Assembly: GCA_015062305.1 (NCBI GenBank)
Contig: SUUX01000004.1
Span: 1-64,000, forward strand
Direction of reading: 5' to 3'
Length of the DNA: 64,000 nucleotides
DNA from: Alphaproteobacteria bacterium
GTDB lineage: Bacteria; Pseudomonadota; Alphaproteobacteria; RF32; CAG-239
Position numbers and translations under genes: made by a program. Positions 1-64,000 of the stretch are shown piece by piece. The stretch's first letter is position 1. Each line of letters starts with the position of its first letter. The notes under the pieces were generated by a model. That model worked only from the letters and a program-made list of their open reading frames with translations. It was not told where the DNA came from and made no database searches.

Positions 1-245
1 AGTTCAGGAGCATATTGAATTTCATCAATCAATAAAGGCGCTTCAAAACGTTGTAAAAATAAGGCAGGATTTTCTTTGGCTAATTTACGATTTTCCAATG
101 TATCCAAAGAAACATAATTACGTTTCTCGTCACAACATTTAAATACTGTAGTTTTGCCAACTTGTCTAGGTCCTGTGATTAATACAACAGAAAAAGAAGA
201 ATTCATTCGTTTTACGGCATTTTCAATAGTTCTTTGAATATACAT
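1..245 (-). CDS. Partial AAA ATPase (AAA_14/DUF4143-type), 3' end outside window
   Basis: This is the N-terminal 81 residues of an ATPase; the rest lies beyond position 1. It begins MYIQRTIENAVKRMNSS, has a Walker A loop GPRQVGKTT and, near the truncated end, a Walker B LLIDEIQ followed by YAPE. That order and spacing match the AAA_14 ATPases usually joined to a C-terminal DUF4143, a family common in host-associated bacteria and archaea with no settled function. The ATG at 245 follows an AT-rich leader without a clear Shine-Dalgarno. Two imperfect direct repeats lie just upstream (261-291 and 320-350) and may be operators. The family is likely; the DUF4143 half cannot be seen. Confidence 0.75.
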   Translation of the reverse strand, partial: MYIQRTIENAVKRMNSSFSVVLITGPRQVGKTTVFKCCDEKRNYVSLDTLENRKLAKENPALFLQRFEAPLLIDEIQYAPE

Positions 246-260
246 CTGCAAACTCCGACT

Positions 261-350
261 AATTTATCATCTAATATTAAAATAGTCGAAAACAACTTAA
301 AAGTCAAGGAAATACGATAAATTTATCATTCAATGCTAAAATAGTCAAAG
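261..350. repeat. Pair of 31-bp imperfect direct repeats upstream of the AAA ATPase
   Basis: Positions 261-291 and 320-350 match at 25 of 31 bases and are 59 bp apart. Both contain AATTTATCAT and AAAATAGTC blocks. On the minus strand, the direction of the ATPase, the second copy includes a TTGACT hexamer that could be a -35 element. Their position 16-105 bp before the ATPase start suggests tandem operator or promoter elements. The remainder of the gap to 540 contains the palindromic direct repeat listed separately and otherwise no recognisable feature. Confidence 0.5.
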
Positions 351-397
351 TTTTAATTATTGCCATTCATTTATTTTTCTTGTTTCATCTTTCAACC

Positions 398-449
398 GAG
401 TTCAACAATTCGTCAACTTTGGTGCACCAAGTTTTTATTTCCTCACAAA
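398..449. repeat. Flanking direct repeat, copy 1 (with palindromes)
   Basis: This stretch is nearly repeated at 1158-1207. Both copies carry GAGTTCAACAATT, then GT(C/T)AACTT, GTGCACCA, a T-rich run and CTCACA. Copy 1 contains the perfect 12-bp palindrome TTGGTGCACCAA. The two copies bracket the frameshifted lectin-fold gene at 541-1024 and are in the same orientation, which makes the segment look like a cassette or a recombination-prone unit. Confidence 0.55.
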
Positions 450-540
450 AAGCGGGGATTTTTTATTGCAAAATAGAGAAAATATGATAAGTAATAAACT
501 ACAAAATTAATTAGTATGTTGAATTTAAAATTTTATAATT

Positions 541-1024
541 ATGGAAACAAAAGTTAAAATTGACATTACAAAAGTCAAATCCGGAATGTTTTGGCATGAG
601 GGTAATCTCTTCTCGTTTGAAAGACTGCCGGATAAGAAAATCAAGGCAGTGGTCGAGCTTGTGGAAAATGGCGTTATTTATGGAGATTTAACCGCTTCGG
701 AATTGTTTGATATTCCTGAAAAAAAATCTGACATGGGGTGAGGCTAGAGATCTTTTTTTGGGATTTTCTTATCCTTGTGAGGAGAATGAAAAGATTGTCT
801 GGTATAATATTCAGCAACTTCAAAAAGTTTATGACAATTATAATGTTGTAAAAAAGACATTTGAGAAATTGCATAAATCGTTTAGAGAGGGAAAGTATTG
901 GTCCATTACCGAGAGCCCTGGCCTGTCTGCATGGATACTGTACTTCAATTTCGGATTTAAGTACCCACTCTTTAAGTTCTATGAAAATTATTTTCGCCCT
1001 GTTCTAGCACTAAAAGTTGCGTAA
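541..1024 (+). pseudogene. DUF1566/C-type-lectin-fold protein with frameshift at an A8 run
   Basis: Two overlapping reading frames (541-741 and the frame ending at 1024) form one sensible protein if one base is skipped in the run of eight A at 719-726. The joined product has about 160 residues. Its C-terminal part contains the sequence YWSITES, then AW, then FRPVLAL, the signature of DUF1566-like C-type-lectin domains (W-S-S-T-E ... AW ... G ... VRPV). Such domains are frequent targets of diversity-generating retroelements. Many codons between TGG and CGC here end in C or T, as mutated AAC/AAT codons would. The slip could be a dead gene, a sequencing error, or a transcriptional-slippage or phase-variation switch. 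A strong terminator follows. No ligand can be named. Confidence 0.6.
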
Positions 1025-1030
1025 CTAAAA

Positions 1031-1065
1031 AACAGTTCAGATATTGTGTCTGAGCTGTTTTTTTT
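1031..1065 (+). terminator. Rho-independent terminator after the lectin-fold gene
   Basis: An 11-bp arm AACAGTTCAGA (1031-1041) pairs with TCTGAGCTGTT (1049-1059), with one G-U pair, and is followed by a T-run. It begins a few bases after the TAA at 1022-1024, which supports the 541-1024 region being expressed as one transcription unit. Confidence 0.8.
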
Positions 1066-1157
1066 GTTATAATCTCTGCAAATTATGCGGGTAATACAAC
1101 AATTATTCTCCGCAATTGTCACCCTTTTTCATTTATCACCCTCATTCACCAATAACG

Positions 1158-1207
1158 GAGTTCAACAATTTGTTAACTTCTGTGCACCAGTTTTTTATCT
1201 TCTCACA
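1158..1207. repeat. Flanking direct repeat, copy 2
   Basis: This is the partner of the repeat at 398-449, in the same orientation. It contains GTTCAACAATTTGTTAAC, an imperfect inverted repeat, followed by GTGCACCAG, a T-rich run and CTCACA. It sits between the terminator of the lectin-fold gene and the 3' end of the HD-domain gene. Confidence 0.55.
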
Positions 1208-1223
1208 TTGTAAAGATTCTTAT

Positions 1224-1880
1224 CTATCTTTCACGACTTATATCTATATTATAAAAACTATCTTTGATAATCAAATCATAGATATTACCGCCAACTTTTT
1301 TATCAAAATATGATTTGAGACGATATCTTGGCTCTATCATTGATGATAAAATATCAACTCCATGTCTTTCAGAATATTCTTTTGCTCTTTGCTCCAAAGT
1401 AACTATTCCATTTTTATTTGATAAACTATCAGCCATTTGAGTTAATAAATCATAATCATTTGGAGAATTATTTTTTGTGTATTCTACAATAAAATCATAG
1501 TCTTTTTTATTATCAAAAAACATATCCCTACATTCTTCATAAGAAGGAACCTCATTCCAAGGAAACATGTGAACCAATACAGAATTGGCTACCATTTCAT
1601 CTTTGCTAACTAATTTTTCATATCCCATAATACCATGGAATCTTTTTTCTTGTCGTTCATTGGTCCGACAAACATCGTGTAATAAAGCACAGATATATGC
1701 TTGATTTTCATCCATACCATCAATTTTTGAGGCAATAGTCTTAGCTATATTAGCAGCAGCTCTAATATGGTTTTCATACATCCACCAACGAGACATATCT
1801 CTACCAATAGCAGCATCTCGTTCTTTCACCTCGTTAACAATAACTTCAGCTTCTTGAATTAAGAGCATACCTTTTTGCAT
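1224..1880 (-). CDS. HD-domain metal-dependent phosphohydrolase
   Basis: The 218-residue protein carries an HD-superfamily core. An early His (ENHIRAAANIA, about residue 38) is followed by LLHDVC (HD pair, about residues 67-68), a later His in RFHGIMGYE, and a distal Asp in QMADSLS. These are positions expected for metal ligands of the HD fold, which hydrolyses phosphoester bonds, often of nucleotides. The substrate cannot be inferred. An AGAGGAG Shine-Dalgarno precedes the ATG at 1880. It lies 6 bp downstream of the gene starting at 2414, in the same direction, so the two are probably co-transcribed. It is a soluble protein without signal peptide. Confidence 0.75.
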   Translation of the reverse strand: MQKGMLLIQEAEVIVNEVKERDAAIGRDMSRWWMYENHIRAAANIAKTIASKIDGMDENQAYICALLHDVCRTNERQEKRFHGIMGYEKLVSKDEMVANSVLVHMFPWNEVPSYEECRDMFFDNKKDYDFIVEYTKNNSPNDYDLLTQMADSLSNKNGIVTLEQRAKEYSERHGVDILSSMIEPRYRLKSYFDKKVGGNIYDLIIKDSFYNIDISRER

Positions 1881-1886
1881 GTATTA

Positions 1887-2414
1887 TTACTCCTCTTTCG
1901 CAATATATTTAGGAGGAATAATACCTCCTTTAATTACAATTAAATAATAAGGAACAACGGAAAATCTTAATCCTAATTTTTCATCACAAACAGACCAATC
2001 CACTGGAGATGTATCAATGTCATTAATTGAATTTAATCTTACCAATCGTTCATCAACATCTTGAGGAAAATCTTTATCTGTATTTGGTTTAATTGCGGGG
2101 CTTACATAAACCGCCTCAATTAAACCATCTTTATTCAAAGCCTCTAAATCTATTGAAAACAAATCAGCATTTTCTATAAAAGGCTTAAACATATTAATAC
2201 TTTTTTCAGTCCATTTAATCGGTTCGGAAAAACCTCTAATAGCACGGCTCCTACCTTCAAAACAACTTTCCATCCATTTTACAATACCATCGTGAGTTGT
2301 TTCATTTGAACGTTTAAAATAGTATCTCAAATCAGCATTAGGATTGTTTACAAAAGATAAAATTCCTTCTCTCAATGCAGTATTAGGTTTTGCAATATAG
2401 TGATATAGTTTCAT
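1887..2414 (-). CDS. Hypothetical protein, 175 aa
   Basis: I do not recognise this family. The protein begins MKLYHYIAKP, a start seen in several ADP-ribosyltransferase-like and effector-like families (a Y-H-Y or Y-H-G motif near the N terminus), but no complete catalytic set is visible and I make no functional call. It has no membrane segment or signal peptide. It is the middle gene of a minus-strand trio with the 186-aa gene (2460-3020) upstream and the HD-domain gene downstream, so the three may act together. The leader before the ATG is AT-rich and lacks a Shine-Dalgarno. Confidence 0.6.
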   Translation of the reverse strand: MKLYHYIAKPNTALREGILSFVNNPNADLRYYFKRSNETTHDGIVKWMESCFEGRSRAIRGFSEPIKWTEKSINMFKPFIENADLFSIDLEALNKDGLIEAVYVSPAIKPNTDKDFPQDVDERLVRLNSINDIDTSPVDWSVCDEKLGLRFSVVPYYLIVIKGGIIPPKYIAKEE

Positions 2415-2459
2415 TGTTTGTTTACATTTTGATGATATACTTATTATAAATTTTAACTG

Positions 2460-3020
2460 TTATTTGTGTTGTGACATTGCTTTAATTCGTTCTAAAATCA
2501 TTGTTGTGGAGACATTATTGTTCTCTCTTTTCAATTTATTTAATTCATTCTTAAACCCTGTTTGTCCTGGAAAATCAATATTAATTGTCCCACCTTTTTC
2601 ATATTTCATTTGAGTATAATATTCTCCATTTTGGCTTTCAAAAGGAATTGTATATTCGTGATTTTTTCCAAATTTAATAATATGTTTTCCATCTATTTCT
2701 TCTCTGATAGGCTCTTCACCTTCTTTTACCGGAATTTGTGTGTCATAATAAATAAGGTTTCCTTTACTATCAACAAATTCTGCCATACCATTTTGTTCAT
2801 CAAATAAAGGATAAGTTTTATCTTTACATTTTACCATACAAGTTTTTGTTTGTTCATCAAGCATCAACTCTATTTGGGCATCATCCTCAACTTGATAAGT
2901 GATTTTATTCTTTTTAGGTTTATTTTCTCTGATAATTCTACCATATTCATCAAAATGTGTTTTAGGCACATCTAAAGGCTCTAATCTTCTTAATTGTCGT
3001 AGTTGGTTATCTTTTGACAT
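2460..3020 (-). CDS. Hypothetical charged protein, 186 aa
   Basis: This is a soluble, lysine- and glutamate-rich protein with no recognised domain. It starts MSKDNQLRQLRRLEPLDVP and is rich in short beta-prone segments through the middle (for example MVKCKDKTYPLF and EYTIPFES). A GAGGA Shine-Dalgarno lies 8 nt before the ATG, supporting the start. It is the first gene of a minus-strand group with 1887-2414 and the HD-domain gene. The GTTTTTATAGAGG leader is short, and the 160 bp upstream contain only the terminator of the next gene. Confidence 0.6.
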   Translation of the reverse strand: MSKDNQLRQLRRLEPLDVPKTHFDEYGRIIRENKPKKNKITYQVEDDAQIELMLDEQTKTCMVKCKDKTYPLFDEQNGMAEFVDSKGNLIYYDTQIPVKEGEEPIREEIDGKHIIKFGKNHEYTIPFESQNGEYYTQMKYEKGGTINIDFPGQTGFKNELNKLKRENNNVSTTMILERIKAMSQHK

Positions 3021-3145
3021 ATTACTATCCTCTATAAAAACTAAACCACTTTTTCATTAAGATGGTCGGAGAGTTCGTAAATCACGTTCTATAGCATAAT
3101 TATTCGTACATAAATCTATATTAACACATCTTTAGGAGAAAACAA

Positions 3146-3177
3146 TAAAAAAGAGGATGTGTTTTCAAACACATCCT
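3146..3177 (-). terminator. Terminator of the 3185-3715 gene
   Basis: A near-perfect hairpin GAGGATGTGTTT / AAACACATCCTC (3153-3176) is preceded on the plus strand by an A-run. It therefore reads as hairpin plus U-run for the minus-strand gene ending at 3185. Confidence 0.8.
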
Positions 3178-3184
3178 CTCTTTA

Positions 3185-3715
3185 TTAAATTCTAGCCGCC
3201 GGATAAAAAGAAGCCTTTGTATCTCCTTTAATTTCCCAACAGATTATTCCTCCCCTGCCTGCATAATCATCCAAATGTTGCAAGCTTATGCCTAACATAA
3301 TATCATCTAACGGATATCCAAACGTGTCATTAGCCACCATATACCATCTAGAATCAATCAAATCTCCGCCAAGATCACGAATAATCTCATTTACCGCAGC
3401 AACATTTTTTAACAAAAATCTCATTACTTTTCGTGGAGGAACACAAGATGGTCGCCAGGCAATAGATTCAGCCGCACAATACTCCTTTGCTTCTTGCTTC
3501 GTCATTTTTTCAGGAGCTCTCCAAATAGACACTATATACCCTTTACACAAAATTCCACAAGGGCGTTTACCTTCTAAAGAAGACTTTAATCGACTCACTG
3601 ATCCATCATCGTAAACTACTGGAAACCTGTAGCATTGTTCTTGATGAAAGAGCCAATACAAAAACGAACAACTTTTGTCATACTTAATCTCAGAATAATC
3701 TTCCATAAAAATCAA
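3185..3715 (-). CDS. Hypothetical protein, weak resemblance to DUF1566/lectin-fold proteins
   Basis: The 176-residue soluble protein is not a clear match to a named family. Features recall DUF1566-type lectin proteins: DDGSVSRLKSS and KRPCGILC near the start, then KQEAKEYCAA, WRPS, a helix-like KVMRFLLKNVAAVNEII, a GG, and SRWYMVAND where those proteins have YWSSTE. This is inference from motif order only. The next Met is at 3706 (MEDYSEIKY) and is an equally good start; neither has a Shine-Dalgarno. It has its own terminator and sits beside two tandem paralogues (3890-4369, 4388-4870) with a looser version of the same pattern. Confidence 0.55.
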   Translation of the reverse strand: MIFMEDYSEIKYDKSCSFLYWLFHQEQCYRFPVVYDDGSVSRLKSSLEGKRPCGILCKGYIVSIWRAPEKMTKQEAKEYCAAESIAWRPSCVPPRKVMRFLLKNVAAVNEIIRDLGGDLIDSRWYMVANDTFGYPLDDIMLGISLQHLDDYAGRGGIICWEIKGDTKASFYPAARI

Positions 3716-3857
3716 TTTATTAATGATACAATATATTCATATACTTAAAGTTACGCCCTAACAATACAATCACAACATCAAAAGTCAACTTTTTTTTACA
3801 TACGTCTTTCCTGCAGCTTATTCCTTTCCCCAAACCCTCTCTGACAATATTACCTTA

Positions 3858-3884
3858 TAAAAAAAAGCACCCGAAGGTGCTTTA
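3858..3884 (-). terminator. Terminator of the 3890-4369 gene
   Basis: A GCACC-CGAA-GGTGC hairpin (3867-3880) has a plus-strand A-run on its left, which gives a U-run for the minus-strand transcript ending after 3890. Confidence 0.7.
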
Positions 3885-3889
3885 ATTCA

Positions 3890-4369
3890 TCAAAAAGACA
3901 ACTTTTGAACATCATCTTTAGGCAGACAAAAAAATAAATACAAATTTGCTTTGTTATCATTACCGGCCACTCGAAAATGCTGAAGTTTACCATCCCATAA
4001 CCACCATGCATCAACATCTCCTCTGCTATTAGTAATAGAAGATAACAACAAGCAATCTTCTTTAGGAAAATCAGCCAAAGCCTCATTAAAGCTTCGCAAA
4101 AAAGATATCTTCTCTTTCGTTAACAGGCTAACATGCAAACAATTAACATTTCTTTTTCTAAAATCATTCACATACTTAAAAGCCTCTTTTCTAGATACTC
4201 CCCTAAGCAACGGCACAACAGAAACATAACAGTTCGCAGGAATAGTTGCCCCTCCATGTGTCTTAAAAGAACGAACATCTTCTCCGATCAAAACCGCAAA
4301 TTTTAAATTTTCATCTGCATCCTGAGACAACAGATTAAAATCTCTGTCCACAAACTTTACTCGAAACAT
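3890..4369 (-). CDS. Hypothetical protein, tandem paralogue A
   Basis: The 159-residue soluble protein is related to its upstream neighbour at 4388-4870. Both start with a short sequence containing FVD(R/K)(D/E)F, then have (V/I)S(V/A)VP followed by GV/GL and an (E)EA(F/S) helix, a C-L-(H/D)-V strand, a helix, LSS, W and a hydrophobic (L/M)FF near the end. That arrangement is loosely like DUF1566 lectin-fold proteins, but no definite family can be assigned. The leader TTATT-ATG is AT-rich without a Shine-Dalgarno. An 18-bp gap separates the pair, so they are likely one operon that arose by duplication. Confidence 0.55.
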   Translation of the reverse strand: MFRVKFVDRDFNLLSQDADENLKFAVLIGEDVRSFKTHGGATIPANCYVSVVPLLRGVSRKEAFKYVNDFRKRNVNCLHVSLLTKEKISFLRSFNEALADFPKEDCLLLSSITNSRGDVDAWWLWDGKLQHFRVAGNDNKANLYLFFCLPKDDVQKLSF

Positions 4370-4387
4370 AATAATAGATTTAAATCA

Positions 4388-4870
4388 TTACAAAAAAATC
4401 TTTTGTTTAGTATCCGCCCTTAAGGTAAAAAACATATACACGCTTGAGCGTTCTCCACCCAACAGCTGCTTTGCATTTCTATCCCAATAAAAGCGATTAC
4501 TAACATTACAACTGGCTTCTTGCTCTTCTGAAGCAACAAACGAACTCAAAATCCCAAAATTGCAATAACGGCCCCACTCGTTAAGCGATATAATCTCATC
4601 GACATAAACCATACGAACGTCCAAACAATCAGGATTTTTTTTCTTAAAGCTCTCCACAAAAGCAGAAGCTTCTTCTAATGTCAAACCAGAAGCAAATGGC
4701 ACAGCAGAAATATAATTTCTCACTGATTCCCAACCATTGGCTCCTTTCTTAAAATCACACGTATGCGTATTTGTTTCCCTAACAAAAATAGCAAAACGCT
4801 CTTCAACTTTACGATCAAATGGCAAAGGCCTAAACTCTTTGTCCACAAAAATCATTTCTGTTCTACTCAT
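4388..4870 (-). CDS. Hypothetical protein, tandem paralogue B
   Basis: The 160-residue protein is a diverged duplicate of 3890-4369, sharing the order FVDKEF, YISAVPFASG, LEEASAFVESF, CLDVRMV, LSS, FYWD and MFFTL. It is soluble and without signal peptide. The function is unknown. The ASGLTLEEA segment resembles the helix preceding the W-R-L-P strand in DUF1566 domains, a weak hint of a lectin-like fold. The leader (AAAGCTATAATT before the ATG) has no Shine-Dalgarno. It is the promoter-proximal member of the pair. Confidence 0.55.
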   Translation of the reverse strand: MSRTEMIFVDKEFRPLPFDRKVEERFAIFVRETNTHTCDFKKGANGWESVRNYISAVPFASGLTLEEASAFVESFKKKNPDCLDVRMVYVDEIISLNEWGRYCNFGILSSFVASEEQEASCNVSNRFYWDRNAKQLLGGERSSVYMFFTLRADTKQKIFL

Positions 4871-5036
4871 AATTATAGCTTTTTAATTAAACAAAAAATA
4901 CTAAATGTGACCCTTATCTATCACCTTTAGAAAAAAAAAGCAAATAAAAATATACATTCATACAACTAATCATTTTCTCTGGATTATTTTTTTTAAACTA
5001 CTATACTATAATAGTAATTCAATTATGGAGGCAGTC

Positions 5037-5210
5037 ATGGAGTATATTGATACTACTTTGGAATGCTTAAAAATCAGATATGCGTTATTAGATTCTACTA
5101 TTAAAAAAGAAGAAAGCTATGTCTGGAAAAACATGATTAAAATAGAGCAACTCAAGAAAGAAAAGCTCCGCAAAAAAGACGAACTATTACGAAAATTACT
5201 ACAATCATAA
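5037..5210 (+). CDS. DUF465 (YdcH-like) small coiled-coil protein
   Basis: The 57-residue protein has the DUF465 pattern: an N-terminal helix with L-x-x-x-Y-A-L-L-D-x-x-I, then a basic second helix IEQLKKEKLRKKDELLRKLL. The family is widespread in proteobacteria, forms short helical hairpins and has no firmly assigned role. An upstream in-frame ATG at 5025 exists, but GGAGG at 5027-5031 lies inside that extension at ideal distance from the ATG at 5037, so 5037 is the better start. A TATAAT hexamer at 5007-5012 may be the -10 element. A bidirectional terminator follows. Confidence 0.75.
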   Translation: MEYIDTTLECLKIRYALLDSTIKKEESYVWKNMIKIEQLKKEKLRKKDELLRKLLQS

Positions 5211-5224
5211 AACATACATCTTAT

Positions 5225-5263
5225 AAAAAAAAGCCTCATTTCACTAAATGAGGCTTTTTTTTA
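5225..5263. terminator. Bidirectional terminator
   Basis: The hairpin AAGCCTCATTT / AAATGAGGCTT (5231-5255) is flanked by an A-run on the left and a T-run on the right. It serves the DUF465 gene (+) and the EAL-like gene ending at 5261 (-). Confidence 0.85.
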
Positions 5264-6502
5264 TTTCTTACCTAAAAATCCTTTTGACATCTGCTGGCTA
5301 AGCAACCTTTGTACATAACGCCCCTGATACAAATTAATTCCCAACGAATTTCCAACTTCTACCGCAGCTGCATCATCAATTCTACACAAAATCATTTTAG
5401 CTCGCTCTGCCTTATTTACATAGTCCATAAAATGTTTATCTTCTCGTATTACATCCATAAAAGTTGGGTGCCATATAATTTTCATCAAATCACAATCCAA
5501 ATTTGTCCGATTCAGATATTTCAACTTGTCAACAGTAATACCATCTATACAAATCTTATACCCCCTAGCTTTCGCAAATGTCTTTGCCAACATATAAGAT
5601 TTAATATCGCTAAAAATATCAACTAATTGCAACTCTAATATCACACTAGAACGCATAGAAACATTAATATTGTCATCAAAGCTCAAAAAATTATCCGATA
5701 AAATTGTCGAAACATTAACATTCACACTAAAATTTCCAATCAAAGAACCATCGTCATGTCGCCCTATAGTTTCCAACACTTTCTGATCCAAAGTCTCACT
5801 CAGAGATAAAAATAACCACGGATTAGATGTTAAATCCACATCGGGCAAAAGCATATCTCGCAAATCGGGAACCGAAACATACACCTCTTCAAACACTCTC
5901 TGTGGAGAAGATTTTCCAATAATTGCACATATCGCTTGCCTTCTGATAAAGCTGGAAAAATCAGCCACCGACAATATTTTCTGAACTTTTGATAACATTT
6001 CCGGAGAAAGACCTTTTTTCACCCTTCGTGTACTAGTATCAAAAACAATATTTTTTGTCATTTCCGGTTTTAATGAAGACTGCCCTTCTCCAATCACTCG
6101 TTGTAATTGTTCTCTTAATTCACTTTTCTGCTCAGCAACATTATAAAACTTTACAAATTCAATTTGTTCAAGATCTTCCGCCATTCTAATTATTGGGTCA
6201 TCATGCAACAAAAAACGCAATTTTACCAAACAAGACAAAGCTTCTTCATGTTTAGATTTATCATAAACAACAACCAAATCATCATTGCTCAAGACAAACA
6301 GTTTGCCATCTGGCAATAGAGAATTAAACGTATCATTTACAGCTTTTTTATTCGTAGACCTAAGCTTTACATTTGTGAGCTTATGCAAACAAACATACAA
6401 AACAGCTCCATCTATCCCTTTTTGCTCAAGTTTGCGCAAATAGTCAAAAACAACCATCTCATTACGCACCACCCGATTTTCAACTTGAACTTCAGACACC
6501 AT
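5261..6502 (-). CDS. Degenerate EAL-domain protein (second of tandem pair)
   Basis: The 413-residue soluble protein has an EAL-like C-terminal half (about residues 190-400). Recognisable positions are NVNVSTILS (equivalent to INLSP), VILELQL (the conserved Glu strand), CIDGITVDKLKYL (where active enzymes have DDFGTGYSSL) and AAAVEVGNSLGINLYQGRYV (the QGYxF end). The second Asp of DDFG is replaced and the N-terminal E-A-L triad is not intact, so cyclic-di-GMP hydrolysis is unlikely; a binding or scaffold role is more plausible. The N-terminal 150 residues have no clear family, though KLFVLSNDDLVVVY resembles a degenerate nucleotidyl-cyclase-type strand. It starts 3 bp after its paralogue ends. 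Confidence 0.75.
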   Translation of the reverse strand: MVSEVQVENRVVRNEMVVFDYLRKLEQKGIDGAVLYVCLHKLTNVKLRSTNKKAVNDTFNSLLPDGKLFVLSNDDLVVVYDKSKHEEALSCLVKLRFLLHDDPIIRMAEDLEQIEFVKFYNVAEQKSELREQLQRVIGEGQSSLKPEMTKNIVFDTSTRRVKKGLSPEMLSKVQKILSVADFSSFIRRQAICAIIGKSSPQRVFEEVYVSVPDLRDMLLPDVDLTSNPWLFLSLSETLDQKVLETIGRHDDGSLIGNFSVNVNVSTILSDNFLSFDDNINVSMRSSVILELQLVDIFSDIKSYMLAKTFAKARGYKICIDGITVDKLKYLNRTNLDCDLMKIIWHPTFMDVIREDKHFMDYVNKAERAKMILCRIDDAAAVEVGNSLGINLYQGRYVQRLLSQQMSKGFLGKK

Positions 6503-6505
6503 ATT

Positions 6506-7783
6506 TTATCCCAACATTTTTTCTAAATAATCTTTTTGTGGACATTCTAATCGAATTTTTCCTGCCAACAAACGCCGGCGCTTTAAACAATCCTCTGCCT
6601 TACACTGTTCTCCAGCAGGACACTCTGCTTTAATCAAAGCAACCTCCATTGCATCCATATATGGTCCCTGAAAATTTCTAATTCCATATTTAACACCCCA
6701 TTTAACAGCTTTTGCATCAATACATTTTGCTAAAATAATATTGTCAGCACCAAATTTTTCAACAAAACTCCTAAAATCTGCATCTTCATCATCAAAAGCC
6801 ATCATCGGATCCCAAAACAGCTTTATCATGTCCGGTTGCAAACGAAAAACATCTAACATTTTCAGCATATCTATAGACATTGCATCAATCAAAATCTTAT
6901 GTCCACCTTGGTGCAAAACGTCCTTTGCTTCCAGATATAAATTCAAACTATTCAACACATCCATCATCTGCACTTCTGCCACAATTTTTTGTTCATCAGT
7001 CAAAAAATTCTGCGTAAAATTAACAAATTCATTAGAAAAAACAGATGACAAATTCAAATTTAACCCTATATGTTTAGGCCAATTTTTCACATCTGCAAAC
7101 AAAAAAGAAGACAATGTTTTTTTATCCAAAGTCTGAGTTAAATACAAAAACAACCATTTGTTTGCAACCAAATCCAAATTTTTATCATACAAACGGCTCA
7201 AGTCTTTCACTGCTACAAAAAATTCTTGAAACAATGTTTTATACTTATTAGCACTCTCAAGCCTAATCACACTTTGATGTTTAATCAGCTCAGGTATATT
7301 TATGTTGTTCAAATGCTCAACAACAACATCTATCTGTGAAGCATCAATAGCATATGTATAAGATTGAGCAGAATTAGCCTGCTCTTCATTCATCATTTTA
7401 TCCAGAAAAGAATAGAATTCTACCAAATCATCTGGAAACTCATAAACCTTTGCAAAATCTTTAGTATTTTGCGCCAACAAAATAGGATCTGCTCCCAAAC
7501 ATGAACGCAACACATCTACAGCATTGTCAACTGTTTTTGATGTAATATTTTGCCCCAAAATCGCAAAATCACCATTTGTCATAACAAACAGCCCACCATT
7601 GGCCGCTCCTACCAAATCATCAAACAATCGTGATATAATTTTCACAAAAGAAGCATGCCTATGTTTAGGTTTCAACTTTGAAACACTAACATATAGCAAC
7701 GAATAATTAGTTCTACTTCTCCCTATTCGTTCCAACGTTTCAAGCAATTTACGCTCAGCTGCAAATTGTTCAACTTTTGCCAT
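6506..7783 (-). CDS. Degenerate EAL-domain protein with Cys-rich tail (first of tandem pair)
   Basis: The 425-residue paralogue of the gene at 5261-6502 has the same layout. A conserved N-terminal region (LLYVSVSKL, GGLFVMTNGDFAIL) is followed by an EAL-like domain with LNLNLSSVFS, IVAEVQMMDVL, KILIDAMSIDMLKML and KWGVKYGIRNFQGPYM. Key catalytic residues of the DDFG and EAL motifs are missing, so it is probably not an active phosphodiesterase. A C-terminal extension holds four Cys (AECPAGEQC, EDC and LECP) that could bind a metal; the paralogue lacks it. It is the first gene of a two-gene operon with no other c-di-GMP gene nearby. Confidence 0.75.
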   Translation of the reverse strand: MAKVEQFAAERKLLETLERIGRSRTNYSLLYVSVSKLKPKHRHASFVKIISRLFDDLVGAANGGLFVMTNGDFAILGQNITSKTVDNAVDVLRSCLGADPILLAQNTKDFAKVYEFPDDLVEFYSFLDKMMNEEQANSAQSYTYAIDASQIDVVVEHLNNINIPELIKHQSVIRLESANKYKTLFQEFFVAVKDLSRLYDKNLDLVANKWLFLYLTQTLDKKTLSSFLFADVKNWPKHIGLNLNLSSVFSNEFVNFTQNFLTDEQKIVAEVQMMDVLNSLNLYLEAKDVLHQGGHKILIDAMSIDMLKMLDVFRLQPDMIKLFWDPMMAFDDEDADFRSFVEKFGADNIILAKCIDAKAVKWGVKYGIRNFQGPYMDAMEVALIKAECPAGEQCKAEDCLKRRRLLAGKIRLECPQKDYLEKMLG

Positions 7784-7964
7784 AATACATGCAAACCTCT
7801 ATTTATTTCAATTTATAACATAATAAACTTGCTTTACCAGAAGAGCAAGTAAATATCTTTGTTTTTCCTAGCTAAAAAACACCATATTTCATCAAACAAA
7901 ATATTGCCTTTTTTTGTTATTTATATATAATGCTTCTCATACAATACCAATTTGGGGAAAAATA

Positions 7965-8213
7965 ATGACAACCATAATAAAAGTATGCATGGGCAGCTCA
8001 TGCTTTGCTCGTGGAAACGCCAAAAATCTACAAAAGATACAAGAATTCATCGACAAATACAATTTGGATGCAGAAGTTGAGCTATGCGGCCTCCGCTGTT
8101 GCAACAATTGCTCCAAAGGCCCAAACATCACCGTAGATAACACCGAATACAACAATATAGATACGGGTAGTCTTATCGATGTATTATTAAAACACTTCAA
8201 TATTTCAGAATAA
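7965..8213 (+). CDS. Thioredoxin-like [2Fe-2S] ferredoxin (NuoE/HydC-like)
   Basis: The 82-residue protein has the thioredoxin-like [2Fe-2S] pattern: VCMGSSCFARGN (C-x4-C) in the first loop and CGLRCCNNCSKGPNI (Cys cluster) in the second. These domains pass electrons to or from hydrogenases and NADH dehydrogenases. An in-frame upstream ATG at 7914 exists, but GGGGAAAA lies just before the ATG at 7965 and MTTIIKVCMG begins at the expected strand, so 7965 is preferred. It opens the hydrogenase operon, 13 bp before the sensory hydrogenase, and is probably its electron partner. Confidence 0.85.
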   Translation: MTTIIKVCMGSSCFARGNAKNLQKIQEFIDKYNLDAEVELCGLRCCNNCSKGPNITVDNTEYNNIDTGSLIDVLLKHFNISE

Positions 8214-8226
8214 TTGTAGGATTATC

Positions 8227-10011
8227 ATGTCAAACAGAGAATTCCCCATCCACACTGTCCAAACAGATTGTCAAGACTGCTACAAATGTGTACGCAGATG
8301 TCCGGTAAAAGCAATAAAAATAGAAGACAACTCAGCTATGATTGTCTCAGATCTGTGCATAGCTTGCGGAACATGTTACAAAGTTTGCCCTGCTAAAGCC
8401 AAACAACCCAGAGACGATTTAGCCAGAGCCAAATATTTAGCATCATCAAACAAAGAAATTTATGTTTCTTTAGCTCCATCATGGATTACAGATTTTCCGG
8501 GCATTTCTGCAGAACAAATGGTTGCCGCAATTCGCAAACTTGGTATCAGAGGCGTAAGCGAAACCGCCCTCGGAGCTCAAGAAGTTACAGCCCAAACAGC
8601 CAAAGTCTTAAAAGATTCACATTCAAAAAACGAAAAAAAACTGTTTATATCTACTGCATGTCCGGCTGTTGTTGAATATATAGAAAAATATCTTCCGGAG
8701 CTGACACCCAATTTAGCGAATATTGCATCTCCGCTAATCACACATTGCCGCATGCTCAAAGACAAGTTTGGTTCACACATAGAAACCATTTTCGTTGGCC
8801 CTTGTATTGCAAAAAAATTTGAAGCAGATCGCCATCCAGATCTTTTAAGTGTCGCCATAAGTTTTTCCGATTTACGCCAATGGTTTAAAGAAGCTGGCAT
8901 AAACCCATCTTCTCTCACTCCCGGCGTTTACGATGTTTTTGTTCCAAAAAGATCAGAAGAAGGTAATATTTATCCTATAGAAGGTGGAATGTTAGAGACT
9001 CTTAAGGCCTACAAACTAAGCGACGAAATATACACATCACAAATAACCGGCATTTACAGTATTCAAGATGAATTGTCCAACCTAGATCCCGACAATCTGG
9101 ATCGCACAACCTTTTTAGAATGTTTGGCTTGCTATGGCGGTTGTGTTTCTGGCCCTTGCACCAACAATAAAAGTTCCGGACTTCAAAAAAGAATAGACAT
9201 CTTAAAACAAACATCTTTTAGTAAAGATTCTGGCAAACGCAAGCCTCAGTACAACATAAACATCAATTATCGAGCTCAAAACATGCCAACTCAAGATCAA
9301 AATTTTGATGAGGCAGCAATAAGAAAAGTCCTAACCAAAATAGGCAAATCATCTGCAGAAGATGAGCTGAATTGTGGTGGCTGCGGTTATGATACTTGTC
9401 GCAATTTTGCCAAAGCCCTAATCCAAGGCAAAGCAGAGCCTGAAATGTGTGTATCTCACATGAAAGAACAAGCCCAGCGCAAAGCTAATGCTCTTATTCG
9501 CTGTATCCCATCTCCTATTGTTATTGCCGATTCTAAATTAAATATTATTGAATACAATGAAGAGTTCAGAGATACATTTTGGAATGAAGAAGAACACTCA
9601 GATATATATGATTACAACAATCTCAACGGAGCCAATCTAAGAGATTTCATCAGTTTCACCAATCTATTCTCTGCTTCATTAGATTTAGAACAAGACATCC
9701 ATAAAGAACACGTCCGCCACGAAGATAAAATGTTTGATGTTGTAGTCTTCAACATAGATAAAAAGCAAAGTGTCGGAGGAATTATAGAAGACGTTACAAA
9801 TTCAGAAATGCACAAAGAAAAAATAGCAGCCAGAGCTAAAGAGGTCATTCAAAAGAACTTGGCCACAGTACAACAAATTGCCTGCACATTAGGAGAACAC
9901 ATGGCAGAAACCGAAGTTCTTTTGCGTTCCATTGCCAAAGACTATGCCGCCGATGAACTAGAAGCATCTGATATACAGATTCGCACCAATTCTTCAGAAA
10001 ACAGGTCTTAA
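8227..10011 (+). CDS. Sensory group C [FeFe] hydrogenase with PAS domain (HydS/HsfB-like)
   Basis: The 594-residue protein reads, in order: two [4Fe-4S] clusters (Cys 15/18/21/25 and 44/47/50/54), the H-cluster domain, a second Fe-S domain (Cys 383/386 and following, CGGCGYDTC) and a PAS domain (about 415-520). H-cluster motifs are STACP (Cys 145), VGPCIAKKFE (Cys 193) and ECLACYGGC (Cys 299/302/306). The proton-relay Cys of catalytic enzymes (TSCCP) is Ala here, as in known sensory enzymes, so slow turnover and H2 sensing are likely. It is followed after 3 bp by a SpoIIE phosphatase, the arrangement of the phosphatase-linked group C3. It is cytoplasmic. The N-terminal half could be confused with a catalytic enzyme, but the PAS tail and neighbours argue otherwise. 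Confidence 0.9.
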   Translation: MSNREFPIHTVQTDCQDCYKCVRRCPVKAIKIEDNSAMIVSDLCIACGTCYKVCPAKAKQPRDDLARAKYLASSNKEIYVSLAPSWITDFPGISAEQMVAAIRKLGIRGVSETALGAQEVTAQTAKVLKDSHSKNEKKLFISTACPAVVEYIEKYLPELTPNLANIASPLITHCRMLKDKFGSHIETIFVGPCIAKKFEADRHPDLLSVAISFSDLRQWFKEAGINPSSLTPGVYDVFVPKRSEEGNIYPIEGGMLETLKAYKLSDEIYTSQITGIYSIQDELSNLDPDNLDRTTFLECLACYGGCVSGPCTNNKSSGLQKRIDILKQTSFSKDSGKRKPQYNININYRAQNMPTQDQNFDEAAIRKVLTKIGKSSAEDELNCGGCGYDTCRNFAKALIQGKAEPEMCVSHMKEQAQRKANALIRCIPSPIVIADSKLNIIEYNEEFRDTFWNEEEHSDIYDYNNLNGANLRDFISFTNLFSASLDLEQDIHKEHVRHEDKMFDVVVFNIDKKQSVGGIIEDVTNSEMHKEKIAARAKEVIQKNLATVQQIACTLGEHMAETEVLLRSIAKDYAADELEASDIQIRTNSSENRS

Positions 10012-10014
10012 CCC

Positions 10015-11190
10015 ATGAACAACTCCTTATACATAGAAATAGGCTCTGCTCAACAACAAAAATTCGGTGAAGATTGTTTTGGCGACACCATCTTTTCAAA
10101 GAAAATACCGGATGAAAGACGTATAATTTCCATTTTATCAGATGGTTTAGGTAGTGGTGTAAAAGCAAATATCCTCTCTTCCATGACCACACGCATGGCC
10201 ATGAAGTTTGTTGAGAGCAATATGGAGCTGGCTCGCTCCTCTGAAATCATGATGGACGCCCTTCCTATTTGTCAGGTTCGTAAAATCAGCTACGCTACAT
10301 TTTCCGTTGTTGATACTGAATTAGAAGGCAAAACCCGTGTGTTTGAAATGGACAACCCTCCATTTATTCTTCTCAGAGGCGATAAACCCGTAAACGTGCG
10401 TTACAGAGAAATATCCTCTCCCAGATGGAAAGAACGCACCATAAACATTGCTCAGATGACCAATCAAGAAGAAGACCGTATCATTCTAATATCTGATGGT
10501 GTCAGTCAGGCCGGTTTAGGCAACCGCCAATATCCCCTTGGTTGGCAACGTCAAGGCTGCTTGAATTTTGCCCTTGAGAAAGTTCATAAAAACCCCCATA
10601 TCTCAGCTCATGAGCTTGCCAATGCCATTGTACAAGAAGCTCTTAGCAAAGAGGTTGCTCATCATGCCGGAGATGATATCAGCTGTGTTGTACTATATTT
10701 CCGCAAGCCTCGTAAACTCTTGGTTCTCACCGGCCCTCCTTTTGAAGAAAGCAGAGACAAAGAATTTGCAGAACTCGTCGCTGATTATGACGGAAAAACC
10801 GTAATTTGTGGGGGAACAACTGCCAATATTGTAGAAAGAGAACTTTGTCTCAAATGTGAAATAGATAAGACATCTTTTGATCTCAAAATTCCCATGTGTT
10901 CTACCATGAATGGCGTAGATTTAGTTACAGAAGGAATTTTAACCTTGACTGATGTGTATCGTATGCTAAAAGAAGGCATAGATACAGACAAAAACAACGG
11001 CGCCACTCGTTTGGCAAAAATGTTACTTGACAGCGACAAAATTGATTTTGTTGTTGGCACCAAAATAAACATTGCACATCAAGATCCCAATTTGCCAATA
11101 GAATTAGAAATTCGCCGCAACATTGTCAAAAAGATTTTCCGCATACTGCAGGACAAATACTTAAAAGAAATTAGTGTCAGATACATATAG
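10015..11190 (+). CDS. SpoIIE-family (PP2C) phosphatase linked to sensory hydrogenase
   Basis: The 391-residue protein has a PP2C/SpoIIE domain in residues 1-235. Metal-binding motifs are ILSDGLGSG (about residues 40-48), LISDGVSQAGLG, and HHAGDDISCVVLYF. The last 150 residues (from RKLLVLTGPP) form a separate region I cannot assign, with VICGGTTANI in it, probably specific to hydrogenase-linked phosphatases. The protein should dephosphorylate a Ser/Thr-phosphorylated partner in response to the redox or H2 state read by the upstream hydrogenase. No matching anti-sigma factor or anti-anti-sigma factor is in the window, so the target is unknown. The start is 3 bp after the hydrogenase stop, implying translational coupling. 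Confidence 0.88.
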   Translation: MNNSLYIEIGSAQQQKFGEDCFGDTIFSKKIPDERRIISILSDGLGSGVKANILSSMTTRMAMKFVESNMELARSSEIMMDALPICQVRKISYATFSVVDTELEGKTRVFEMDNPPFILLRGDKPVNVRYREISSPRWKERTINIAQMTNQEEDRIILISDGVSQAGLGNRQYPLGWQRQGCLNFALEKVHKNPHISAHELANAIVQEALSKEVAHHAGDDISCVVLYFRKPRKLLVLTGPPFEESRDKEFAELVADYDGKTVICGGTTANIVERELCLKCEIDKTSFDLKIPMCSTMNGVDLVTEGILTLTDVYRMLKEGIDTDKNNGATRLAKMLLDSDKIDFVVGTKINIAHQDPNLPIELEIRRNIVKKIFRILQDKYLKEISVRYI

Positions 11191-11204
11191 AAAGGACCTA
11201 CCAC

Positions 11205-11465
11205 ATGAATAAAATAAAAGTAAGAATTTGTGTTGGAACATCTTGTTTTGTAATGGGTTCTGCCCAAATTCAATCACTTGAATTTAATGCTCCAACAGAT
11301 ATCGCCGATAAAATAGAAATTATAGAAGAACGTTGCATGGGACTCTGCAAAGACATTACCCACAAGTACAACCGTGGTCCATTTGTTTTTGTAGATGATG
11401 AGCTTGTTGAAGAAGCCTCATACGAAAAAGTTGTTGCCAAGATTAGAGAAAAAATAAAAGAATAA
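11205..11465 (+). CDS. Thioredoxin-like [2Fe-2S] protein, second in operon
   Basis: The 86-residue protein has RICVGTSCFVMGS (C-x4-C) near the start and ERCMGLCKD later, the four Cys of a thioredoxin-fold [2Fe-2S] ferredoxin related to NuoE and HydC. It lies between the phosphatase and the group B hydrogenase with short gaps (14 and 15 bp) and an AAGGA Shine-Dalgarno, so it probably transfers electrons for the hydrogenase downstream. It differs from the first ferredoxin of the operon in its second Cys loop, suggesting distinct partners. Confidence 0.85.
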   Translation: MNKIKVRICVGTSCFVMGSAQIQSLEFNAPTDIADKIEIIEERCMGLCKDITHKYNRGPFVFVDDELVEEASYEKVVAKIREKIKE

Positions 11466-11480
11466 GGAAGAAATAACAAT

Positions 11481-12941
11481 ATGCTAATACCCAAAAATAA
11501 CGCCAACCTGATGCGCACCAAAATTCTTATCAAGTTGGCAGAAAGTTACCTCGAAAATAAATTTGAAGATGCAGATAGAATTCCTCTGTCTCTTCGTCCT
11601 AAAGACGGTGAAGTAAGTCGTTGTTGTGTATACAAAGACAGAGCTGTTTTAAAATATCGTTGCATGGCAGGCCTCGGCCATTGCCCTGAAGAAGAAGTTG
11701 ACGAACTGACTTCTCTAAAAGAATATGGACAAGAAGCTCTCAAACGCACACAAGCACCAAAAAACAAACTTTCCGTAATTGATGTTGCCTGCTCTGCATG
11801 CATCAAATCACAATATGTTATTACAGACGTTTGCCGCGGGTGTTTTGCACAACCATGCCGCCTAAATTGTCCTAAACAAGCAATTAGTATAGTTAATGGC
11901 AGAGCACACATAGACCCAGATCTGTGTGTAAATTGTGGCAAATGCTACGAAGTCTGCCCATACCACTCTGTAGTAAAAATCCCTGTTCCTTGTGAAGAAG
12001 CTTGCCCGGTAGGAGCAATTACCAAAGATGAACACGGTAAAGAACATATCGATACAGAAAAATGTATTTCTTGTGGCAAATGTCTAGCCTCTTGCCCATT
12101 TGGAGCTATTGTTGAGCGCTCACAAATGATAGATGTAATAAAACAAATCAAAGAAACAGATAAGAAAGTTATTGCCATGTTGGCCCCTGCCATTGCCGGA
12201 CAATTTCCTGGTTCTTTAAATAATTTGGCCGGAGCCCTCAAAAAATTTGGATTCTCCGATGTGATTGAAGTTGCCGTTGGAGCAGACATCACCACTCAAA
12301 AAGAAGCTGCCGAATTTATAGAACGTATGGAAGCTGGACAACCTTTCATGACAACCTCATGCTGCCCAGCATATTACCGAGCAACACAAGTTCACTTGCC
12401 AGAAATTCGTCCTTTTGTTTCAGAAACCAGAACTCCGATGTATTACACCGCAGAGCTAATGAAACAAGAACAACCGGATTGCATTACCGTATTCGTTGGC
12501 CCTTGCTTAGCCAAGCGTGCAGAAGCAGAAACAGATTCCAACGTTGACTATGTTCTCACCTTTGAAGAACTTGGAGCAATGCTAGTTGCATCTGGTATCA
12601 ATGTCGATGAATGTGAAGAAATCCCATTTGGCAAAATATCTCATGCTCAAGGTCGTCTATTCCCTGTTAGCGGAGGCGTTGCCGGAGCAGTAGCAGATAT
12701 GGTTAATGGAAAAGCAGACTTCCGTCCCGAAAAGATTGATGGCTTGACCAAAGAAAATATCAAACTATTAAAACGTTATGCAGCCAAAGGCGGAGAAAGC
12801 AATATGCTAGAAGTAATGTGTTGTGAAGGCGGTTGCGTTTCCGGTCCTGGATGTATCGCTCTCTCCAAAAGAGCCGCCCGTGCTGTCGATGCTTATGCCA
12901 AAGAAGGCGAACAGCTCACTCCAGAAACAAAAATTGTATAA
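11481..12941 (+). CDS. Group B monomeric [FeFe] hydrogenase
   Basis: The 486-residue protein has an N-terminal region with CSAC and CRGCFAQPC Cys motifs, then two classical [4Fe-4S] repeats (CVNCGKCYEVCP and CISCGKCLASCP) and the H-cluster domain. Active-site motifs are TTSCCPAYYRA, VGPCLAKRAEAE and EVMCCEGGCVSGPGC. Unlike the sensory enzyme, the proton-relay Cys is kept (SCCP), so it should be catalytic. The arrangement matches the group B family, whose physiological role is poorly known; electron input from ferredoxin and H2 evolution or uptake are inferred. It requires HydE, HydF and HydG for maturation; only HydF is in the window (46935-48149). It ends the operon, followed by a strong terminator. 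Confidence 0.92.
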   Translation: MLIPKNNANLMRTKILIKLAESYLENKFEDADRIPLSLRPKDGEVSRCCVYKDRAVLKYRCMAGLGHCPEEEVDELTSLKEYGQEALKRTQAPKNKLSVIDVACSACIKSQYVITDVCRGCFAQPCRLNCPKQAISIVNGRAHIDPDLCVNCGKCYEVCPYHSVVKIPVPCEEACPVGAITKDEHGKEHIDTEKCISCGKCLASCPFGAIVERSQMIDVIKQIKETDKKVIAMLAPAIAGQFPGSLNNLAGALKKFGFSDVIEVAVGADITTQKEAAEFIERMEAGQPFMTTSCCPAYYRATQVHLPEIRPFVSETRTPMYYTAELMKQEQPDCITVFVGPCLAKRAEAETDSNVDYVLTFEELGAMLVASGINVDECEEIPFGKISHAQGRLFPVSGGVAGAVADMVNGKADFRPEKIDGLTKENIKLLKRYAAKGGESNMLEVMCCEGGCVSGPGCIALSKRAARAVDAYAKEGEQLTPETKIV

Positions 12942-12960
12942 CATATTACATCTCACAAAA

Positions 12961-12988
12961 AAACTCCGAATAAAATCGGAGTTTTTTT
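12961..12988 (+). terminator. Terminator of the hydrogenase operon
   Basis: AACTCCGA / TCGGAGTT (12962-12969 with 12976-12983) is followed by seven T. It lies 20 bp after the stop of the group B hydrogenase. Confidence 0.9.
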
Positions 12989-13142
12989 GGTGCTATCCGA
13001 TTCTTACCATGGTTTCAAAACACAAAAAATGTTGACTTTATTAAAATAAAACTGTATTTCCTTTTTCACATGTTGTATACTAAACACCTAAGGTATAAAT
13101 ATATCCTTAGTGCTTTAATAATATTTTATGCAAGGAAGAATT

Positions 13143-13706
13143 ATGAAAATTACATTATCAGGCAACCAAGTTGATATCGGAGACAGACTCCGTAATCATG
13201 TTGAAGAAAACATTCTTAACGCAGTAAACAAATATTTTCCAGCTCCAATAAGCTGCAGTGTTACTTTCACCAAAGTAAAAGACAGCTTCAACGCTGATGT
13301 AACAGTTCATCCTGCTAAAAACATCATTCTCAAAGGCACAGGTAGCGCTGGTGACCCATATTCAGCCTTTGATGCAGCAAACGAACACATTGCAACTCGT
13401 TTGCGTCGTCACAAAACAAAATTGAACGATCACAAAGGTAAACCAGGCTTTGCAGAAATTGCCAACGAGGCCGTATTCTCTCTCAACGAAGAAGCTGAAG
13501 AGATTGACATTGATGATGCACCTCTCACAATTGCTGAGCTGGAAGCCAACATCCCTGTTTGCACAGTATCAGAGGCGGTTATGTATATGGACTTGAACAA
13601 TGAAGTAGCTCTAATGTTCAAAAACGTAGCCAATGATAAATTCAACATGGTATACCGCCGTAAAGATGGCAACATTGGCTGGGTTGAACCAAAAACTGAA
13701 AATTAA
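13143..13706 (+). CDS. hpf: Long-form ribosome hibernation promoting factor
   Basis: The 187-residue protein has an N-terminal S30AE/RaiA domain (ITLSGNQVDIGDRLRNHV, then the basic helix TRLRRHKTKLNDH) and a C-terminal dimerisation domain (SEAVMYMDLNNEVALMFKN and NMVYRRKDGNIGWVEP). Long HPF dimerises 70S ribosomes into inactive 100S particles in stationary phase. The ATG at 13143 is preceded by AAGGAAG at good spacing; the in-frame ATG at 13128 would put the Shine-Dalgarno inside the gene. ptsN follows 16 bp downstream, the usual alphaproteobacterial neighbourhood. Confidence 0.95.
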   Translation: MKITLSGNQVDIGDRLRNHVEENILNAVNKYFPAPISCSVTFTKVKDSFNADVTVHPAKNIILKGTGSAGDPYSAFDAANEHIATRLRRHKTKLNDHKGKPGFAEIANEAVFSLNEEAEEIDIDDAPLTIAELEANIPVCTVSEAVMYMDLNNEVALMFKNVANDKFNMVYRRKDGNIGWVEPKTEN

Positions 13707-13722
13707 TTTAGAGGCAAATTCG

Positions 13723-14166
13723 ATGAATATTTCTGACATAATGACCGAAAAAAATTTCTTTCTCGGCATTAGAGCCAACAACAAAAGAGAGTTCCTACAA
13801 GAACTATCCAACCGAGCCGCGGAACTTACAGGATTAGATTCTCGCACTATTTTTGAAACATTCCTAGAGCGTGAAAATCTTGGATCCACAGGCTTTGGCG
13901 GGGGAAGTGCCCTCCCTCACGGACGTTTTGAAGGTTTAGATAAAGTATATGCAATCTTTGCCAAACCATCAAATCCCCTAGACTTTGACGCCATAGACAA
14001 CAAACCTGTAGATATGGTATTTGCTCTTCTTTCTCCAGAAGACAGCGGAGCAGATCATCTTACAGCTCTAGCAAAACTTTCTCGCATTCTTAAAGATGAA
14101 AGTTTATGCAAAAAATTGCGTCAAATACATCGACCGATAGAAATATTCGCCCTAATAAACGAATAA
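13723..14166 (+). CDS. ptsN: Nitrogen-PTS EIIA component
   Basis: The 147-residue EIIA(Ntr) protein has the phosphorylated His in GSALPHGR at residue 66 and the conserved ENLGSTGFGGG before it. In the nitrogen phosphotransfer system (PtsP-PtsO-PtsN) it is a regulator, affecting K+ uptake and stress responses, rather than a sugar transporter. The ATG at 13723 gives the canonical length and follows a GAGG Shine-Dalgarno; a longer in-frame extension would run into hpf. It is co-transcribed with hpf, an arrangement conserved in proteobacteria near rpoN, although rpoN is not present here. Confidence 0.93.
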   Translation: MNISDIMTEKNFFLGIRANNKREFLQELSNRAAELTGLDSRTIFETFLERENLGSTGFGGGSALPHGRFEGLDKVYAIFAKPSNPLDFDAIDNKPVDMVFALLSPEDSGADHLTALAKLSRILKDESLCKKLRQIHRPIEIFALINE

Positions 14167-14168
14167 AT

Positions 14169-14190
14169 TGAGGCCCCGAAAGGGGCCTCA
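14169..14190. terminator. Hairpin between convergent ptsN and DUF1150 gene
   Basis: A perfect GC-rich hairpin TGAGGCCCC-GAAA-GGGGCCTCA sits between the two convergent genes. The T-runs are weak on both sides, so it may act as a terminator for both or as an mRNA stabiliser. Confidence 0.65.
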
Positions 14191-14205
14191 CCATTTGCAT
14201 ATAGA

Positions 14206-14418
14206 CTAATGAACACTACACGGCTCTAAATCATTCTGCCTTGCAACCACAAAAGCAAATTCTCTAGAGTCTGTTGCTGCAATCCTTTCGCCTTCCGCAT
14301 CGTAAATTAACCACAGTTTCTTTCCATCATATACATCTTGTTTAATAAAAGCAGAATGTTCATTTTCCCAAAACTGAAAATCTTCTGCAACATTCCAATC
14401 AGATACTTTTTTTACCAT
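14206..14418 (-). CDS. DUF1150 family protein
   Basis: The 70-residue protein ends in the DUF1150 signature: LWLIYDAEGERIA, then FAFVVARQNDLEPCSVH (family pattern A-A-R-Q-H-D-L-x-P-x-S-V-H). DUF1150 proteins are almost restricted to alphaproteobacteria and have no known function; they are often near small heat-shock or stress genes. A longer frame starts at 14439, but AAGGAAG lies inside it at good distance from the ATG at 14418, so the shorter form is chosen. It is convergent with ptsN. Confidence 0.85.
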   Translation of the reverse strand: MVKKVSDWNVAEDFQFWENEHSAFIKQDVYDGKKLWLIYDAEGERIAATDSREFAFVVARQNDLEPCSVH

Positions 14419-14497
14419 TATTTCTTCCTTATTTATCATTTAGAAACATTTTACATATAATAATATTAAATATTAACTAACAAAATAAGGCACTGCT

Positions 14498-16180
14498 ATG
14501 TTTGTAAGCTTAAACCGAAAAATTATATATACCATTTTAGGACTATTTCTAGCTACCTCCATTATTTTTGTATACACTTTTTATCTGGTATATGGCAATA
14601 AGATACAAGCAGATCAGCTTGCAAGTATTCAACGCAACCAACAATATATTGATCTTCTGTTTCGAAATATTAATATGTCTCGAGAAATACAAAATATTTT
14701 AACAGAAAACCCCCAAATCAAACTAAAAGACAGTTCTCTCAAAAATTTCTATTGGGGAACATCGGAAGAAGAACGCATAAAACAACTAAATCAAGAACAA
14801 AAAAAGATTGCAGATATGCGCAAAATATATGATCAACGCTATAATGCCATACATGAGAGTTTGAAAATATTAGCAATAAGTTCCATTCTGATTATTATTG
14901 CCATTATTTCACTAGGTTTACTCATCAGACGATGGGTTCTAAACCCCATCAACAAAATTTCTATTGTCTCATCAGAAGTTTCCAACGGCAATTTAAATGT
15001 TCGTATTGCAACCAATTCTGGCACATATTTCAAAGATGAACTAGACAATCTCATCATTACATTTAATCAAATGCTAAGCAATATGCAGCATAATATATCC
15101 GAAATTAAAAATAATGAAGCTTTCTTACAATCTCTTGTCGATAGCATCCCCGATGGCATCAGAGTACTTGACAAACACTATAATATCATTCTAGCGAACA
15201 AAGCATATTATAGACAAGTCGGAATTTCTCAAAAAAAATGCCTCAAATGCTATCAAGCATCACAAAAAGCATCGGAGCCATGCAATCCGGAAACAATTCA
15301 ATGCCCTATTCGAGAAATTTTCTACAACCACAAAAAAAGCCTCAATGTTATTCATCAATTTTCTGCATACCCTCAAAGACACTTATCTATTAATGCAGCC
15401 CCGCTTAATGCCGGAAAAAAACAATATATCATTGAAGCCATTCACGATTTAAGTGAAGATATTAATTTTTCACATCAACAAAAATTATCTTCTCTTGGCT
15501 TTTTATCCACATCAATTGCTCATGAAATAAAGAATCATCTTGGAGCATTACGAATGATACTTGAGCGTTTGATAGAAAAATTCTACGCAGACAAAGATGA
15601 TAACTGTGAAGAAAAGAAAAACCTCATGATGATATATAATGAACTTGTTAGCAGCATTGCTGTTCCCGAGCGTCTACTCAAGCTATCTCGTTCAGTTACC
15701 GACACATCTCACGAGGTCAACATCAAAGACAGCATTGAAGATGCCGTAAATCTTTTGGACTTTGAAGCCAAAAGCAAAGGGATCAACATAAATATTGTAG
15801 CCCCCTTAAAAGAAATTATAATTAAAGGAAATGACGCAGATTTTAAGATGGTTGTAATAAACATTATTCTAAATGCCATTAAAGCTATGGGAAACAATGG
15901 TATTCTCACTATAACCATCAAACAAGACAAAAAGAAAAATGTTTTAATAAGTTTTAATGACACAGGCATAGGAATTGCACCAGACAAAATAAACCGCATA
16001 TTTGATCCTTTCTACTCTGGCGACAACGCCTCAGACAAAAAAGGATCTGGCCTTGGTTTATCTATAGCCAAGTCAATTGTCGAAAAAAGTGGCGGCAAAA
16101 TCAGTGTAAGCAGCACTCTTGGTGCTGGAAGTTGCTTTACTGTATCATTTCCTGCAATAAAAACTATTGCAAAAAAATAA
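14498..16180 (+). CDS. Membrane sensor histidine kinase with Cys-rich PAS domain
   Basis: The 560-residue kinase has transmembrane segments at about residues 9-30 and 125-148 bracketing a 90-residue periplasmic region, a HAMP linker (about 150-200), a PAS domain (about 205-320), a dimerisation domain with phospho-acceptor His 342 (IAHEIKNHLG) and an HATPase domain with NIILNAIKAM, DTGIGIAPDKI and GSGLGLSIAK. The PAS domain has four Cys at 248, 251, 262 and 269 (C-x2-C-x10-C-x6-C), a pattern that could bind a metal or Fe-S cluster or act as a thiol switch. No response regulator is adjacent, so it is an orphan kinase. Its place near the hydrogenase operon invites, but does not prove, a redox-sensing link. 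Confidence 0.88.
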   Translation: MFVSLNRKIIYTILGLFLATSIIFVYTFYLVYGNKIQADQLASIQRNQQYIDLLFRNINMSREIQNILTENPQIKLKDSSLKNFYWGTSEEERIKQLNQEQKKIADMRKIYDQRYNAIHESLKILAISSILIIIAIISLGLLIRRWVLNPINKISIVSSEVSNGNLNVRIATNSGTYFKDELDNLIITFNQMLSNMQHNISEIKNNEAFLQSLVDSIPDGIRVLDKHYNIILANKAYYRQVGISQKKCLKCYQASQKASEPCNPETIQCPIREIFYNHKKSLNVIHQFSAYPQRHLSINAAPLNAGKKQYIIEAIHDLSEDINFSHQQKLSSLGFLSTSIAHEIKNHLGALRMILERLIEKFYADKDDNCEEKKNLMMIYNELVSSIAVPERLLKLSRSVTDTSHEVNIKDSIEDAVNLLDFEAKSKGININIVAPLKEIIIKGNDADFKMVVINIILNAIKAMGNNGILTITIKQDKKKNVLISFNDTGIGIAPDKINRIFDPFYSGDNASDKKGSGLGLSIAKSIVEKSGGKISVSSTLGAGSCFTVSFPAIKTIAKK

Positions 16181-16227
16181 ATCACAGTTTATTAATAAGT
16201 CAATATCACTAAATAAAGGATTTTTTT

Positions 16228-16449
16228 ATGAGTAAAGAAGAGCTATTAGAATTAAGTGGCGAAGTAATTGAAAAACTACCCAATGCTATGTTTCGTGTTA
16301 AATTAGAAAACGGTGTAGAAATACTGGCTCATACTGCCGGCAAAATGCGTAAATTCCGTATTAGAGTTATGGTTGGAGACAAAGTAGATATCGAAATGAC
16401 TCCCTATGACTTAACCAAAGGACGCATTACTTTTCGCCACAAAGATTAA
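16228..16449 (+). CDS. infA: Translation initiation factor IF-1
   Basis: The 73-residue single S1/OB-fold protein has [51 protein letters not shown] and TFRH, essentially the whole IF-1 signature. It binds the A site of the 30S subunit during initiation. AAAGGA precedes the ATG at 16228. It stands alone between a histidine kinase and a convergent galU-like gene, with a perfect palindromic terminator after it. Confidence 0.97.
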
Positions 16450-16450
16450 A

Positions 16451-16482
16451 AAAAAAGCCGCTATCAATTGATAGCGGCTTTC
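16451..16482. terminator. Palindromic bidirectional terminator after infA
   Basis: A perfect palindrome (AAGCCGCTATCAA / TTGATAGCGGCTT) at 16455-16480 has an A-run to the left and T-rich sequence to the right. It serves infA (+) and the galU-like gene ending at 16487 (-). Confidence 0.85.
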
Positions 16483-16486
16483 ATTC

Positions 16487-17380
16487 TTATTCAGAACAAG
16501 CTTTTAGCACATGACAACAATAATCACGTAATTCCGGATCTTCCATCAGGCTCAACCGCAAATTTGCTTTTTCCAACTCTTTATTGGTTCCACAATCAAA
16601 ACGTTCTGCATCACAAATAACTCCGGTTAGCTTCACTCCTCTCTTAGCCGCCAGTCCCATTGCGTCTGCCAAATTAATTTCTCCATTATTACCCTTTTGA
16701 ACTTCCGGCAATATATTCATTATTTCATTTGGCAAAATATAAGGGCCTAAACTACCAAAATTGGAAGGAATATTTTCTTTTGATGGTTTTTCTATCTTCC
16801 CTGTTGCATGCACAACATTACCTTCTTGTACAGCTCCTTCCAAAACGCCATAACGAACAATCTCATCATCCGGAAAAACCTGCACATGATCAACCATACC
16901 ACCATATTGATTATAAACATCTAGCAATTGAGCCAATATTCCTTTTCCACCATGAGTATTAACATACACATCATCAGCCCACATCACAATAAAATCTCTA
17001 TCTCCAACCAATTCTTTAGCCATCAAAACAGCATGGCCATTACCTTTAGGCTCTTTTTGCTCTGCAAAAGAAAACTTCATGCCGGCAGGAATAATATCTT
17101 GAACAATCTTAAGCAAATCCAGCTTTCCTTTTTCTCTTAGATGGTTTTCCAACCAAGGATACGGAGAAAAATGTTTTTCAAACAAATGTTTACAAGATTG
17201 ATCACTATAAATAAAAATGACTTCTTTAATTCCTATTTCAGCACAAGCATCAACAGCATATTGAATAATCGGCTTACTATGTAAAGTTAAAAACCCTTTA
17301 TGTAGTGCTTTTGTAGAGGGCAAATTACGAGTAGATAATCCCGCAACAGGAATAATACAAACTTCTGGTTTTTTTTGCAT
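16487..17380 (-). CDS. UTP-glucose-1-phosphate uridylyltransferase-like protein (GalU family, atypical motif)
   Basis: The 297-residue sugar-nucleotide pyrophosphorylase has the GalU layout. Supporting motifs are IIPVAGLSTR at the start, KPIIQYAVD, a GNGHAVLMAKELVGD segment (GalU has G-L-G-H-A-V-L), FIVMWADDVYV with the metal-binding Asp, a GEINLADAM region, and FDCGTNKELEKANL near the end. The nucleotide loop is altered: GalU reads GLGTRxLPxTKxxPKEMLP, while here it is GLSTRNLPSTKALHKGF, with changes at the third Gly and in the PKEML block. The basic Arg and both Lys remain. It may have altered substrate preference or reduced activity. An AGTTTT-GGAG leader precedes the ATG. A GalU-like role in supplying UDP-sugar for envelope glycans is plausible. 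Confidence 0.8.
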   Translation of the reverse strand: MQKKPEVCIIPVAGLSTRNLPSTKALHKGFLTLHSKPIIQYAVDACAEIGIKEVIFIYSDQSCKHLFEKHFSPYPWLENHLREKGKLDLLKIVQDIIPAGMKFSFAEQKEPKGNGHAVLMAKELVGDRDFIVMWADDVYVNTHGGKGILAQLLDVYNQYGGMVDHVQVFPDDEIVRYGVLEGAVQEGNVVHATGKIEKPSKENIPSNFGSLGPYILPNEIMNILPEVQKGNNGEINLADAMGLAAKRGVKLTGVICDAERFDCGTNKELEKANLRLSLMEDPELRDYCCHVLKACSE

Positions 17381-17451
17381 ATTAAAACTCCAAATAATAT
17401 TCGTTATATTTATGTTACTTAATATAACACCAAAAAAACTTTCGACAATCT

Positions 17452-20400
17452 TTAATAACGCTTTACCCTACCTTTTTTAACAACATTTTTTTTAACTGGT
17501 GCAACATCCGAATTTTCCTGTTTAGGCTTTGAAAAATCCAGCACTTTAATTTCTTTTTCATCTGCTAATTCCTCAGCCTTTTCTATCTCTGAGATATCCC
17601 TGCTTACTTTCACCACTTTACCACTTTTCTTAATACTAATCGAGCCTGTATTTTCCTGAACTTTTCGCTCCACTTCTGCTTCTCTCTGTCTCTTTGCAAA
17701 GTCCGTCTCCATTGCCAAGATTTTTTCATCTGCATAAATTTTATATTCATCAATTGTTTGTTTTACATTTTCCAAGTCAACATCAAGCACATTTTTTCGA
17801 TCTTTCAAATCCTTGCCATACCTTAACACCAACTCTACATTTCCCTCGCGTTGTCGTTCCATGAAGGCATCCATCAGTTTCTTGTCTTCACCATCAAATT
17901 CAGCAAATTTATCTTCCAAGAACGATACCCACGCTACTACATTCCCATCAGTCCCCCAATCTGCACCTATTGCATTTAATCGTGTATCATGAGCCTGTTT
18001 TATTTCTCTATAATTAAATTCCAACATCTTTGCTTCATTATATCGCTCCACCAATTGCTCATAAAGCAACTTATTAGCATATTTCAGATCTTCCAAATAA
18101 TATTTTTGCAACTCATTTTTTATAGGCTCAATTTTTGCTTCATTTTTTATATTATTTTCTTGCACCAAAATAAGCTTTTCATCAGAAATTTCTGCATCTG
18201 AAACCATACTAGCATTTGCCTGCAAATCAGACAACACCGAATTAACTTGAGCCATCAGAGCATCATACTTTGCTTGGATTTCCACATTTTGCGCAGATAA
18301 TTTATATTTTTCAATTTCCGGCACCACGGTTGTCTTAATAACTGTTATTAAATTGTCCGTAACACCTTTATATTCATTTGCTTTTTTTTGCAAATTTGCT
18401 TTTTTCATATCCTCTATTGCTTGCAATGCTGCTTCTTTTTTATCTTGCCTCATCTGATAATATTCAAACACTTTATTGGCATCTATCTCAAATTCAGGAG
18501 CATCCAACGGTCCCTTAACTTCAAAATCAAAGCCAGGCAAATGTTTTGGCTGATCAAATTTTATAGCAAATAAAATATCAGCATTCCAAGCAGGTATACT
18601 TCCCTTTCCATCAACTTTGATATTTACATTTTCTCCCCGCATCTGAACATCTCTTAAAACGACCAGACCTTTACGCACATCAACTTTACTCATAAAAGAA
18701 GAAAATTTTGTTTCTCCTTTTTGCATATCCTTCTGAACATCAGCCAACAAACCTTCATTGTTCTCTCTATTAACAATATCCCCATACACCGCAGACAAAT
18801 CCCAGCCTTTTACATTAAAATCTTTTAAAACAATACTACCTTCGGCACTGACACTATCTGCAAACATAGATTCACTAGATGCTTTACCATCAAAAACAAA
18901 ATCCCAATTTATCGAACCGTCTTTGATTGCATATCTATCATTTCCAATACCAAACTGATTTATATTCGCTTTTTCTAATAACATTTTACCGCTTAAAGTT
19001 GGTTCCTTTCTCATTTGCAACTTTAGTGATGATGTTAAGCGACCTCCTTTATAATCAACCATCAAATCCGTCACTTCGGCAACACCTTGTTTCATATCAA
19101 TTTTTGCCTCAGATTTTCCAAAATCAGTTCCTTTATAAGACAGTTCTTGCACTTCAAAACGACCATCTAAATCAAAAGAATCATAAAATTCATAATTGAT
19201 TGTATTTTTATTCCACATCGGACGTGTCACAAAATCTTTACCTGCCTCATTTTTATCAATAATACCATCTGAAGAACTGTTTTTTCCTTTAGGCATAAAT
19301 CTGTCTAATTCCAATTTATTCACGGATAAATTTGTCTTCCAAAACCACCTTTCATTATTATCCACCTTATACGACACATCCCCTGTAAAAGCATTAAACC
19401 CAATATTAAAATCTATCGGGGCAAAAGACATTTCCTTTTTATTTCCTTTTATTTTTCCCTTGGCATTAACAAGCCCCATAGACACAGCACTAGGTTTATA
19501 TTTTGCTCCATAATTATCAAGCATCTTCACAAAATCAGGGTTTTTTAGTTCAAAATCACCATCAACCCAAACCATTCCTTTGTTTCTATCTACATCTCCA
19601 TTAAAATCAAATATTGTATTAGCCAATTCTACTTTAGTATTTGTTGAAAAACGCATCCATTCTCCCGAAGCCACCCCCTTAGCTGATAATTTTTTAAATC
19701 TCTCAAAATATGGAACATCCATATTCAACTTAGAAACCAAAGCCCCTACATCTGCAGTCTCAAAATCATAATTAAGATCCTCAAACTTAACACCATTGCC
19801 AAACCCCCAAACTTTACCTGATAGCAACAATGAACTATTTAGCACTGTACCGATTCTAAACTTTTTCAATTCCAAACGTCCGCCCATCAAATCTGCTTCA
19901 ATTTCCACATTTTCAAAAGGCGTCGACTCATAAATACCCAAATTAAATTTAGCATTTAATTTCATATCAAAATCGTTCAAAAAAGAGAGTTTAGAAAAAC
20001 GATACAATATTTTATCTGACCAATTTTTTTCTAACTCTTCTACAGGCAACCCTCCCAGATAATTATCAAAATTAATACTATCCACCACAACATTCGCCAT
20101 TATATCATTTCTATCATCAAGCCTAATACCCAGCTCGCCAGAAATTTTATTTTTATCTAATTCAAGATCAAACGGAGAAACTTGAACTCTATCTAATGTT
20201 CCTGAAATTTTAGCATTAGCATTTACTCTCTTATACGTAGATACCGTAGTAACTTTAGGTTCCAAATTCAACCATTTAAGAGTAGACAACAGATTTTCAG
20301 ATGAAACCGCTGATTCCACATTATAAAACAATTCATCATCATAAGAAGATATTGTTCCTTTCAAGCTTACATCTGTATCTCCCGGTACTCTGGCAGATAA

Positions 20401-21576
20401 ATCTGATATCGTTAAAATATTTTCAACCATATCAAAATCAGCTTTAAAATTCTTAATAACCTGTCCATTGTAAGATGCTCTTGCTGCTTCTAACTCAACC
20501 ATCATATCAAAATCAAAGTTTGGATTATACAAATCTTTTCCTTTAGCTTGTTTTTCTACAAAACTTGATAATGCATATACTACCGGTGTCAAATCAAAAT
20601 TTGTAAAATTAAATGAAGATGATATTCTAGGTTTTACGCCCTCATTATAAAAACCATCATTAAAAGGCATCTCCACCATTCCCGCAGCCTGCGTATCTCC
20701 ATATTTAACTACGGCATTTTCAAGCGTTATTTGTTTTTCATTCAAAGTTACATTTGCAAACACTGCCAACGGATAATCATAATTGGGATCAAACTTTATA
20801 GTCTTTATCGCAGCTTCTGCAAACTGGCGCAACTTTTTAGATTCTACAACCATTTCGCCATTGAACGTCTTATTAGATAACATAACATTTCCATCAAATC
20901 TGGCATAGCTTTCTGTTTTCGGATGTGTCACAGCCAAATTTAGTGTTGTAGCAAAACCATCTGTTATCTGTCCCAACGACACAGCAAAACCAACCGGTTC
21001 ATTATCTTTTATATAATTACCCTCAATTCTATAGGGCCCCAATACACTCTGAGCTACAAATTCTCCATTCAAATTATCCAAACTAAAAGCCACATTATGC
21101 ACTTGGTCATCCAAAAAAATTTGTGCATTTTGCAAACCCACACTATTCAAAGTAAAATTAGCATTATTTATCTGAGCTTTTTGCTCCGATGTAAAATTAC
21201 TCTGCCAGTTTAATTTTCCATCTGGCAATAAAAACATATTAATTTTAGGCTTTTTCAGTTCCATTCTCTGAACAACAAATTCACCTTTAATCAATGGCGC
21301 CAAAGCCAAACTTCCGACCATATTGGGTATATCTACCAAAGGCTCTTTATCATTGTCCCTATTAAATATCTTTACATTTGTTGCTCGCAAATACGGTTTT
21401 GGCAACAATTCAAAAGAAACTGGACCATCAAAAACAATTTTTTTACCGGTAGCTGCACTAAATTGTTCTGCAATAACACTTTTATGCTTATTCCAATCTA
21501 TCGAGTTCACATACATAGCCAAACCGCCAATTGCGGCCAAAACTAAGGTCAGAAAAACAATCAAAAACTTTTTCAC
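17452..21576 (-). CDS. Giant AsmA-family envelope protein with coiled-coil tail
   Basis: The protein has 1374 residues from the GTG at 21576, which lies 7 nt after GAGGAG; ATG at 21582 is the alternative. It has one N-terminal membrane segment (VKKFLIVFLTLVLAAIGGLA), then the AsmA N-terminal domain (FDGPVSFELLPKPYLRATNV, PDGKLNWQSNF) and a long series of beta-strand repeats in the middle. AsmA-like proteins form periplasmic grooves thought to carry phospholipids to the outer membrane. The AsmA C-terminal region (about 880-1050) is followed by a predicted coiled coil rich in Glu, Lys and Ala from about residue 1050 to 1330, then a basic tail ending VKKGRVKRY. That coiled-coil extension is unusual for the family. 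It is monocistronic, divergent from cdd. Confidence 0.85.
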   Translation of the reverse strand: MKKFLIVFLTLVLAAIGGLAMYVNSIDWNKHKSVIAEQFSAATGKKIVFDGPVSFELLPKPYLRATNVKIFNRDNDKEPLVDIPNMVGSLALAPLIKGEFVVQRMELKKPKINMFLLPDGKLNWQSNFTSEQKAQINNANFTLNSVGLQNAQIFLDDQVHNVAFSLDNLNGEFVAQSVLGPYRIEGNYIKDNEPVGFAVSLGQITDGFATTLNLAVTHPKTESYARFDGNVMLSNKTFNGEMVVESKKLRQFAEAAIKTIKFDPNYDYPLAVFANVTLNEKQITLENAVVKYGDTQAAGMVEMPFNDGFYNEGVKPRISSSFNFTNFDLTPVVYALSSFVEKQAKGKDLYNPNFDFDMMVELEAARASYNGQVIKNFKADFDMVENILTISDLSARVPGDTDVSLKGTISSYDDELFYNVESAVSSENLLSTLKWLNLEPKVTTVSTYKRVNANAKISGTLDRVQVSPFDLELDKNKISGELGIRLDDRNDIMANVVVDSINFDNYLGGLPVEELEKNWSDKILYRFSKLSFLNDFDMKLNAKFNLGIYESTPFENVEIEADLMGGRLELKKFRIGTVLNSSLLLSGKVWGFGNGVKFEDLNYDFETADVGALVSKLNMDVPYFERFKKLSAKGVASGEWMRFSTNTKVELANTIFDFNGDVDRNKGMVWVDGDFELKNPDFVKMLDNYGAKYKPSAVSMGLVNAKGKIKGNKKEMSFAPIDFNIGFNAFTGDVSYKVDNNERWFWKTNLSVNKLELDRFMPKGKNSSSDGIIDKNEAGKDFVTRPMWNKNTINYEFYDSFDLDGRFEVQELSYKGTDFGKSEAKIDMKQGVAEVTDLMVDYKGGRLTSSLKLQMRKEPTLSGKMLLEKANINQFGIGNDRYAIKDGSINWDFVFDGKASSESMFADSVSAEGSIVLKDFNVKGWDLSAVYGDIVNRENNEGLLADVQKDMQKGETKFSSFMSKVDVRKGLVVLRDVQMRGENVNIKVDGKGSIPAWNADILFAIKFDQPKHLPGFDFEVKGPLDAPEFEIDANKVFEYYQMRQDKKEAALQAIEDMKKANLQKKANEYKGVTDNLITVIKTTVVPEIEKYKLSAQNVEIQAKYDALMAQVNSVLSDLQANASMVSDAEISDEKLILVQENNIKNEAKIEPIKNELQKYYLEDLKYANKLLYEQLVERYNEAKMLEFNYREIKQAHDTRLNAIGADWGTDGNVVAWVSFLEDKFAEFDGEDKKLMDAFMERQREGNVELVLRYGKDLKDRKNVLDVDLENVKQTIDEYKIYADEKILAMETDFAKRQREAEVERKVQENTGSISIKKSGKVVKVSRDISEIEKAEELADEKEIKVLDFSKPKQENSDVAPVKKNVVKKGRVKRY

Positions 21577-21694
21577 AAGCATTCTCCTCAAAAGAATTAT
21601 CTGCATGAACATCAAAATATTCTTTGCTTTTATTCTTAAGCTTTTTTATTATACTAAATATAATTAGTAAAAAATCTATCAATAAAGGCAAGTT

Positions 21695-22084
21695 ATGAAT
21701 AATACAACAAATCTTTTTTCTTTGGCTACAAAAGCCGCTCAAAAAGCTTACTGCCCATATTCTAAGTTTGCGGTTGGTTCTGCGATACTTTCCACCAATG
21801 GAAACTTTTATTTTGGTTGCAATGTTGAAAACATCTCCTACCCTGTCGGAACGTGTGCAGAAGCTGGCGCAATAAGCGCCATGATTGCCAACGGAGACAC
21901 CTCCATTGCCGAAATTTTAATCTATGCTGACAGCCAAGAATTAATCAGCCCTTGTGGAGCTTGCAGACAACGTATTGCAGAATTCGCAACTCCTCAAACT
22001 CTCATCCATGTAGCAAACAAACAAGGCACGATAAAAACATACAATATAACAGAATTACTACCACATTCTTTTTCGGAGTTTTAA
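21695..22084 (+). CDS. cdd: Cytidine deaminase
   Basis: The 129-residue homotetramer-type cytidine deaminase has zinc ligands in GTCAEAGAI (Cys 54, catalytic Glu 56) and PCGACRQ (Cys 87, Cys 90). NVENISYPVGTCAEAG is the family signature. It converts cytidine and deoxycytidine to uridine forms in pyrimidine salvage. It is the first gene of a four-gene operon (cdd, purine nucleoside phosphorylase, deoC, deoA), with 2 bp to the next start. The start ATG follows AAGGCAAG. Confidence 0.95.
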   Translation: MNNTTNLFSLATKAAQKAYCPYSKFAVGSAILSTNGNFYFGCNVENISYPVGTCAEAGAISAMIANGDTSIAEILIYADSQELISPCGACRQRIAEFATPQTLIHVANKQGTIKTYNITELLPHSFSEF

Positions 22085-22086
22085 GC

Positions 22087-22902
22087 ATGGAAAATCTTCC
22101 TTATTCTCTCGCTCAACAAATAAAAGACAAAATCTCCCCCAGAACACCACAAATAGCTCTTATTTTAGGAAGTGGTCTTGGAGAGTTTGCCAAGCACATA
22201 TATAACCAACTAACCATAAATTATTCAGAAATAAATGGCTTTCCTCAAAGCACTGTCCCCGGCCACCAAGGACAACTTATTTGCGGAACTTTAGCAAACA
22301 AAGAAATTTTATGTATGCAAGGACGTATCCATCTTTATGAAGGATATCCAGCCTCTTCCGTTGCCTCCATCATAAAAGCATTCAAACTTTTAGGAATAAA
22401 AACATTAATCGTGACCAATGCTGCAGGATCCTTACACAAAGAGATGGCTCCTGGTTCACTAATGCTTATAAAAGACCACATAAACCTAAGTGGTTTTAAT
22501 CCCCTAATTGGCCGCAACGATGAAACCTTTGGCCCAAGATTCCCCAACATGAACACTATTTACACGCCAGAATATATATCAAAAGCTCAATCAATTGCCA
22601 AAAAACTCAATATACATCTTCACCAAGGGGTCTATTGTATGCTGTCTGGCCCGGCTTTTGAAACCCCTACAGAAGTAAAAATGTGCCAAATTATCGGCGC
22701 AGATGCCAATGGTATGTCCACTGTACCAGAAACAATAACTGCAGCATATTGTGGTATGAAAGTTTTAGGCATTTCAACCATAACCAACTATTGCAGTGGC
22801 GTAGAAGGAGGTTCCCCCACCCATCAAGAAACATTAGAAACCGCAGCCAAAGCAACAACAAACTTATCTCAAATCCTAACATCTTTCATCGGAGAACTAT
22901 AA
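22087..22902 (+). CDS. punA: Purine nucleoside phosphorylase (PunA/PNP type I)
   Basis: The 271-residue protein matches trimeric PNP: ILGSGLGEFA (phosphate loop), VPGHQG, GRIHLYEGY, VTNAAGSL, the substrate loop LSGPAFETPTEV, MSTVPE and the base-binding TNYCSG. It splits purine nucleosides with phosphate to give base and (deoxy)ribose-1-phosphate. It begins 2 bp after the cdd stop; an in-frame extension further upstream lies inside cdd and is not credible. It overlaps deoC by one base (TAATG). Confidence 0.93.
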   Translation: MENLPYSLAQQIKDKISPRTPQIALILGSGLGEFAKHIYNQLTINYSEINGFPQSTVPGHQGQLICGTLANKEILCMQGRIHLYEGYPASSVASIIKAFKLLGIKTLIVTNAAGSLHKEMAPGSLMLIKDHINLSGFNPLIGRNDETFGPRFPNMNTIYTPEYISKAQSIAKKLNIHLHQGVYCMLSGPAFETPTEVKMCQIIGADANGMSTVPETITAAYCGMKVLGISTITNYCSGVEGGSPTHQETLETAAKATTNLSQILTSFIGEL

Positions 22903-23633
22903 TGGATAATGTCTCTGCGGCCAGAACAATCATTCGCTCTCTTGACCTCACATCACTAAACCATAATGATACTCCAGAGAGCATTTCCGAACTCTGCAAA
23001 AAAGCGGCAACCCCATATGGTAACGTCGCCGCCATTTGTATATATCCTGAGTTCATTCACCACGCCCTCAAAGAAATTCCCGAAGGCATAAAAATAGCAA
23101 CGGTTGTCAACTTTCCAGAAGGACAAACAGACATCAAAAACACAGAAAAAGAAATAAAAAAAGCTCTCAAATCAGGAGCAGATGAAATTGACGCGGTTCT
23201 ACCATACAAACACCTTCTATCCGGAGATGAAGATTTTTGTCGCTCTTTTTTGCGCATGTGTAGAGAAGCATGCCCAAACAATGCTCTAAAAATAATTATC
23301 GAAAGCGGAGAACTAAAATCTACGATCCTCATCAAAAAAGCATCTCTACTTTGTGCTGAAGCAGACGTAGATTTCATCAAAACATCAACCGGCAAAACCA
23401 AAATATCTGCCACCCCAGAGGCGGCAAATGCCATCTTAGAAGCAATTCGTGCAAGTGGCAAAAACATTGGTTTCAAAGCAAGTGGAGGCATAAAAACAAC
23501 CGAAGACGCAAAAAAATATCTAACCTTAGCAAACGTCATCATTGGCTCGTCTTGGATAAACCAACAACATTTTCGCATTGGAGCCAGCTCCGTACTAAAA
23601 GACCTTATCAAAACAATCAAACAAGGATACTAA
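22902..23633 (+). CDS. deoC: Deoxyribose-phosphate aldolase
   Basis: The 243-residue class I aldolase has the Schiff-base Lys in DFIKTSTGK and a second active-site Lys in GFKASGGI. VVNFPEG, DEIDAVLPY and IIESGEL are also typical. It splits 2-deoxyribose-5-phosphate to acetaldehyde and glyceraldehyde-3-phosphate, draining nucleoside carbon into glycolysis. It overlaps punA by one base (TAATG) and is followed after 3 bp by deoA. Confidence 0.95.
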   Translation: MDNVSAARTIIRSLDLTSLNHNDTPESISELCKKAATPYGNVAAICIYPEFIHHALKEIPEGIKIATVVNFPEGQTDIKNTEKEIKKALKSGADEIDAVLPYKHLLSGDEDFCRSFLRMCREACPNNALKIIIESGELKSTILIKKASLLCAEADVDFIKTSTGKTKISATPEAANAILEAIRASGKNIGFKASGGIKTTEDAKKYLTLANVIIGSSWINQQHFRIGASSVLKDLIKTIKQGY

Positions 23634-23636
23634 AAC

Positions 23637-24947
23637 ATGCTACCACAAGAAGTCATCCGTCGCAAACGCAACAAACAAGCACTTTCTGCAGAAGAAATAC
23701 AGTTTTTTATCAAAGGAGTAACCGATGGTAGCATTGTAGATGCACAAGCTGCAGCCCTAACAATGGCCATTTTTCTAAACGGTATGAACACAGAAGAAAC
23801 CACAATACTCACCCAATCCATGAGAGATTCCGGCGATGTTTTAAAATGGACAGATGTTGATGGTCCCATTGTCGACAAACATTCTTCCGGTGGAGTGGGC
23901 GACAAAATTAGTCTAATGCTAGCTCCAATGCTGGCAGCTTGTGGCGCTTATGTTCCGATGATATCCGGACGAGGCCTAGGACACACCGGTGGCACTCTCG
24001 ATAAGTTCGATTCCATCCCTGGTTATCAAACTGTCCCAACGAACCAACTCTTCAAAAAAGTTGTTAAAGAAGTTGGTTGTGCCATCATTGGGCAAACCGG
24101 CAACCTTGCTCCCGCAGACAAAAAAATATACGCCATCCGTGATGTATGTGCATCGGTAGAATCAATAGAACTCATTACAGCCTCTATTCTTTCCAAAAAA
24201 CTTGCCGCCGGTCTTGATTGTTTGGTCATGGATCTAAAATGTGGCAATGGAGCATTCATGGAAAGCATAGAAAGAGCTCAATCTCTGGCTCGTTCAATTG
24301 TCAACGTTGCCAATGCTGCCGGCTGCAAAACAAATGCTGTTCTAACAGACATGAATCAAGTACTTGGCCACTCTGCAGGCAATGCTGTAGAAGTACAGGA
24401 AGCCGTAGATTTCCTCAAAGGTATCAACGTCGATTCGAGACTACATATCATAACCCTAGAACTTTGTTCAGAACTTCTTGTTTCTGCTCAAATATGCAAT
24501 AATTTGAAAGAAGCCAAAAACAAACTGCAGAGAGTTCTAGACACAGGCCTTGCCCTTGAAAAATTTGCACAAATGATATCAGCATTAGGCGGGCCATCAG
24601 ATTTTTGTGAAAAAGCAAACCAATATCTGCCTCAAGCACCAATAATCCGTCCGGTATATCCTCAGCAATCTGGCTTTGTTCATAGCATGGATACCCGAGG
24701 TATTGGCCTAAGCATCATAGAGCTAAAAGGCGGTCGCACAACACCAGACCAAAAACTAGACTACTCAACTGGTTACACACAATTCTGCCAAATCGGCCAA
24801 CAGATAGATACACAAACTCCTCTGGCTTTTGTACACGCTGCCTCTGAAGAGCAATTTGCTAAAGCCGCAGACAACCTACAAAAATTAATAACAATCACCG
24901 ATAAAGCTCCACAATCTTTTCCGGACATTATCGAAAAAATATCATAA
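23637..24947 (+). CDS. deoA: Thymidine phosphorylase
   Basis: The 436-residue pyrimidine phosphorylase has DKHSSGGVGDKISL (phosphate site), SGRGLGHTGGTLDK, ASILSKKLAAG and LDCLVMDLKCGNGAFM, with the C-terminal alpha/beta domain intact. It cleaves thymidine and deoxyuridine to base and deoxyribose-1-phosphate. It is last in the cdd-punA-deoC-deoA operon; the mutase DeoB that links these sugars to DeoC is encoded at 34077-35279. The terminator at 24951 supports the operon end. Confidence 0.95.
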   Translation: MLPQEVIRRKRNKQALSAEEIQFFIKGVTDGSIVDAQAAALTMAIFLNGMNTEETTILTQSMRDSGDVLKWTDVDGPIVDKHSSGGVGDKISLMLAPMLAACGAYVPMISGRGLGHTGGTLDKFDSIPGYQTVPTNQLFKKVVKEVGCAIIGQTGNLAPADKKIYAIRDVCASVESIELITASILSKKLAAGLDCLVMDLKCGNGAFMESIERAQSLARSIVNVANAAGCKTNAVLTDMNQVLGHSAGNAVEVQEAVDFLKGINVDSRLHIITLELCSELLVSAQICNNLKEAKNKLQRVLDTGLALEKFAQMISALGGPSDFCEKANQYLPQAPIIRPVYPQQSGFVHSMDTRGIGLSIIELKGGRTTPDQKLDYSTGYTQFCQIGQQIDTQTPLAFVHAASEEQFAKAADNLQKLITITDKAPQSFPDIIEKIS

Positions 24948-24950
24948 AAA

Positions 24951-24982
24951 AAGCCGTCGAAATCATTCGACGGTCTTTTTTC
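24951..24982 (+). terminator. Terminator of the nucleoside operon
   Basis: CCGTCGAA / TTCGACGG (24954-24973) is followed by a T-run. It stands between deoA (+) and the convergent hypothetical gene ending at 24991. Confidence 0.85.
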
Positions 24983-24990
24983 TTAACTGT

Positions 24991-25512
24991 CTACAACAAC
25001 CCGTTGTCTGCAAACAAAGCATGAAACTTATCACCTTTGTTCCAAAGATACTTATATGCCTCAACATATTTTCTCTCTTCCTCCAGATTCTGCACCGAAA
25101 TCGTGTTTAGCGCCTTACAGATTGCCAAAGCCTGGCGTTGGATATCCTCAACAGGAGCCTCTTTCAACAGCACCAGTGCCATCAAAGCATGCTTAGCTGT
25201 CAAACCATCTTTGGCTTTCATTTGCGCTCTTTGCAAATATTTTACAAAAAGCTCTGCATTCTCCTTAATAGGCACATGAGCCAATGTCGGGTAATCCGGA
25301 TCACGCATATTCAACTGTTTGAGCACCCAATCACAAATCTCTACGCATCTGAGCGGATCAAACTCTGAGTAGACATCAAACAATTCCTTCAACCTTAACA
25401 CAAACTCGTGCTTCTCTGCTACGTTTGTTATCGGATTGATAGTTACTGTGTTCTCCATCTGTGGCCAAGGAAACTGTCTCTCCATCTGGGCCATAAAATT
25501 TTTCATATCCAT
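24991..25512 (-). CDS. Hypothetical helical protein, 173 aa
   Basis: This all-alpha soluble protein has no family I recognise. It starts MDMKNFMAQMERQFPWPQM and contains several amphipathic helices rich in Leu, Lys and Glu (ELFVKYLQRAQMKAKDG, ALMALVLLKEA). It has no signal peptide or membrane segment. It lies next to the larger hypothetical gene at 25597-27045 in the same direction, with a terminator between them, so it has its own promoter. The leader (ATAATTATATTT before the ATG) has no Shine-Dalgarno, like several orphan genes of this window. Confidence 0.6.
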   Translation of the reverse strand: MDMKNFMAQMERQFPWPQMENTVTINPITNVAEKHEFVLRLKELFDVYSEFDPLRCVEICDWVLKQLNMRDPDYPTLAHVPIKENAELFVKYLQRAQMKAKDGLTAKHALMALVLLKEAPVEDIQRQALAICKALNTISVQNLEEERKYVEAYKYLWNKGDKFHALFADNGLL

Positions 25513-25581
25513 AAATATAATTATTTTAAAAAAAAATTAACTTTCCCTGTCAAAATACCACATTTTAGACAAAACGTCAAC

Positions 25582-25610
25582 AAAAAAAGCTTAGGTCTAA
25601 GACCTAAGCT
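25582..25610 (-). terminator. Terminator overlapping the stop codon of 25597-27045
   Basis: The perfect hairpin AGCTTAGGTC / GACCTAAGCT (25588-25610) is followed on the minus strand by a U-run. The TAG stop at 25597-25599 lies in the hairpin's loop and stem edge, so the last codons are part of the terminator. Confidence 0.85.
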
Positions 25611-27045
25611 CCGAGCGTAGAATATTAAGCACTTTTATTCTCTCTTTATAAGCAGATATCTCAGCATATTGCTGCTCTGCAAACACCGATTTATCTAACT
25701 TCAAGCTCATTACCGTATCCATTAGCTCAGCCTGAAGCACTTGACTTCCAAGCGCAGAATACAAACGCACCATAAACGCTCTGTTACAAATTTTACGCAA
25801 TACATCTGCATCAATCTGTTTCAGTTCTTGGCTTTTCAGCAACCCCAAAGTATGATAAGCCCAATTAGGACCCAAATTCACACCCCAAGCATAAGCTTTT
25901 GCAACAGCCTCTTCAATCAGATCATCAACTTTTTCTTGCAAAAATACATGTTTGTCTCGCACATAAGCAACAGCCAAAATCTCCGGCAAATCAATAGCAC
26001 CTTCCTTGTCCAACTTCTGATAATAAACTGTAACCAAAAACTCAGCCACAACCTCATTATCAAGCTCCGAAAAAGAGGTACAAAAAGCCTCTCTAGTCGG
26101 ATATTTTCCGGCCAATCCAAGCACTATTTTCAGCGCTGCATCTCTATCATTCACAGAAGCCTTTCTCATGCCAACATACAAGGCATTAGCCAAAGATACC
26201 CATCTCCTTTTGCCCAGATTTTTATCATCAAACAATTCATTACAATAACAAACAAAGCTGTCATTAAAATCCTTGTTTGTCAGATAACCTTTTGCAAACA
26301 ACATATTACAAAAATCCAAAACCATGTCCGGATATTTCTGCACAAAAGTTTCTTTTCTCAGAATCTCTGATGGATAAAAAGCAAACCTCTTGCTTGAACA
26401 ATCAACCTGTTGCAGACATTCCAAAAACTTTGCAAACACAGACTTATCTTCTTTTTCCACTGCAATATCATACAGCAAAGCACAAGCCTGCGTGGTTGTC
26501 GGTATTTTTGCATCTTTCAACAAATAAGCTCCCTGCAAAGACCTTGTCTCTGCTTTTAGCATTTGCAACAGTATTATCCAATGTCTGCTATCAACACTTT
26601 GTAACCATATACAAAGCATTGCTTGCAATCTGTTAGAACGCACCGCACATTTCAACGCACAAACAATCTTCAACAGAACAGATAGCTTAGCCTCTTCAAT
26701 TAATTGCACAATTTCTTGGTTCAAGGCTTTGTCATTATCTTCCACCACATGCATCAACTGCATCCACAAAAAAGGCAACTCGTCAACAAACTTTGCCTGT
26801 GTCTGCAACATCTTAGTTAAGCTGACAAAGCGTCCAATCAAAAAGCCATCAAACGGTTTTTGTGACAATTCAGCAGCAAAACTTTGCAAAGTCCCCAGAC
26901 ATCCTGAATTCTCCACAATCAGCTTAGCCACTGCTTCCTCAGTCAAAAAAGCATCTCCATTCAGATATTTGTTCACCGCCACTTTTCTGGCCAAACTTCT
27001 AACCTCAAAATCTTCTGCCCAAAGATAATCTTTATACTTCTCCAT
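25597..27045 (-). CDS. Hypothetical helical-repeat-like protein, 482 aa
   Basis: This large soluble protein is almost entirely helical and contains repeated Leu/Ala-rich helices such as LLKIVCALKCAVRSNRLQAM and LVTVYYQKLDKEGAIDLPEI, which suggest an alpha-solenoid. I see no catalytic motif, signal peptide or membrane segment. The family is unknown and may be specific to this lineage. The leader (TTTATTTATT before the ATG) has no Shine-Dalgarno. Its stop codon sits inside its terminator. Confidence 0.6.
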   Translation of the reverse strand: MEKYKDYLWAEDFEVRSLARKVAVNKYLNGDAFLTEEAVAKLIVENSGCLGTLQSFAAELSQKPFDGFLIGRFVSLTKMLQTQAKFVDELPFLWMQLMHVVEDNDKALNQEIVQLIEEAKLSVLLKIVCALKCAVRSNRLQAMLCIWLQSVDSRHWIILLQMLKAETRSLQGAYLLKDAKIPTTTQACALLYDIAVEKEDKSVFAKFLECLQQVDCSSKRFAFYPSEILRKETFVQKYPDMVLDFCNMLFAKGYLTNKDFNDSFVCYCNELFDDKNLGKRRWVSLANALYVGMRKASVNDRDAALKIVLGLAGKYPTREAFCTSFSELDNEVVAEFLVTVYYQKLDKEGAIDLPEILAVAYVRDKHVFLQEKVDDLIEEAVAKAYAWGVNLGPNWAYHTLGLLKSQELKQIDADVLRKICNRAFMVRLYSALGSQVLQAELMDTVMSLKLDKSVFAEQQYAEISAYKERIKVLNILRSELRS

Positions 27046-27122
27046 AATAAATAAAAATTAATAAGATTTAACAATAATACAAATTTGCCAAAGTTTAACC
27101 ACCAACGCCTTAAAAAGTCAAC

Positions 27123-27148
27123 AAAAAACAGCCCGAAGGCTGTTTTTT
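27123..27148 (-). terminator. Terminator of tolB
   Basis: ACAGCC-CGAA-GGCTGT (27128-27143) is flanked by A- and T-runs and could work in both directions. It lies 25 bp after the tolB stop. Confidence 0.8.
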
Positions 27149-27172
27149 AATATTAGTTTCGCACGGCTATCA

Positions 27173-28495
27173 TCACGGCAACAACGGAGACCACGCTGGG
27201 TCACTTCCATCTGCCGGAGTAATAATTTGCCGTTCATTATACCCAGTCAAATCAATAGAGTACAACTTCACCGGAGCAGTAGATCTTCTACCTCCCTGTT
27301 CCTGTCTAAAATACATCAACACACGCCCATTTGGTGACCAAGTTGGTCCCTCCACCAAATAACCGCTAGCCAACAATCGTTCGCCACTTCCGTCCGGATA
27401 CATCACGCCAATATAGAATTGTCCTCCTGCCATTTTTGTAAAAGCAATATAGTCTCCTCTTGGTGACCATACCGGGGTAGCATAGCGCCCCGTACCAAAA
27501 CTAATTCTATGAACATTGCTACCATCTGCATCCATCACATAAAGCTGCTGATTTCCACCTCTATCAGAGTTAAACACAATCTGACTTCCATCGGGAGAAT
27601 AGCTTGGAGATGTATCAATTGCGCCTCCCCATGTCAATTGTTTGCTTGTGCGTTTATTTAAATCCATCTCATAAATATTGGTTTTTCCTTTAGTAGCATA
27701 GCTCAACAACACCTTAGAGCTATCTGGTGAAAACCTCGGAGCAAATGTCATCCCCGGAAAATTCCCAAGCAATGTCTGTTTTCCTGTTTCAATATCCAAA
27801 ATATACACTCTGGGAGTATCTCCACTATAAGACATATATGTAATTTTTTGCAGATTCGGAGAAAAACGTGGGGTCAAAGCCATTGCCGCACCCGATGTCA
27901 AAAACTTATGATTCTCGCCATCTTGATCCATAATTGCCAAACGTTTAATTCTCTTTGTTGCCGGCCCCGTCTCTGACACATAGACAATTCTCGTATCAAA
28001 ATATCCTTTTTCTCCGGTCAATCTTTCATAAATAGCATCGGCCATCACATGGGCAACTCTACGCCAATTATCCTTTGTTGTAGTAAAAGACTGCCCTTTC
28101 ATTTGGGTTTCCGTATACACATCCCAAAGCCTAAATTCCACACGCAAATTATTAGAATCAACTTCCACCACAGAGCTTTGAATCAAAGCCTGAGCATTAA
28201 GAGCCTTCCAATCAATAAACACCGGCTCTTCATCCATAGATTTAAATTCCTGAATATAGCTACGTTCATTAATAATACTAAACAAGCCGGATCTTTCCAA
28301 ATCAGCAATTACCACATCTCTAATTTGGCTTGCATAGCGCCCCACAAAAAAACCATTATGTATCATCTCCGGAAAAGCCACCGGCATAGGCTCCCTCATA
28401 GCACCGGATACATCGATTCGTAATTCTGCCTTTGCTGTTGCAGACCACGCCAAACACCCAAAAACTAAAGCCAACAAACGCAACTTCATTTTCAT
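27173..28495 (-). CDS. tolB: Tol-Pal system periplasmic beta-propeller TolB
   Basis: The 440-residue protein has a signal peptide ([18 protein letters not shown], cleavage likely after ATAKA), a TolB N-terminal domain ([22 protein letters not shown]) and a six-bladed propeller with repeats like [20 protein letters not shown] and [12 protein letters not shown]. It links the Tol inner-membrane proteins to Pal during outer-membrane constriction. The ATG at 28495 has AGGAAAG just upstream; a longer frame to 28540 lacks this. No tolQRA or pal is present here, so tolB is separated from its usual partners. It is divergent from ruvX. Confidence 0.93.
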
Positions 28496-28602
28496 TTCTT
28501 TCCTCAAAATCAAATTTTTATTCTTCAAAATTGTAAACAAAGATTCTTAAAATTCAATTAGCAATCTTGACTTTTAAGCTATCAATTAGTTAAAATACCC
28601 TC

Positions 28603-29061
28603 ATGACACTACAAGAATTCAAAAACATCATAAAACCCCGCAGCGCCATAATCGGTTTTGACTATGGTGAACGCCGGCTTGGTGTTGCTTCATCAGACCT
28701 CATGTGGATGATTGCCACATCTCAAAAAACCATTTTTCGCACCTCTTGGGCTGCAGATATCAAACAGATTCAAGACCTTGTTCACCAAAAAGAAGCCGGC
28801 GGTTTCATCTATGGATTACCGCTACAAATGGATGGCTCAGAAGGTGCCACAGCTGAGGCTGTTCGCAAATTTGCCGAAAAACTATATCAACACATACCGC
28901 TTCCCTACACTTTTTGGGATGAGCGACTATCATCAAGAGCCATGGAAAATTTTCTTATTAAAGAAGTAGATATGTCTCGCTCCAAACGCAAACAAGTTTT
29001 AGACAGTTCTTCTGCCGCCTACATATTGCAAGGCGCCTTAGATGCCCTTCAACGAATATAA
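28603..29061 (+). CDS. ruvX: Putative pre-16S rRNA nuclease (YqgF/RuvX)
   Basis: The 152-residue RNase H-fold protein has IIGFDYGERRLGVA (first acidic site), GGFIYGLPLQMDGSEG, DERLSSRA and a terminal acidic site in VLDSSSAAYIL. The family trims 16S rRNA precursors and was first annotated as a Holliday junction resolvase. It is divergent from tolB. The flagellin gene ends 30 bp downstream on the opposite strand. Confidence 0.92.
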   Translation: MTLQEFKNIIKPRSAIIGFDYGERRLGVASSDLMWMIATSQKTIFRTSWAADIKQIQDLVHQKEAGGFIYGLPLQMDGSEGATAEAVRKFAEKLYQHIPLPYTFWDERLSSRAMENFLIKEVDMSRSKRKQVLDSSSAAYILQGALDALQRI

Positions 29062-29090
29062 CCCCTTTTTTACCTATTTCCTCTATTGCC

Positions 29091-31157
29091 TTAAAACAAC
29101 TTCAACACACCTTGAGAAGCTTGTGACGCCAGTGATAAGGCATTAATCGCCAATTGTTGACGAGTTTGCAAAGCCAGCATATTGGCAGATTCTTCATTCA
29201 TATCCGCCAACGTGAGTTTATCGGCACCCTCGGTAAGAATATTTATCAAATTCTCGGTAAAATCTTGCCTGTTCATCACAATACTATAATTATTACCAAG
29301 CTCTCCGGCAAATGCACGCAATTGACCAATTGCTGATGTCAGTTCTCCTATTGAGCGAGAAATATCCTCAACCGTTGCCCATTCTGTTGTAGTTAGTCCG
29401 ATATTTGCGGCAGAAATGTCTTTGCCAACCACATCAATAAAAGCACTGCCATCTTCATTAAATTTGATTTTTAATGTTTCATTTTTGAGCAAGTTTACAC
29501 CCTTATATTTGGCGTCATCAATCAAATCATCATATTGGCTCAAAATCTTTTGATATTGGCTGATATCATAACCATCAGCCGGAGTTTCACCGCCTCCGAC
29601 ATCTCGACGTAGACTAAAGGCAACCGGATTCTCACTGCCACCAACCGTGATGGTGCTAAATGTTCCCCAATCATCTCCCATAAAATTATCCATACCGGAG
29701 ATATCTGTGTCATAACCGCCCCATTCTATATCCCCTAAGCTTTTTAGGCTCATTAATTTGGCAGAAGAACCATCTTCAGAAAGACTGACGATAACACCAA
29801 CTGCGGTTTTGCTACCTTTATAGGCGTCATAATCATCGGCACTGCTGTAGGTGAAATCTGCATACATAATATCGCCGATTTGTGGGGCAGCATTGCTGCC
29901 ATCGGCAGACTTTGCTCCACCATCGGTAAAACAATTTTCTAAAAGCTGGAAACTACGAACTGAAAAGGCACTACCCTTATAGCCGTCGCTACGATGACCA
30001 TTAGTGGGATCGAGCTTCCAAGAATTGAGGTAGCTTCCCTCAGAAGACGACCAAATGAAAGAAGCTAATTGCTCAGCATCACTGCCCATTTTACCTAAAG
30101 CTGTATTTATGGTGTTGAAATGCTCTGCATCAGCTCCTGCTGTTCCCCAATAATAACTATCTGATATCTGTGTTGTATCCGTGCCATACAAGCCATCTGC
30201 CAATTCTCCTATAGATGGCAAATACCAGGTGCCTTTACCAAAATTGGCATCTTTTTCGCTAACAACATAATAGTTATATGCCGCATCTGCCGCCGGTGTA
30301 TCAACAGTTGTTTGAGTAACCAACAATTTGGTGTTCATCTCTCCATCATAAATCGTGGCCGCATCAGCATTAAACACCTTGCGTGCCAACTCTCCATTGG
30401 TAGAAATATTTTTGGCAGTATCCAATGTTATTTGTGAGCTTCCCTCTGCAACCACTCCATGCACATAGTCACCGCTGGTTTTGATTGTAATATCGCTCAA
30501 AATAATTTCGGCACCATTGCTAGCCAAAATAGCTCCGGTTGAACTATAAATTGCTCCATTTGTTGATGTATAATCCAGCTCAATATTTGATACTTCTACA
30601 CCGGTGCCAGTAAATTTGAGCAAATTGTCGCCACCACTATAACTTATTTTATTTCCATTACCATTTATGATAATATCACTGGTGTCAATTTCTAATGGTG
30701 CATCCAAGGTCAAATCATCGGCAAGCACCAATTTGGTTGCGCCATTGGTTATCATTTGTTTGATATCATCAGCACTGGCTCCGGCTGAGATAACCTCATA
30801 ACCATCATCAATAAAATCTTGCAATTTGTCTTCTTTGGACAAAGAATTTCCACTTTCATCAAGAACTTGAGTTGCTACCGCTTTGGCTTGCTCCAAAAAA
30901 GAGGTGGCGGTTTCAATTGCGGTGGTGGCAGCCTTGATGGTCTGAATTCCTTGCCCCATAGAGTCAAGCAGGGCATCTAGGTCACTGGCTCTGTTGTTCA
31001 AAGAACGTGCTGTATAAAAAGAAGAGGGATTGTCGATGGCTGAATTGACCTTTTTGCCGGTGGACAGACGTTCTTGGGTCAAATCCATCAGGCTATTGGT
31101 CTTTTGCAAGCTCAGCAAATTGCTGCGCATGCTTGCTGTCAAACTAATCTTTGCCAT
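29091..31157 (-). CDS. Chimeric flagellin with beta-helix and hypervariable lectin domain (copy 1)
   Basis: The 688-residue protein has flagellin D0/D1 ends: residues 1-100 (MAKISLTASMRSNLLSLQ, RLSTGKKVNSAIDNP) and the last 110 (ISRSIGELTSAIGQLRAFAG, LALQTRQQLAINALSLASQA). Between them lie a beta-helix-like stretch (about 115-265, repeated IIINGNGNKISYSG-type strands) and a DUF1566-like C-type-lectin region with GKGTWYLPSIGEL, IWSSSE and FSVRSFQLLENC. A further segment (GDIMYADFTYS, KTAVGVIVSL) resembles the part that usually precedes WYLP in such lectins. Ordinary flagellins have nothing like this centre. Compared with copy 2 (56285-58366) the ends are nearly identical while the stretch after WSSSEG is hypervariable (29967-30035). 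It is probably exported and displayed on a filament; no other flagellar gene is present. Confidence 0.9.
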   Translation of the reverse strand: MAKISLTASMRSNLLSLQKTNSLMDLTQERLSTGKKVNSAIDNPSSFYTARSLNNRASDLDALLDSMGQGIQTIKAATTAIETATSFLEQAKAVATQVLDESGNSLSKEDKLQDFIDDGYEVISAGASADDIKQMITNGATKLVLADDLTLDAPLEIDTSDIIINGNGNKISYSGGDNLLKFTGTGVEVSNIELDYTSTNGAIYSSTGAILASNGAEIILSDITIKTSGDYVHGVVAEGSSQITLDTAKNISTNGELARKVFNADAATIYDGEMNTKLLVTQTTVDTPAADAAYNYYVVSEKDANFGKGTWYLPSIGELADGLYGTDTTQISDSYYWGTAGADAEHFNTINTALGKMGSDAEQLASFIWSSSEGSYLNSWKLDPTNGHRSDGYKGSAFSVRSFQLLENCFTDGGAKSADGSNAAPQIGDIMYADFTYSSADDYDAYKGSKTAVGVIVSLSEDGSSAKLMSLKSLGDIEWGGYDTDISGMDNFMGDDWGTFSTITVGGSENPVAFSLRRDVGGGETPADGYDISQYQKILSQYDDLIDDAKYKGVNLLKNETLKIKFNEDGSAFIDVVGKDISAANIGLTTTEWATVEDISRSIGELTSAIGQLRAFAGELGNNYSIVMNRQDFTENLINILTEGADKLTLADMNEESANMLALQTRQQLAINALSLASQASQGVLKLF
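29967..30035 (-). other. Hypervariable region of flagellin copy 1 (DGR-like VR)
   Basis: This 69-nt, 23-codon stretch follows the WSSSEG codons and precedes FSVRS. Against the same stretch in copy 2, 15 codons differ and 8 are identical. Pairs include AGC/TAC, TAC/AAC, CTC/GAC, AAT/CGT, ACT/GAT, CAT/AAT, GGT/AAT and AGT/GAT. Of 23 base changes, 12 are at codon position 1, 10 at position 2 and 1 at position 3. Twenty have A in at least one copy. The 54 nt on the 3' side (29910-29963) and 18 nt on the 5' side (30036-30053) are identical in both copies. This matches adenine-specific mutagenesis of AAC/AAT-rich template codons. Diversifying selection is the alternative. Confidence 0.7.
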
Positions 31158-31247
31158 CTATCTTTCTTTGAAAAAAACTAATTTCTTGTATATTACATTA
31201 TATATAGTGATGAACAAACATCTTTTGAACCTCTGTGGATAAGATAT
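31158..31247 (-). repeat. 90-bp upstream repeat of flagellin copy 1
   Basis: The 90 bp before the start codon are identical to 58367-58456 before copy 2. The segment should hold the shared promoter and leader: a possible TTCAAA / TATATA pair with 17-bp spacing, read on the minus strand, and an AAAGAAAG near the ATG. It also contains a perfect 9-bp DnaA-box match (TGTGGATAA, 31234-31242). Sequence identity ends exactly at the repeat edge. Confidence 0.75.
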
Positions 31248-31354
31248 AACTCTTCTATCTATAACCCTGTTATTTGTTTTTTCAGAAGATTATATAAAAT
31301 TATCATCTGTAATATTGCAGAACATTGCAAATCATTATTTAGAAGAGGTATCAA

Positions 31355-31561
31355 ATGTCAATAGGCACTGTCAAATGGTATAATGCCAAAAAAGGATATG
31401 GTTTCATCATTCCCGAACTTGGCGGCAGAGATGTGTTTGTTCATATCTCCCAACTTCAAAAAGCCGGCATTCATCAACTAAAAGACGGCCAGCGCATAAA
31501 ATATGATCTCTATGCAGACAACATCGGCAGAGCCGCCGCTGGCAACCTAAAACTAATCTAA
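31355..31561 (+). CDS. Cold-shock domain protein
   Basis: The 68-residue CspA-family protein has TVKWYNAKKGYGFI (RNP1) and DVFVHISQLQKAG (RNP2), the single-strand nucleic-acid-binding face of the fold. It acts as an RNA chaperone, typically for translation under cold or stationary stress. An AGAGG Shine-Dalgarno precedes the ATG. The last beta strand is short (GNLKLI). A GC-rich terminator follows. Confidence 0.93.
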   Translation: MSIGTVKWYNAKKGYGFIIPELGGRDVFVHISQLQKAGIHQLKDGQRIKYDLYADNIGRAAAGNLKLI

Positions 31562-31568
31562 AAGAAAA

Positions 31569-31590
31569 CCCCGCTAATGCGGGGCTTCCT
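31569..31590. terminator. Terminator between csp and GNAT gene
   Basis: CCCCGC-TAAT-GCGGGG (31570-31584) has A-rich sequence on the left and T-rich sequence on the right, so it suits both convergent genes. Confidence 0.75.
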
Positions 31591-31591
31591 T

Positions 31592-32029
31592 TTACAAATC
31601 TTTTATCATCTTTGCAAAGGTCAATCCTTGTTCTTCAAAAATATCACCTTCTTGTCTAAAACCACATTTTTCATAAAAATGCACCGCTGTTAATCTGGCA
31701 TGCATAATCATTTTAGTATATCCGACTTCTCTAGCACATTTCTCTGCATATTGCACCATAGATCTTCCGATTCCTTCTCGCTGATACCTGGTTTCAACCG
31801 CAACTTCCATCAATCTTACGGTTTCATTATCTACCGGAGCCAACATCAAGCCCCCCACCAGTCTATCATCCAAAGCTTCTATACAACCAATATGCAAATA
31901 ATTCATCTCATTTGCTCGGTGTGCATCCAAAAACTTTAGCCCCAAAGGCTCAAGCAAAATCTTATATCTAAGTTCCACCAGCTCATCATAACGTGTTGAA
32001 CCAAAATCAATGTCTATCATTTTTCTCAT
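31592..32029 (-). CDS. GNAT-family N-acetyltransferase
   Basis: The 145-residue GNAT protein has a strand LMEVAVETRYQREGIGRSMVQ carrying the acetyl-CoA motif R-x-x-G-I-G, followed by MIMHARLTAVHFYEKCGF with the conserved Y-E-K-C-G-F. An N-terminal basic/hydrophobic helix (RYKILLEPLGL) is as in the ElaA-like and related small GNATs. The acceptor substrate is unknown. AGGAG lies 9 nt before the ATG at 32029. Its terminator is shared with the convergent csp gene. Confidence 0.85.
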   Translation of the reverse strand: MRKMIDIDFGSTRYDELVELRYKILLEPLGLKFLDAHRANEMNYLHIGCIEALDDRLVGGLMLAPVDNETVRLMEVAVETRYQREGIGRSMVQYAEKCAREVGYTKMIMHARLTAVHFYEKCGFRQEGDIFEEQGLTFAKMIKDL

Positions 32030-32193
32030 CAGATTATGCTCCTAATAATAAATATATTACGATTATAGCTCTTTTTATATGCGTTAGTCAATGCATAGAT
32101 ATTAGGTATTACAAATTTAGTGGTTGCGAAATTTAAAATTTCAGCTATTTTCAATACAAAACAAATAAGCATTTACAGGGAATAAACAACAAA

Positions 32194-34002
32194 ATGACCA
32201 AACAGAATTTAAACCTGATAAGAAACTTTGCAATCATTGCCCACATCGATCATGGCAAATCTACTCTAGCAGATCGTCTTATTGAACATTGTGGTGGTCT
32301 CGAAAAAAGAGAAATGACCGAACAAGTTCTGGATAATATGGAAATTGAAAAAGAAAGAGGCATAACTATCAAAGCACAAACTGTTCGCCTAAACTACACT
32401 GCAAAAGACGGACAAACATACCAACTAAACCTCATAGACACTCCCGGACACGTAGATTTTTCTTACGAAGTATCTCGCTCATTAGCTTCTTGCGAGGGTT
32501 CTGTTTTGGTTGTTGATGCCACCCAAGGAGTTGAAGCACAAACTTTGGCGAATGTATATCTGGCCATAGATAACAACCACGAAATTGTCCCTGTCTTAAA
32601 CAAAATAGACCTGCCTTCTGCTGACCCTGATAGAGTCAAAAATCAAATAGAAGACGTTATCGGCATAGATGCCTCTTCTGCCATTGAGACTTCTGGCAAA
32701 ACAGGCCTTGGTGTTCCCGAATTACTAGAAGCAATTGTATCCCAACTACCGGCACCCCAAGGATCAGAAGAAGCCCCCCTCAAAGCTTTACTAATTGATA
32801 GTTGGTATGACAGCTACCTTGGTGTAATTATATTAGTGCGTGTACACGATGGCATCCTACGCAAAAAAATGCAGATTCGTATGATGTCAAACAACACCAC
32901 CTATCTTATCGACAAAGTTGGTATATTCTCCCCCAAAATGACAGATGTAGAAGCCCTATATCCAGGAGAAGTTGGTTTTATTACAGCCAGTATCAAAAGC
33001 GTTGGTGATTGCAGTATTGGTGATACAATAACTGATAATAAAAAACCATGTGCAGAACCATTGCAAGGTTTCAAACCATCTATCCCTGTTGTATTCTGCT
33101 CCATTTTTCCGGTAGATTCCAGTCAATATGACTTGCTCAAAGATGCCTTGGCCAAACTAAAATTAAATGATGCCAGCATAGATTACCAAAACGAAAATTC
33201 AGCAGCACTTGGTTTGGGTTTCCGCTGCGGTTTTCTTGGCCTTTTGCACATGGAAATCATCCAAGAGCGGCTTGGCAGAGAGTTTGATCTAGACCTCATC
33301 ACAACAGCTCCATCTGTGGCCTACAAAATAACCCTAACCAACGGTTCTAGCATCACCTTGCATAATCCGGCAGATATGCCAGATCCATCACAGATAAAAA
33401 TCATAGAAGAACCCATGGTCAAAGCAACTATTCTGGTGCCAGATACCTATTTGGGAGCTGTACTCAAACTTTGCACCGAACGTCGAGGTGAACAAGTAGA
33501 ACTCACCTATGTTGGTTCCAGAGCCATGGTTGTTTACAAAATTCCGCTCAATGAAATTGTTTTTGATTTTTATGATCGTCTCAAATCCATCACTAGCGGA
33601 TACGCAAGCTTTGACTACGAACTCATAGACTATCAACCGTCAGATTTAGTAAAAGTACAAATACTCATTAACGAAGAACCCGTCGATGCCTTGGCCTTTT
33701 TATGCCACCGTTCAGAAGCAGAAAGCCGAGGGCGCCAAATTTGCGAAAGACTAAAAGACCTTATACCTAGACATTTATTCAAAATTCCACTTCAAGCAAC
33801 CATCGGAGGAAGAGTTGTTGCCCGAGAAACCATCTCTGCTCTCAGAAAAGATGTTACGGCCAAATGCTACGGAGGAGATGTCACTCGCAAACGCAAGCTG
33901 TTAGACAAACAAAAGAAAGGCAAACTCAGAATGCGCCAATTTGGCAAAGTAGAAGTTCCACAAAGTGCATTTATCGAGGCTCTTCGTATTGGCGACCAAT
34001 AA
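32194..34002 (+). CDS. lepA: Elongation factor 4 (LepA)
   Basis: The 602-residue translational GTPase has G1 [10 protein letters not shown]3 [12 protein letters not shown]4 NKIDLPSA, and the LepA-specific C-terminal region ([19 protein letters not shown]). It back-translocates or remodels ribosomes under stress. The ATG at 32194 gives standard length. deoB starts 75 bp downstream on the same strand, without a terminator between them. Confidence 0.96.
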
Positions 34003-34076
34003 TTTTCTTTTTCAGTAGAAAATTAACCAATCCATACTATAATACACGCATAATACAAAATGCAAAGGAGACAGCT

Positions 34077-35279
34077 ATGGGCAAAGCAATAATTCTCATG
34101 ATGGATTCGTTTGGTATCGGAGGAGCTCCGGATGCCGAAATGTTCAACGACAAAGGAGCTAATACTCTCTGCCACATAGCCAAAACAAACCTCGGCCTCA
34201 ACATCCCCAATTTAGTGCATTTGGGACTTTCGCAAACAGCAGAAGGAGCTTGCGGTCACGAGCCTCCTCTAGGTATTCAAGACCCAGCCAAAATAAAAAT
34301 GCAATCTTTATATGGCCACGCCAAAGAAATGAGTCGAGCAAAAGATACATCTTCCGGACACTGGGAAATGGCCGGCGTCCCAGTTCTCACCGAATGGGGA
34401 TATTTTCCCAAAAAATTTCCATCTTTTCCGCCAGAACTCATAAAAAAAATATGTAAAAGAGCAAACATCAAAGGCATTTTAGGCAACAAAGCTGCATCTG
34501 GCACAGAAATCATCAAAGAACTTGGGGTTCAACACATAAAAACCCGCAAACCAATATTTTATACCTCTGTAGATAGTTGCTTGCAAATAGCAGCCCACGA
34601 AGAACACTTTGGACTAGAAAAACTCTATGAACTCTGCCAAATTGCATTTGAAGAAGTTAAACCATATAACATTGCTCGCATCATTGCTCGTCCATTTACA
34701 GGAGACAAACCAGAAAATTTTGTACGAACAAAAAATCGCCACGACTACTCTGTCCCTCCTCCACAACCAACCTTGTTGGACAAACTCAAAAAAAACAAGA
34801 ACAAAGTTATTGCTATCGGAAAAATAAGCGACATCTTCGCCGGAAGAGGAATCAGTAAAAAAGTTATGGCTTATGGATTAGAAGAATTATGGGACAAAAC
34901 CATAACAGAGACCTCTTCTGCTCCAGATGGCTCTCTAATTTTTACCAACTTTGTTGATTTTGATATGCTCTATGGACATCGCAGAGATGTCAAAGGTTAC
35001 GCCAGAGCTCTTGAGTACTTCGACCGAAGATTGCCTGAAATTTGTAATGTAATGCAGCCTGATGATATTGCCATCATAACAGCAGACCATGGAAACGACC
35101 CAACATTTGACGGCTCAGACCATACCAGAGAACAAGTCCCTGTAATCATGTTTGGAGCAAAAATCAAAAGCAAAAACATCGGGCAACGCCAAACTTTTGC
35201 AGATATTGCTCAAACACTTGCAGAATATTTTAAAATACCCCCATTTGAATATGGAAAATCTTTTTTGAAAGAAAAATAA
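34077..35279 (+). CDS. deoB: Phosphopentomutase
   Basis: The 400-residue alkaline-phosphatase-fold mutase starts MGKAIILMMDSFGIGGAPDA (metal-binding Asp). It has KDTSSGHWEMAG (phosphorylated Thr), FTNFVDFDMLYGHRRD and ITADHGNDPTFDGSDHTRE (metal ligands). It interconverts (deoxy)ribose-1- and 5-phosphate, connecting DeoA and PunA to DeoC. A preceding frame running back into lepA is not needed: AAAGGAG lies just before ATG 34077. A TATAAT-like hexamer upstream suggests its own promoter. It overlaps pgeF by one base (TAATG). Confidence 0.95.
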   Translation: MGKAIILMMDSFGIGGAPDAEMFNDKGANTLCHIAKTNLGLNIPNLVHLGLSQTAEGACGHEPPLGIQDPAKIKMQSLYGHAKEMSRAKDTSSGHWEMAGVPVLTEWGYFPKKFPSFPPELIKKICKRANIKGILGNKAASGTEIIKELGVQHIKTRKPIFYTSVDSCLQIAAHEEHFGLEKLYELCQIAFEEVKPYNIARIIARPFTGDKPENFVRTKNRHDYSVPPPQPTLLDKLKKNKNKVIAIGKISDIFAGRGISKKVMAYGLEELWDKTITETSSAPDGSLIFTNFVDFDMLYGHRRDVKGYARALEYFDRRLPEICNVMQPDDIAIITADHGNDPTFDGSDHTREQVPVIMFGAKIKSKNIGQRQTFADIAQTLAEYFKIPPFEYGKSFLKEK

Positions 35280-36022
35280 TGACATGGCACGCACCAAATC
35301 TTCCAACAGATAAACACTGTTTTTTCGATTCTCACGGCGGAATATCAAAAGGTATTTATAAAGGCCTAAACGTCAACACCAAAAGTGATGACCTCATATC
35401 AAATTTAAGTACCAATTTAGAAATCACTGCTCAATATTTCAATCTTCACCTTTCCAATCTACATTTGTTACGACAAGATGTATCTTCTGATGTATGCTAT
35501 GTATCATCTCCCACACAAGATCAAATCGACGCAGATGGAGCAGTCACCGATCAACCCAATACAATTTTATGCATACGCACCGCAGACTGTGCTCCTATTT
35601 TGTTGGCAGATTACAAACACGGCATAATTGGAGCCGCCCATGCAGGCTGGCGAGGTGCATATAAAGGCATTATAGAAAACACCATAAATCTTATGTTGCA
35701 AAAAGGAGCAAACACCTCCGATATTGCTGCAGCTGTCGGACCCTGCATAGCTCAATCGTCCTACGAAGTAGACAACAATTTTTACCAAACAATCAATCAG
35801 AGCCAATATTTTATTTCCGGACAAAACGACCATTGGTTTTTTAACTTGGAATCATATTGTATAGACAAGCTCAAACATTGTGGCATATCAAACATTTCAG
35901 CCTCAGGCATAGATACATATCCCTTAGCCAATGGCTACTACAGCTACAGACGAATGTCACATCAAAATTTAATCAATAAACCTAAATGTTTTCCAACCGA
36001 AATGAGTGCTATAGTCTTATAA
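35279..36022 (+). CDS. pgeF: Peptidoglycan editing factor PgeF (YfiH/multicopper-like)
   Basis: The 247-residue protein of the YfiH family has FFDSHGGISKGIYKGLNV, RTADCAPILLAD, AAHAGWRGAYKGII and AVGPCIAQSSYEV; its metal site uses His and Cys in these motifs. The family removes aberrant residues from peptidoglycan precursors and was earlier called polyphenol oxidase. It is translationally coupled to deoB through TAATG. Confidence 0.9.
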   Translation: MTWHAPNLPTDKHCFFDSHGGISKGIYKGLNVNTKSDDLISNLSTNLEITAQYFNLHLSNLHLLRQDVSSDVCYVSSPTQDQIDADGAVTDQPNTILCIRTADCAPILLADYKHGIIGAAHAGWRGAYKGIIENTINLMLQKGANTSDIAAAVGPCIAQSSYEVDNNFYQTINQSQYFISGQNDHWFFNLESYCIDKLKHCGISNISASGIDTYPLANGYYSYRRMSHQNLINKPKCFPTEMSAIVL

Positions 36023-36096
36023 CTAATCAATTACCCTTTTCATTTTTCAAAAACACGATATACTGACATTATTGTTGCAACAACGTTTAAGCTCCC

Positions 36097-37263
36097 ATGT
36101 CACCACTCGGAAAACTCACACTCGCAATTATTGGTCTACGTCTTTTTGGCGCAGAAGGCTTTTTTGTTGGCATGTTTTTAGGCCATATGCTAATAGATCG
36201 CACTCACTTAATCGTTTCACTAGAACGTCGTCTTAGCATAATAGATGACAACATTCGCCTTATGCTCCCATACAAATATTACCGTTATTACAACCGCATA
36301 GACGGAAATTTCTGGGGAAAAATCTGGGGAATGATTATCGGAGGTGTTTTATATGGCTTCAATGGTCTCATCTTCCTTTTTATTCTAGGGCACTTTATTT
36401 TTGACACCCCCAAAAGCCATCATGCTACTCGTTATCGCAAAAAGTTTGACCACTTTTGGGACAATCATTGGGGTAAAATCGGAGGCGCAATCATCGGTTT
36501 TGTTTTCCAAAGTCGAATAATATTATTTTGTGGCGTTATAATCGGATTTTTCTGTGATTACTATCGCATGGAAAAAGCCTCTCTCATTCCTATAGATACA
36601 ATCAGACATTTTTGGAAAAGGATTAACCCTCTCAAACTCTGGCGCCATTCCAAAGAAGCCCGTCACATTTCTTTTATCCGCTCCATGGCAGGACTTGCTG
36701 CAAAAGTAGCCAAAGCAGATGGCCAAGTTAGCGAAAATGAAATTCGCACATTTAAAAAGCTTTTTGTTGTAAAAGAAGAAGAAAACTCTCAAGTTGCAAA
36801 AACGTTTAATGATGCAAAAAAAACATCTGCCGGATTTGAAAAATTTGCTCGCCAACTAAAAGAAATATGCCAAAACAATATTGAAATGCAAGAAAGCATT
36901 ATTGATAACCTTTTCAAAATAGCATTAGCAGACGGACAAATAAAACCAGAAACCTACAGCCTATTAAAAAAAATATCTCAAATAATAGAAATTCCCGAAG
37001 GTAACTTTGAAGTAATTAAAGATATTTATACCCCTAAGATCAAAAATCAAGTCATTCAAGATTACTACGACATTCTTGGAGTTTTATACACTGCATCAGA
37101 TGCCGAAATCAAAGCAAAATGGAAAAAACTAATTATCCAATATCATCCGGATCGATTGCAAGCAAAAGGAGCCACCCCAGAAGAAATTGAACAAACAACC
37201 AATAAAATGGCAGAAATAAACTTTGCCTACCAAGAAATTGTAAAACTCCGGAGTGGCAAATGA
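36097..37263 (+). CDS. DjlA-like membrane co-chaperone (TerB plus DnaJ)
   Basis: The 388-residue protein has four or five hydrophobic segments in the first 190 residues (for example IIGGVLYGFNGLIFLFILGH and FCGVIIGFFCDYY), then a TerB-like helical domain (about 195-315, RSMAGLAAKVAKADGQVSENEI) and a C-terminal J domain (about 325-388) with YHPDRLQ holding the HPD triad. The J domain should recruit DnaK to the inner membrane. More N-terminal hydrophobic segments than in classical DjlA make it an expanded version. It overlaps the amidase by ATGA, so the two are coupled. Confidence 0.88.
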   Translation: MSPLGKLTLAIIGLRLFGAEGFFVGMFLGHMLIDRTHLIVSLERRLSIIDDNIRLMLPYKYYRYYNRIDGNFWGKIWGMIIGGVLYGFNGLIFLFILGHFIFDTPKSHHATRYRKKFDHFWDNHWGKIGGAIIGFVFQSRIILFCGVIIGFFCDYYRMEKASLIPIDTIRHFWKRINPLKLWRHSKEARHISFIRSMAGLAAKVAKADGQVSENEIRTFKKLFVVKEEENSQVAKTFNDAKKTSAGFEKFARQLKEICQNNIEMQESIIDNLFKIALADGQIKPETYSLLKKISQIIEIPEGNFEVIKDIYTPKIKNQVIQDYYDILGVLYTASDAEIKAKWKKLIIQYHPDRLQAKGATPEEIEQTTNKMAEINFAYQEIVKLRSGK

Positions 37264-37988
37264 AACAACACTTTTTACCTTTTTTTGATGAGCGTAATTT
37301 ACCGATAGATATGTTGGTGCTACACTGTAGCAATCAGCCTAGTGATATCATGATAGATACCTTAAAAAAACTAAGCCTTAGCTGCCATTATATTATTGAC
37401 ACAGACGGCACCATAACCCAATGTGTCGAAGAACAAAATCGCGCATGGCACGCAGGTGTAGGATTCTGGAGAAAAGCAAACACAAGTATCAACTCTCGCT
37501 CCATCGGAATAGAAATATCTTCACCCAGCCTGGGCCAAGAAGCATATCCGGAAGCTCAAATCCAATCGCTAATAAAATTGAGCACTGATATTATCAAACG
37601 CCACAAAATTCCGGCCCACAACATCGTTGGACATTCAGACATTGCCCCCACTCGCAAAGCTGATCCCGGGAAAGCCTTTCCTTGGCAACAATTAGCTCAA
37701 CAAGGTATCGGCTTGTGGTACTCTATTTCCGATGCAAAAAAAATAAAAACTAATGATATAGAAGAATTACTTCACTCTATTGGTTATGACACTAGCAATA
37801 TGCAAGTCACTTTAGCCTCCGCCTATGCTTTTTGCCGTCACTTTATACCACAGTTTGTTGAATATGACGCAGATGTATATCACTTGGTAGATAATATTCT
37901 ACCATCAAATTTTGACTTCATTAACGATTCAACTTTTATACAAATTCTCAAAGCCGTGTCATTCGCGTATCAAAAAAAGAGCTCTTAG
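37260..37988 (+). CDS. N-acetylmuramoyl-L-alanine amidase (AmiD/AmpD type)
   Basis: The 242-residue zinc amidase has the Amidase_2 pattern: MLVLHCS (His 22), AWHAG, IGIEI (catalytic Glu) and GHSDIAPTRKADPGKAFPW (zinc His and Asp). The C-terminal 80 residues resemble a peptidoglycan-binding domain as in AmiD (LLHSIGYD, AFCRHFIP). It lacks a signal peptide or lipobox, so it may act on recycled muropeptides in the cytoplasm. The start overlaps the djlA-like stop (ATGA). Its stop lies in the terminator hairpin. Confidence 0.88.
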   Translation: MKQHFLPFFDERNLPIDMLVLHCSNQPSDIMIDTLKKLSLSCHYIIDTDGTITQCVEEQNRAWHAGVGFWRKANTSINSRSIGIEISSPSLGQEAYPEAQIQSLIKLSTDIIKRHKIPAHNIVGHSDIAPTRKADPGKAFPWQQLAQQGIGLWYSISDAKKIKTNDIEELLHSIGYDTSNMQVTLASAYAFCRHFIPQFVEYDADVYHLVDNILPSNFDFINDSTFIQILKAVSFAYQKKSS

Positions 37989-37997
37989 AGCTCTTTT
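37975..37997 (+). terminator. Terminator containing the amidase stop
   Basis: AAAAGAGCTC-TTA-GAGCTCTTTT is a perfect hairpin with the TAG stop (37986-37988) across its loop. T-rich sequence follows. Confidence 0.8.
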
Positions 37998-38020
37998 TTA
38001 TTGTTTTTTGATAGTTGAAA

Positions 38021-39700
38021 TTACCTAGTCAATGTTTTATGCCGTGTCCTATGAGGTTTGGCAGCATCTTCTCCAAGGCGACGTATCTTATCTTTTTCAT
38101 AATCCTCAAAATTACCCTCAAACCATTCTACATGACCATCATCTTCATAAGCCAAAATATGAGTAGCCAACCTATCCAAAAACCATCTATCGTGAGAAGT
38201 CACCAACACACAACCGGGATAGTTCATAATTCCCTCTTCTAAAGAGCGCAAAGTATCAACATCCAAATCATTAGTAGGTTCATCTAACATAATAACATTA
38301 GCGCCTTTCTTCAACATTTTAGCCAAATGCACTCTGTTTCGTTCACCTCCGGATAATTGCCCCACCTTTTTCTGCTGATCAGAACCCTTAAAATTAAATT
38401 GTCCGACATAAGCTCTAGAAGGAACCTCTTTTTTGCCTAATTGTATCATATCCAAACCATCAGAAATTTCTTCCCATACATTCTTATTAGGGCTCAACTC
38501 ATCTCTGGTCTGATCAACATACCCCAAATCCACGGTATCACCGATTCTTATTTCTCCTGAATCTGGTTTTTCAATACCTGCAATCATCTTAAACAACGTT
38601 GTTTTTCCGGCTCCGTTAGGGCCAATGATTCCCACAATTGCACCTTTAGGTATCTTAAAAGACAAATTATCAATCAACACCCTATCGCCATATGATTTGC
38701 TTATATTGTTTGCCTCAATAACCAAATCACCCAATCTCTCGGTCATTGGAATATTGATATTTGCTGTAGATATCTTATCTTTAGTAGCCTGAGCCAATAA
38801 TTCATCATAAGCATTAATACGAGCCTTAGATTTTGCTTGTCTTGCCTTTGGATTTTTCTGTATCCATTCCAACTCATTAGCCAACACTTTCTGACGGGCA
38901 GTTTCTTCTCTAGCTTCTTGTTCCAAACGTTTTTGTTTTTGTTGTAACCAAGAAGAATAGTTTCCTTCATAAGGAATACCCTGGCCTCTATCCAATTCCA
39001 AAATCCAGCCGGTAACATTATCCAAAAAGTAACGATCGTGTGTCACCATAACGACTGTTCCATTGTAATCTTTCAAATGATTTTCCAGCCAAGCCACCGA
39101 TTCGGCATCCAAATGGTTTGTCGGCTCATCCAAAAGCAACATATCTGGCTTAGACAATAACAAACGGCACAAAGCAACTCTTCTGCGCTCTCCGCCAGAC
39201 AATTTTGTAACATCAGCATCAGAAGGAGGACATCTTAACGCATCCATAGCAATTTCTATAGTGCGCTCCAAGTCCCAACCATTACAAGCATCTATTTTTT
39301 CTTGCAAATCTGCCTGTTCATTTATCAACTCGTTCATTTCTTCATCTGTCAGCTCTTCTCCAAAGCGCATAGACACTTCTTCAAATCGTTTCAACAAATC
39401 TCTGGTTTCTGCCAAACCGTCCATAATATTTTCCATCACATTTTTAGATGGATCCAATTGCGGTTCTTGCTCTAAATAACCAACTTTTATTCCTTCTGCA
39501 GCCCACGCCTCGCCATTAAATTCCTTATCGACTCCAGCCATAATCTTTAGTAGCGTAGATTTTCCGGCGCCATTTACACCCAAAACCCCAATCTTTGCTC
39601 CCGGCAAAAAAGAAAGAGTAATTCCCTTAAACAACTCTTTTCCGCCCGGAAAAACCTTAGTCAAATTTTGCATTACAAAAACATATTGAACTGAAGCCAT
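38021..39700 (-). CDS. ettA: ABC-F translation factor EttA
   Basis: The 559-residue protein has two ABC ATPase domains and no membrane segments. Walker A motifs are GVNGAGKST and GPNGAGKTT; signatures are [12 protein letters not shown] and [12 protein letters not shown]; Walker B motifs are [12 protein letters not shown] and [12 protein letters not shown]. The linker (about 245-300) is rich in Lys and Gln, as in EttA. EttA binds the ribosomal E site and links early elongation to energy state. AAGGAGAT precedes the ATG at 39700. Confidence 0.95.
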
Positions 39701-39763
39701 TTTTATCTCCTTAAAACAATCTTTGGCTTTGACTATACAGATTAAAACTCAAAAAGCAACTTT

Positions 39764-40321
39764 TTAATTAGCAGAACGTCGTATTCTTCCAACTGTCGGC
39801 GGAGACAAAGCACCATTGGCTTGCGCAATAGCATCATCTTTCACATCAACTTTAATAATCTGCGCCTGCACGCCATCATATATAGCTTTCGCCGCTTCAC
39901 GTTCTTTATTGTTTTTATAAATAAGCCGTGCATCATAAGGGTTTCTCGGCGTCAAAATCTGACCATCTGGCATCTTAATTGTACCATCACCATACAGAAC
40001 AGCTTTAAAAATATCTTGCTTATCAAAACGCCTATTAATTGCCGCACAATCATAAAATCCATCCATTTCTTTTGATATATACGCATTTGCCTTTTCTTCA
40101 GAATATGCATATATTGCATCACTCTGCAATTTATCTGAAGGCGACTTAGTTAGCAAAATAGCCCTAGCCAACAATTCAAAAGTATCATATTTAGCAGATC
40201 CGCAGGCCAAGCCTTGACCTGCAATAGCTCCCAAGGCTCGAACTTCTTCTATATATGGCATCTGCGCCTGAGCCATTCCGCAATAAAACACCCCTATCAA
40301 CAACCAAAACAGCTTTTTCAT
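39764..40321 (-). CDS. Secreted protein of unknown function, 185 aa
   Basis: The protein begins with a clear signal peptide (MKKLFWLLIGVFYCGMAQA, cleavage before QMPY). The mature part contains two well-spaced Cys (LACGSAKYD and FYDCAAINRR), which may form a disulphide, and no known domain. It is probably periplasmic. The ATG at 40321 has GGAAAGG upstream; a longer frame reaches 40366 but would bury the signal peptide. I cannot assign a function. Confidence 0.75.
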   Translation of the reverse strand: MKKLFWLLIGVFYCGMAQAQMPYIEEVRALGAIAGQGLACGSAKYDTFELLARAILLTKSPSDKLQSDAIYAYSEEKANAYISKEMDGFYDCAAINRRFDKQDIFKAVLYGDGTIKMPDGQILTPRNPYDARLIYKNNKEREAAKAIYDGVQAQIIKVDVKDDAIAQANGALSPPTVGRIRRSAN

Positions 40322-40417
40322 ATTAACAACCTTTCCAAAATTACTTGTATTATAGAAAGCATACACAAAAAATCAAAAGCAAATACAATTTTTTACCAAA
40401 GAATCTAAAAAATTAAG

Positions 40418-40447
40418 TTGACAAAGTATATTATTTATCATAAGTTG
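40418..40447 (+). promoter_or_regulatory. Possible promoter of rpmJ
   Basis: TTGACA at 40418-40423 is a perfect -35 hexamer. The -10 position at 17-bp spacing reads TAAGTT, a weak match, so the exact -10 is uncertain. Confidence 0.4.
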
Positions 40448-40479
40448 CGTTTAACTTTTGACATATAAGGACAAGAACA

Positions 40480-40605
40480 ATGAAAATCTATAGCTCTTTG
40501 AAAAGCAAAAAAGTACGTGACAAGGACTGCAAAGTTGTTCGTCGCAAAGGTCGCGTATACGTAATCAACAAAAAGAACCCTAAATTAAAAGCACGTCAGG
40601 GTTAA
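40480..40605 (+). CDS. rpmJ: Ribosomal protein L36
   Basis: The 41-residue protein reads [20 protein letters not shown], followed by [21 protein letters not shown]. It is the zinc-free form of L36 with only one Cys (residue 17), typical of alphaproteobacteria. It binds 23S rRNA in the large subunit. ATAAGGA precedes the ATG, and a terminator lies 28 bp after the stop. Confidence 0.95.
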
Positions 40606-40632
40606 TCTGTTTGATATTTGCACAGTTTTAAT

Positions 40633-40662
40633 AAAGCTCGCTGTTTTTAAGCGAGCTTTTTA
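40633..40662 (+). terminator. Terminator of rpmJ
   Basis: AAAGCTCGC pairs with GCGAGCTTT around a TGTTTTTAA loop, followed by T-rich sequence. Confidence 0.85.
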
Positions 40663-40729
40663 CTTATGCAAAAAAACAGAGTTAATGCATATAACATTAA
40701 CTCTGCAAATAAATGAACAGACACATTAT

Positions 40730-40921
40730 CTATTCACCTACTCCACTTTTACGTTCCTCTCGGGACTTGATTATCAACACCACTATAGAGCACAGCCAGG
40801 CAAATAAGCCTAAAGACAAAACTCCTATCCACAGTGGATCGTCTGACAATATGACTCCTTGCAGTCCTAGACCACAGAAAAACGCATTCAGCGACTTACT
40901 TACAAATTCCTTCGTTTTCAT
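40730..40921 (-). CDS. Small membrane protein, hypothetical
   Basis: The 63-residue ORF has one strong hydrophobic stretch (WIGVLSLGLFAWLCSIVVLI) preceded by a weaker one and followed by a basic tail (KSREERKSGVGE), so a membrane protein is plausible. No family is recognised and no Shine-Dalgarno precedes the ATG. It sits alone in the 500-bp gap between rpmJ and pyk, where I see nothing else. Composition supports coding, but weakly. Confidence 0.4.
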   Translation of the reverse strand: MKTKEFVSKSLNAFFCGLGLQGVILSDDPLWIGVLSLGLFAWLCSIVVLIIKSREERKSGVGE

Positions 40922-41099
40922 AATATATATTTTTTTAGTTTAACATTCATCTTCAACCATTATCCTGTTAAATTCGAATGCACAAAAAAATACACATACG
41001 AAAAGAGACACAGAATAATAGAACAAAATTTGTTATACAAAACCATTATATCATATTTTAATGACTTATACAAGACAAAACTTATCTCAAGTAGACAAA

Positions 41100-41116
41100 A
41101 TACCTTTTAAGGTATA
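41100..41116 (-). terminator. Weak terminator at the pyk stop
   Basis: ATACCTT-AA-AAGGTAT spans the TAA stop codon (41107-41109), with a short U-run after it on the minus strand. Confidence 0.5.
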
Positions 41117-42531
41117 TAAACTGTATGCAAAACATTGGTTCTACCCTTAAGATTCAGAGGAAACCCTGCCGTAATGATAATATGATCACCAGACTTTGCA
41201 TATTTATTTGAAACTGCAATTTTAACAGCCGAATCCTCAATGTTTGCAAAGCTCTTAAAGCTTCTTTTATTAATAAACGGCCGCACTCCCCAAACCAAAG
41301 ACAACCGCCTTGCCACAGACAGATCCGGAGTAACTGCCAAAATCGGCAAATACGGACGTTCTCTTGCTGTTAAGAAAGTCGTACGCCCCGATGTTGTATA
41401 ACTGACAACTGCCCTCACATTTTTAAGCACACATGTCAATTCACTCGCAGCAAAAGTTATTGAATCCGCTTCTCCGGAACAGCATGGTTTTCGTCTTGAG
41501 GCTTGCGTCAATTCAAAAAATAACGGATCTTTTTCTACTTGTGTCACAATATTATGCATCATTTTGACCGATTCTACAGGATATTTACCGGCAGCTGTCT
41601 CGGCCGAAAGCATAATAGTATCAGCCCCATCATATACTGCTGTTGCAACATCTGAAACCTCTGCTCTTGTTGGAGTTGGATTATTTATCATCGATTCCAA
41701 CATCTGTGTTGCCACAATCACAGGTCTTGCTCGCTTGCGGCAAGCTGACACAATTTTTTTCTGCAAAACCGGAACATTCTGAATTGGGCATTCAACACCC
41801 AAATCGCCTCTAGCCACCATAATCGCAGCAGATTCCTCGATAATAGCATCCAAATCCTCAATTGCACTGGGTTTTTCCAACTTAGAAACCACCCAAGCTT
41901 TTCCATCAATTAGCTTCTTTGCTTCTCTAACGTCTGCAGCTCTTTGTACAAAAGACAATGCAACCCAATCCACTCCCAATTTTAAAGCAAACCTTAAATC
42001 TGCCTTATCTTTTTCTGTAATTGCAGAAATTTTTAACGAAGTATTCGGAAGATTAACCCCCTTATGACTAGAAATATAACCTCCAACTTTAACTTTGGTT
42101 ACAGCTTGCTTTTTTGAACATTCTTTAACAACCAAAACAATATAACCATCATTAACAAGCAACTCATCGCCCTCTTTCAGAGCTTCAAAAATCTCTTTAT
42201 GAGGCAAACAAACTCTATTTTCATCACCTGGTTCCGGATTCATATCCAGCACAAAAGTAGCGCCATCCTTTAATAAAACTTTTTCATCTCTGAATGTTCC
42301 CACTCTGAGTTTAGGACCTTGCAAATCTGCCAAAATAGAAAAATAACGACCTTTTTCTTTCTCTAAATCCCGAATAATTTTAACTCTTTTTTTATGTTCC
42401 GCGTGCGTACCATGGCTAAAATTGATTCTAAAAGCATCTGCCCCAGCATCCATCAACTTTTCAATTTGTTCTTTTGTTGCAGAAGATGGACCGATTGTTG
42501 CTAATATTTTTGTATGAGTATCTACTGGCAT
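41107..42531 (-). CDS. pyk: Pyruvate kinase
   Basis: The 474-residue protein has TKILATIGPSS, FRINFSHGTH, LADLQGPKLR, the active-site segment MVARGDLGVECP, ATQMLESMI, TRAEVSDVATAVYDGADTIMLS and AETAAGKYPV. It makes pyruvate and ATP from phosphoenolpyruvate. The start at 42531 (MPVDTHTK) has AAGGAA 8 nt upstream; a longer frame to 42573 adds an unlikely hydrophobic run. It is monocistronic. Confidence 0.96.
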   Translation of the reverse strand: MPVDTHTKILATIGPSSATKEQIEKLMDAGADAFRINFSHGTHAEHKKRVKIIRDLEKEKGRYFSILADLQGPKLRVGTFRDEKVLLKDGATFVLDMNPEPGDENRVCLPHKEIFEALKEGDELLVNDGYIVLVVKECSKKQAVTKVKVGGYISSHKGVNLPNTSLKISAITEKDKADLRFALKLGVDWVALSFVQRAADVREAKKLIDGKAWVVSKLEKPSAIEDLDAIIEESAAIMVARGDLGVECPIQNVPVLQKKIVSACRKRARPVIVATQMLESMINNPTPTRAEVSDVATAVYDGADTIMLSAETAAGKYPVESVKMMHNIVTQVEKDPLFFELTQASRRKPCCSGEADSITFAASELTCVLKNVRAVVSYTTSGRTTFLTARERPYLPILAVTPDLSVARRLSLVWGVRPFINKRSFKSFANIEDSAVKIAVSNKYAKSGDHIIITAGFPLNLKGRTNVLHTVYIP

Positions 42532-42688
42532 TAAACAATTCCTTAAAATTAAAATTAATTTCAATATAACCAAAATATATTAACAAGCTGTTATTTTTAT
42601 CTATTCATTTTCAAAAATTATTTCTTGTCAAAACTTATAACTTTTGCTATCTATACTCTCAATATAATATGCAAAAGAGGAGAATAAA

Positions 42689-42946
42689 ATGACAGAAGAA
42701 ACAAAAACAGATGTTGGAGGCATTGCTGCAGACCGCCTTCGTTCTTTAATCGAGCGTATCGAACATTTGGAGGAAGAAAAAGCAGCTATTGCATCTGATG
42801 TAAGAGATGTCTTTGCGGAGGCCAAATCTGCCGGATTTGATGTTAAAATCATGCGTACAATTCTCAAACTCCGCAAAATGAATGCTGCCGACAGAGAAGA
42901 ACAAGAATTCTTACTAGAGACATATCGTAAAGCTCTCGATTTCTAA
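42689..42946 (+). CDS. gapR: GapR-type nucleoid-associated protein (DUF2312)
   Basis: The 85-residue protein has the DUF2312 pattern: ADRLRSLIERIEHLEEEKAA, DVRDVFAEAKSAGFDVKIM and the C-terminal LRKMNAADREEQEFLLETYR. In Caulobacter GapR binds overtwisted AT-rich DNA and assists topoisomerases during replication. The family is characteristic of alphaproteobacteria and their phages, and supports the lineage assignment here. A GAGGAG Shine-Dalgarno precedes the ATG. The terminator is shared with the convergent chromate-transporter gene. Confidence 0.93.
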   Translation: MTEETKTDVGGIAADRLRSLIERIEHLEEEKAAIASDVRDVFAEAKSAGFDVKIMRTILKLRKMNAADREEQEFLLETYRKALDF

Positions 42947-42975
42947 AAAGAAACCGCCTAATGGCGGTTTCTTTA
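42945..42975. terminator. Bidirectional terminator, gapR / chromate transporter
   Basis: AAAGAAACCGCC-TAAT-GGCGGTTTCTTT (42947-42974) is a perfect hairpin between two convergent genes and overlaps the stop of the minus-strand gene by 3 bp. Confidence 0.85.
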
Positions 42976-43491
42976 TATTTGCAAAACGATTCCTGCAATT
43001 GCAGATAAACATAAATAAAAAATAGGACTCTTTCTCCAAAATCGAATAGATGCTAGCAATAAAGCAAATAACACTCCAGACAACATACCTGTTAATGTTA
43101 TTTTAGCAATATCCATACCGGCAAACAAAATTAAAGCAACAACTGCCGGACGAATACCATTCAACACGGCATTCGTACGTCTATTGCATTTATATTTATC
43201 CATCAGTTTTGCCACCCAGATAATTATTATCACAGATGGAGCAACCAACCCAACCGTTGCCCATATCGCTCCCCATACGCCGGCAGTACCAAAACCGGCA
43301 AATGTTGCCATATTCACACCTATAGGCCCGGGTGTAGATTCTGCTATTGCAATCATTTCTGTTAGCTCTTTTAGAGTAAACCAATCATATTTTTCAGACA
43401 AGTCAAACAAAAAAGGAACAGTAACTAGGCCTCCACCAATTGCAAATAATCCTATTTTAAAAAATTCATAAAACAATTGAAGAAAAATCAT
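42973..43491 (-). CDS. Chromate transporter, second half-size subunit
   Basis: The 172-residue membrane protein of the short-chain CHR family has FFKIGLFAIGGGLVTVPFL, then ESTPGPIGVNMATFAGF and GIRPAVVALIL. Five or six hydrophobic segments are visible. The family consists of two homologous half-proteins acting together; a substrate other than chromate (for example sulphate) is possible. GGAGG lies 6 nt before the ATG at 43491, which overlaps the partner's TGA (ATGA). Confidence 0.85.
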   Translation of the reverse strand: MIFLQLFYEFFKIGLFAIGGGLVTVPFLFDLSEKYDWFTLKELTEMIAIAESTPGPIGVNMATFAGFGTAGVWGAIWATVGLVAPSVIIIIWVAKLMDKYKCNRRTNAVLNGIRPAVVALILFAGMDIAKITLTGMLSGVLFALLLASIRFWRKSPIFYLCLSAIAGIVLQI

Positions 43492-44033
43492 TTTTTCCTC
43501 CATTGCTTCATTTCATACCAAAACAACGCAAACCCTGCCGCAAACAAAACTATCCATACCGCACTCAAATTACAAAAATACAATAAACCGATAGCCAAAA
43601 CAAAAACTACCGCATCATAAATCTGTTTAATATTTTTACGCCACAAGTCATAAACAACATCTACAATCAATGCTACAACACAAATTCGAACTCCTGCCAA
43701 TGCATACGCCACATATCGATTATGCATATATTGCTTTAATACTGCCGCAATTATCATGATAACCAACAAAGATGGCAAAATCATACCCAGTGTTGCAAAC
43801 ACTGCTCCCCAAACTCCCTTTTGCCGATAACCTATAAAAGAAGCAACATTAACCGCTATAATTCCTGGAGTGCATTGCCCGATTGAATACAAATCAATCA
43901 ATTCTTCCTCAGACAAAAAACGCCGTCTCTCCACCACCTCAGACTTCAACAACGGAAGCATCGCATAACCACCGCCAAAAGTAAACAAGCCAACTTTTGC
44001 AAACAGCATCATCAAATTTAGCAATTCTCGCAT
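43488..44033 (-). CDS. Chromate transporter, first half-size subunit
   Basis: The 181-residue partner has LMMLFAKVGLFTFGGGYAMLPLL, then YSIGQCTPGIIAVNVASFIG and AGVRICVVALIVD. Both halves carry the characteristic FxxGGG and TPG-P/I motifs. It ends with ATGA overlap into the second half, so the pair is one transcription and translation unit. A divergent pntAA starts 140 bp away. Confidence 0.85.
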   Translation of the reverse strand: MRELLNLMMLFAKVGLFTFGGGYAMLPLLKSEVVERRRFLSEEELIDLYSIGQCTPGIIAVNVASFIGYRQKGVWGAVFATLGMILPSLLVIMIIAAVLKQYMHNRYVAYALAGVRICVVALIVDVVYDLWRKNIKQIYDAVVFVLAIGLLYFCNLSAVWIVLFAAGFALFWYEMKQWRKK

Positions 44034-44176
44034 TGTTTTCCTTTCTCAAAAAACACCTGCAGGCTAATACAGTTAAATTTAAATAAAGTTAAAGATCATA
44101 TCTCAGATTTAATTATATTGTATTTTTTTCAAAGTAATTTATATAATAATGTAAAACCAACAAGAAAGATCGCCTA

Positions 44177-45295
44177 ATGATTATATCAGCCATAAGAGAA
44201 ACCACTCCTAACGAAACCAGAGTTGCCATCACTCCAGAAACCGTAAAAAAATATATATCTCTGGGCTTTTCTGTACACATTGAACAAAATGCAGGATTAT
44301 CTTCAGGGTTTACCGATTCCTCCTACCAAAACTGTGGTGCAAAAATATTTTCCTCTCCCCATGAAACAATTAAAAATGCAAATATTATTCTCAAAATAAA
44401 TGCACCAACCCCTGCAGAAATAACAATATTTTCTGCTAATCAAACCATCATTGCCGATTTTCATAATTTTGATTTTTCCAAATATTTTTCCAAGCTATGT
44501 GCTTCTCAAACCACTTGCTTTGCACTAAATTTATTACCTCGCATATCCAGAGCACAAAACATGGATATCTTGTCTTCTCAAAACAATCTTGCCGGATATC
44601 GAGCCGTCATAGAAGCTTTTATGCTCTTACCAAAAGCCGCTCCTTTAATGATGACTGCCGCAGGCACTGTTCCTCCGGCCAAAGTCCTAATCCTTGGCAC
44701 CGGTGTTGCCGGCCTGCAAGCAATTGCCACCGCCAAACGTCTCGGAGCCATTGTCTATGCTTCAGACATCAGAGAAACAACCAAAGAACAAGTGGCTTCT
44801 TTGGGAGGAAAATTTGTAGAAATTCCAACAACCGAAAATTTTGAATCAAAACAAGGGTACGCCATACAAGCTTCCTCGCAATATACAAATAGCCAAAAAC
44901 AGGCTCTACAAAAAATTCTTCCACAAATAGACATTATAATTGCCACAGCATTAGTTCCTCAACAAAAAGCACCAATTATCATAGACAAACAAATGCTAAA
45001 AATGCTCCCTCCTAACTCTGTAATAATCGACATGGCAGCCTCATCAGGAGGCAACATAGAGGGCACCCAAAACAATAAACTTATTACAAAAAACAACATT
45101 AAAATTTTGGGAAATAGCAACTTAGCAGCATTGATACCACACACAGCAAGCAATTTATTTGCTCAAAATTTGTTCAATTTCATAAAATCACAATACAACA
45201 CAGAAAAATCCACGCTTAAATTTGATTTTTCGGATGAACTTATTTCAAAAACTTGCATTTGTAAGAATGGAAAAACCATTTTGGAGGAAAATTAG
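44177..45295 (+). CDS. pntAA: NAD(P) transhydrogenase subunit alpha 1
   Basis: The 372-residue soluble domain I has RETTPNETRVAITPETVKKY, the NAD-binding KVLILGTGVAGLQAIATAKRLGA and DIIIATALVPQQKAPIII. Split alpha subunits (AA, AB) are typical of alphaproteobacteria. The complex uses proton motive force to reduce NADP+ with NADH. The next gene starts immediately after the stop. Confidence 0.95.
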   Translation: MIISAIRETTPNETRVAITPETVKKYISLGFSVHIEQNAGLSSGFTDSSYQNCGAKIFSSPHETIKNANIILKINAPTPAEITIFSANQTIIADFHNFDFSKYFSKLCASQTTCFALNLLPRISRAQNMDILSSQNNLAGYRAVIEAFMLLPKAAPLMMTAAGTVPPAKVLILGTGVAGLQAIATAKRLGAIVYASDIRETTKEQVASLGGKFVEIPTTENFESKQGYAIQASSQYTNSQKQALQKILPQIDIIIATALVPQQKAPIIIDKQMLKMLPPNSVIIDMAASSGGNIEGTQNNKLITKNNIKILGNSNLAALIPHTASNLFAQNLFNFIKSQYNTEKSTLKFDFSDELISKTCICKNGKTILEEN

Positions 45296-45583
45296 ATGGA
45301 CATAGGGACATTGCTAACGGTTCTCACACTATCATGTTTTATTGGTTATTTTGTTGTTTGGGGAGTCACCCCCTCTCTACATTCTCCACTAATGAGCGTC
45401 TCCAATGCTATATCTGGAATCGTTATTGTCGGAGCTATTATTGCCGCCTCACACTCTTCTGAAACAACACCTCAAATATTTAGCCTAATTGCAATATTTT
45501 TAGCTTCCATAAACATATTCGGAGGTTTTGCTGTATCCCACAGAATGCTCCTCATGTTTAAGAAAAAGGAGAAAAAACAATGA
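45296..45583 (+). CDS. pntAB: NAD(P) transhydrogenase subunit alpha 2
   Basis: The 95-residue membrane protein has three or four hydrophobic segments (IGTLLTVLTLSCFIGYFVVW, NAISGIVIVGAIIAA) and ends with FAVSHRMLLMFKKKEKKQ. It is the short membrane piece of a split PntA. It abuts pntAA and overlaps pntB by ATGA. Confidence 0.95.
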   Translation: MDIGTLLTVLTLSCFIGYFVVWGVTPSLHSPLMSVSNAISGIVIVGAIIAASHSSETTPQIFSLIAIFLASINIFGGFAVSHRMLLMFKKKEKKQ

Positions 45584-46938
45584 CCATAACTCCTACTCTT
45601 TCATACCTGACATCCAGCATCTTTTTCATATTATCTATTCGTTTTCTGGCATCTCCCAAATCTGCTCGCCAAGGCAATATATTGGGCACTATTGGAATGT
45701 TATTGGCAATCATCACTACCCTCTCCATCCACCCCGCCTCAAATATAGTTGCGATTATAGGCACACTTGCCCTCGGTGCATGCATCGGGATATATAGCGG
45801 CCTAAAAGTGAAAATGACCTCTTTACCGCAAATGATTGCCATTTTTAACGGTCTTGGAGGCCTTTCTGCTGTTTGCATTGCCCTTGCTGAAACAATATCA
45901 AAATCCACATCTTATCTGGACAATAGTCTCGGCCTAATAATAGGAGCCATTGCTTTTTCTGGCTCCATAATTGCCTTTGCTAAATTGCAAGGAATTATTT
46001 CTGCCAAGGCCATTTCTTCAAAACTTATTTTATTTTTACAACTATCTCTATCCATCGCCACTCTATTTTTGTGCATAATCTACATCTTAAACGGAAATCC
46101 TAATATCTTCTACATCATGGGCATAATTTGTATTATCTTAGGAGTATTAATGGTTATTCCAATTGGCGGAGCCGATATGCCGGTTGTAATATCTCTGTTA
46201 AACTCTTATTCCGGATGGGCCTGCGTTGGTATCGGTTTTTCTCTACAAAATCCCTTATTAATAATTGTTGGTTCCATCGTTGGTGCCAGTGGAGCTATTC
46301 TCTCCTATATAATGATAAAAGCTATGAACAGATCTCTAACCAATGTCTTATTCGGAGGCATCGAAAAATCATCAAATTCAAAATCAACAATATCTCCTCA
46401 GCAAACAGCCCAATCTGGCAGTCCGGAAGACGCTGCATTCATTATGGAAAACGCCAACAAAATCATAATTGTTCCTGGCTATGGAATGGCTGCTGCTCAA
46501 GCTCAACACGCTCTAAAAGCCATGGCGGACGAACTCCATAACCATTATGGTGTTGAGGTCAAATACGCAATTCATCCTGTTGCCGGCAGAATGCCTGGTC
46601 ACATGAATGTTCTGCTAGCAGAGGCAAATGTACCCTATGATGATGTGTTTGAACTAGAAGACATCAATAGAGAATTTGCCACCGCCGATGTTGCTTACAT
46701 AATTGGAGCCAATGACATCACAAACCCTTTGGCCAAAACAGATTCCAGCTCCCCTATATATGGAATGCCCATTTTGGATGTAGAAAAAGCCAAAACAGTC
46801 TTTTTTGTAAAGCGCTCCTTAGGTCATGGATATTCAGGGATAGAAAATCCTCTGTTTTTCGCACCCAATACCATCATGCTGTATGGCGATGCCAAAAAAG
46901 TCACCGAAGATATTGTCAAAATACTGGAAAGCACCTAA
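45580..46938 (+). CDS. pntB: NAD(P) transhydrogenase subunit beta
   Basis: The 452-residue protein has about nine transmembrane segments and a C-terminal NADP-binding domain III with VPGYGMAAAQAQHALK, HPVAGRMPGHMNVLLAEA and GANDITNPLAKTD. It forms the proton channel and NADP site of the transhydrogenase. Its stop overlaps the end of the convergent hydF by 4 bp, with no terminator between. Confidence 0.95.
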   Translation: MTITPTLSYLTSSIFFILSIRFLASPKSARQGNILGTIGMLLAIITTLSIHPASNIVAIIGTLALGACIGIYSGLKVKMTSLPQMIAIFNGLGGLSAVCIALAETISKSTSYLDNSLGLIIGAIAFSGSIIAFAKLQGIISAKAISSKLILFLQLSLSIATLFLCIIYILNGNPNIFYIMGIICIILGVLMVIPIGGADMPVVISLLNSYSGWACVGIGFSLQNPLLIIVGSIVGASGAILSYIMIKAMNRSLTNVLFGGIEKSSNSKSTISPQQTAQSGSPEDAAFIMENANKIIIVPGYGMAAAQAQHALKAMADELHNHYGVEVKYAIHPVAGRMPGHMNVLLAEANVPYDDVFELEDINREFATADVAYIIGANDITNPLAKTDSSSPIYGMPILDVEKAKTVFFVKRSLGHGYSGIENPLFFAPNTIMLYGDAKKVTEDIVKILEST

Positions 46939-48149
46939 TTTAACCCTAGTGGTTTAACCATTCTTTGCAAAACACCCTGTGTCTTACATATCGCCACACC
47001 ATAATTAGTAATTGGCACTCCTCTGCGCACACATTCTTTCAAACGACGAACCATTTCTACTCTGTTTAACATACACGCGCCACAATGGATAACCAACGAA
47101 TATTTTTCCAAATCATTTGGAAACTCACACCCCTGACAAAAATCAAATTCAATATTTTTACCTGTATATTTTCTAATCCAATTGGGTATTTTAACTTTTC
47201 CAATATCATCATCAGCAACATGATGAGAACAAGCTTCTGCTATCAAAATTCGATCTCCATCAGCTAATGAATCCATTGCATTTGCGCCCTGATACATTAT
47301 TTCAATATCACCCTTATTTCGAGCAAACAAAATCGAAAAAGTTGTTACAGGCACATCTTCTGGTACCATTTTAGCAACTTTCATAACAACCTGAGAATCA
47401 CAGATTATCAATCGAGGATTATTTTTCAGTTCACTTAGCATATCTGACAAATCGTCATCTTTAACCACAATAGCTTTTGCATTTTTATCTAATATTTCTC
47501 GCAGAGTTTGCACTTGTGGCAAAATCAAACGTCCTTTTGGTGCAGAATAATCTATTGGCACCACCATCAAAACAATATCTCCAGCCTCAAACAAATCTCC
47601 TGCCAACAAATATTCTTTTTTAAAATCTTCCGGAGCCAAACGAACCAACATTTGTTTAACTGCATCTACATTTTCCGATGTTTTAGCTGAAACAACTTCA
47701 AACATAATGTTTTTTTGCATCAGCCATTGTTCATCTTCCAAAGAAACCCTAACTATCTTCTCCATATTAAACACTACTGCCAATGGAACACCTTTTGCTG
47801 TCAGTTCAATAATTAATTTTTTATCTTCTGATAACAAACCCTCTTTTCCAACAACCATCAAAACCATATCTGACTTAGCAATAGCCTTTTGGGTAGCTTT
47901 TAGTCTCATATCCCCCAGCACACCCTCATCGCCAAAACCGGCAGTATCATAAAAAGTAACAGCTCCTAAAGGCAACAATTCATATGGCTTAGCAACAACA
48001 TCTGTTGTCGTACCGCTAAGTTCAGATACTATCGACACCTCTTGCCCACAAATAGCATTCAATAAAGTAGATTTACCAACATTTGTTCTTCCAATGATAC
48101 TAATTATTGCTCTTAAAGCTCTAGGGGTCGCCTCCGGACGTTCAGACAT
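46935..48149 (-). CDS. hydF: [FeFe] hydrogenase maturation GTPase HydF
   Basis: The 404-residue protein has an N-terminal GTPase domain (P-loop GRTNVGKSTLLN, DTAGFGDEG, a degenerate NKxD in VFNMEKI) and a C-terminal Fe-S domain with EACSHH and VIHCGACMLNR, giving the conserved HydF ligands. HydF is the scaffold on which HydE and HydG build the 2Fe subcluster before transfer to hydrogenase. Its presence supports the hydrogenases at 8.2 and 11.5 kb being functional; hydE and hydG must lie elsewhere. GGAG precedes the ATG. It is convergent with pntB, tail to tail. Confidence 0.93.
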   Translation of the reverse strand: MSERPEATPRALRAIISIIGRTNVGKSTLLNAICGQEVSIVSELSGTTTDVVAKPYELLPLGAVTFYDTAGFGDEGVLGDMRLKATQKAIAKSDMVLMVVGKEGLLSEDKKLIIELTAKGVPLAVVFNMEKIVRVSLEDEQWLMQKNIMFEVVSAKTSENVDAVKQMLVRLAPEDFKKEYLLAGDLFEAGDIVLMVVPIDYSAPKGRLILPQVQTLREILDKNAKAIVVKDDDLSDMLSELKNNPRLIICDSQVVMKVAKMVPEDVPVTTFSILFARNKGDIEIMYQGANAMDSLADGDRILIAEACSHHVADDDIGKVKIPNWIRKYTGKNIEFDFCQGCEFPNDLEKYSLVIHCGACMLNRVEMVRRLKECVRRGVPITNYGVAICKTQGVLQRMVKPLGLN

Positions 48150-48257
48150 AATTCAATCTCCTTTGTTTTTTTGCACTCTAACATATATTTTAATAATTAT
48201 TAATCTTTTTTTATTATGATAAACACCAAAATTTCAAATAAACAGGATAACAAATAA

Positions 48258-50192
48258 ATGCATTCGATACACGCCCTAATTATTGATTTGACGTTAATTA
48301 CAATATATGCCAGTATTATCACTCTCATATTCAAAAAACTCAAACAACCAACTGTTTTGGGCTACATCCTTGCAGGTATTTTGACAGGACCTTTTTTCAA
48401 ATTTGCCCCCACTGTAATGGACAAAGAAGATCTGACTCTTTGGGCAGATATCGGTGTAATCTTCTTATTATTCAGCCTTGGTTTAGAATTCAGTTTTCAT
48501 AAAATGATAAACGTTGGAAAATCAGCAATGATTACTGCTATGGCCAACATTTTGTTCATGCTGTTTCTTGGTTATAACGTTGGTTTACTTTTAGGCTGGA
48601 GTGTAATCGATAGTTTTTTCCTTGGCAGCATGATTTCCATGTCATCAACCACCATCATCATCAAAGCCTTTGACGACTTAAATGTAAAAAAACAAAAATT
48701 CACAGATCTTGTTTTTGGTGTTTTGATTGTTGAAGATATCGTAGGAATTTTGTTATTAGTACTTTTACCAACCATTGCTCTCAGCAACACCATTGATAGT
48801 GAAGAATTGGCCATAAGTACAATCAAACTTATTTTCTTCCTTGTTCTTTGTTTTGTCATTGGCATATACTTAGTTCCCACTTTCTTAAAAAAAATCACAT
48901 CTTACCTTAATGATGAAACCTTGCTTCTAATCACCATAAGTATGTGTTTTGGCATGGTTCTGCTTGCCACATATTCTGGATTCTCTTCTGCATTAGGCGC
49001 TTTCATAATGGGTTCTATCTTAGCAGAAACAGAAGCGATTCACCGCATAGAAAATATTCTCAAACCACTCAAAGATTTCTTTGGCGCAATCTTTTTCGTA
49101 TCTGTAGGAATGATGGTCGACCCCTATATGTTCATCACTTATGCCTGGCCAATTTTCGTAATCACTCTAATAGTCATCATCGGAAAAGTCATTTTCTCTT
49201 GCTTTGGCTTCCTATATTCCGGACAAAATTTAAAAACAGCTATACAAGGAGGTGTATCTTTGGCTCAAGTTGGTGAATTTGCATTCATTATTGCCAGCCT
49301 TGGTATGAGCATTGGCGTACTAAACGCCAGAGTTTATCCCATTATTGTTGCCGTGTCTGTCATCACCACCTTTTTAACCCCCATGATGATTAAATCTGCA
49401 GACCCAATCTACAAAAGAGTCACCAAACTACTACCGGAAACATGGAATAAATATATTGAAAGGAATACTTCTTTAGCCGTAGAAACCCAAATGGAAGAAA
49501 AACGCTGGAAACTTCTTTTCATAAACTATTCTCTTCGTTTGGTGCTATTTTCCATGATACTTTCTGCAATTTTAGGTATAAGTGCATATTACCTAAAACC
49601 ATACATACACCAAATGTTACCAGAGCTTCCAGCCAAAATAGCTGTAACCGCCGCCACCCTTATCATCATGGCTCCGTTTCTTAAAGCACTCATTGGTTGG
49701 GAAACAGTGCTTCCTCTATATATAAAAGAAAAACTTGCATCTATTGCTTGTCATTTTAGCTCCAACAAAGAAGAAACACGTCGTTCATTAACCCAAGCCA
49801 TCGAAGATAAATTTGGCTTTTGCCATATTAGTGGAGAAGCACACAACGCACGCAATTTCTTCATCTCAAACCACAAAACAGCAGCACTATACTACAAACT
49901 ATGGACAGCAAAAAAGCTAAACCGCTTACCTTTAATCCTTCTGACTAGTTTCCGGTTACTTGTAGTAATGTTTTTTATAGTTATGGCCATTCACCAATTT
50001 CTAACAGAAAACCCCAAGGTCACATTACTCATGTGTCTATTTTCCATCTTTGTTTTATTCCAATCCAGATGGCTGTTTAACCAATATATGAAAATAGAAT
50101 CTCAATTTCTAAATAACCTAAAAGGAGGAGCCCCCAACGAAGCTCCTGCAGAAACAACATCTTCTTCTCCAGAGGAAAAAAACAAAGAATAA
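48258..50192 (+). CDS. Kef-type (CPA2) cation/proton antiporter
   Basis: The 644-residue membrane protein's first 390 residues form a Na_H_Exchanger domain with about 12 segments (LKQPTVLGYILAGILTGP, IGVIFLLFSLGLEFS, VEDIVGILLLV). The rest lacks the RCK/TrkA-N domain of KefB/KefC. Instead it has about four further hydrophobic segments in two groups (SLRLVLFSMILSAILGISAY; LILLTSFRLLVVMFFIVMAI) separated by a soluble loop, and a hydrophilic tail ending PEEKNKE. K+ or Na+ exchange is inferred from the family; the missing RCK domain means different regulation. A strong terminator follows. Confidence 0.85.
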   Translation: MHSIHALIIDLTLITIYASIITLIFKKLKQPTVLGYILAGILTGPFFKFAPTVMDKEDLTLWADIGVIFLLFSLGLEFSFHKMINVGKSAMITAMANILFMLFLGYNVGLLLGWSVIDSFFLGSMISMSSTTIIIKAFDDLNVKKQKFTDLVFGVLIVEDIVGILLLVLLPTIALSNTIDSEELAISTIKLIFFLVLCFVIGIYLVPTFLKKITSYLNDETLLLITISMCFGMVLLATYSGFSSALGAFIMGSILAETEAIHRIENILKPLKDFFGAIFFVSVGMMVDPYMFITYAWPIFVITLIVIIGKVIFSCFGFLYSGQNLKTAIQGGVSLAQVGEFAFIIASLGMSIGVLNARVYPIIVAVSVITTFLTPMMIKSADPIYKRVTKLLPETWNKYIERNTSLAVETQMEEKRWKLLFINYSLRLVLFSMILSAILGISAYYLKPYIHQMLPELPAKIAVTAATLIIMAPFLKALIGWETVLPLYIKEKLASIACHFSSNKEETRRSLTQAIEDKFGFCHISGEAHNARNFFISNHKTAALYYKLWTAKKLNRLPLILLTSFRLLVVMFFIVMAIHQFLTENPKVTLLMCLFSIFVLFQSRWLFNQYMKIESQFLNNLKGGAPNEAPAETTSSSPEEKNKE

Positions 50193-50201
50193 ATATCTTT
50201 C

Positions 50202-50232
50202 AAAAAAATCTCACCATAGTGGTGAGATTTTT
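50202..50232 (+). terminator. Terminator of the antiporter gene
   Basis: AAAATCTCACC / GGTGAGATTTT (50205-50215 with 50221-50231) gives a perfect hairpin with a T-run. Confidence 0.85.
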
Positions 50233-50258
50233 GTTTAATGGCGGATGAAGAGGGATTT
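50228..50258. repeat. Duplicated 3' end of tRNA-Ser, copy away from tRNA
   Basis: This 31-bp stretch is identical to 50413-50443. It holds the last 20 nt of the tRNA-Ser (through the CCA end) plus 11 nt downstream. The intact tRNA is the other copy. The 154 bp between the copies are more GC-rich than the surroundings and contain no gene. This looks like an attL/attR-type scar of an integrated element that has been lost. Confidence 0.7.
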
Positions 50259-50383
50259 ACTCTGCGCTATGCTTGAGTTGCCTCTGCGGTAATTGGCCTT
50301 CGGTCAACCGGCGTACTTCCGTTCGCCTTTACCTTGTAGTGAACCCCCTTCCTATCGTGGCCTCAAATCGTCTCACACCAAAT

Positions 50384-50421
50384 TAAACAAAAAGCCTGCC
50401 ACAAGGACAGACTTTTTGTTT
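50384..50421 (-). terminator. Probable terminator of tRNA-Ser
   Basis: AAACAAAAAG (50385-50394) pairs imperfectly with CTTTTTGTTT (50412-50421) around a CTG/CAG inner stem. On the minus strand it yields a hairpin with U-run directly after the tRNA. Confidence 0.5.
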
Positions 50422-50423
50422 AA

Positions 50424-50515
50424 TGGCGGATGAAGAGGGATTTGAACCCCCGATACGAGTTACCCCGTATTCACGATTTCGAGTCGCGCGCATTCAGCCT
50501 CTCTGCCATTCATCC
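50424..50515 (-). tRNA. tRNA-Ser (anticodon CGA)
   Basis: The 92-nt gene on the minus strand has acceptor stem GGATGAA / TTCATCC with encoded CCA end, anticodon stem CGCGA / TCGTG around loop CTCGAAA (anticodon CGA), a long variable arm (ATACG / CGTAT) as expected for a class II tRNA, and T arm GGGGGTTCAAATCCCTC. Its 3' end is duplicated at 50228-50258. Confidence 0.95.
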
Positions 50516-50571
50516 AATACCTGTCTTCTAATATCTTTCCCACCAAAAAGCAAGCATATTTAAACTATACA

Positions 50572-50946
50572 CTACCTTTCATACTCCGAACGAGACATAA
50601 CCCTCGCCCAAGAAACAATCGGACGCAAATAAAAACCAACAGCATTAAATGTATCTTGCATTTCCTTAGAAAACAATCTATTAACTCTGACCATTACTTC
50701 TTCTTTATTATCATATCCCAGGGCATGAGGCCCTATTGCATCAACCAAATCCTCCATATTATCAAATATTGCAATACCAACAACTTCGCATTCAAGCACA
50801 TCTCCATCACTAACATTGTGCATTTCAATCACATCATGCAACTTCACTTTTTGCATCTGTTTATCCAAAAGATGCACACCAACTCTTCTCGTCCCTTTTT
50901 TTATTTTATTAAAAGAGAATTCATGAACCGATAGTACATGTTTCAT
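50572..50946 (-). CDS. ASCH-domain (PUA-like) protein
   Basis: The 124-residue protein has the ASCH pattern: FNKIKKGTRRVGVHLLDKQMQKVKLHDVIEM, where I-K-x-G-x-(K/R) and a later G-D begin a beta-barrel, followed by LECEVVGIAIFDNMEDLVDA. ASCH domains bind RNA or act on modified nucleosides; the precise role is unknown. It lies 2 bp after the ROK gene, so the two are co-transcribed. Confidence 0.75.
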   Translation of the reverse strand: MKHVLSVHEFSFNKIKKGTRRVGVHLLDKQMQKVKLHDVIEMHNVSDGDVLECEVVGIAIFDNMEDLVDAIGPHALGYDNKEEVMVRVNRLFSKEMQDTFNAVGFYLRPIVSWARVMSRSEYER

Positions 50947-50947
50947 T

Positions 50948-51817
50948 TTATAGTCTCTCCAACAACAACAGCGCAGCTCCTAACATTCCTGCGTTATTCT
51001 CAAATTTTGCCTGTTTCAAAACAAAAGGCTGCGTCAAAATATCATCGTTGGCTTGTTTATTCAACTTGTCATATTCTACAAACTGAGCCATAGAACCCGA
51101 TAACACAATCACCTCTGGATCAAACAAATTTGCCACCATCACCAATGCATTTTCCAAACAACCTTGCCAATGTTCAAATGCAGCCTTTGCTTTTTGATTA
51201 TTTTCTTTCAATCCTCTAATCACATCATAACTCGTAGCATCTGGTGACATATAAATCTTAGCATCAGTTGTCAAAGCATTTCCGGAAACATATGTTTCCA
51301 AACAATCCCACAAACCACAAGTACACTTACGTTCTCTGGCAAATCCCATTCTCACATGCATTTCTCCGGCAGATCCGGACTTTCCTTTCAGCAACTTACC
51401 ATTAACAATAATTCCAGAACCCACACCTGTTCCCAAAGTTAGCACCACCGCATTTTCAGACCCCTTGGCTGCCCCTAGCTTAAACTCTGCCCAACCTGCA
51501 GAATTAGCATCATTTTCTAACAAAATTGGCTTATCGGTCAAAGACAAAAAATCGGTTTCATTATACCCTTCTGGCAAATTTCCAACTCTACTTATAATTT
51601 TATTGTTTTCATTATTTATTGCTCCTGCGGTTGCAATCGCCACCCCATCAATCTCATCTTCCAAACCTTTAATCACTGTTTTTAACAGATCATAGATTCC
51701 CTGAGCTGTTTTTGGTGTTGTCACCTTAATCACTTCACTTACAAAATCACCTTTTTCATCTATTGTAGCATAAGCAATTTTAGTTCCACCAATATCAAAA
51801 GCCAAAACTTTTTTCAT
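50948..51817 (-). CDS. ROK-family sugar kinase or regulator-like kinase
   Basis: The 289-residue protein has the ROK signature: FDIGGTKIAYA (ATP-binding), LLENDANSAGWAEFKLGAAKGS (catalytic Asp), LTLGTGVGSGIIVNGKLLKG and the zinc-like CTCGLWDCLETYVSG. There is no N-terminal helix-turn-helix, so it is a kinase rather than a repressor. Glucose, N-acetylglucosamine or N-acetylmannosamine are possible substrates. The ASCH gene is downstream, 2 bp away. Confidence 0.88.
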   Translation of the reverse strand: MKKVLAFDIGGTKIAYATIDEKGDFVSEVIKVTTPKTAQGIYDLLKTVIKGLEDEIDGVAIATAGAINNENNKIISRVGNLPEGYNETDFLSLTDKPILLENDANSAGWAEFKLGAAKGSENAVVLTLGTGVGSGIIVNGKLLKGKSGSAGEMHVRMGFARERKCTCGLWDCLETYVSGNALTTDAKIYMSPDATSYDVIRGLKENNQKAKAAFEHWQGCLENALVMVANLFDPEVIVLSGSMAQFVEYDKLNKQANDDILTQPFVLKQAKFENNAGMLGAALLLLERL

Positions 51818-51877
51818 TTTTCAATCCTCCTAACAATAATATAATACGGATTATATCATTTGAAACATCTTATGCAA

Positions 51878-51905
51878 CAAAAAAGCCACCTTTTTAGGTG
51901 GCTTG
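51878..51905 (-). terminator. Terminator of tRNA-Gly
   Basis: AAGCCACCT / AGGTGGCTT (51883-51904) with a plus-strand A-run on the left forms a terminator on the minus strand, directly after the tRNA. Confidence 0.8.
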
Positions 51906-51909
51906 AAAT

Positions 51910-51984
51910 TGGAGCGGGCGAAGGGATTCGGACCCTCGACATCAACCTTGGCAAGGTTGCGCTCTACCCCTGAGCTACGCCCGC
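51910..51984 (-). tRNA. tRNA-Gly (anticodon GCC)
   Basis: The 75-nt tRNA on the minus strand has acceptor stem GCGGGCG / CGCCCGC with encoded CCA end, D arm GCTCAGGGGTAGAGC, anticodon arm CAACCTTGCCAAGGTTG (anticodon GCC) and T arm GAGGGTCCGAATCCCTT. All arms pair. Confidence 0.96.
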
Positions 51985-52061
51985 ACCGGCAGAACGAGAT
52001 ATTTAATAGCATATAAAAAAAAAATTGCAAGAGCTATTTTTCATTTTTTTATCTTTTTTTT

Positions 52062-52520
52062 TCACATTTCTACCACAACCTCAGCAAAATCAGGCTCTTC
52101 AATCACCAACGAATTATAAGAAAAAGCCATAACCAAAGACACGACAGCGGCAGCACGCAACAAAACAATAACTTTTCTACTACCGGAAAAACTCCGTCCC
52201 TTACTGTCTTTTCCCACAAACAGCAACTCCAACAAAGCCCAAAACGCCACAAACAAAAGCGGAATATACAAAAACCACGGAGCAATCAAAGTCAAGATCA
52301 ACTGCGCCAATCCACGCCCCCAATACCCTGCATAAAAATTATGAAAACCCAAAGCTCCCAAAAAAAATGCCAACACAATATATATCACACCATTTTTGGG
52401 TGTTTTTCTATCTTTCAAGTGCAAAGTCTTCATTATCAATTTCTTTTTTTCCTCAATAAATTCTTCTTCACTTTCATGAATTTTATGAGCCACGTCTTTC
52501 AACTTTTGAACATCGAGCAT
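52062..52520 (-). CDS. TM2-domain membrane protein
   Basis: The 152-residue protein has an N-terminal charged coil (VAHKIHESEEEFIEEKKKLI) followed by a TM2 domain: IYIVLAFFLGALGFHNFYAG, with the family's G-x-H-x-F-Y-x-G motif, then LAQLILTLIAPWF. A third hydrophobic segment follows (VIVLLRAAAVVSLVMAFSY) and the protein ends with acidic residues. The role is unknown. AGGAGAG precedes the ATG. Confidence 0.8.
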   Translation of the reverse strand: MLDVQKLKDVAHKIHESEEEFIEEKKKLIMKTLHLKDRKTPKNGVIYIVLAFFLGALGFHNFYAGYWGRGLAQLILTLIAPWFLYIPLLFVAFWALLELLFVGKDSKGRSFSGSRKVIVLLRAAAVVSLVMAFSYNSLVIEEPDFAEVVVEM

Positions 52521-52570
52521 TTTTCTCTCCTTTTTCTTTAGTATATAATCAACACTTACTTTTTTCCAAC

Positions 52571-52600
52571 AAAAAAGAGAGCTTCAAAAGCTCTCTTTTT
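52571..52600 (-). terminator. Terminator of groEL
   Basis: AAAAAGAGAGCTT / AAGCTCTCTTTTT is a strong hairpin 20 bp after the groEL stop and works in both directions. Confidence 0.85.
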
Positions 52601-52619
52601 CATTTTTTTTATTCTCCTG

Positions 52620-54269
<1,650 letters not shown>

Positions 54270-54279
54270 TCAATCCTTT

Positions 54280-54570
54280 CTATTCTTCAACAACGCCCAA
54301 AATTTCAGCTTCTTTAATCAACAAACGCTCCTCGCCGTTGACTTTCACTTCTGTTCCAGACCATTTTCCAAACAAAACCTTATCTCCGACCTTAACCGAC
54401 ATCGGAATTAATTTTCCTTCAGGGTTAAATGCACCGGGACCCATAGCCTCAACCAAACCTTCACTAGGTTTTTCCTTAGCTGTATCCGGAATAATAATTC
54501 CGCCGGCTGTTTTTGTTGTTTCTTCCAAACGTTTAACCAAGACTCTATCTTGCAACGGTCTGATTTTCAT
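54280..54570 (-). CDS. groES: Co-chaperonin GroES
   Basis: The 96-residue protein has [16 protein letters not shown], the mobile-loop [20 protein letters not shown] and [20 protein letters not shown]. It caps GroEL. The promoter just upstream (54610-54638) has TTGACA-N17-TAACTA. No CIRCE element is seen, so control is probably through sigma-32 or constitutive. Confidence 0.98.
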
Positions 54571-54609
54571 TTTACATACTCCATTTGTTTATAAAAATTT
54601 GCTAATCAA

Positions 54610-54638
54610 TAGTTAGGAATTATTATTTCCAATGTCAA
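54610..54638 (-). promoter_or_regulatory. Promoter of groESL
   Basis: On the minus strand TTGACA (54633-54638) and TAACTA (54610-54615) are separated by exactly 17 bp, 39 bp before the groES start. The upstream CTTGAC recalls sigma-32 promoters, but the -10 does not match CCCCAT, so sigma-70 is equally possible. Confidence 0.6.
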
Positions 54639-54660
54639 GCAACAACCCCTATTTTTTTGC

Positions 54661-54690
54661 AAAAAAAATACCGAAGCAATCTTCGGCATT
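54661..54690 (-). terminator. Terminator of the ion-channel gene
   Basis: CCGAAG-CAAT-CTTCGG (54671-54686) is preceded by a long A-run on the plus strand, giving hairpin plus U-run for the minus-strand gene ending at 54712. Confidence 0.8.
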
Positions 54691-54711
54691 TTTCATTCAT
54701 TTGTTTTACAC

Positions 54712-55443
54712 TTATTTTTTAGTCAAGCTGACAATTTGGCTGATTGCACTAATAACAAAACTCACCACAATCAAAAAAGCCAACACAATCAGCGACACAA
54801 AATATATCCAAGCATACGGAAACACAATCATCACCGGTCTTGCAATAGTAGAAGCCCATCCATCAAGAGTAAACCCTTGCAATAGTGTAAACATAGAAGC
54901 TCCCAGTGTCGAAAAACTGGCAAACACATCACCAAACAAACTCACCGCCATAATTGCAAAGACATAAGAAAATATAACAAACACGGCAATAAAAGATACA
55001 AAAGTTGGCAATAAGGTTATAAAAATTTCCACCAAATTATTCATTTTTGAAAATTTTTGCACATATTTAAACAACCTAAACAATCTAAATGTTCTCAAAA
55101 CAATAAAACTACTGATATCTGGCACAGAAGAAACCACTACCACAATCAGATCAAACCAGTTCCAACCAGATTCAAAAAACTTTTTTCTCAAAGCAAATAT
55201 TTTCAAAAACATTTCTACAATAAATATCGCCATAAACAGACGATCCAGCAAAAACAACCCTTTATTAAAATAGAAGCTCATCATATCAGAGGTCATCAAC
55301 CCCAAAACAATTGCATTTGCCAAAATAACAAACATAATAAACAAATCAAAACTGTTTCCTGTCACTAGCTTTGCCAAACGACGTCTGTCATCATTATAAT
55401 ATAGTTTGTCAACAAATCTTGCAGATTTTTTCTTAACTGGCAT
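54712..55443 (-). CDS. Voltage-gated cation channel, bacterial NaV type with variant filter
   Basis: The 243-residue protein has six transmembrane segments: S1-S3 (FDLFIMFVILANAIVLGLM, LFMAIFIVEMFLKIF, WFDLIVVVVSSVP), S4 with regularly spaced basic residues (IVLRTFRLFRLFKYVQK), S5 (VSFIAVFVIFSYVFAIMAV), a pore loop and S6 (WIYFVSLIVLAFLIVVSFVI). The selectivity filter aligned to the bacterial TLESW motif is TLDGWAS: Glu to Asp and Ser to Gly, so ion preference may shift from Na+ towards Ca2+. The C-terminal coiled coil of NaChBac is absent; it ends soon after S6. It is monocistronic or co-transcribed with the prepilin peptidase 21 bp upstream. Confidence 0.88.
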   Translation of the reverse strand: MPVKKKSARFVDKLYYNDDRRRLAKLVTGNSFDLFIMFVILANAIVLGLMTSDMMSFYFNKGLFLLDRLFMAIFIVEMFLKIFALRKKFFESGWNWFDLIVVVVSSVPDISSFIVLRTFRLFRLFKYVQKFSKMNNLVEIFITLLPTFVSFIAVFVIFSYVFAIMAVSLFGDVFASFSTLGASMFTLLQGFTLDGWASTIARPVMIVFPYAWIYFVSLIVLAFLIVVSFVISAISQIVSLTKK

Positions 55444-55464
55444 AATCCCAATCCTTTCTTTTCA

Positions 55465-56130
55465 TCAAAAAAACCAAAACACCACCAACATTGCCGATGC
55501 TGCCAAAGCCGGTCCAAATGGAGCAGCTCGCTGTTTTCTTATCAAAACATACACCAACAGCAACACCGAGGCCACAGCAATAGTCCAAAACAACGGTTCA
55601 ACACCTTGCCAAGCCCCCAAGGCGGCCAAAAGTTTGATATCTCCACCGCCAAAAGCATCTTTATTTTTTTTCACTAACATCAAACTAAGCAACACTGGCA
55701 ATACATATCCAACCAAAGCACCCAAAGCACTTTCGGCGGCCACAACCCAGCCATTGCCCAATGTTGCAAAAGCAAACCCCAAAATCAGCAATGGAACCGT
55801 CAATATATCTGGCAATAGACACATTCTTCCATCAATTTCTGCCAACAGTGTCAAAATCCATACATAAGCCAAAACCCAACCAATGCCATTTTCACCAAAT
55901 TTATAAACCAACACCGCACTAATAAGAGCTGTTGCCAAACCAAACATCACAGAACGCCAATAAAAACTTTTTCTCAATTTTTTGTTTTTATAGCCTTTTG
56001 CTCTCTTTCCGTGAGCAAAAATCTGCCACAAGGCATAAGCGGGAGTTGCCGGCATAAATTTTGCAAATCGCCTTGCCATATAGGGAACAAACAAACCGAA
56101 CAAAAAACCAAATACAACAGCTAGTATCAT
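55465..56130 (-). CDS. Prepilin peptidase (A24 family)
   Basis: The 221-residue membrane protein has the two catalytic Asp motifs: LAEIDGRMCLLPDILTVP and AFGGGDIKLLAALGAW (G-x-G-D-x-K-L), followed by RAAPFGPALAAS. It has about six hydrophobic segments. It should cleave type IV prepilin-like leaders. The N-terminal methyltransferase domain of PilD is reduced, with no CxxC pair. No pilin gene is in the window. Confidence 0.83.
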   Translation of the reverse strand: MILAVVFGFLFGLFVPYMARRFAKFMPATPAYALWQIFAHGKRAKGYKNKKLRKSFYWRSVMFGLATALISAVLVYKFGENGIGWVLAYVWILTLLAEIDGRMCLLPDILTVPLLILGFAFATLGNGWVVAAESALGALVGYVLPVLLSLMLVKKNKDAFGGGDIKLLAALGAWQGVEPLFWTIAVASVLLLVYVLIRKQRAAPFGPALAASAMLVVFWFF

Positions 56131-56196
56131 AAAACCTCCTAAGTTTTTTTCATTTTATAATCAAATTAATAAAATTTGATTAAAAAAACTTTTATT

Positions 56197-56233
56197 GTCA
56201 TTGCGAGAAGCGAATGCGACGCGGCAATCTCAC
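56197..56233. repeat. REP-like palindromic intergenic element
   Basis: The stretch GTCATTGCGAGAAGCGAA... ending ...GCGGCAATCTCAC has ATTGC/GCAAT arms and GC-rich contents in an otherwise AT-rich gap. The pattern CATTGCGAG...GCAATC is a dispersed element familiar from alphaproteobacterial intergenic regions. Only one copy is present here. It sits between the prepilin peptidase start and the end of flagellin copy 2. Confidence 0.55.
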
Positions 56234-56284
56234 CTCTCCCTTTGATGAAGGAGGCAGGAAGGGAAATAACATCTCTTAAAAAAC

Positions 56285-58366
56285 TTAAAACAACTTCAAC
56301 ACGCCTTGAGAAGCTTGTGACGCTAATGATAGGGCGTTAATCGCTAGTTGTTGGCGAGTTTGCAAAGCCAGCATATTGGCAGATTCTTCATTCATATCCG
56401 CCAAAGTGAGCTTATCTGCGCCCTCAGTCAGAATGTTTATCAAATTCTCGGTAAAATCTTGCCTATTCATCACAATACTATAATTATTGCCAAGTTCTCC
56501 GGAAAATGCACGCAACTGATTTATGGCTGAGGTCAGTTCTCCTATCGAACGAGAAATGTCCTCAACCGTTGCCCATTCTGTTGTGGTTAGTCCGATATTT
56601 GCGGCAGAAATGTCTTTGCCAACCACATCTAAAAAAGAGCCTCCGGTTTCATTAAATTTGATTTTCAGCGTTTCATTTTTAAGCAGATTAACACCCTTGT
56701 ATTTGGCATCATTTATCAAATCATCATATTGATTCAAAATCTTTTGATATTGGCTGATGTCATAACCATCTGCCGGAGTTTCACCGCCTCCGACATCTCG
56801 ACGTAGACTAAAGGCAACCGGATTCTCACTACCTCCGACCGTGATGGTGCTAAAGGTGCCCCAATCAGAGCTATCTTCAGTAAAATCCTTCATTCCGGAG
56901 ATGTCTGTGCCATAACCACCCCATTGCATAGTCCCTAAGCTTTTTAAATTCATAATTTTAGCTGATGAGCCATCTTCAGAAAGACTGACGATAATACCAA
57001 CTGCGGTTTTGCTACCTTTATAGGCATCATAATCATCGGCACTGCTATAGGTGAAATCTGCATACATAATATCGCCAATTTGTGGAGCAGCATTACTGTC
57101 ATCAGCAGGCTTTGCTCCACCATCGGTAAAACAATTTTCTAAAAGCTGGAAACTACGAACTGAACAAGAAAAGGTATCATTCTTATAGTCGAGGTTACGA
57201 TTACCATTATCGGTATGGAGTATCCAAGAACGGTCGTTGTATCCCTCAGAAGACGACCAAAGAACACCGCTCATCTGCTCAGCATCACTGTCAAGTTTAC
57301 CTAAGGCTGTATTTATGGTATTAAAATGTTCTGCATCAGCTCCTGCTGTTCCCCAATATTCACTACCTGATATCTGTGTTGTATCCGTGCCATACAAGCC
57401 ATCTGCCAATTCGCCAATAGATGGCAAATACCAGGTACCTTTTCCAAAATTGGCGTCATCTTCACTAACAACATAGTAATTATAGGCAGCATCTGCCGCC
57501 GGTGTATCAACAGTTGTTTGTCCTTCAACCAGAAGCTTGGTGTTCATCTCTCCATCATAAGCAACCGCCGCATCGGCATTAAACACCTTGCGTGCCAACT
57601 CTCCATTGGTGGAAATATTTTTGGCGCTATCCAATGTTATTTGTGAGCCACCCTCGGCAACCACTCCATGCACATAGTCACCGCTGGTTTTGATTGTAAT
57701 GTCGCTCAATGTAATTTCGGCGCCATTACTGGCCAAAATTGCACCAACAGAATCATAAATTGCCCCATTATTAGAGGTATATTCTATTTTGATATTAGAC
57801 AATTCCACACCGGTGCCAGTGAATTTGAGCAAATTGTCGCCACCGCTATAACTTATTTTATTTCCGTTACCATTTATGATAATATCACTGGTGTCAATTT
57901 CTAATGGTGCATCCAAGGTCAAATCATCGGCAAGCACCAATTTGGTTGCGCCATTGGTTATCATTTGTTTGATGTCATCTGCACTTGCTCCGGCAGATAT
58001 AACCTCATAACCATCATCAATAAAATCTTGCAATTTGTCTTCTTTGGACAAAGAATTTCCGCTTTCATCAAGAACTTGAGTAGCTACCGCCTTGGCTTGC
58101 TCCAAGAAAGAAGTGGCGGTTTCAATAGCTGTGGTAGCTGCTTTGATGGTCTGAATTCCTTGCCCCATAGAATCAAGCAGGGCATCGAGGTCACTGGCTC
58201 TGTTGTTCAAAGAACGTGCCGTATAAAAAGAAGAGGGATTGTCGATGGCAGAATTGACCTTTTTGCCGGTGGACAGACGTTCTTGGGTCAAATCCATCAG
58301 GCTATTGGTCTTTTGCAAGCTCAGCAAATTGCTGCGCATACTCGCTGTCAAACTGATCTTTGCCAT
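56285..58366 (-). CDS. Chimeric flagellin with beta-helix and hypervariable lectin domain (copy 2)
   Basis: The 693-residue paralogue of 29091-31157 has the same order: flagellin N terminus, beta-helix-like strands, lectin-like region (GKGTWYLPSIGEL, WSSSEG, CSVRSFQLLENC), segment GDIMYADFTYS to SLRRDVGGGE, and flagellin C terminus. The first 185 residues are identical to copy 1 in amino acids, and the C-terminal 150 nearly so, but scattered silent base changes exist. The largest divergence is after WSSSEG (57173-57241). Two extra residues (Ser-Cys, codons TCT TGT) sit between the variable stretch and SVRS. It is probably a filament protein displaying a variable lectin. It is 148 bp upstream of rodA on the same strand, probably a separate transcript. 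Confidence 0.9.
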   Translation of the reverse strand: MAKISLTASMRSNLLSLQKTNSLMDLTQERLSTGKKVNSAIDNPSSFYTARSLNNRASDLDALLDSMGQGIQTIKAATTAIETATSFLEQAKAVATQVLDESGNSLSKEDKLQDFIDDGYEVISAGASADDIKQMITNGATKLVLADDLTLDAPLEIDTSDIIINGNGNKISYSGGDNLLKFTGTGVELSNIKIEYTSNNGAIYDSVGAILASNGAEITLSDITIKTSGDYVHGVVAEGGSQITLDSAKNISTNGELARKVFNADAAVAYDGEMNTKLLVEGQTTVDTPAADAAYNYYVVSEDDANFGKGTWYLPSIGELADGLYGTDTTQISGSEYWGTAGADAEHFNTINTALGKLDSDAEQMSGVLWSSSEGYNDRSWILHTDNGNRNLDYKNDTFSCSVRSFQLLENCFTDGGAKPADDSNAAPQIGDIMYADFTYSSADDYDAYKGSKTAVGIIVSLSEDGSSAKIMNLKSLGTMQWGGYGTDISGMKDFTEDSSDWGTFSTITVGGSENPVAFSLRRDVGGGETPADGYDISQYQKILNQYDDLINDAKYKGVNLLKNETLKIKFNETGGSFLDVVGKDISAANIGLTTTEWATVEDISRSIGELTSAINQLRAFSGELGNNYSIVMNRQDFTENLINILTEGADKLTLADMNEESANMLALQTRQQLAINALSLASQASQGVLKLF
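57173..57241 (-). other. Hypervariable region of flagellin copy 2 (DGR-like VR)
   Basis: This is the counterpart of 29967-30035. Variable codons here include TAC, AAC, GAC, CGT, ATA, CAT, ACC, GAT, AAT, AAC, CTC, GAC, AAT, GAT and ACC; the invariant TCT TGG, CTC, AAT GGT, CGT and TAT AAG codons lie between them. Several AAC/AAT codons remain, consistent with a less mutated copy of an A-rich template. Flanks 57110-57163 and 57242-57259 are identical to copy 1. Confidence 0.7.
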
Positions 58367-58456
58367 CTATCTTTCTTTGAAAAAAACTAATTTCTTGTAT
58401 ATTACATTATATATAGTGATGAACAAACATCTTTTGAACCTCTGTGGATAAGATAT
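58367..58456 (-). repeat. 90-bp upstream repeat of flagellin copy 2
   Basis: This is identical to 31158-31247, including the DnaA-box-like 9-mer (58443-58451) and the putative promoter. Beyond 58456 the two loci share nothing, which marks the edge of the duplicated unit. Confidence 0.75.
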
Positions 58457-58513
58457 TTAGAAAATACAAGGCCCAAACATACTTATTTATATTTTGGCAA
58501 AAGAATTAAAAAT

Positions 58514-59653
58514 CTAGTCTTTACCGATATTAATATTTCTATGTACGTTAACTGATAGGATAATTCCAAAACTAGCCATCACAGACAAGATTACCGTACC
58601 TCCATAAGAAATCAACGGCAACGGAACTCCCACCACAGGTATCAAACCCAACACCATAGACATATTTATCATAACATACAAAAAGAAATTGGTTGCCAAC
58701 CCGATTGCGGCTAATTTGCCAAAATAGCTGGTAGAGCGTAACGCAAAACCAAAACTATAAGCAATAATCAATACATTTATTACAACCACAAAAACAGCAC
58801 CAATCATTCCAAACTCTTCCGACAACATCGTGAAAATAAAGTCAGTGTGTTTCTCTGGCAAAAAATTCAAATGACTTTGTGTCCCTTTCAAAAACCCTTT
58901 ACCAAACACACCTCCAGAACCTAGTGCAATCTTAGACTGAATAATATGGTACCCTGCTCCTAACGGATCTCTTTCCGGATTCAAAAAAGTAAGCACACGG
59001 TTCTGCTGATATTCATGCAACAAATTCCATGCAATAGGCAAAGAAACCAACGCACCCAACAACAACACACCAAATTTCCAAAGCTGTACTCCCACCGCAA
59101 AAAACATTGCTCCTGCCGTAAAAATAAGCATCAACGCCGTACCCAAGTCTGGCTGTGTCATAACCAAAACCGCCGGACACATCACCAACAATGTAGGCGC
59201 AATCAATCCTTTAGTTGTCTCAATACTTTGTAATGATGACGAATGAAAATATCTAGCCAAAGCCAATACCAACGCAATTTTCATCAGCTCTGACGGCTGT
59301 AACTTCATAAATCCCAAATTAATCCAGCGTTGCGCGCCCATGCCAACATAACCACTGACTTCTACAATAACCAACAACACCAATGTTGCAAAATAAAACA
59401 AATAGGCATAACGCATAAAAAAACGCACATCTATCATGGCCAAAACAATCATCACAGCAAAGCCCAGACCAAACCTTATCAACTGATTCAAAGCCCAAGG
59501 GCTCCAATCCCCATTGGCTGCCGAATATAGCATCACCACTCCTATTGCCGCCAACAATAAAATTAGCATAACATAAGAAAAACTTATGCTTTGCATTTTT
59601 TCCTTAAATGACAATCTTTGATTCTTAAAACTGGTTTCATAAAACTTATACAT
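58514..59653 (-). CDS. rodA: Rod-shape SEDS glycosyltransferase RodA
   Basis: The 379-residue membrane protein of the SEDS family has MLYSAANGDWSPWALNQLIRF, GAQRWINLGFMKLQPSELMK, TQPDLGTALM, FLPEKHTDFIFTMLSEEFG and VVGVPLPLISYGGT. It polymerises lipid II with its partner PBP2. ATG 59653 overlaps the mrdA stop (TGATG); an in-frame TTG at 59656 is an alternative. It is last in the mreB-mreC-mreD-mrdA-rodA order. Confidence 0.95.
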   Translation of the reverse strand: MYKFYETSFKNQRLSFKEKMQSISFSYVMLILLLAAIGVVMLYSAANGDWSPWALNQLIRFGLGFAVMIVLAMIDVRFFMRYAYLFYFATLVLLVIVEVSGYVGMGAQRWINLGFMKLQPSELMKIALVLALARYFHSSSLQSIETTKGLIAPTLLVMCPAVLVMTQPDLGTALMLIFTAGAMFFAVGVQLWKFGVLLLGALVSLPIAWNLLHEYQQNRVLTFLNPERDPLGAGYHIIQSKIALGSGGVFGKGFLKGTQSHLNFLPEKHTDFIFTMLSEEFGMIGAVFVVVINVLIIAYSFGFALRSTSYFGKLAAIGLATNFFLYVMINMSMVLGLIPVVGVPLPLISYGGTVILSVMASFGIILSVNVHRNINIGKD

Positions 59654-61488
59654 CAATTATCTGTCTCCGCCTCTTTTTTATCTTCAGCTTCAAGTTTTAG
59701 AGCTTCCAAAAGCAATTTGCCACCAATTGGAGCAGCCACAGCCGAACCGCCCCTTCCATGTTCCACTAACACAGCAACAGCATAGCGAGGATTATCATGA
59801 GGAGCATACCCTACAAACAAAGCATGATTCCTATACTTCCATGGCAAATCTTCTTGTTTTACAATTCCGGTCTGACGCTCTTTCATGGTGATTCTTCGAA
59901 CCTGAGTAGTACCAGTTTTCCCGGCCATTTTTAACCCATTAAAATCAAATCTAGAGCCAAAAGCTGTTCCTCCCGGCACATTCACCACATCAAACATTCC
60001 TTGCTTAACCAAAGCAACATTAGATGCGCTCACTGGCATTTTTTTCAAATTTGGCGTATTATGATCAGACATTTTTTCAAATGTCGGTTCCACCAAATAT
60101 CCGCCATTAGCAATTCTTGCCGTCATAGTTGCAAGTTGAATTGGTGTTGTCAAAATATATCCTTGACCAATTCCAGAAATTAAACTTTCGCCCTGTTGCC
60201 AAGATTCGCCAAATCTTCTGCGCTTCCAATCAGAATCAGGAATAAGCCCCTCTTTTTCATTCTCCAAACCAACATCAATTTTCTGACCTAAACCAAATTT
60301 TCTGGCCATGCTTGCAATCTTATTAATACCCAATTTCTGAGCCGTCTCATAAAAGAAAATATCACAAGAATGCTGCAAAGCCTGCACCACATCTACATAA
60401 GCGTGACCTTCTTTCTTCCAACAGTGAAAGGCATGGTTTCCCAAAAACATTCTGCCCGAACAATACGAACGACTTTGAGAATTGATAGAACCGTTTTCTA
60501 AGGCAGCTAAAGCCACCACCATCTTAAACGTTGATCCTGGAGAATATTGCCCGGCAAGAGCTTTGTTCATCAAAGGTTTCTTTTCATTTTTATTTAGCTC
60601 GTTCCACTCAATAGAACTCAGCCCTTGAGACAACAAATTTGGGTCATACGCCGGCACAGAAACAAAAGACAATATCTCTCCGCTATTCACATCCAACACT
60701 ATAGCAGCACCACTTTCTTCTCCAAACAACTCATAGGCTTTTGTCTGAAGTCTGGCATCAATGCTCAAATCTATCCGCTCACCGGCAACGCCATCGATTC
60801 TCTCAATTTCTTTCATAACTCGCCCATAAGCGTTTACCTCTAATTTTAGGTTTCCTCCTCGCCCTCTCAATCTTTTTTCATATAGCTTCTCTATTCCGGC
60901 TTTTCCAATTTTAAAACCCGGCACCTCTAACAATGGATCATCTTTTACATCTTTGTCAGAAACCGAAGATACATAACCAATTACATGAGCAGCCTTCTCA
61001 CCAAGAGGATAATAACGACTCAATCCTTCATCAATAACAATTCCTGGCAAATCTGGAGCATTCAGCTGAATTTTTGCCACTTCCTCCCATGACAAATTAT
61101 CCTTAATTTTTATTGGCACAAAACTTCTATTTTTTTTCAAATCTTTTCTAATTTTTTCTTCTTCTGCTTCTGTCAGTGGCATAATACGTTTAAAGGCTCC
61201 AAGCGTTTTGCTCACATCTGTCGTTTGTTCTGCCACAATCAAAGCCTGAAAATTTTGACGATTCGTCGCCAACATCTCTCCATTTCTATCATATACCACT
61301 CCTCTGGGTGGCACCAACAACCTGGTAGAAATTCGATTTTCATCAGAAAGAGTTCTATATTTATCAGCCTGATACACTTGTAAATAATACAAACGTACAA
61401 TTACCACCAACAACATCAACAATTGCAAACCGCCCAAAACCAAAGAGCGATTAATCAAAACCCTTCCTTTATCATTATCCCTATTCAT
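59653..61488 (-). CDS. mrdA: Penicillin-binding protein 2
   Basis: The 611-residue class B PBP has one N-terminal membrane segment (LVLGGLQLLMLLVVIVRLYYL), a PBP dimerisation domain (TRLLVPPRGVVYDRNGEMLA) and a transpeptidase domain with SPGSTFKM (catalytic Ser), HSCDIFF and GKTGTTQ. It cross-links side-wall peptidoglycan with RodA. It starts on the mreD stop (TGATG). Confidence 0.96.
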   Translation of the reverse strand: MNRDNDKGRVLINRSLVLGGLQLLMLLVVIVRLYYLQVYQADKYRTLSDENRISTRLLVPPRGVVYDRNGEMLATNRQNFQALIVAEQTTDVSKTLGAFKRIMPLTEAEEEKIRKDLKKNRSFVPIKIKDNLSWEEVAKIQLNAPDLPGIVIDEGLSRYYPLGEKAAHVIGYVSSVSDKDVKDDPLLEVPGFKIGKAGIEKLYEKRLRGRGGNLKLEVNAYGRVMKEIERIDGVAGERIDLSIDARLQTKAYELFGEESGAAIVLDVNSGEILSFVSVPAYDPNLLSQGLSSIEWNELNKNEKKPLMNKALAGQYSPGSTFKMVVALAALENGSINSQSRSYCSGRMFLGNHAFHCWKKEGHAYVDVVQALQHSCDIFFYETAQKLGINKIASMARKFGLGQKIDVGLENEKEGLIPDSDWKRRRFGESWQQGESLISGIGQGYILTTPIQLATMTARIANGGYLVEPTFEKMSDHNTPNLKKMPVSASNVALVKQGMFDVVNVPGGTAFGSRFDFNGLKMAGKTGTTQVRRITMKERQTGIVKQEDLPWKYRNHALFVGYAPHDNPRYAVAVLVEHGRGGSAVAAPIGGKLLLEALKLEAEDKKEAETDN

Positions 61489-62006
61489 CAGCCTTCTTCC
61501 TTAATCAAATTATTTTGCACAAAGGCCAACAATACCGAGACAAATGGGTATACCGCAATCGTAACCATATAAGAAAATAACAGCATCGACAAAGGCAAAA
61601 ATTGGCTATAATAAACCGACACCACAAGCCAACGCCCTAACATGGCTACTAAAGACAATATAGCAAAACCATACCACAAAACTACAAATGGCTTAGCATT
61701 AAACAATCTGGATGTGTTATTAACCAACACATACATCAACAACATCTCAAATGCATTAGACCCCAAAGGAGCCATGCTAATCAAATCATCAATTAACCCC
61801 AAAAGAAAAACCGTTCCCAAATTAAAAAGATCTGGCCTATGTTGCAACCAAAAAAAAGCACACATCAACCCAACAGCAGGCCTAATACTGTTCAGCAACA
61901 AAAAATCTATCGGAACATAAGACAAAAACAACAACAAAACAGAGGTTAAAAAAGGCAGCAATCGCTGAAACAAAGACAAGATATTTTCATTTAACTCATC
62001 ACTCAT
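61488..62006 (-). CDS. mreD: Rod-shape protein MreD
   Basis: The 172-residue membrane protein has five or six hydrophobic segments, including VLLLFLSYVPIDFLLLNSIRP, VFLLGLIDDLISMAPLGSNA and the family's typical L-G-x-x-D-D-L pattern. It is an inner-membrane partner of MreC in the elongasome. It overlaps mreC by ATGA and mrdA by one base. Confidence 0.85.
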   Translation of the reverse strand: MSDELNENILSLFQRLLPFLTSVLLLFLSYVPIDFLLLNSIRPAVGLMCAFFWLQHRPDLFNLGTVFLLGLIDDLISMAPLGSNAFEMLLMYVLVNNTSRLFNAKPFVVLWYGFAILSLVAMLGRWLVVSVYYSQFLPLSMLLFSYMVTIAVYPFVSVLLAFVQNNLIKEEG

Positions 62007-62875
62007 CTTGTCTCACCACTGCTTACATTATCACCATCACTCAACACACCCTCTAAACCATAGTTCACCAGCTTTATATACTCAAGCTGTTCTAAAGAAC
62101 TAAATGGTTTAACAGCAATCTCTGTCTTGCTAACACTAACCACTTTACCAATAGGCAAACCTGCCGGAAAAACTCCTGCCACACCAGATGTCACTATTCT
62201 ATCACCAATATTTATCTTAGCATCCAAAGGGATAAACACCAACTTCGGCATTGTAGAGTTATCTCCGCTCAAAATTCCTCTAACTCTGGTATCTTCAACC
62301 ATTACGGGAATTTTAGAGTTAATGTCTGTTACCAAGATAACCTTAACATAATTATTGGCAACCTTATCAACTCTTCCCACCACTCCCTTATCAGCCAAGG
62401 CAACTTGTCCCTTCTTCACATTTTCATCGCCGGTATATGCAATCATAGAATGAGAAAAAGCATCGCCTTCTTCCGCAATCACTCTGGCCGTAACAAAAGT
62501 AGATTCCGGAGGAGTTACATAGTTCAACAAGTCTGCCATCAACTTGTTTTCCACCTCCAGCGAGCGAAACTTGTCATATATGGTATTCAGTCGCCTGTTT
62601 TCTTCTCTGAGTTTAATATTATCTTTGTGAATTTGTCGCAAATCACTAAAATAATCATAGCCCTTTGCAATCATTCTTGCTGGCACCACCAACAAATCTA
62701 TCAACGGCGAAAGCACACCCGTAGCCACTCCAGATGTCTTATCCATCACCACAGTATCGGTCTTATTCACCAACATCAACGCAAAAGCCGTCAAAAACAA
62801 AATAACCAGCGCAAACTTCTTGGCAAGCAACCTAATTTGACTCAAATGTAAAAATAAACTTCTGCGTCGCTTCAT
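62003..62875 (-). CDS. mreC: Rod-shape protein MreC
   Basis: The 290-residue bitopic protein has an N-terminal basic stretch, one membrane segment (FALVILFLTAFALMLVN), a coiled coil (DNIKLREENRRLNTIYDKF) and the beta-barrel MreC core (GVVGRVDKVANNYVKVILVTD, IGDRIVTSGVAGVFPAGLPI). It bridges MreB, MreD, PBP2 and RodA in the periplasm. Confidence 0.92.
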   Translation of the reverse strand: MKRRRSLFLHLSQIRLLAKKFALVILFLTAFALMLVNKTDTVVMDKTSGVATGVLSPLIDLLVVPARMIAKGYDYFSDLRQIHKDNIKLREENRRLNTIYDKFRSLEVENKLMADLLNYVTPPESTFVTARVIAEEGDAFSHSMIAYTGDENVKKGQVALADKGVVGRVDKVANNYVKVILVTDINSKIPVMVEDTRVRGILSGDNSTMPKLVFIPLDAKINIGDRIVTSGVAGVFPAGLPIGKVVSVSKTEIAVKPFSSLEQLEYIKLVNYGLEGVLSDGDNVSSGETR

Positions 62876-62911
62876 AAAAAGTTCTCACAACTAACAACAA
62901 CCTTTACAATG

Positions 62912-62946
62912 ACGAAAATTTCGCAGCATCGCTACAAAATTTTCGC
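62912..62946 (-). terminator. Hairpin between mreB and mreC
   Basis: CGAAAATTT pairs with AAATTTTCG around a 15-nt GC-containing loop. It lies between the mreB stop and the mreC start. No U-run follows, so attenuation or mRNA processing is as likely as termination. Confidence 0.4.
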
Positions 62947-62972
62947 CATCATAAACAAAAAAACTAAAAGCT

Positions 62973-63998
<1,026 letters not shown>

Positions 63999-64000
63999 AA

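Follow-up and report, generated by a model that had tools for sequence, protein, structure and literature searches.

Flagellins of an RF32 alphaproteobacterium carry a variable patch most likely written by a DGR found in related genomes

Flagellin genes in a 64,000-nucleotide stretch of DNA from Alphaproteobacteria bacterium (RF32; CAG-239; GCA_015062305.1, contig SUUX01000004.1, positions 1-64,000, here called the window) share a short, strongly varying patch, which is very probably the variable repeat (VR) of flagellins written by a diversity-generating retroelement (DGR) of their family, with a cassette of template, reverse transcriptase (RT), Avd and flagellin. Since relatives carry such cassettes while none was found in the own genome, the window holds DGR target genes and not the element. 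Among the DGR targets named in those parts of the literature that we examined, phage tail proteins, membrane-anchored surface proteins and pilus tips predominate. Targeted hypermutation in the bulk subunit of a motility filament is a departure from these and would link swimming and adhesion with antigenic identity.

Results

Flagellin genes and their variable patch

The genome of the window (G000; other G-numbers denote comparison genomes and C-numbers contigs) is an assembly of 1.47 Mb in 19 contigs with a completeness score of 100%. A protein search of it with flagellin copy 1 gave 15 matches, which we grouped into nine flagellin places; four of these are full-length flagellins with 89-100% identity to the query, of which two lie in the window and two elsewhere (G000:C14:51069-53135 and G000:C7:72683-74749). 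Copy 1 (29091-31157, minus strand) encodes 688 aa including an insert with a lectin-like domain, and copy 2 (56285-58366, minus strand) encodes 693 aa with 91% identity to copy 1. Both exceed the Pfam cut-offs for Flagellin_N (54.4 bits each) and Flagellin_C (37.5 and 38.4 bits, respectively), and the conserved helices of copy 1 agree with solved filament structures. By eye, P0002 and P0005 look like chimeric mixes of two own paralogues when set against L004, L005, L006 and L003, the patch being unchanged, which could reflect either paralogue recombination or an assembly artefact.

The patch occupies 29964-30038 of copy 1 and, including a 6-nt insertion, 57164-57244 of copy 2 (both minus strand). 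Codon alignment of all four copies revealed a common layout, in which a 5’ fixed block, WSSSE (30039-30053 in copy 1, minus strand), is followed by alternating variable and fixed codons and then by a 3’ fixed block, SVRSFQLLENC (29931-29963, minus strand), inside which the template homology of the relatives stops. The original prediction had described identical flanks and an amino-acid-changing, adenine-centred pattern from the two window copies, and our repeated alignment reproduced these counts: between 29967 and 30035, 15 of 23 codons differ, all 15 non-synonymously, and the 23 base differences are distributed 12/10/1 over codon positions 1/2/3, with A in one window copy at 20 of them (the exceptions being position 1 of codons 377, 383 and 391), while both fixed blocks are identical at the DNA level in all four G000 copies. 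Comparing four copies places the start of the variable stretch one codon earlier than two copies had shown, and copy 2 has two extra codons (6 nt) where the patch ends on its 3’ side, which the prediction did not contain.

Across codon columns 375-401, the four-way alignment comprises 19 non-synonymous and one synonymous column, five identical codons and two gapped columns. Taking alignment columns as independent, as all the following tests do, A is present in 35 of 40 variable base columns of the patch (375-399), compared with 195 of 329 in columns 117-369 and 413-end (p=4e-4), and third codon positions make up 6 of the 40 variable patch columns as against 212 of the 329 (p=2e-9). Codons with an invariant amino acid lack silent changes in 21 of 22 cases in columns 370-412 but in only 65 of 120 neighbouring cases (p=1e-4). 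In five variable columns A is missing from all copies, and three of these columns (387, 393 and 397) are third positions. Nearly all variable codons are compatible with AAC, AAT, ACC or AAA having mutated at A, a reading that is circular because the template is deduced from the copies themselves. Since the paralogues have diverged silently on both sides of the patch and its fixed codons have not, repeated overwriting from one source is indicated, and the near absence of silent change in these codons suggests that writing was still going on when the four genes were already distinct. Another five flagellins, with 90-93% identity beyond the patch, agree within it at just 7-11 of 25 residues.

DGR cassettes in related genomes

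A profile search with PF00078 matched in 17 of 58 genomes, G000 being searched and not among the 17. Ten RT surroundings from the genus were scanned in translation for patch-like templates, and an asparagine-rich copy of the flagellin patch ending in stops was found to adjoin the RTs of G018, G032 and G002. The cassette order in G002, G086 and G087 is template repeat, DGR-type RT, Avd, flagellin. It is clearest in G002, where a 350 kb contig carries on one strand the template, an RT of 467 aa (PF00078, 60.2 bits), an Avd-like protein of 116 aa (bAvd PF22296, 61.3 bits, cut-off 40) and a patch-bearing flagellin of 786 aa with Flagellin_N and Flagellin_C above cut-off. Two genomes from another genus of the same family carry the same arrangement: in G086, template, RT and Avd are followed by a flagellin truncated at the contig end, and in G087 the cassette is divided between C91, with the template and the start of the RT, and C5, with the rest of the RT, Avd and a complete flagellin of 773 aa; the public record CALXWF010000005.1 has the same patch DNA as G087:C5. 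In G018 and G119 template, RT and Avd share one contig and the patch lies on a different one. The template and RT of G032 sit where a contig ends, and the search of that genome yielded no flagellin patch; G058 has a template with an RT-like match of only 34 residues and an Avd match on a separate contig. The Avd proteins of G002 and G018 exceed the PF22296 cut-off, and NCBIfam Avd is the best match in G002, G018 and G119, though below its cut-off of 80; those of G086 and G087 were recognised from a sequence motif only. Avd is an accessory protein that is not part of every DGR. The cassette RT carries the motif GLPIGNLTSQ, the motif of DGR-type RTs being [ILV]GxxxSQ, and its best match among solved structures is 8ub7 (E=2.3e-30), presumably the DGR enzyme of phage BPP-1.

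Order-wide, the RT (E<=1e-60) occurs in 25 and the domain (E<=1e-15) in 22 of 153 genomes, and both occur together in six (G002, G018, G086, G087, G119 and G160). P0049 and P0092, a patch flagellin and a DGR-type RT from the same source with a longest contig of 7,300 bases, are probably a further cis cassette. Other RTs of the genus with GNFTSQ/GNQTSQ motifs, in G012 and G016, were rejected as flagellin writers, as scans disclosed no nearby template matching flagellin patches (L153 had no patch to scan). A further RT of this type, G018:C136, was set aside after a scan that covered N-rich templates only. A phage origin is not favoured, since no relative of the RT was confirmed in viral contigs, in which 12 stretches had matched a pattern. 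At L193, L196, L201, L113, L117 and L206, two to five tandem asparagine-rich template-like repeats precede DGR-like RTs, and at L113 and L117 a matching patch lies in a small nearby Lcl-like protein of 262-265 aa; several templates for one RT look unusual.

Adenine specificity of template-to-flagellin changes

Template and flagellin patch from the same genome were compared in five genomes, from the codon after WSSSE through CAGCTT/CTGCTT. Altogether 79 of 198 template adenines were changed in the flagellin, compared with 5 of 285 other bases (p=1.6e-29), and the bias recurs in each genome: 20/41 A versus 1/55 other sites in G018, 13/40 versus 0/59 in G002, 16/40 versus 3/56 in G086, 15/37 versus 1/59 in G119 and 15/40 versus 0/56 in G087. 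For G086 and G119, two gap columns each were dropped, which correspond to a 2-nt insertion relative to the template in the patches of L192 and L216; this insertion shifts the reading frame and is either failed writing or an assembly error. The G002 template (L111, template ~9880-9971) has an in-frame stop at a tryptophan position, which reads as cysteine in the flagellin copy through a change at A.

Set against templates from other species, the four own copies likewise differ more at A than elsewhere, at 82 of 164 A versus 53 of 220 other sites for the G032 template, 82/164 versus 62/219 for G018 and 79/156 versus 67/228 for G058, with p between 0.0015 and 0.19 in single comparisons.

Search for the writer in the own genome

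The original prediction pointed to an RT and an A-rich template in the own genome, and neither was found in the G000 assembly. There is no match to PF00078 or to the G018 RT, PF22296 gave 0 matches for Avd, and a genome-wide pattern with variable sites free and up to three mismatches found only the four patches themselves. The template-directed mutagenesis of adenines that had been proposed is strongly supported as the origin of the patch by the cassettes in G002, G086 and G087 and the A bias in five genomes, while the search for an RT and template was negative for this assembly. At the cassette site next to an rsmB-like gene in G018 and G032, both of the same genus, the neighbours are kept in order in G000 on a 90 kb contig, with a gene of 142 aa in place of the cassette (gene names by eye).

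Several other domain carriers without RT have few contigs. G003, from the same genus, has 13 domain copies, those scanned or read by eye (L134 and others) being flagellins, and no RT was found in it. Its patches have drifted at third positions (a patch was obtained from 10 of 13 loci, and the tabulation covers the 8 of standard spacing). Because their silent sites have drifted, the G003 patches were ruled out as proof of present DGR action; they suggest an older orphan state, in which no writer accompanies a large repertoire. Compared with those of G003, the own patches are cleaner, so that writing either ended recently or continues unseen.

Predicted lectin-like domain and downstream hairpin

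In all four copies the patch lies within a predicted Lcl_C-like (C-type-lectin-like) domain, which in copy 1 spans residues 292-401 (29955-30284, minus strand). The flagellin carrier, considered unusual at the outset, is confirmed by the Flagellin_N and Flagellin_C matches. That the host domain has a C-type-lectin-like fold received modest support. The C-terminal domain of Legionella Lcl (PDB 8q4e) shows modest similarity to it, the own counterpart differing in that it sits in a flagellin. Foldseek gave no significant match for the isolated domain model, whose mean pLDDT of 73.5 is poorer than that of the same region in the full model, and a VIA search with the full flagellin model had flagellins among the best 50 matches listed.

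At 31-36 nt past the template homology, G002, G018, G087 and G119 have GC-rich inverted repeats, the stems measuring 5-10 bp and the loops 4-5 nt. A copy in G016 has a 9-bp stem, and about ten tabulated patch genes of G003 and G012 have stems of 0-5 bp. Folding z-scores are notable only in G087 (-3.6) and G016 (-3.9), as against -1.1 in G002, -1.5 in G018 and -0.9 in G119. The own copies have exact stems of 4-6 bp and z-scores of -3.8 (copy 1), -4.4, -1.9 and -1.6; in copy 1, an imperfect inverted repeat 3’ of the patch (29882-29920, minus strand, coordinates by eye) is a weak candidate target hairpin. We offer these downstream hairpins as a lead.

Discussion

By analogy with the cassettes of the relatives, RT and Avd would turn an RNA copy of the template into cDNA, making errors at its adenines, and this cDNA would take the place of a flagellin's variable repeat as far as the conserved 3’ block, whether that flagellin lies in cis or in trans. 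About 20 residues of the predicted lectin-like domain would be rewritten in this manner; the domain would face outward on the filament, and rewriting would probably alter the binding partner of the flagellum. The four G000 flagellins would be in-trans targets of a writer that has probably either been lost in recent times or escaped assembly. In a broader reading, which we hold tentatively and regard as nearly as apt to be right as wrong, one DGR feeds a family of flagellins, the filament is a large renewable display of lectin variants with which to hold on or to escape, and the element is gained and lost while the written flagellins are kept as a stored repertoire.

A live possibility, if a somewhat doubtful one, is that the DGR is present and active in this very organism and that its cassette is missing from the assembly. 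Silent sites in the own patches are clean, contigs break inside or just past the cassette in G018, G032, G086 and G087, and across the order a contig end is no more than 3 kb away from 20 of 28 RT places, although fragmented genomes have much sequence near contig ends regardless. Against a missing cassette stand the 19 contigs and full completeness score of G000, in which no fragment of an RT, Avd or template was found, and the other gene that occupies the G018/G032-type site. We consider it improbable that recombination or gene conversion between paralogues merely shuffles old patches, made by a DGR long ago: the nine flagellin places and the chimera-like P0002 and P0005 with their unchanged patches would fit, and conversion could homogenise the fixed blocks as well, yet no two of the four own patches are the same, the differences being single bases at A-type sites and not whole blocks, while near-identical genes can yield chimeras as assembly artefacts. 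An origin with no retroelement involved, by ordinary point mutation in a surface loop that is under strong diversifying selection, is very improbable. It would suit the purely non-synonymous codon differences of the window copies and the failure to find RT or template in the G000 assembly, and in G003, where third positions vary too and no RT was found, selection alone may maintain the patches of the 13 domain copies. Against it, a lack of silent change in the patch's fixed codons is not expected from selection on protein sequence, and templates beside DGR-type RTs differ from the patch mostly at A.

Writing by a DGR of the family, the reading that we prefer, can be set beside known systems. 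The DGR of Bordetella phage BPP-1 (Mtd, Avd, RT; PMC3240598, accessible part) and that of the relatives are alike in template, RT and Avd, in A-specific changes of the variable repeat and, tentatively, in a GC-rich inverted repeat downstream of it, which BPP-1 requires according to the same source. They differ in that the G002 cassette is chromosomal, with no RT relative found in viral contigs, and in that the target is a flagellin and not a phage tail protein; moreover, BPP-1 has a GRNA tetraloop, which the GACA loop of G018 fits, as opposed to the 5-nt loops of G002, G087 and G119. The nearest analogue is provided by the pilus-tip DGRs of Bacteroides, likewise cellular DGRs directed at a surface appendage in a host-associated bacterium, as described in the available part of a review (PMC12632263); there the target is a pilus tip subunit, whereas here the flagellar filament is affected in its bulk subunit, and one genome has several target paralogues. 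In the open-access literature, the scope of a search outside which most subscription papers and preprints lie, we found no description of a flagellin-diversifying DGR. A survey of DGR targets lists ‘flagellin’ once among its target annotations (PMC6642488), in a passage that, as far as accessible, gives no flagellin locus, taxon or mechanism. The main text of another survey (PMC8144416) contains no word starting with ‘flagell’, and the accessible parts of PMC8987985 and PMC8867640 describe no flagellin target. With templates, targets and cassettes laid out, the role of DGRs in host-associated bacteria becomes testable, and comparing genomes that have the writer with those that lack it makes DGR gain and loss measurable.

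A functional domain inserted in the central region of flagellin is a feature that the own flagellins share with proteolytic flagellins, in which the insert is a metallopeptidase and for which the accessible part of the report mentions no targeted rewriting (PMC5595980). In G006, G008, G026 and G028 the lectin-like domain, partly repeated, occurs in open frames of 1,300-1,900 aa that look unlike flagellins. Elsewhere in the window, at 8227-11187, we noted an iron-only hydrogenase-like gene with a SpoIIE-like phosphatase gene directly after it.
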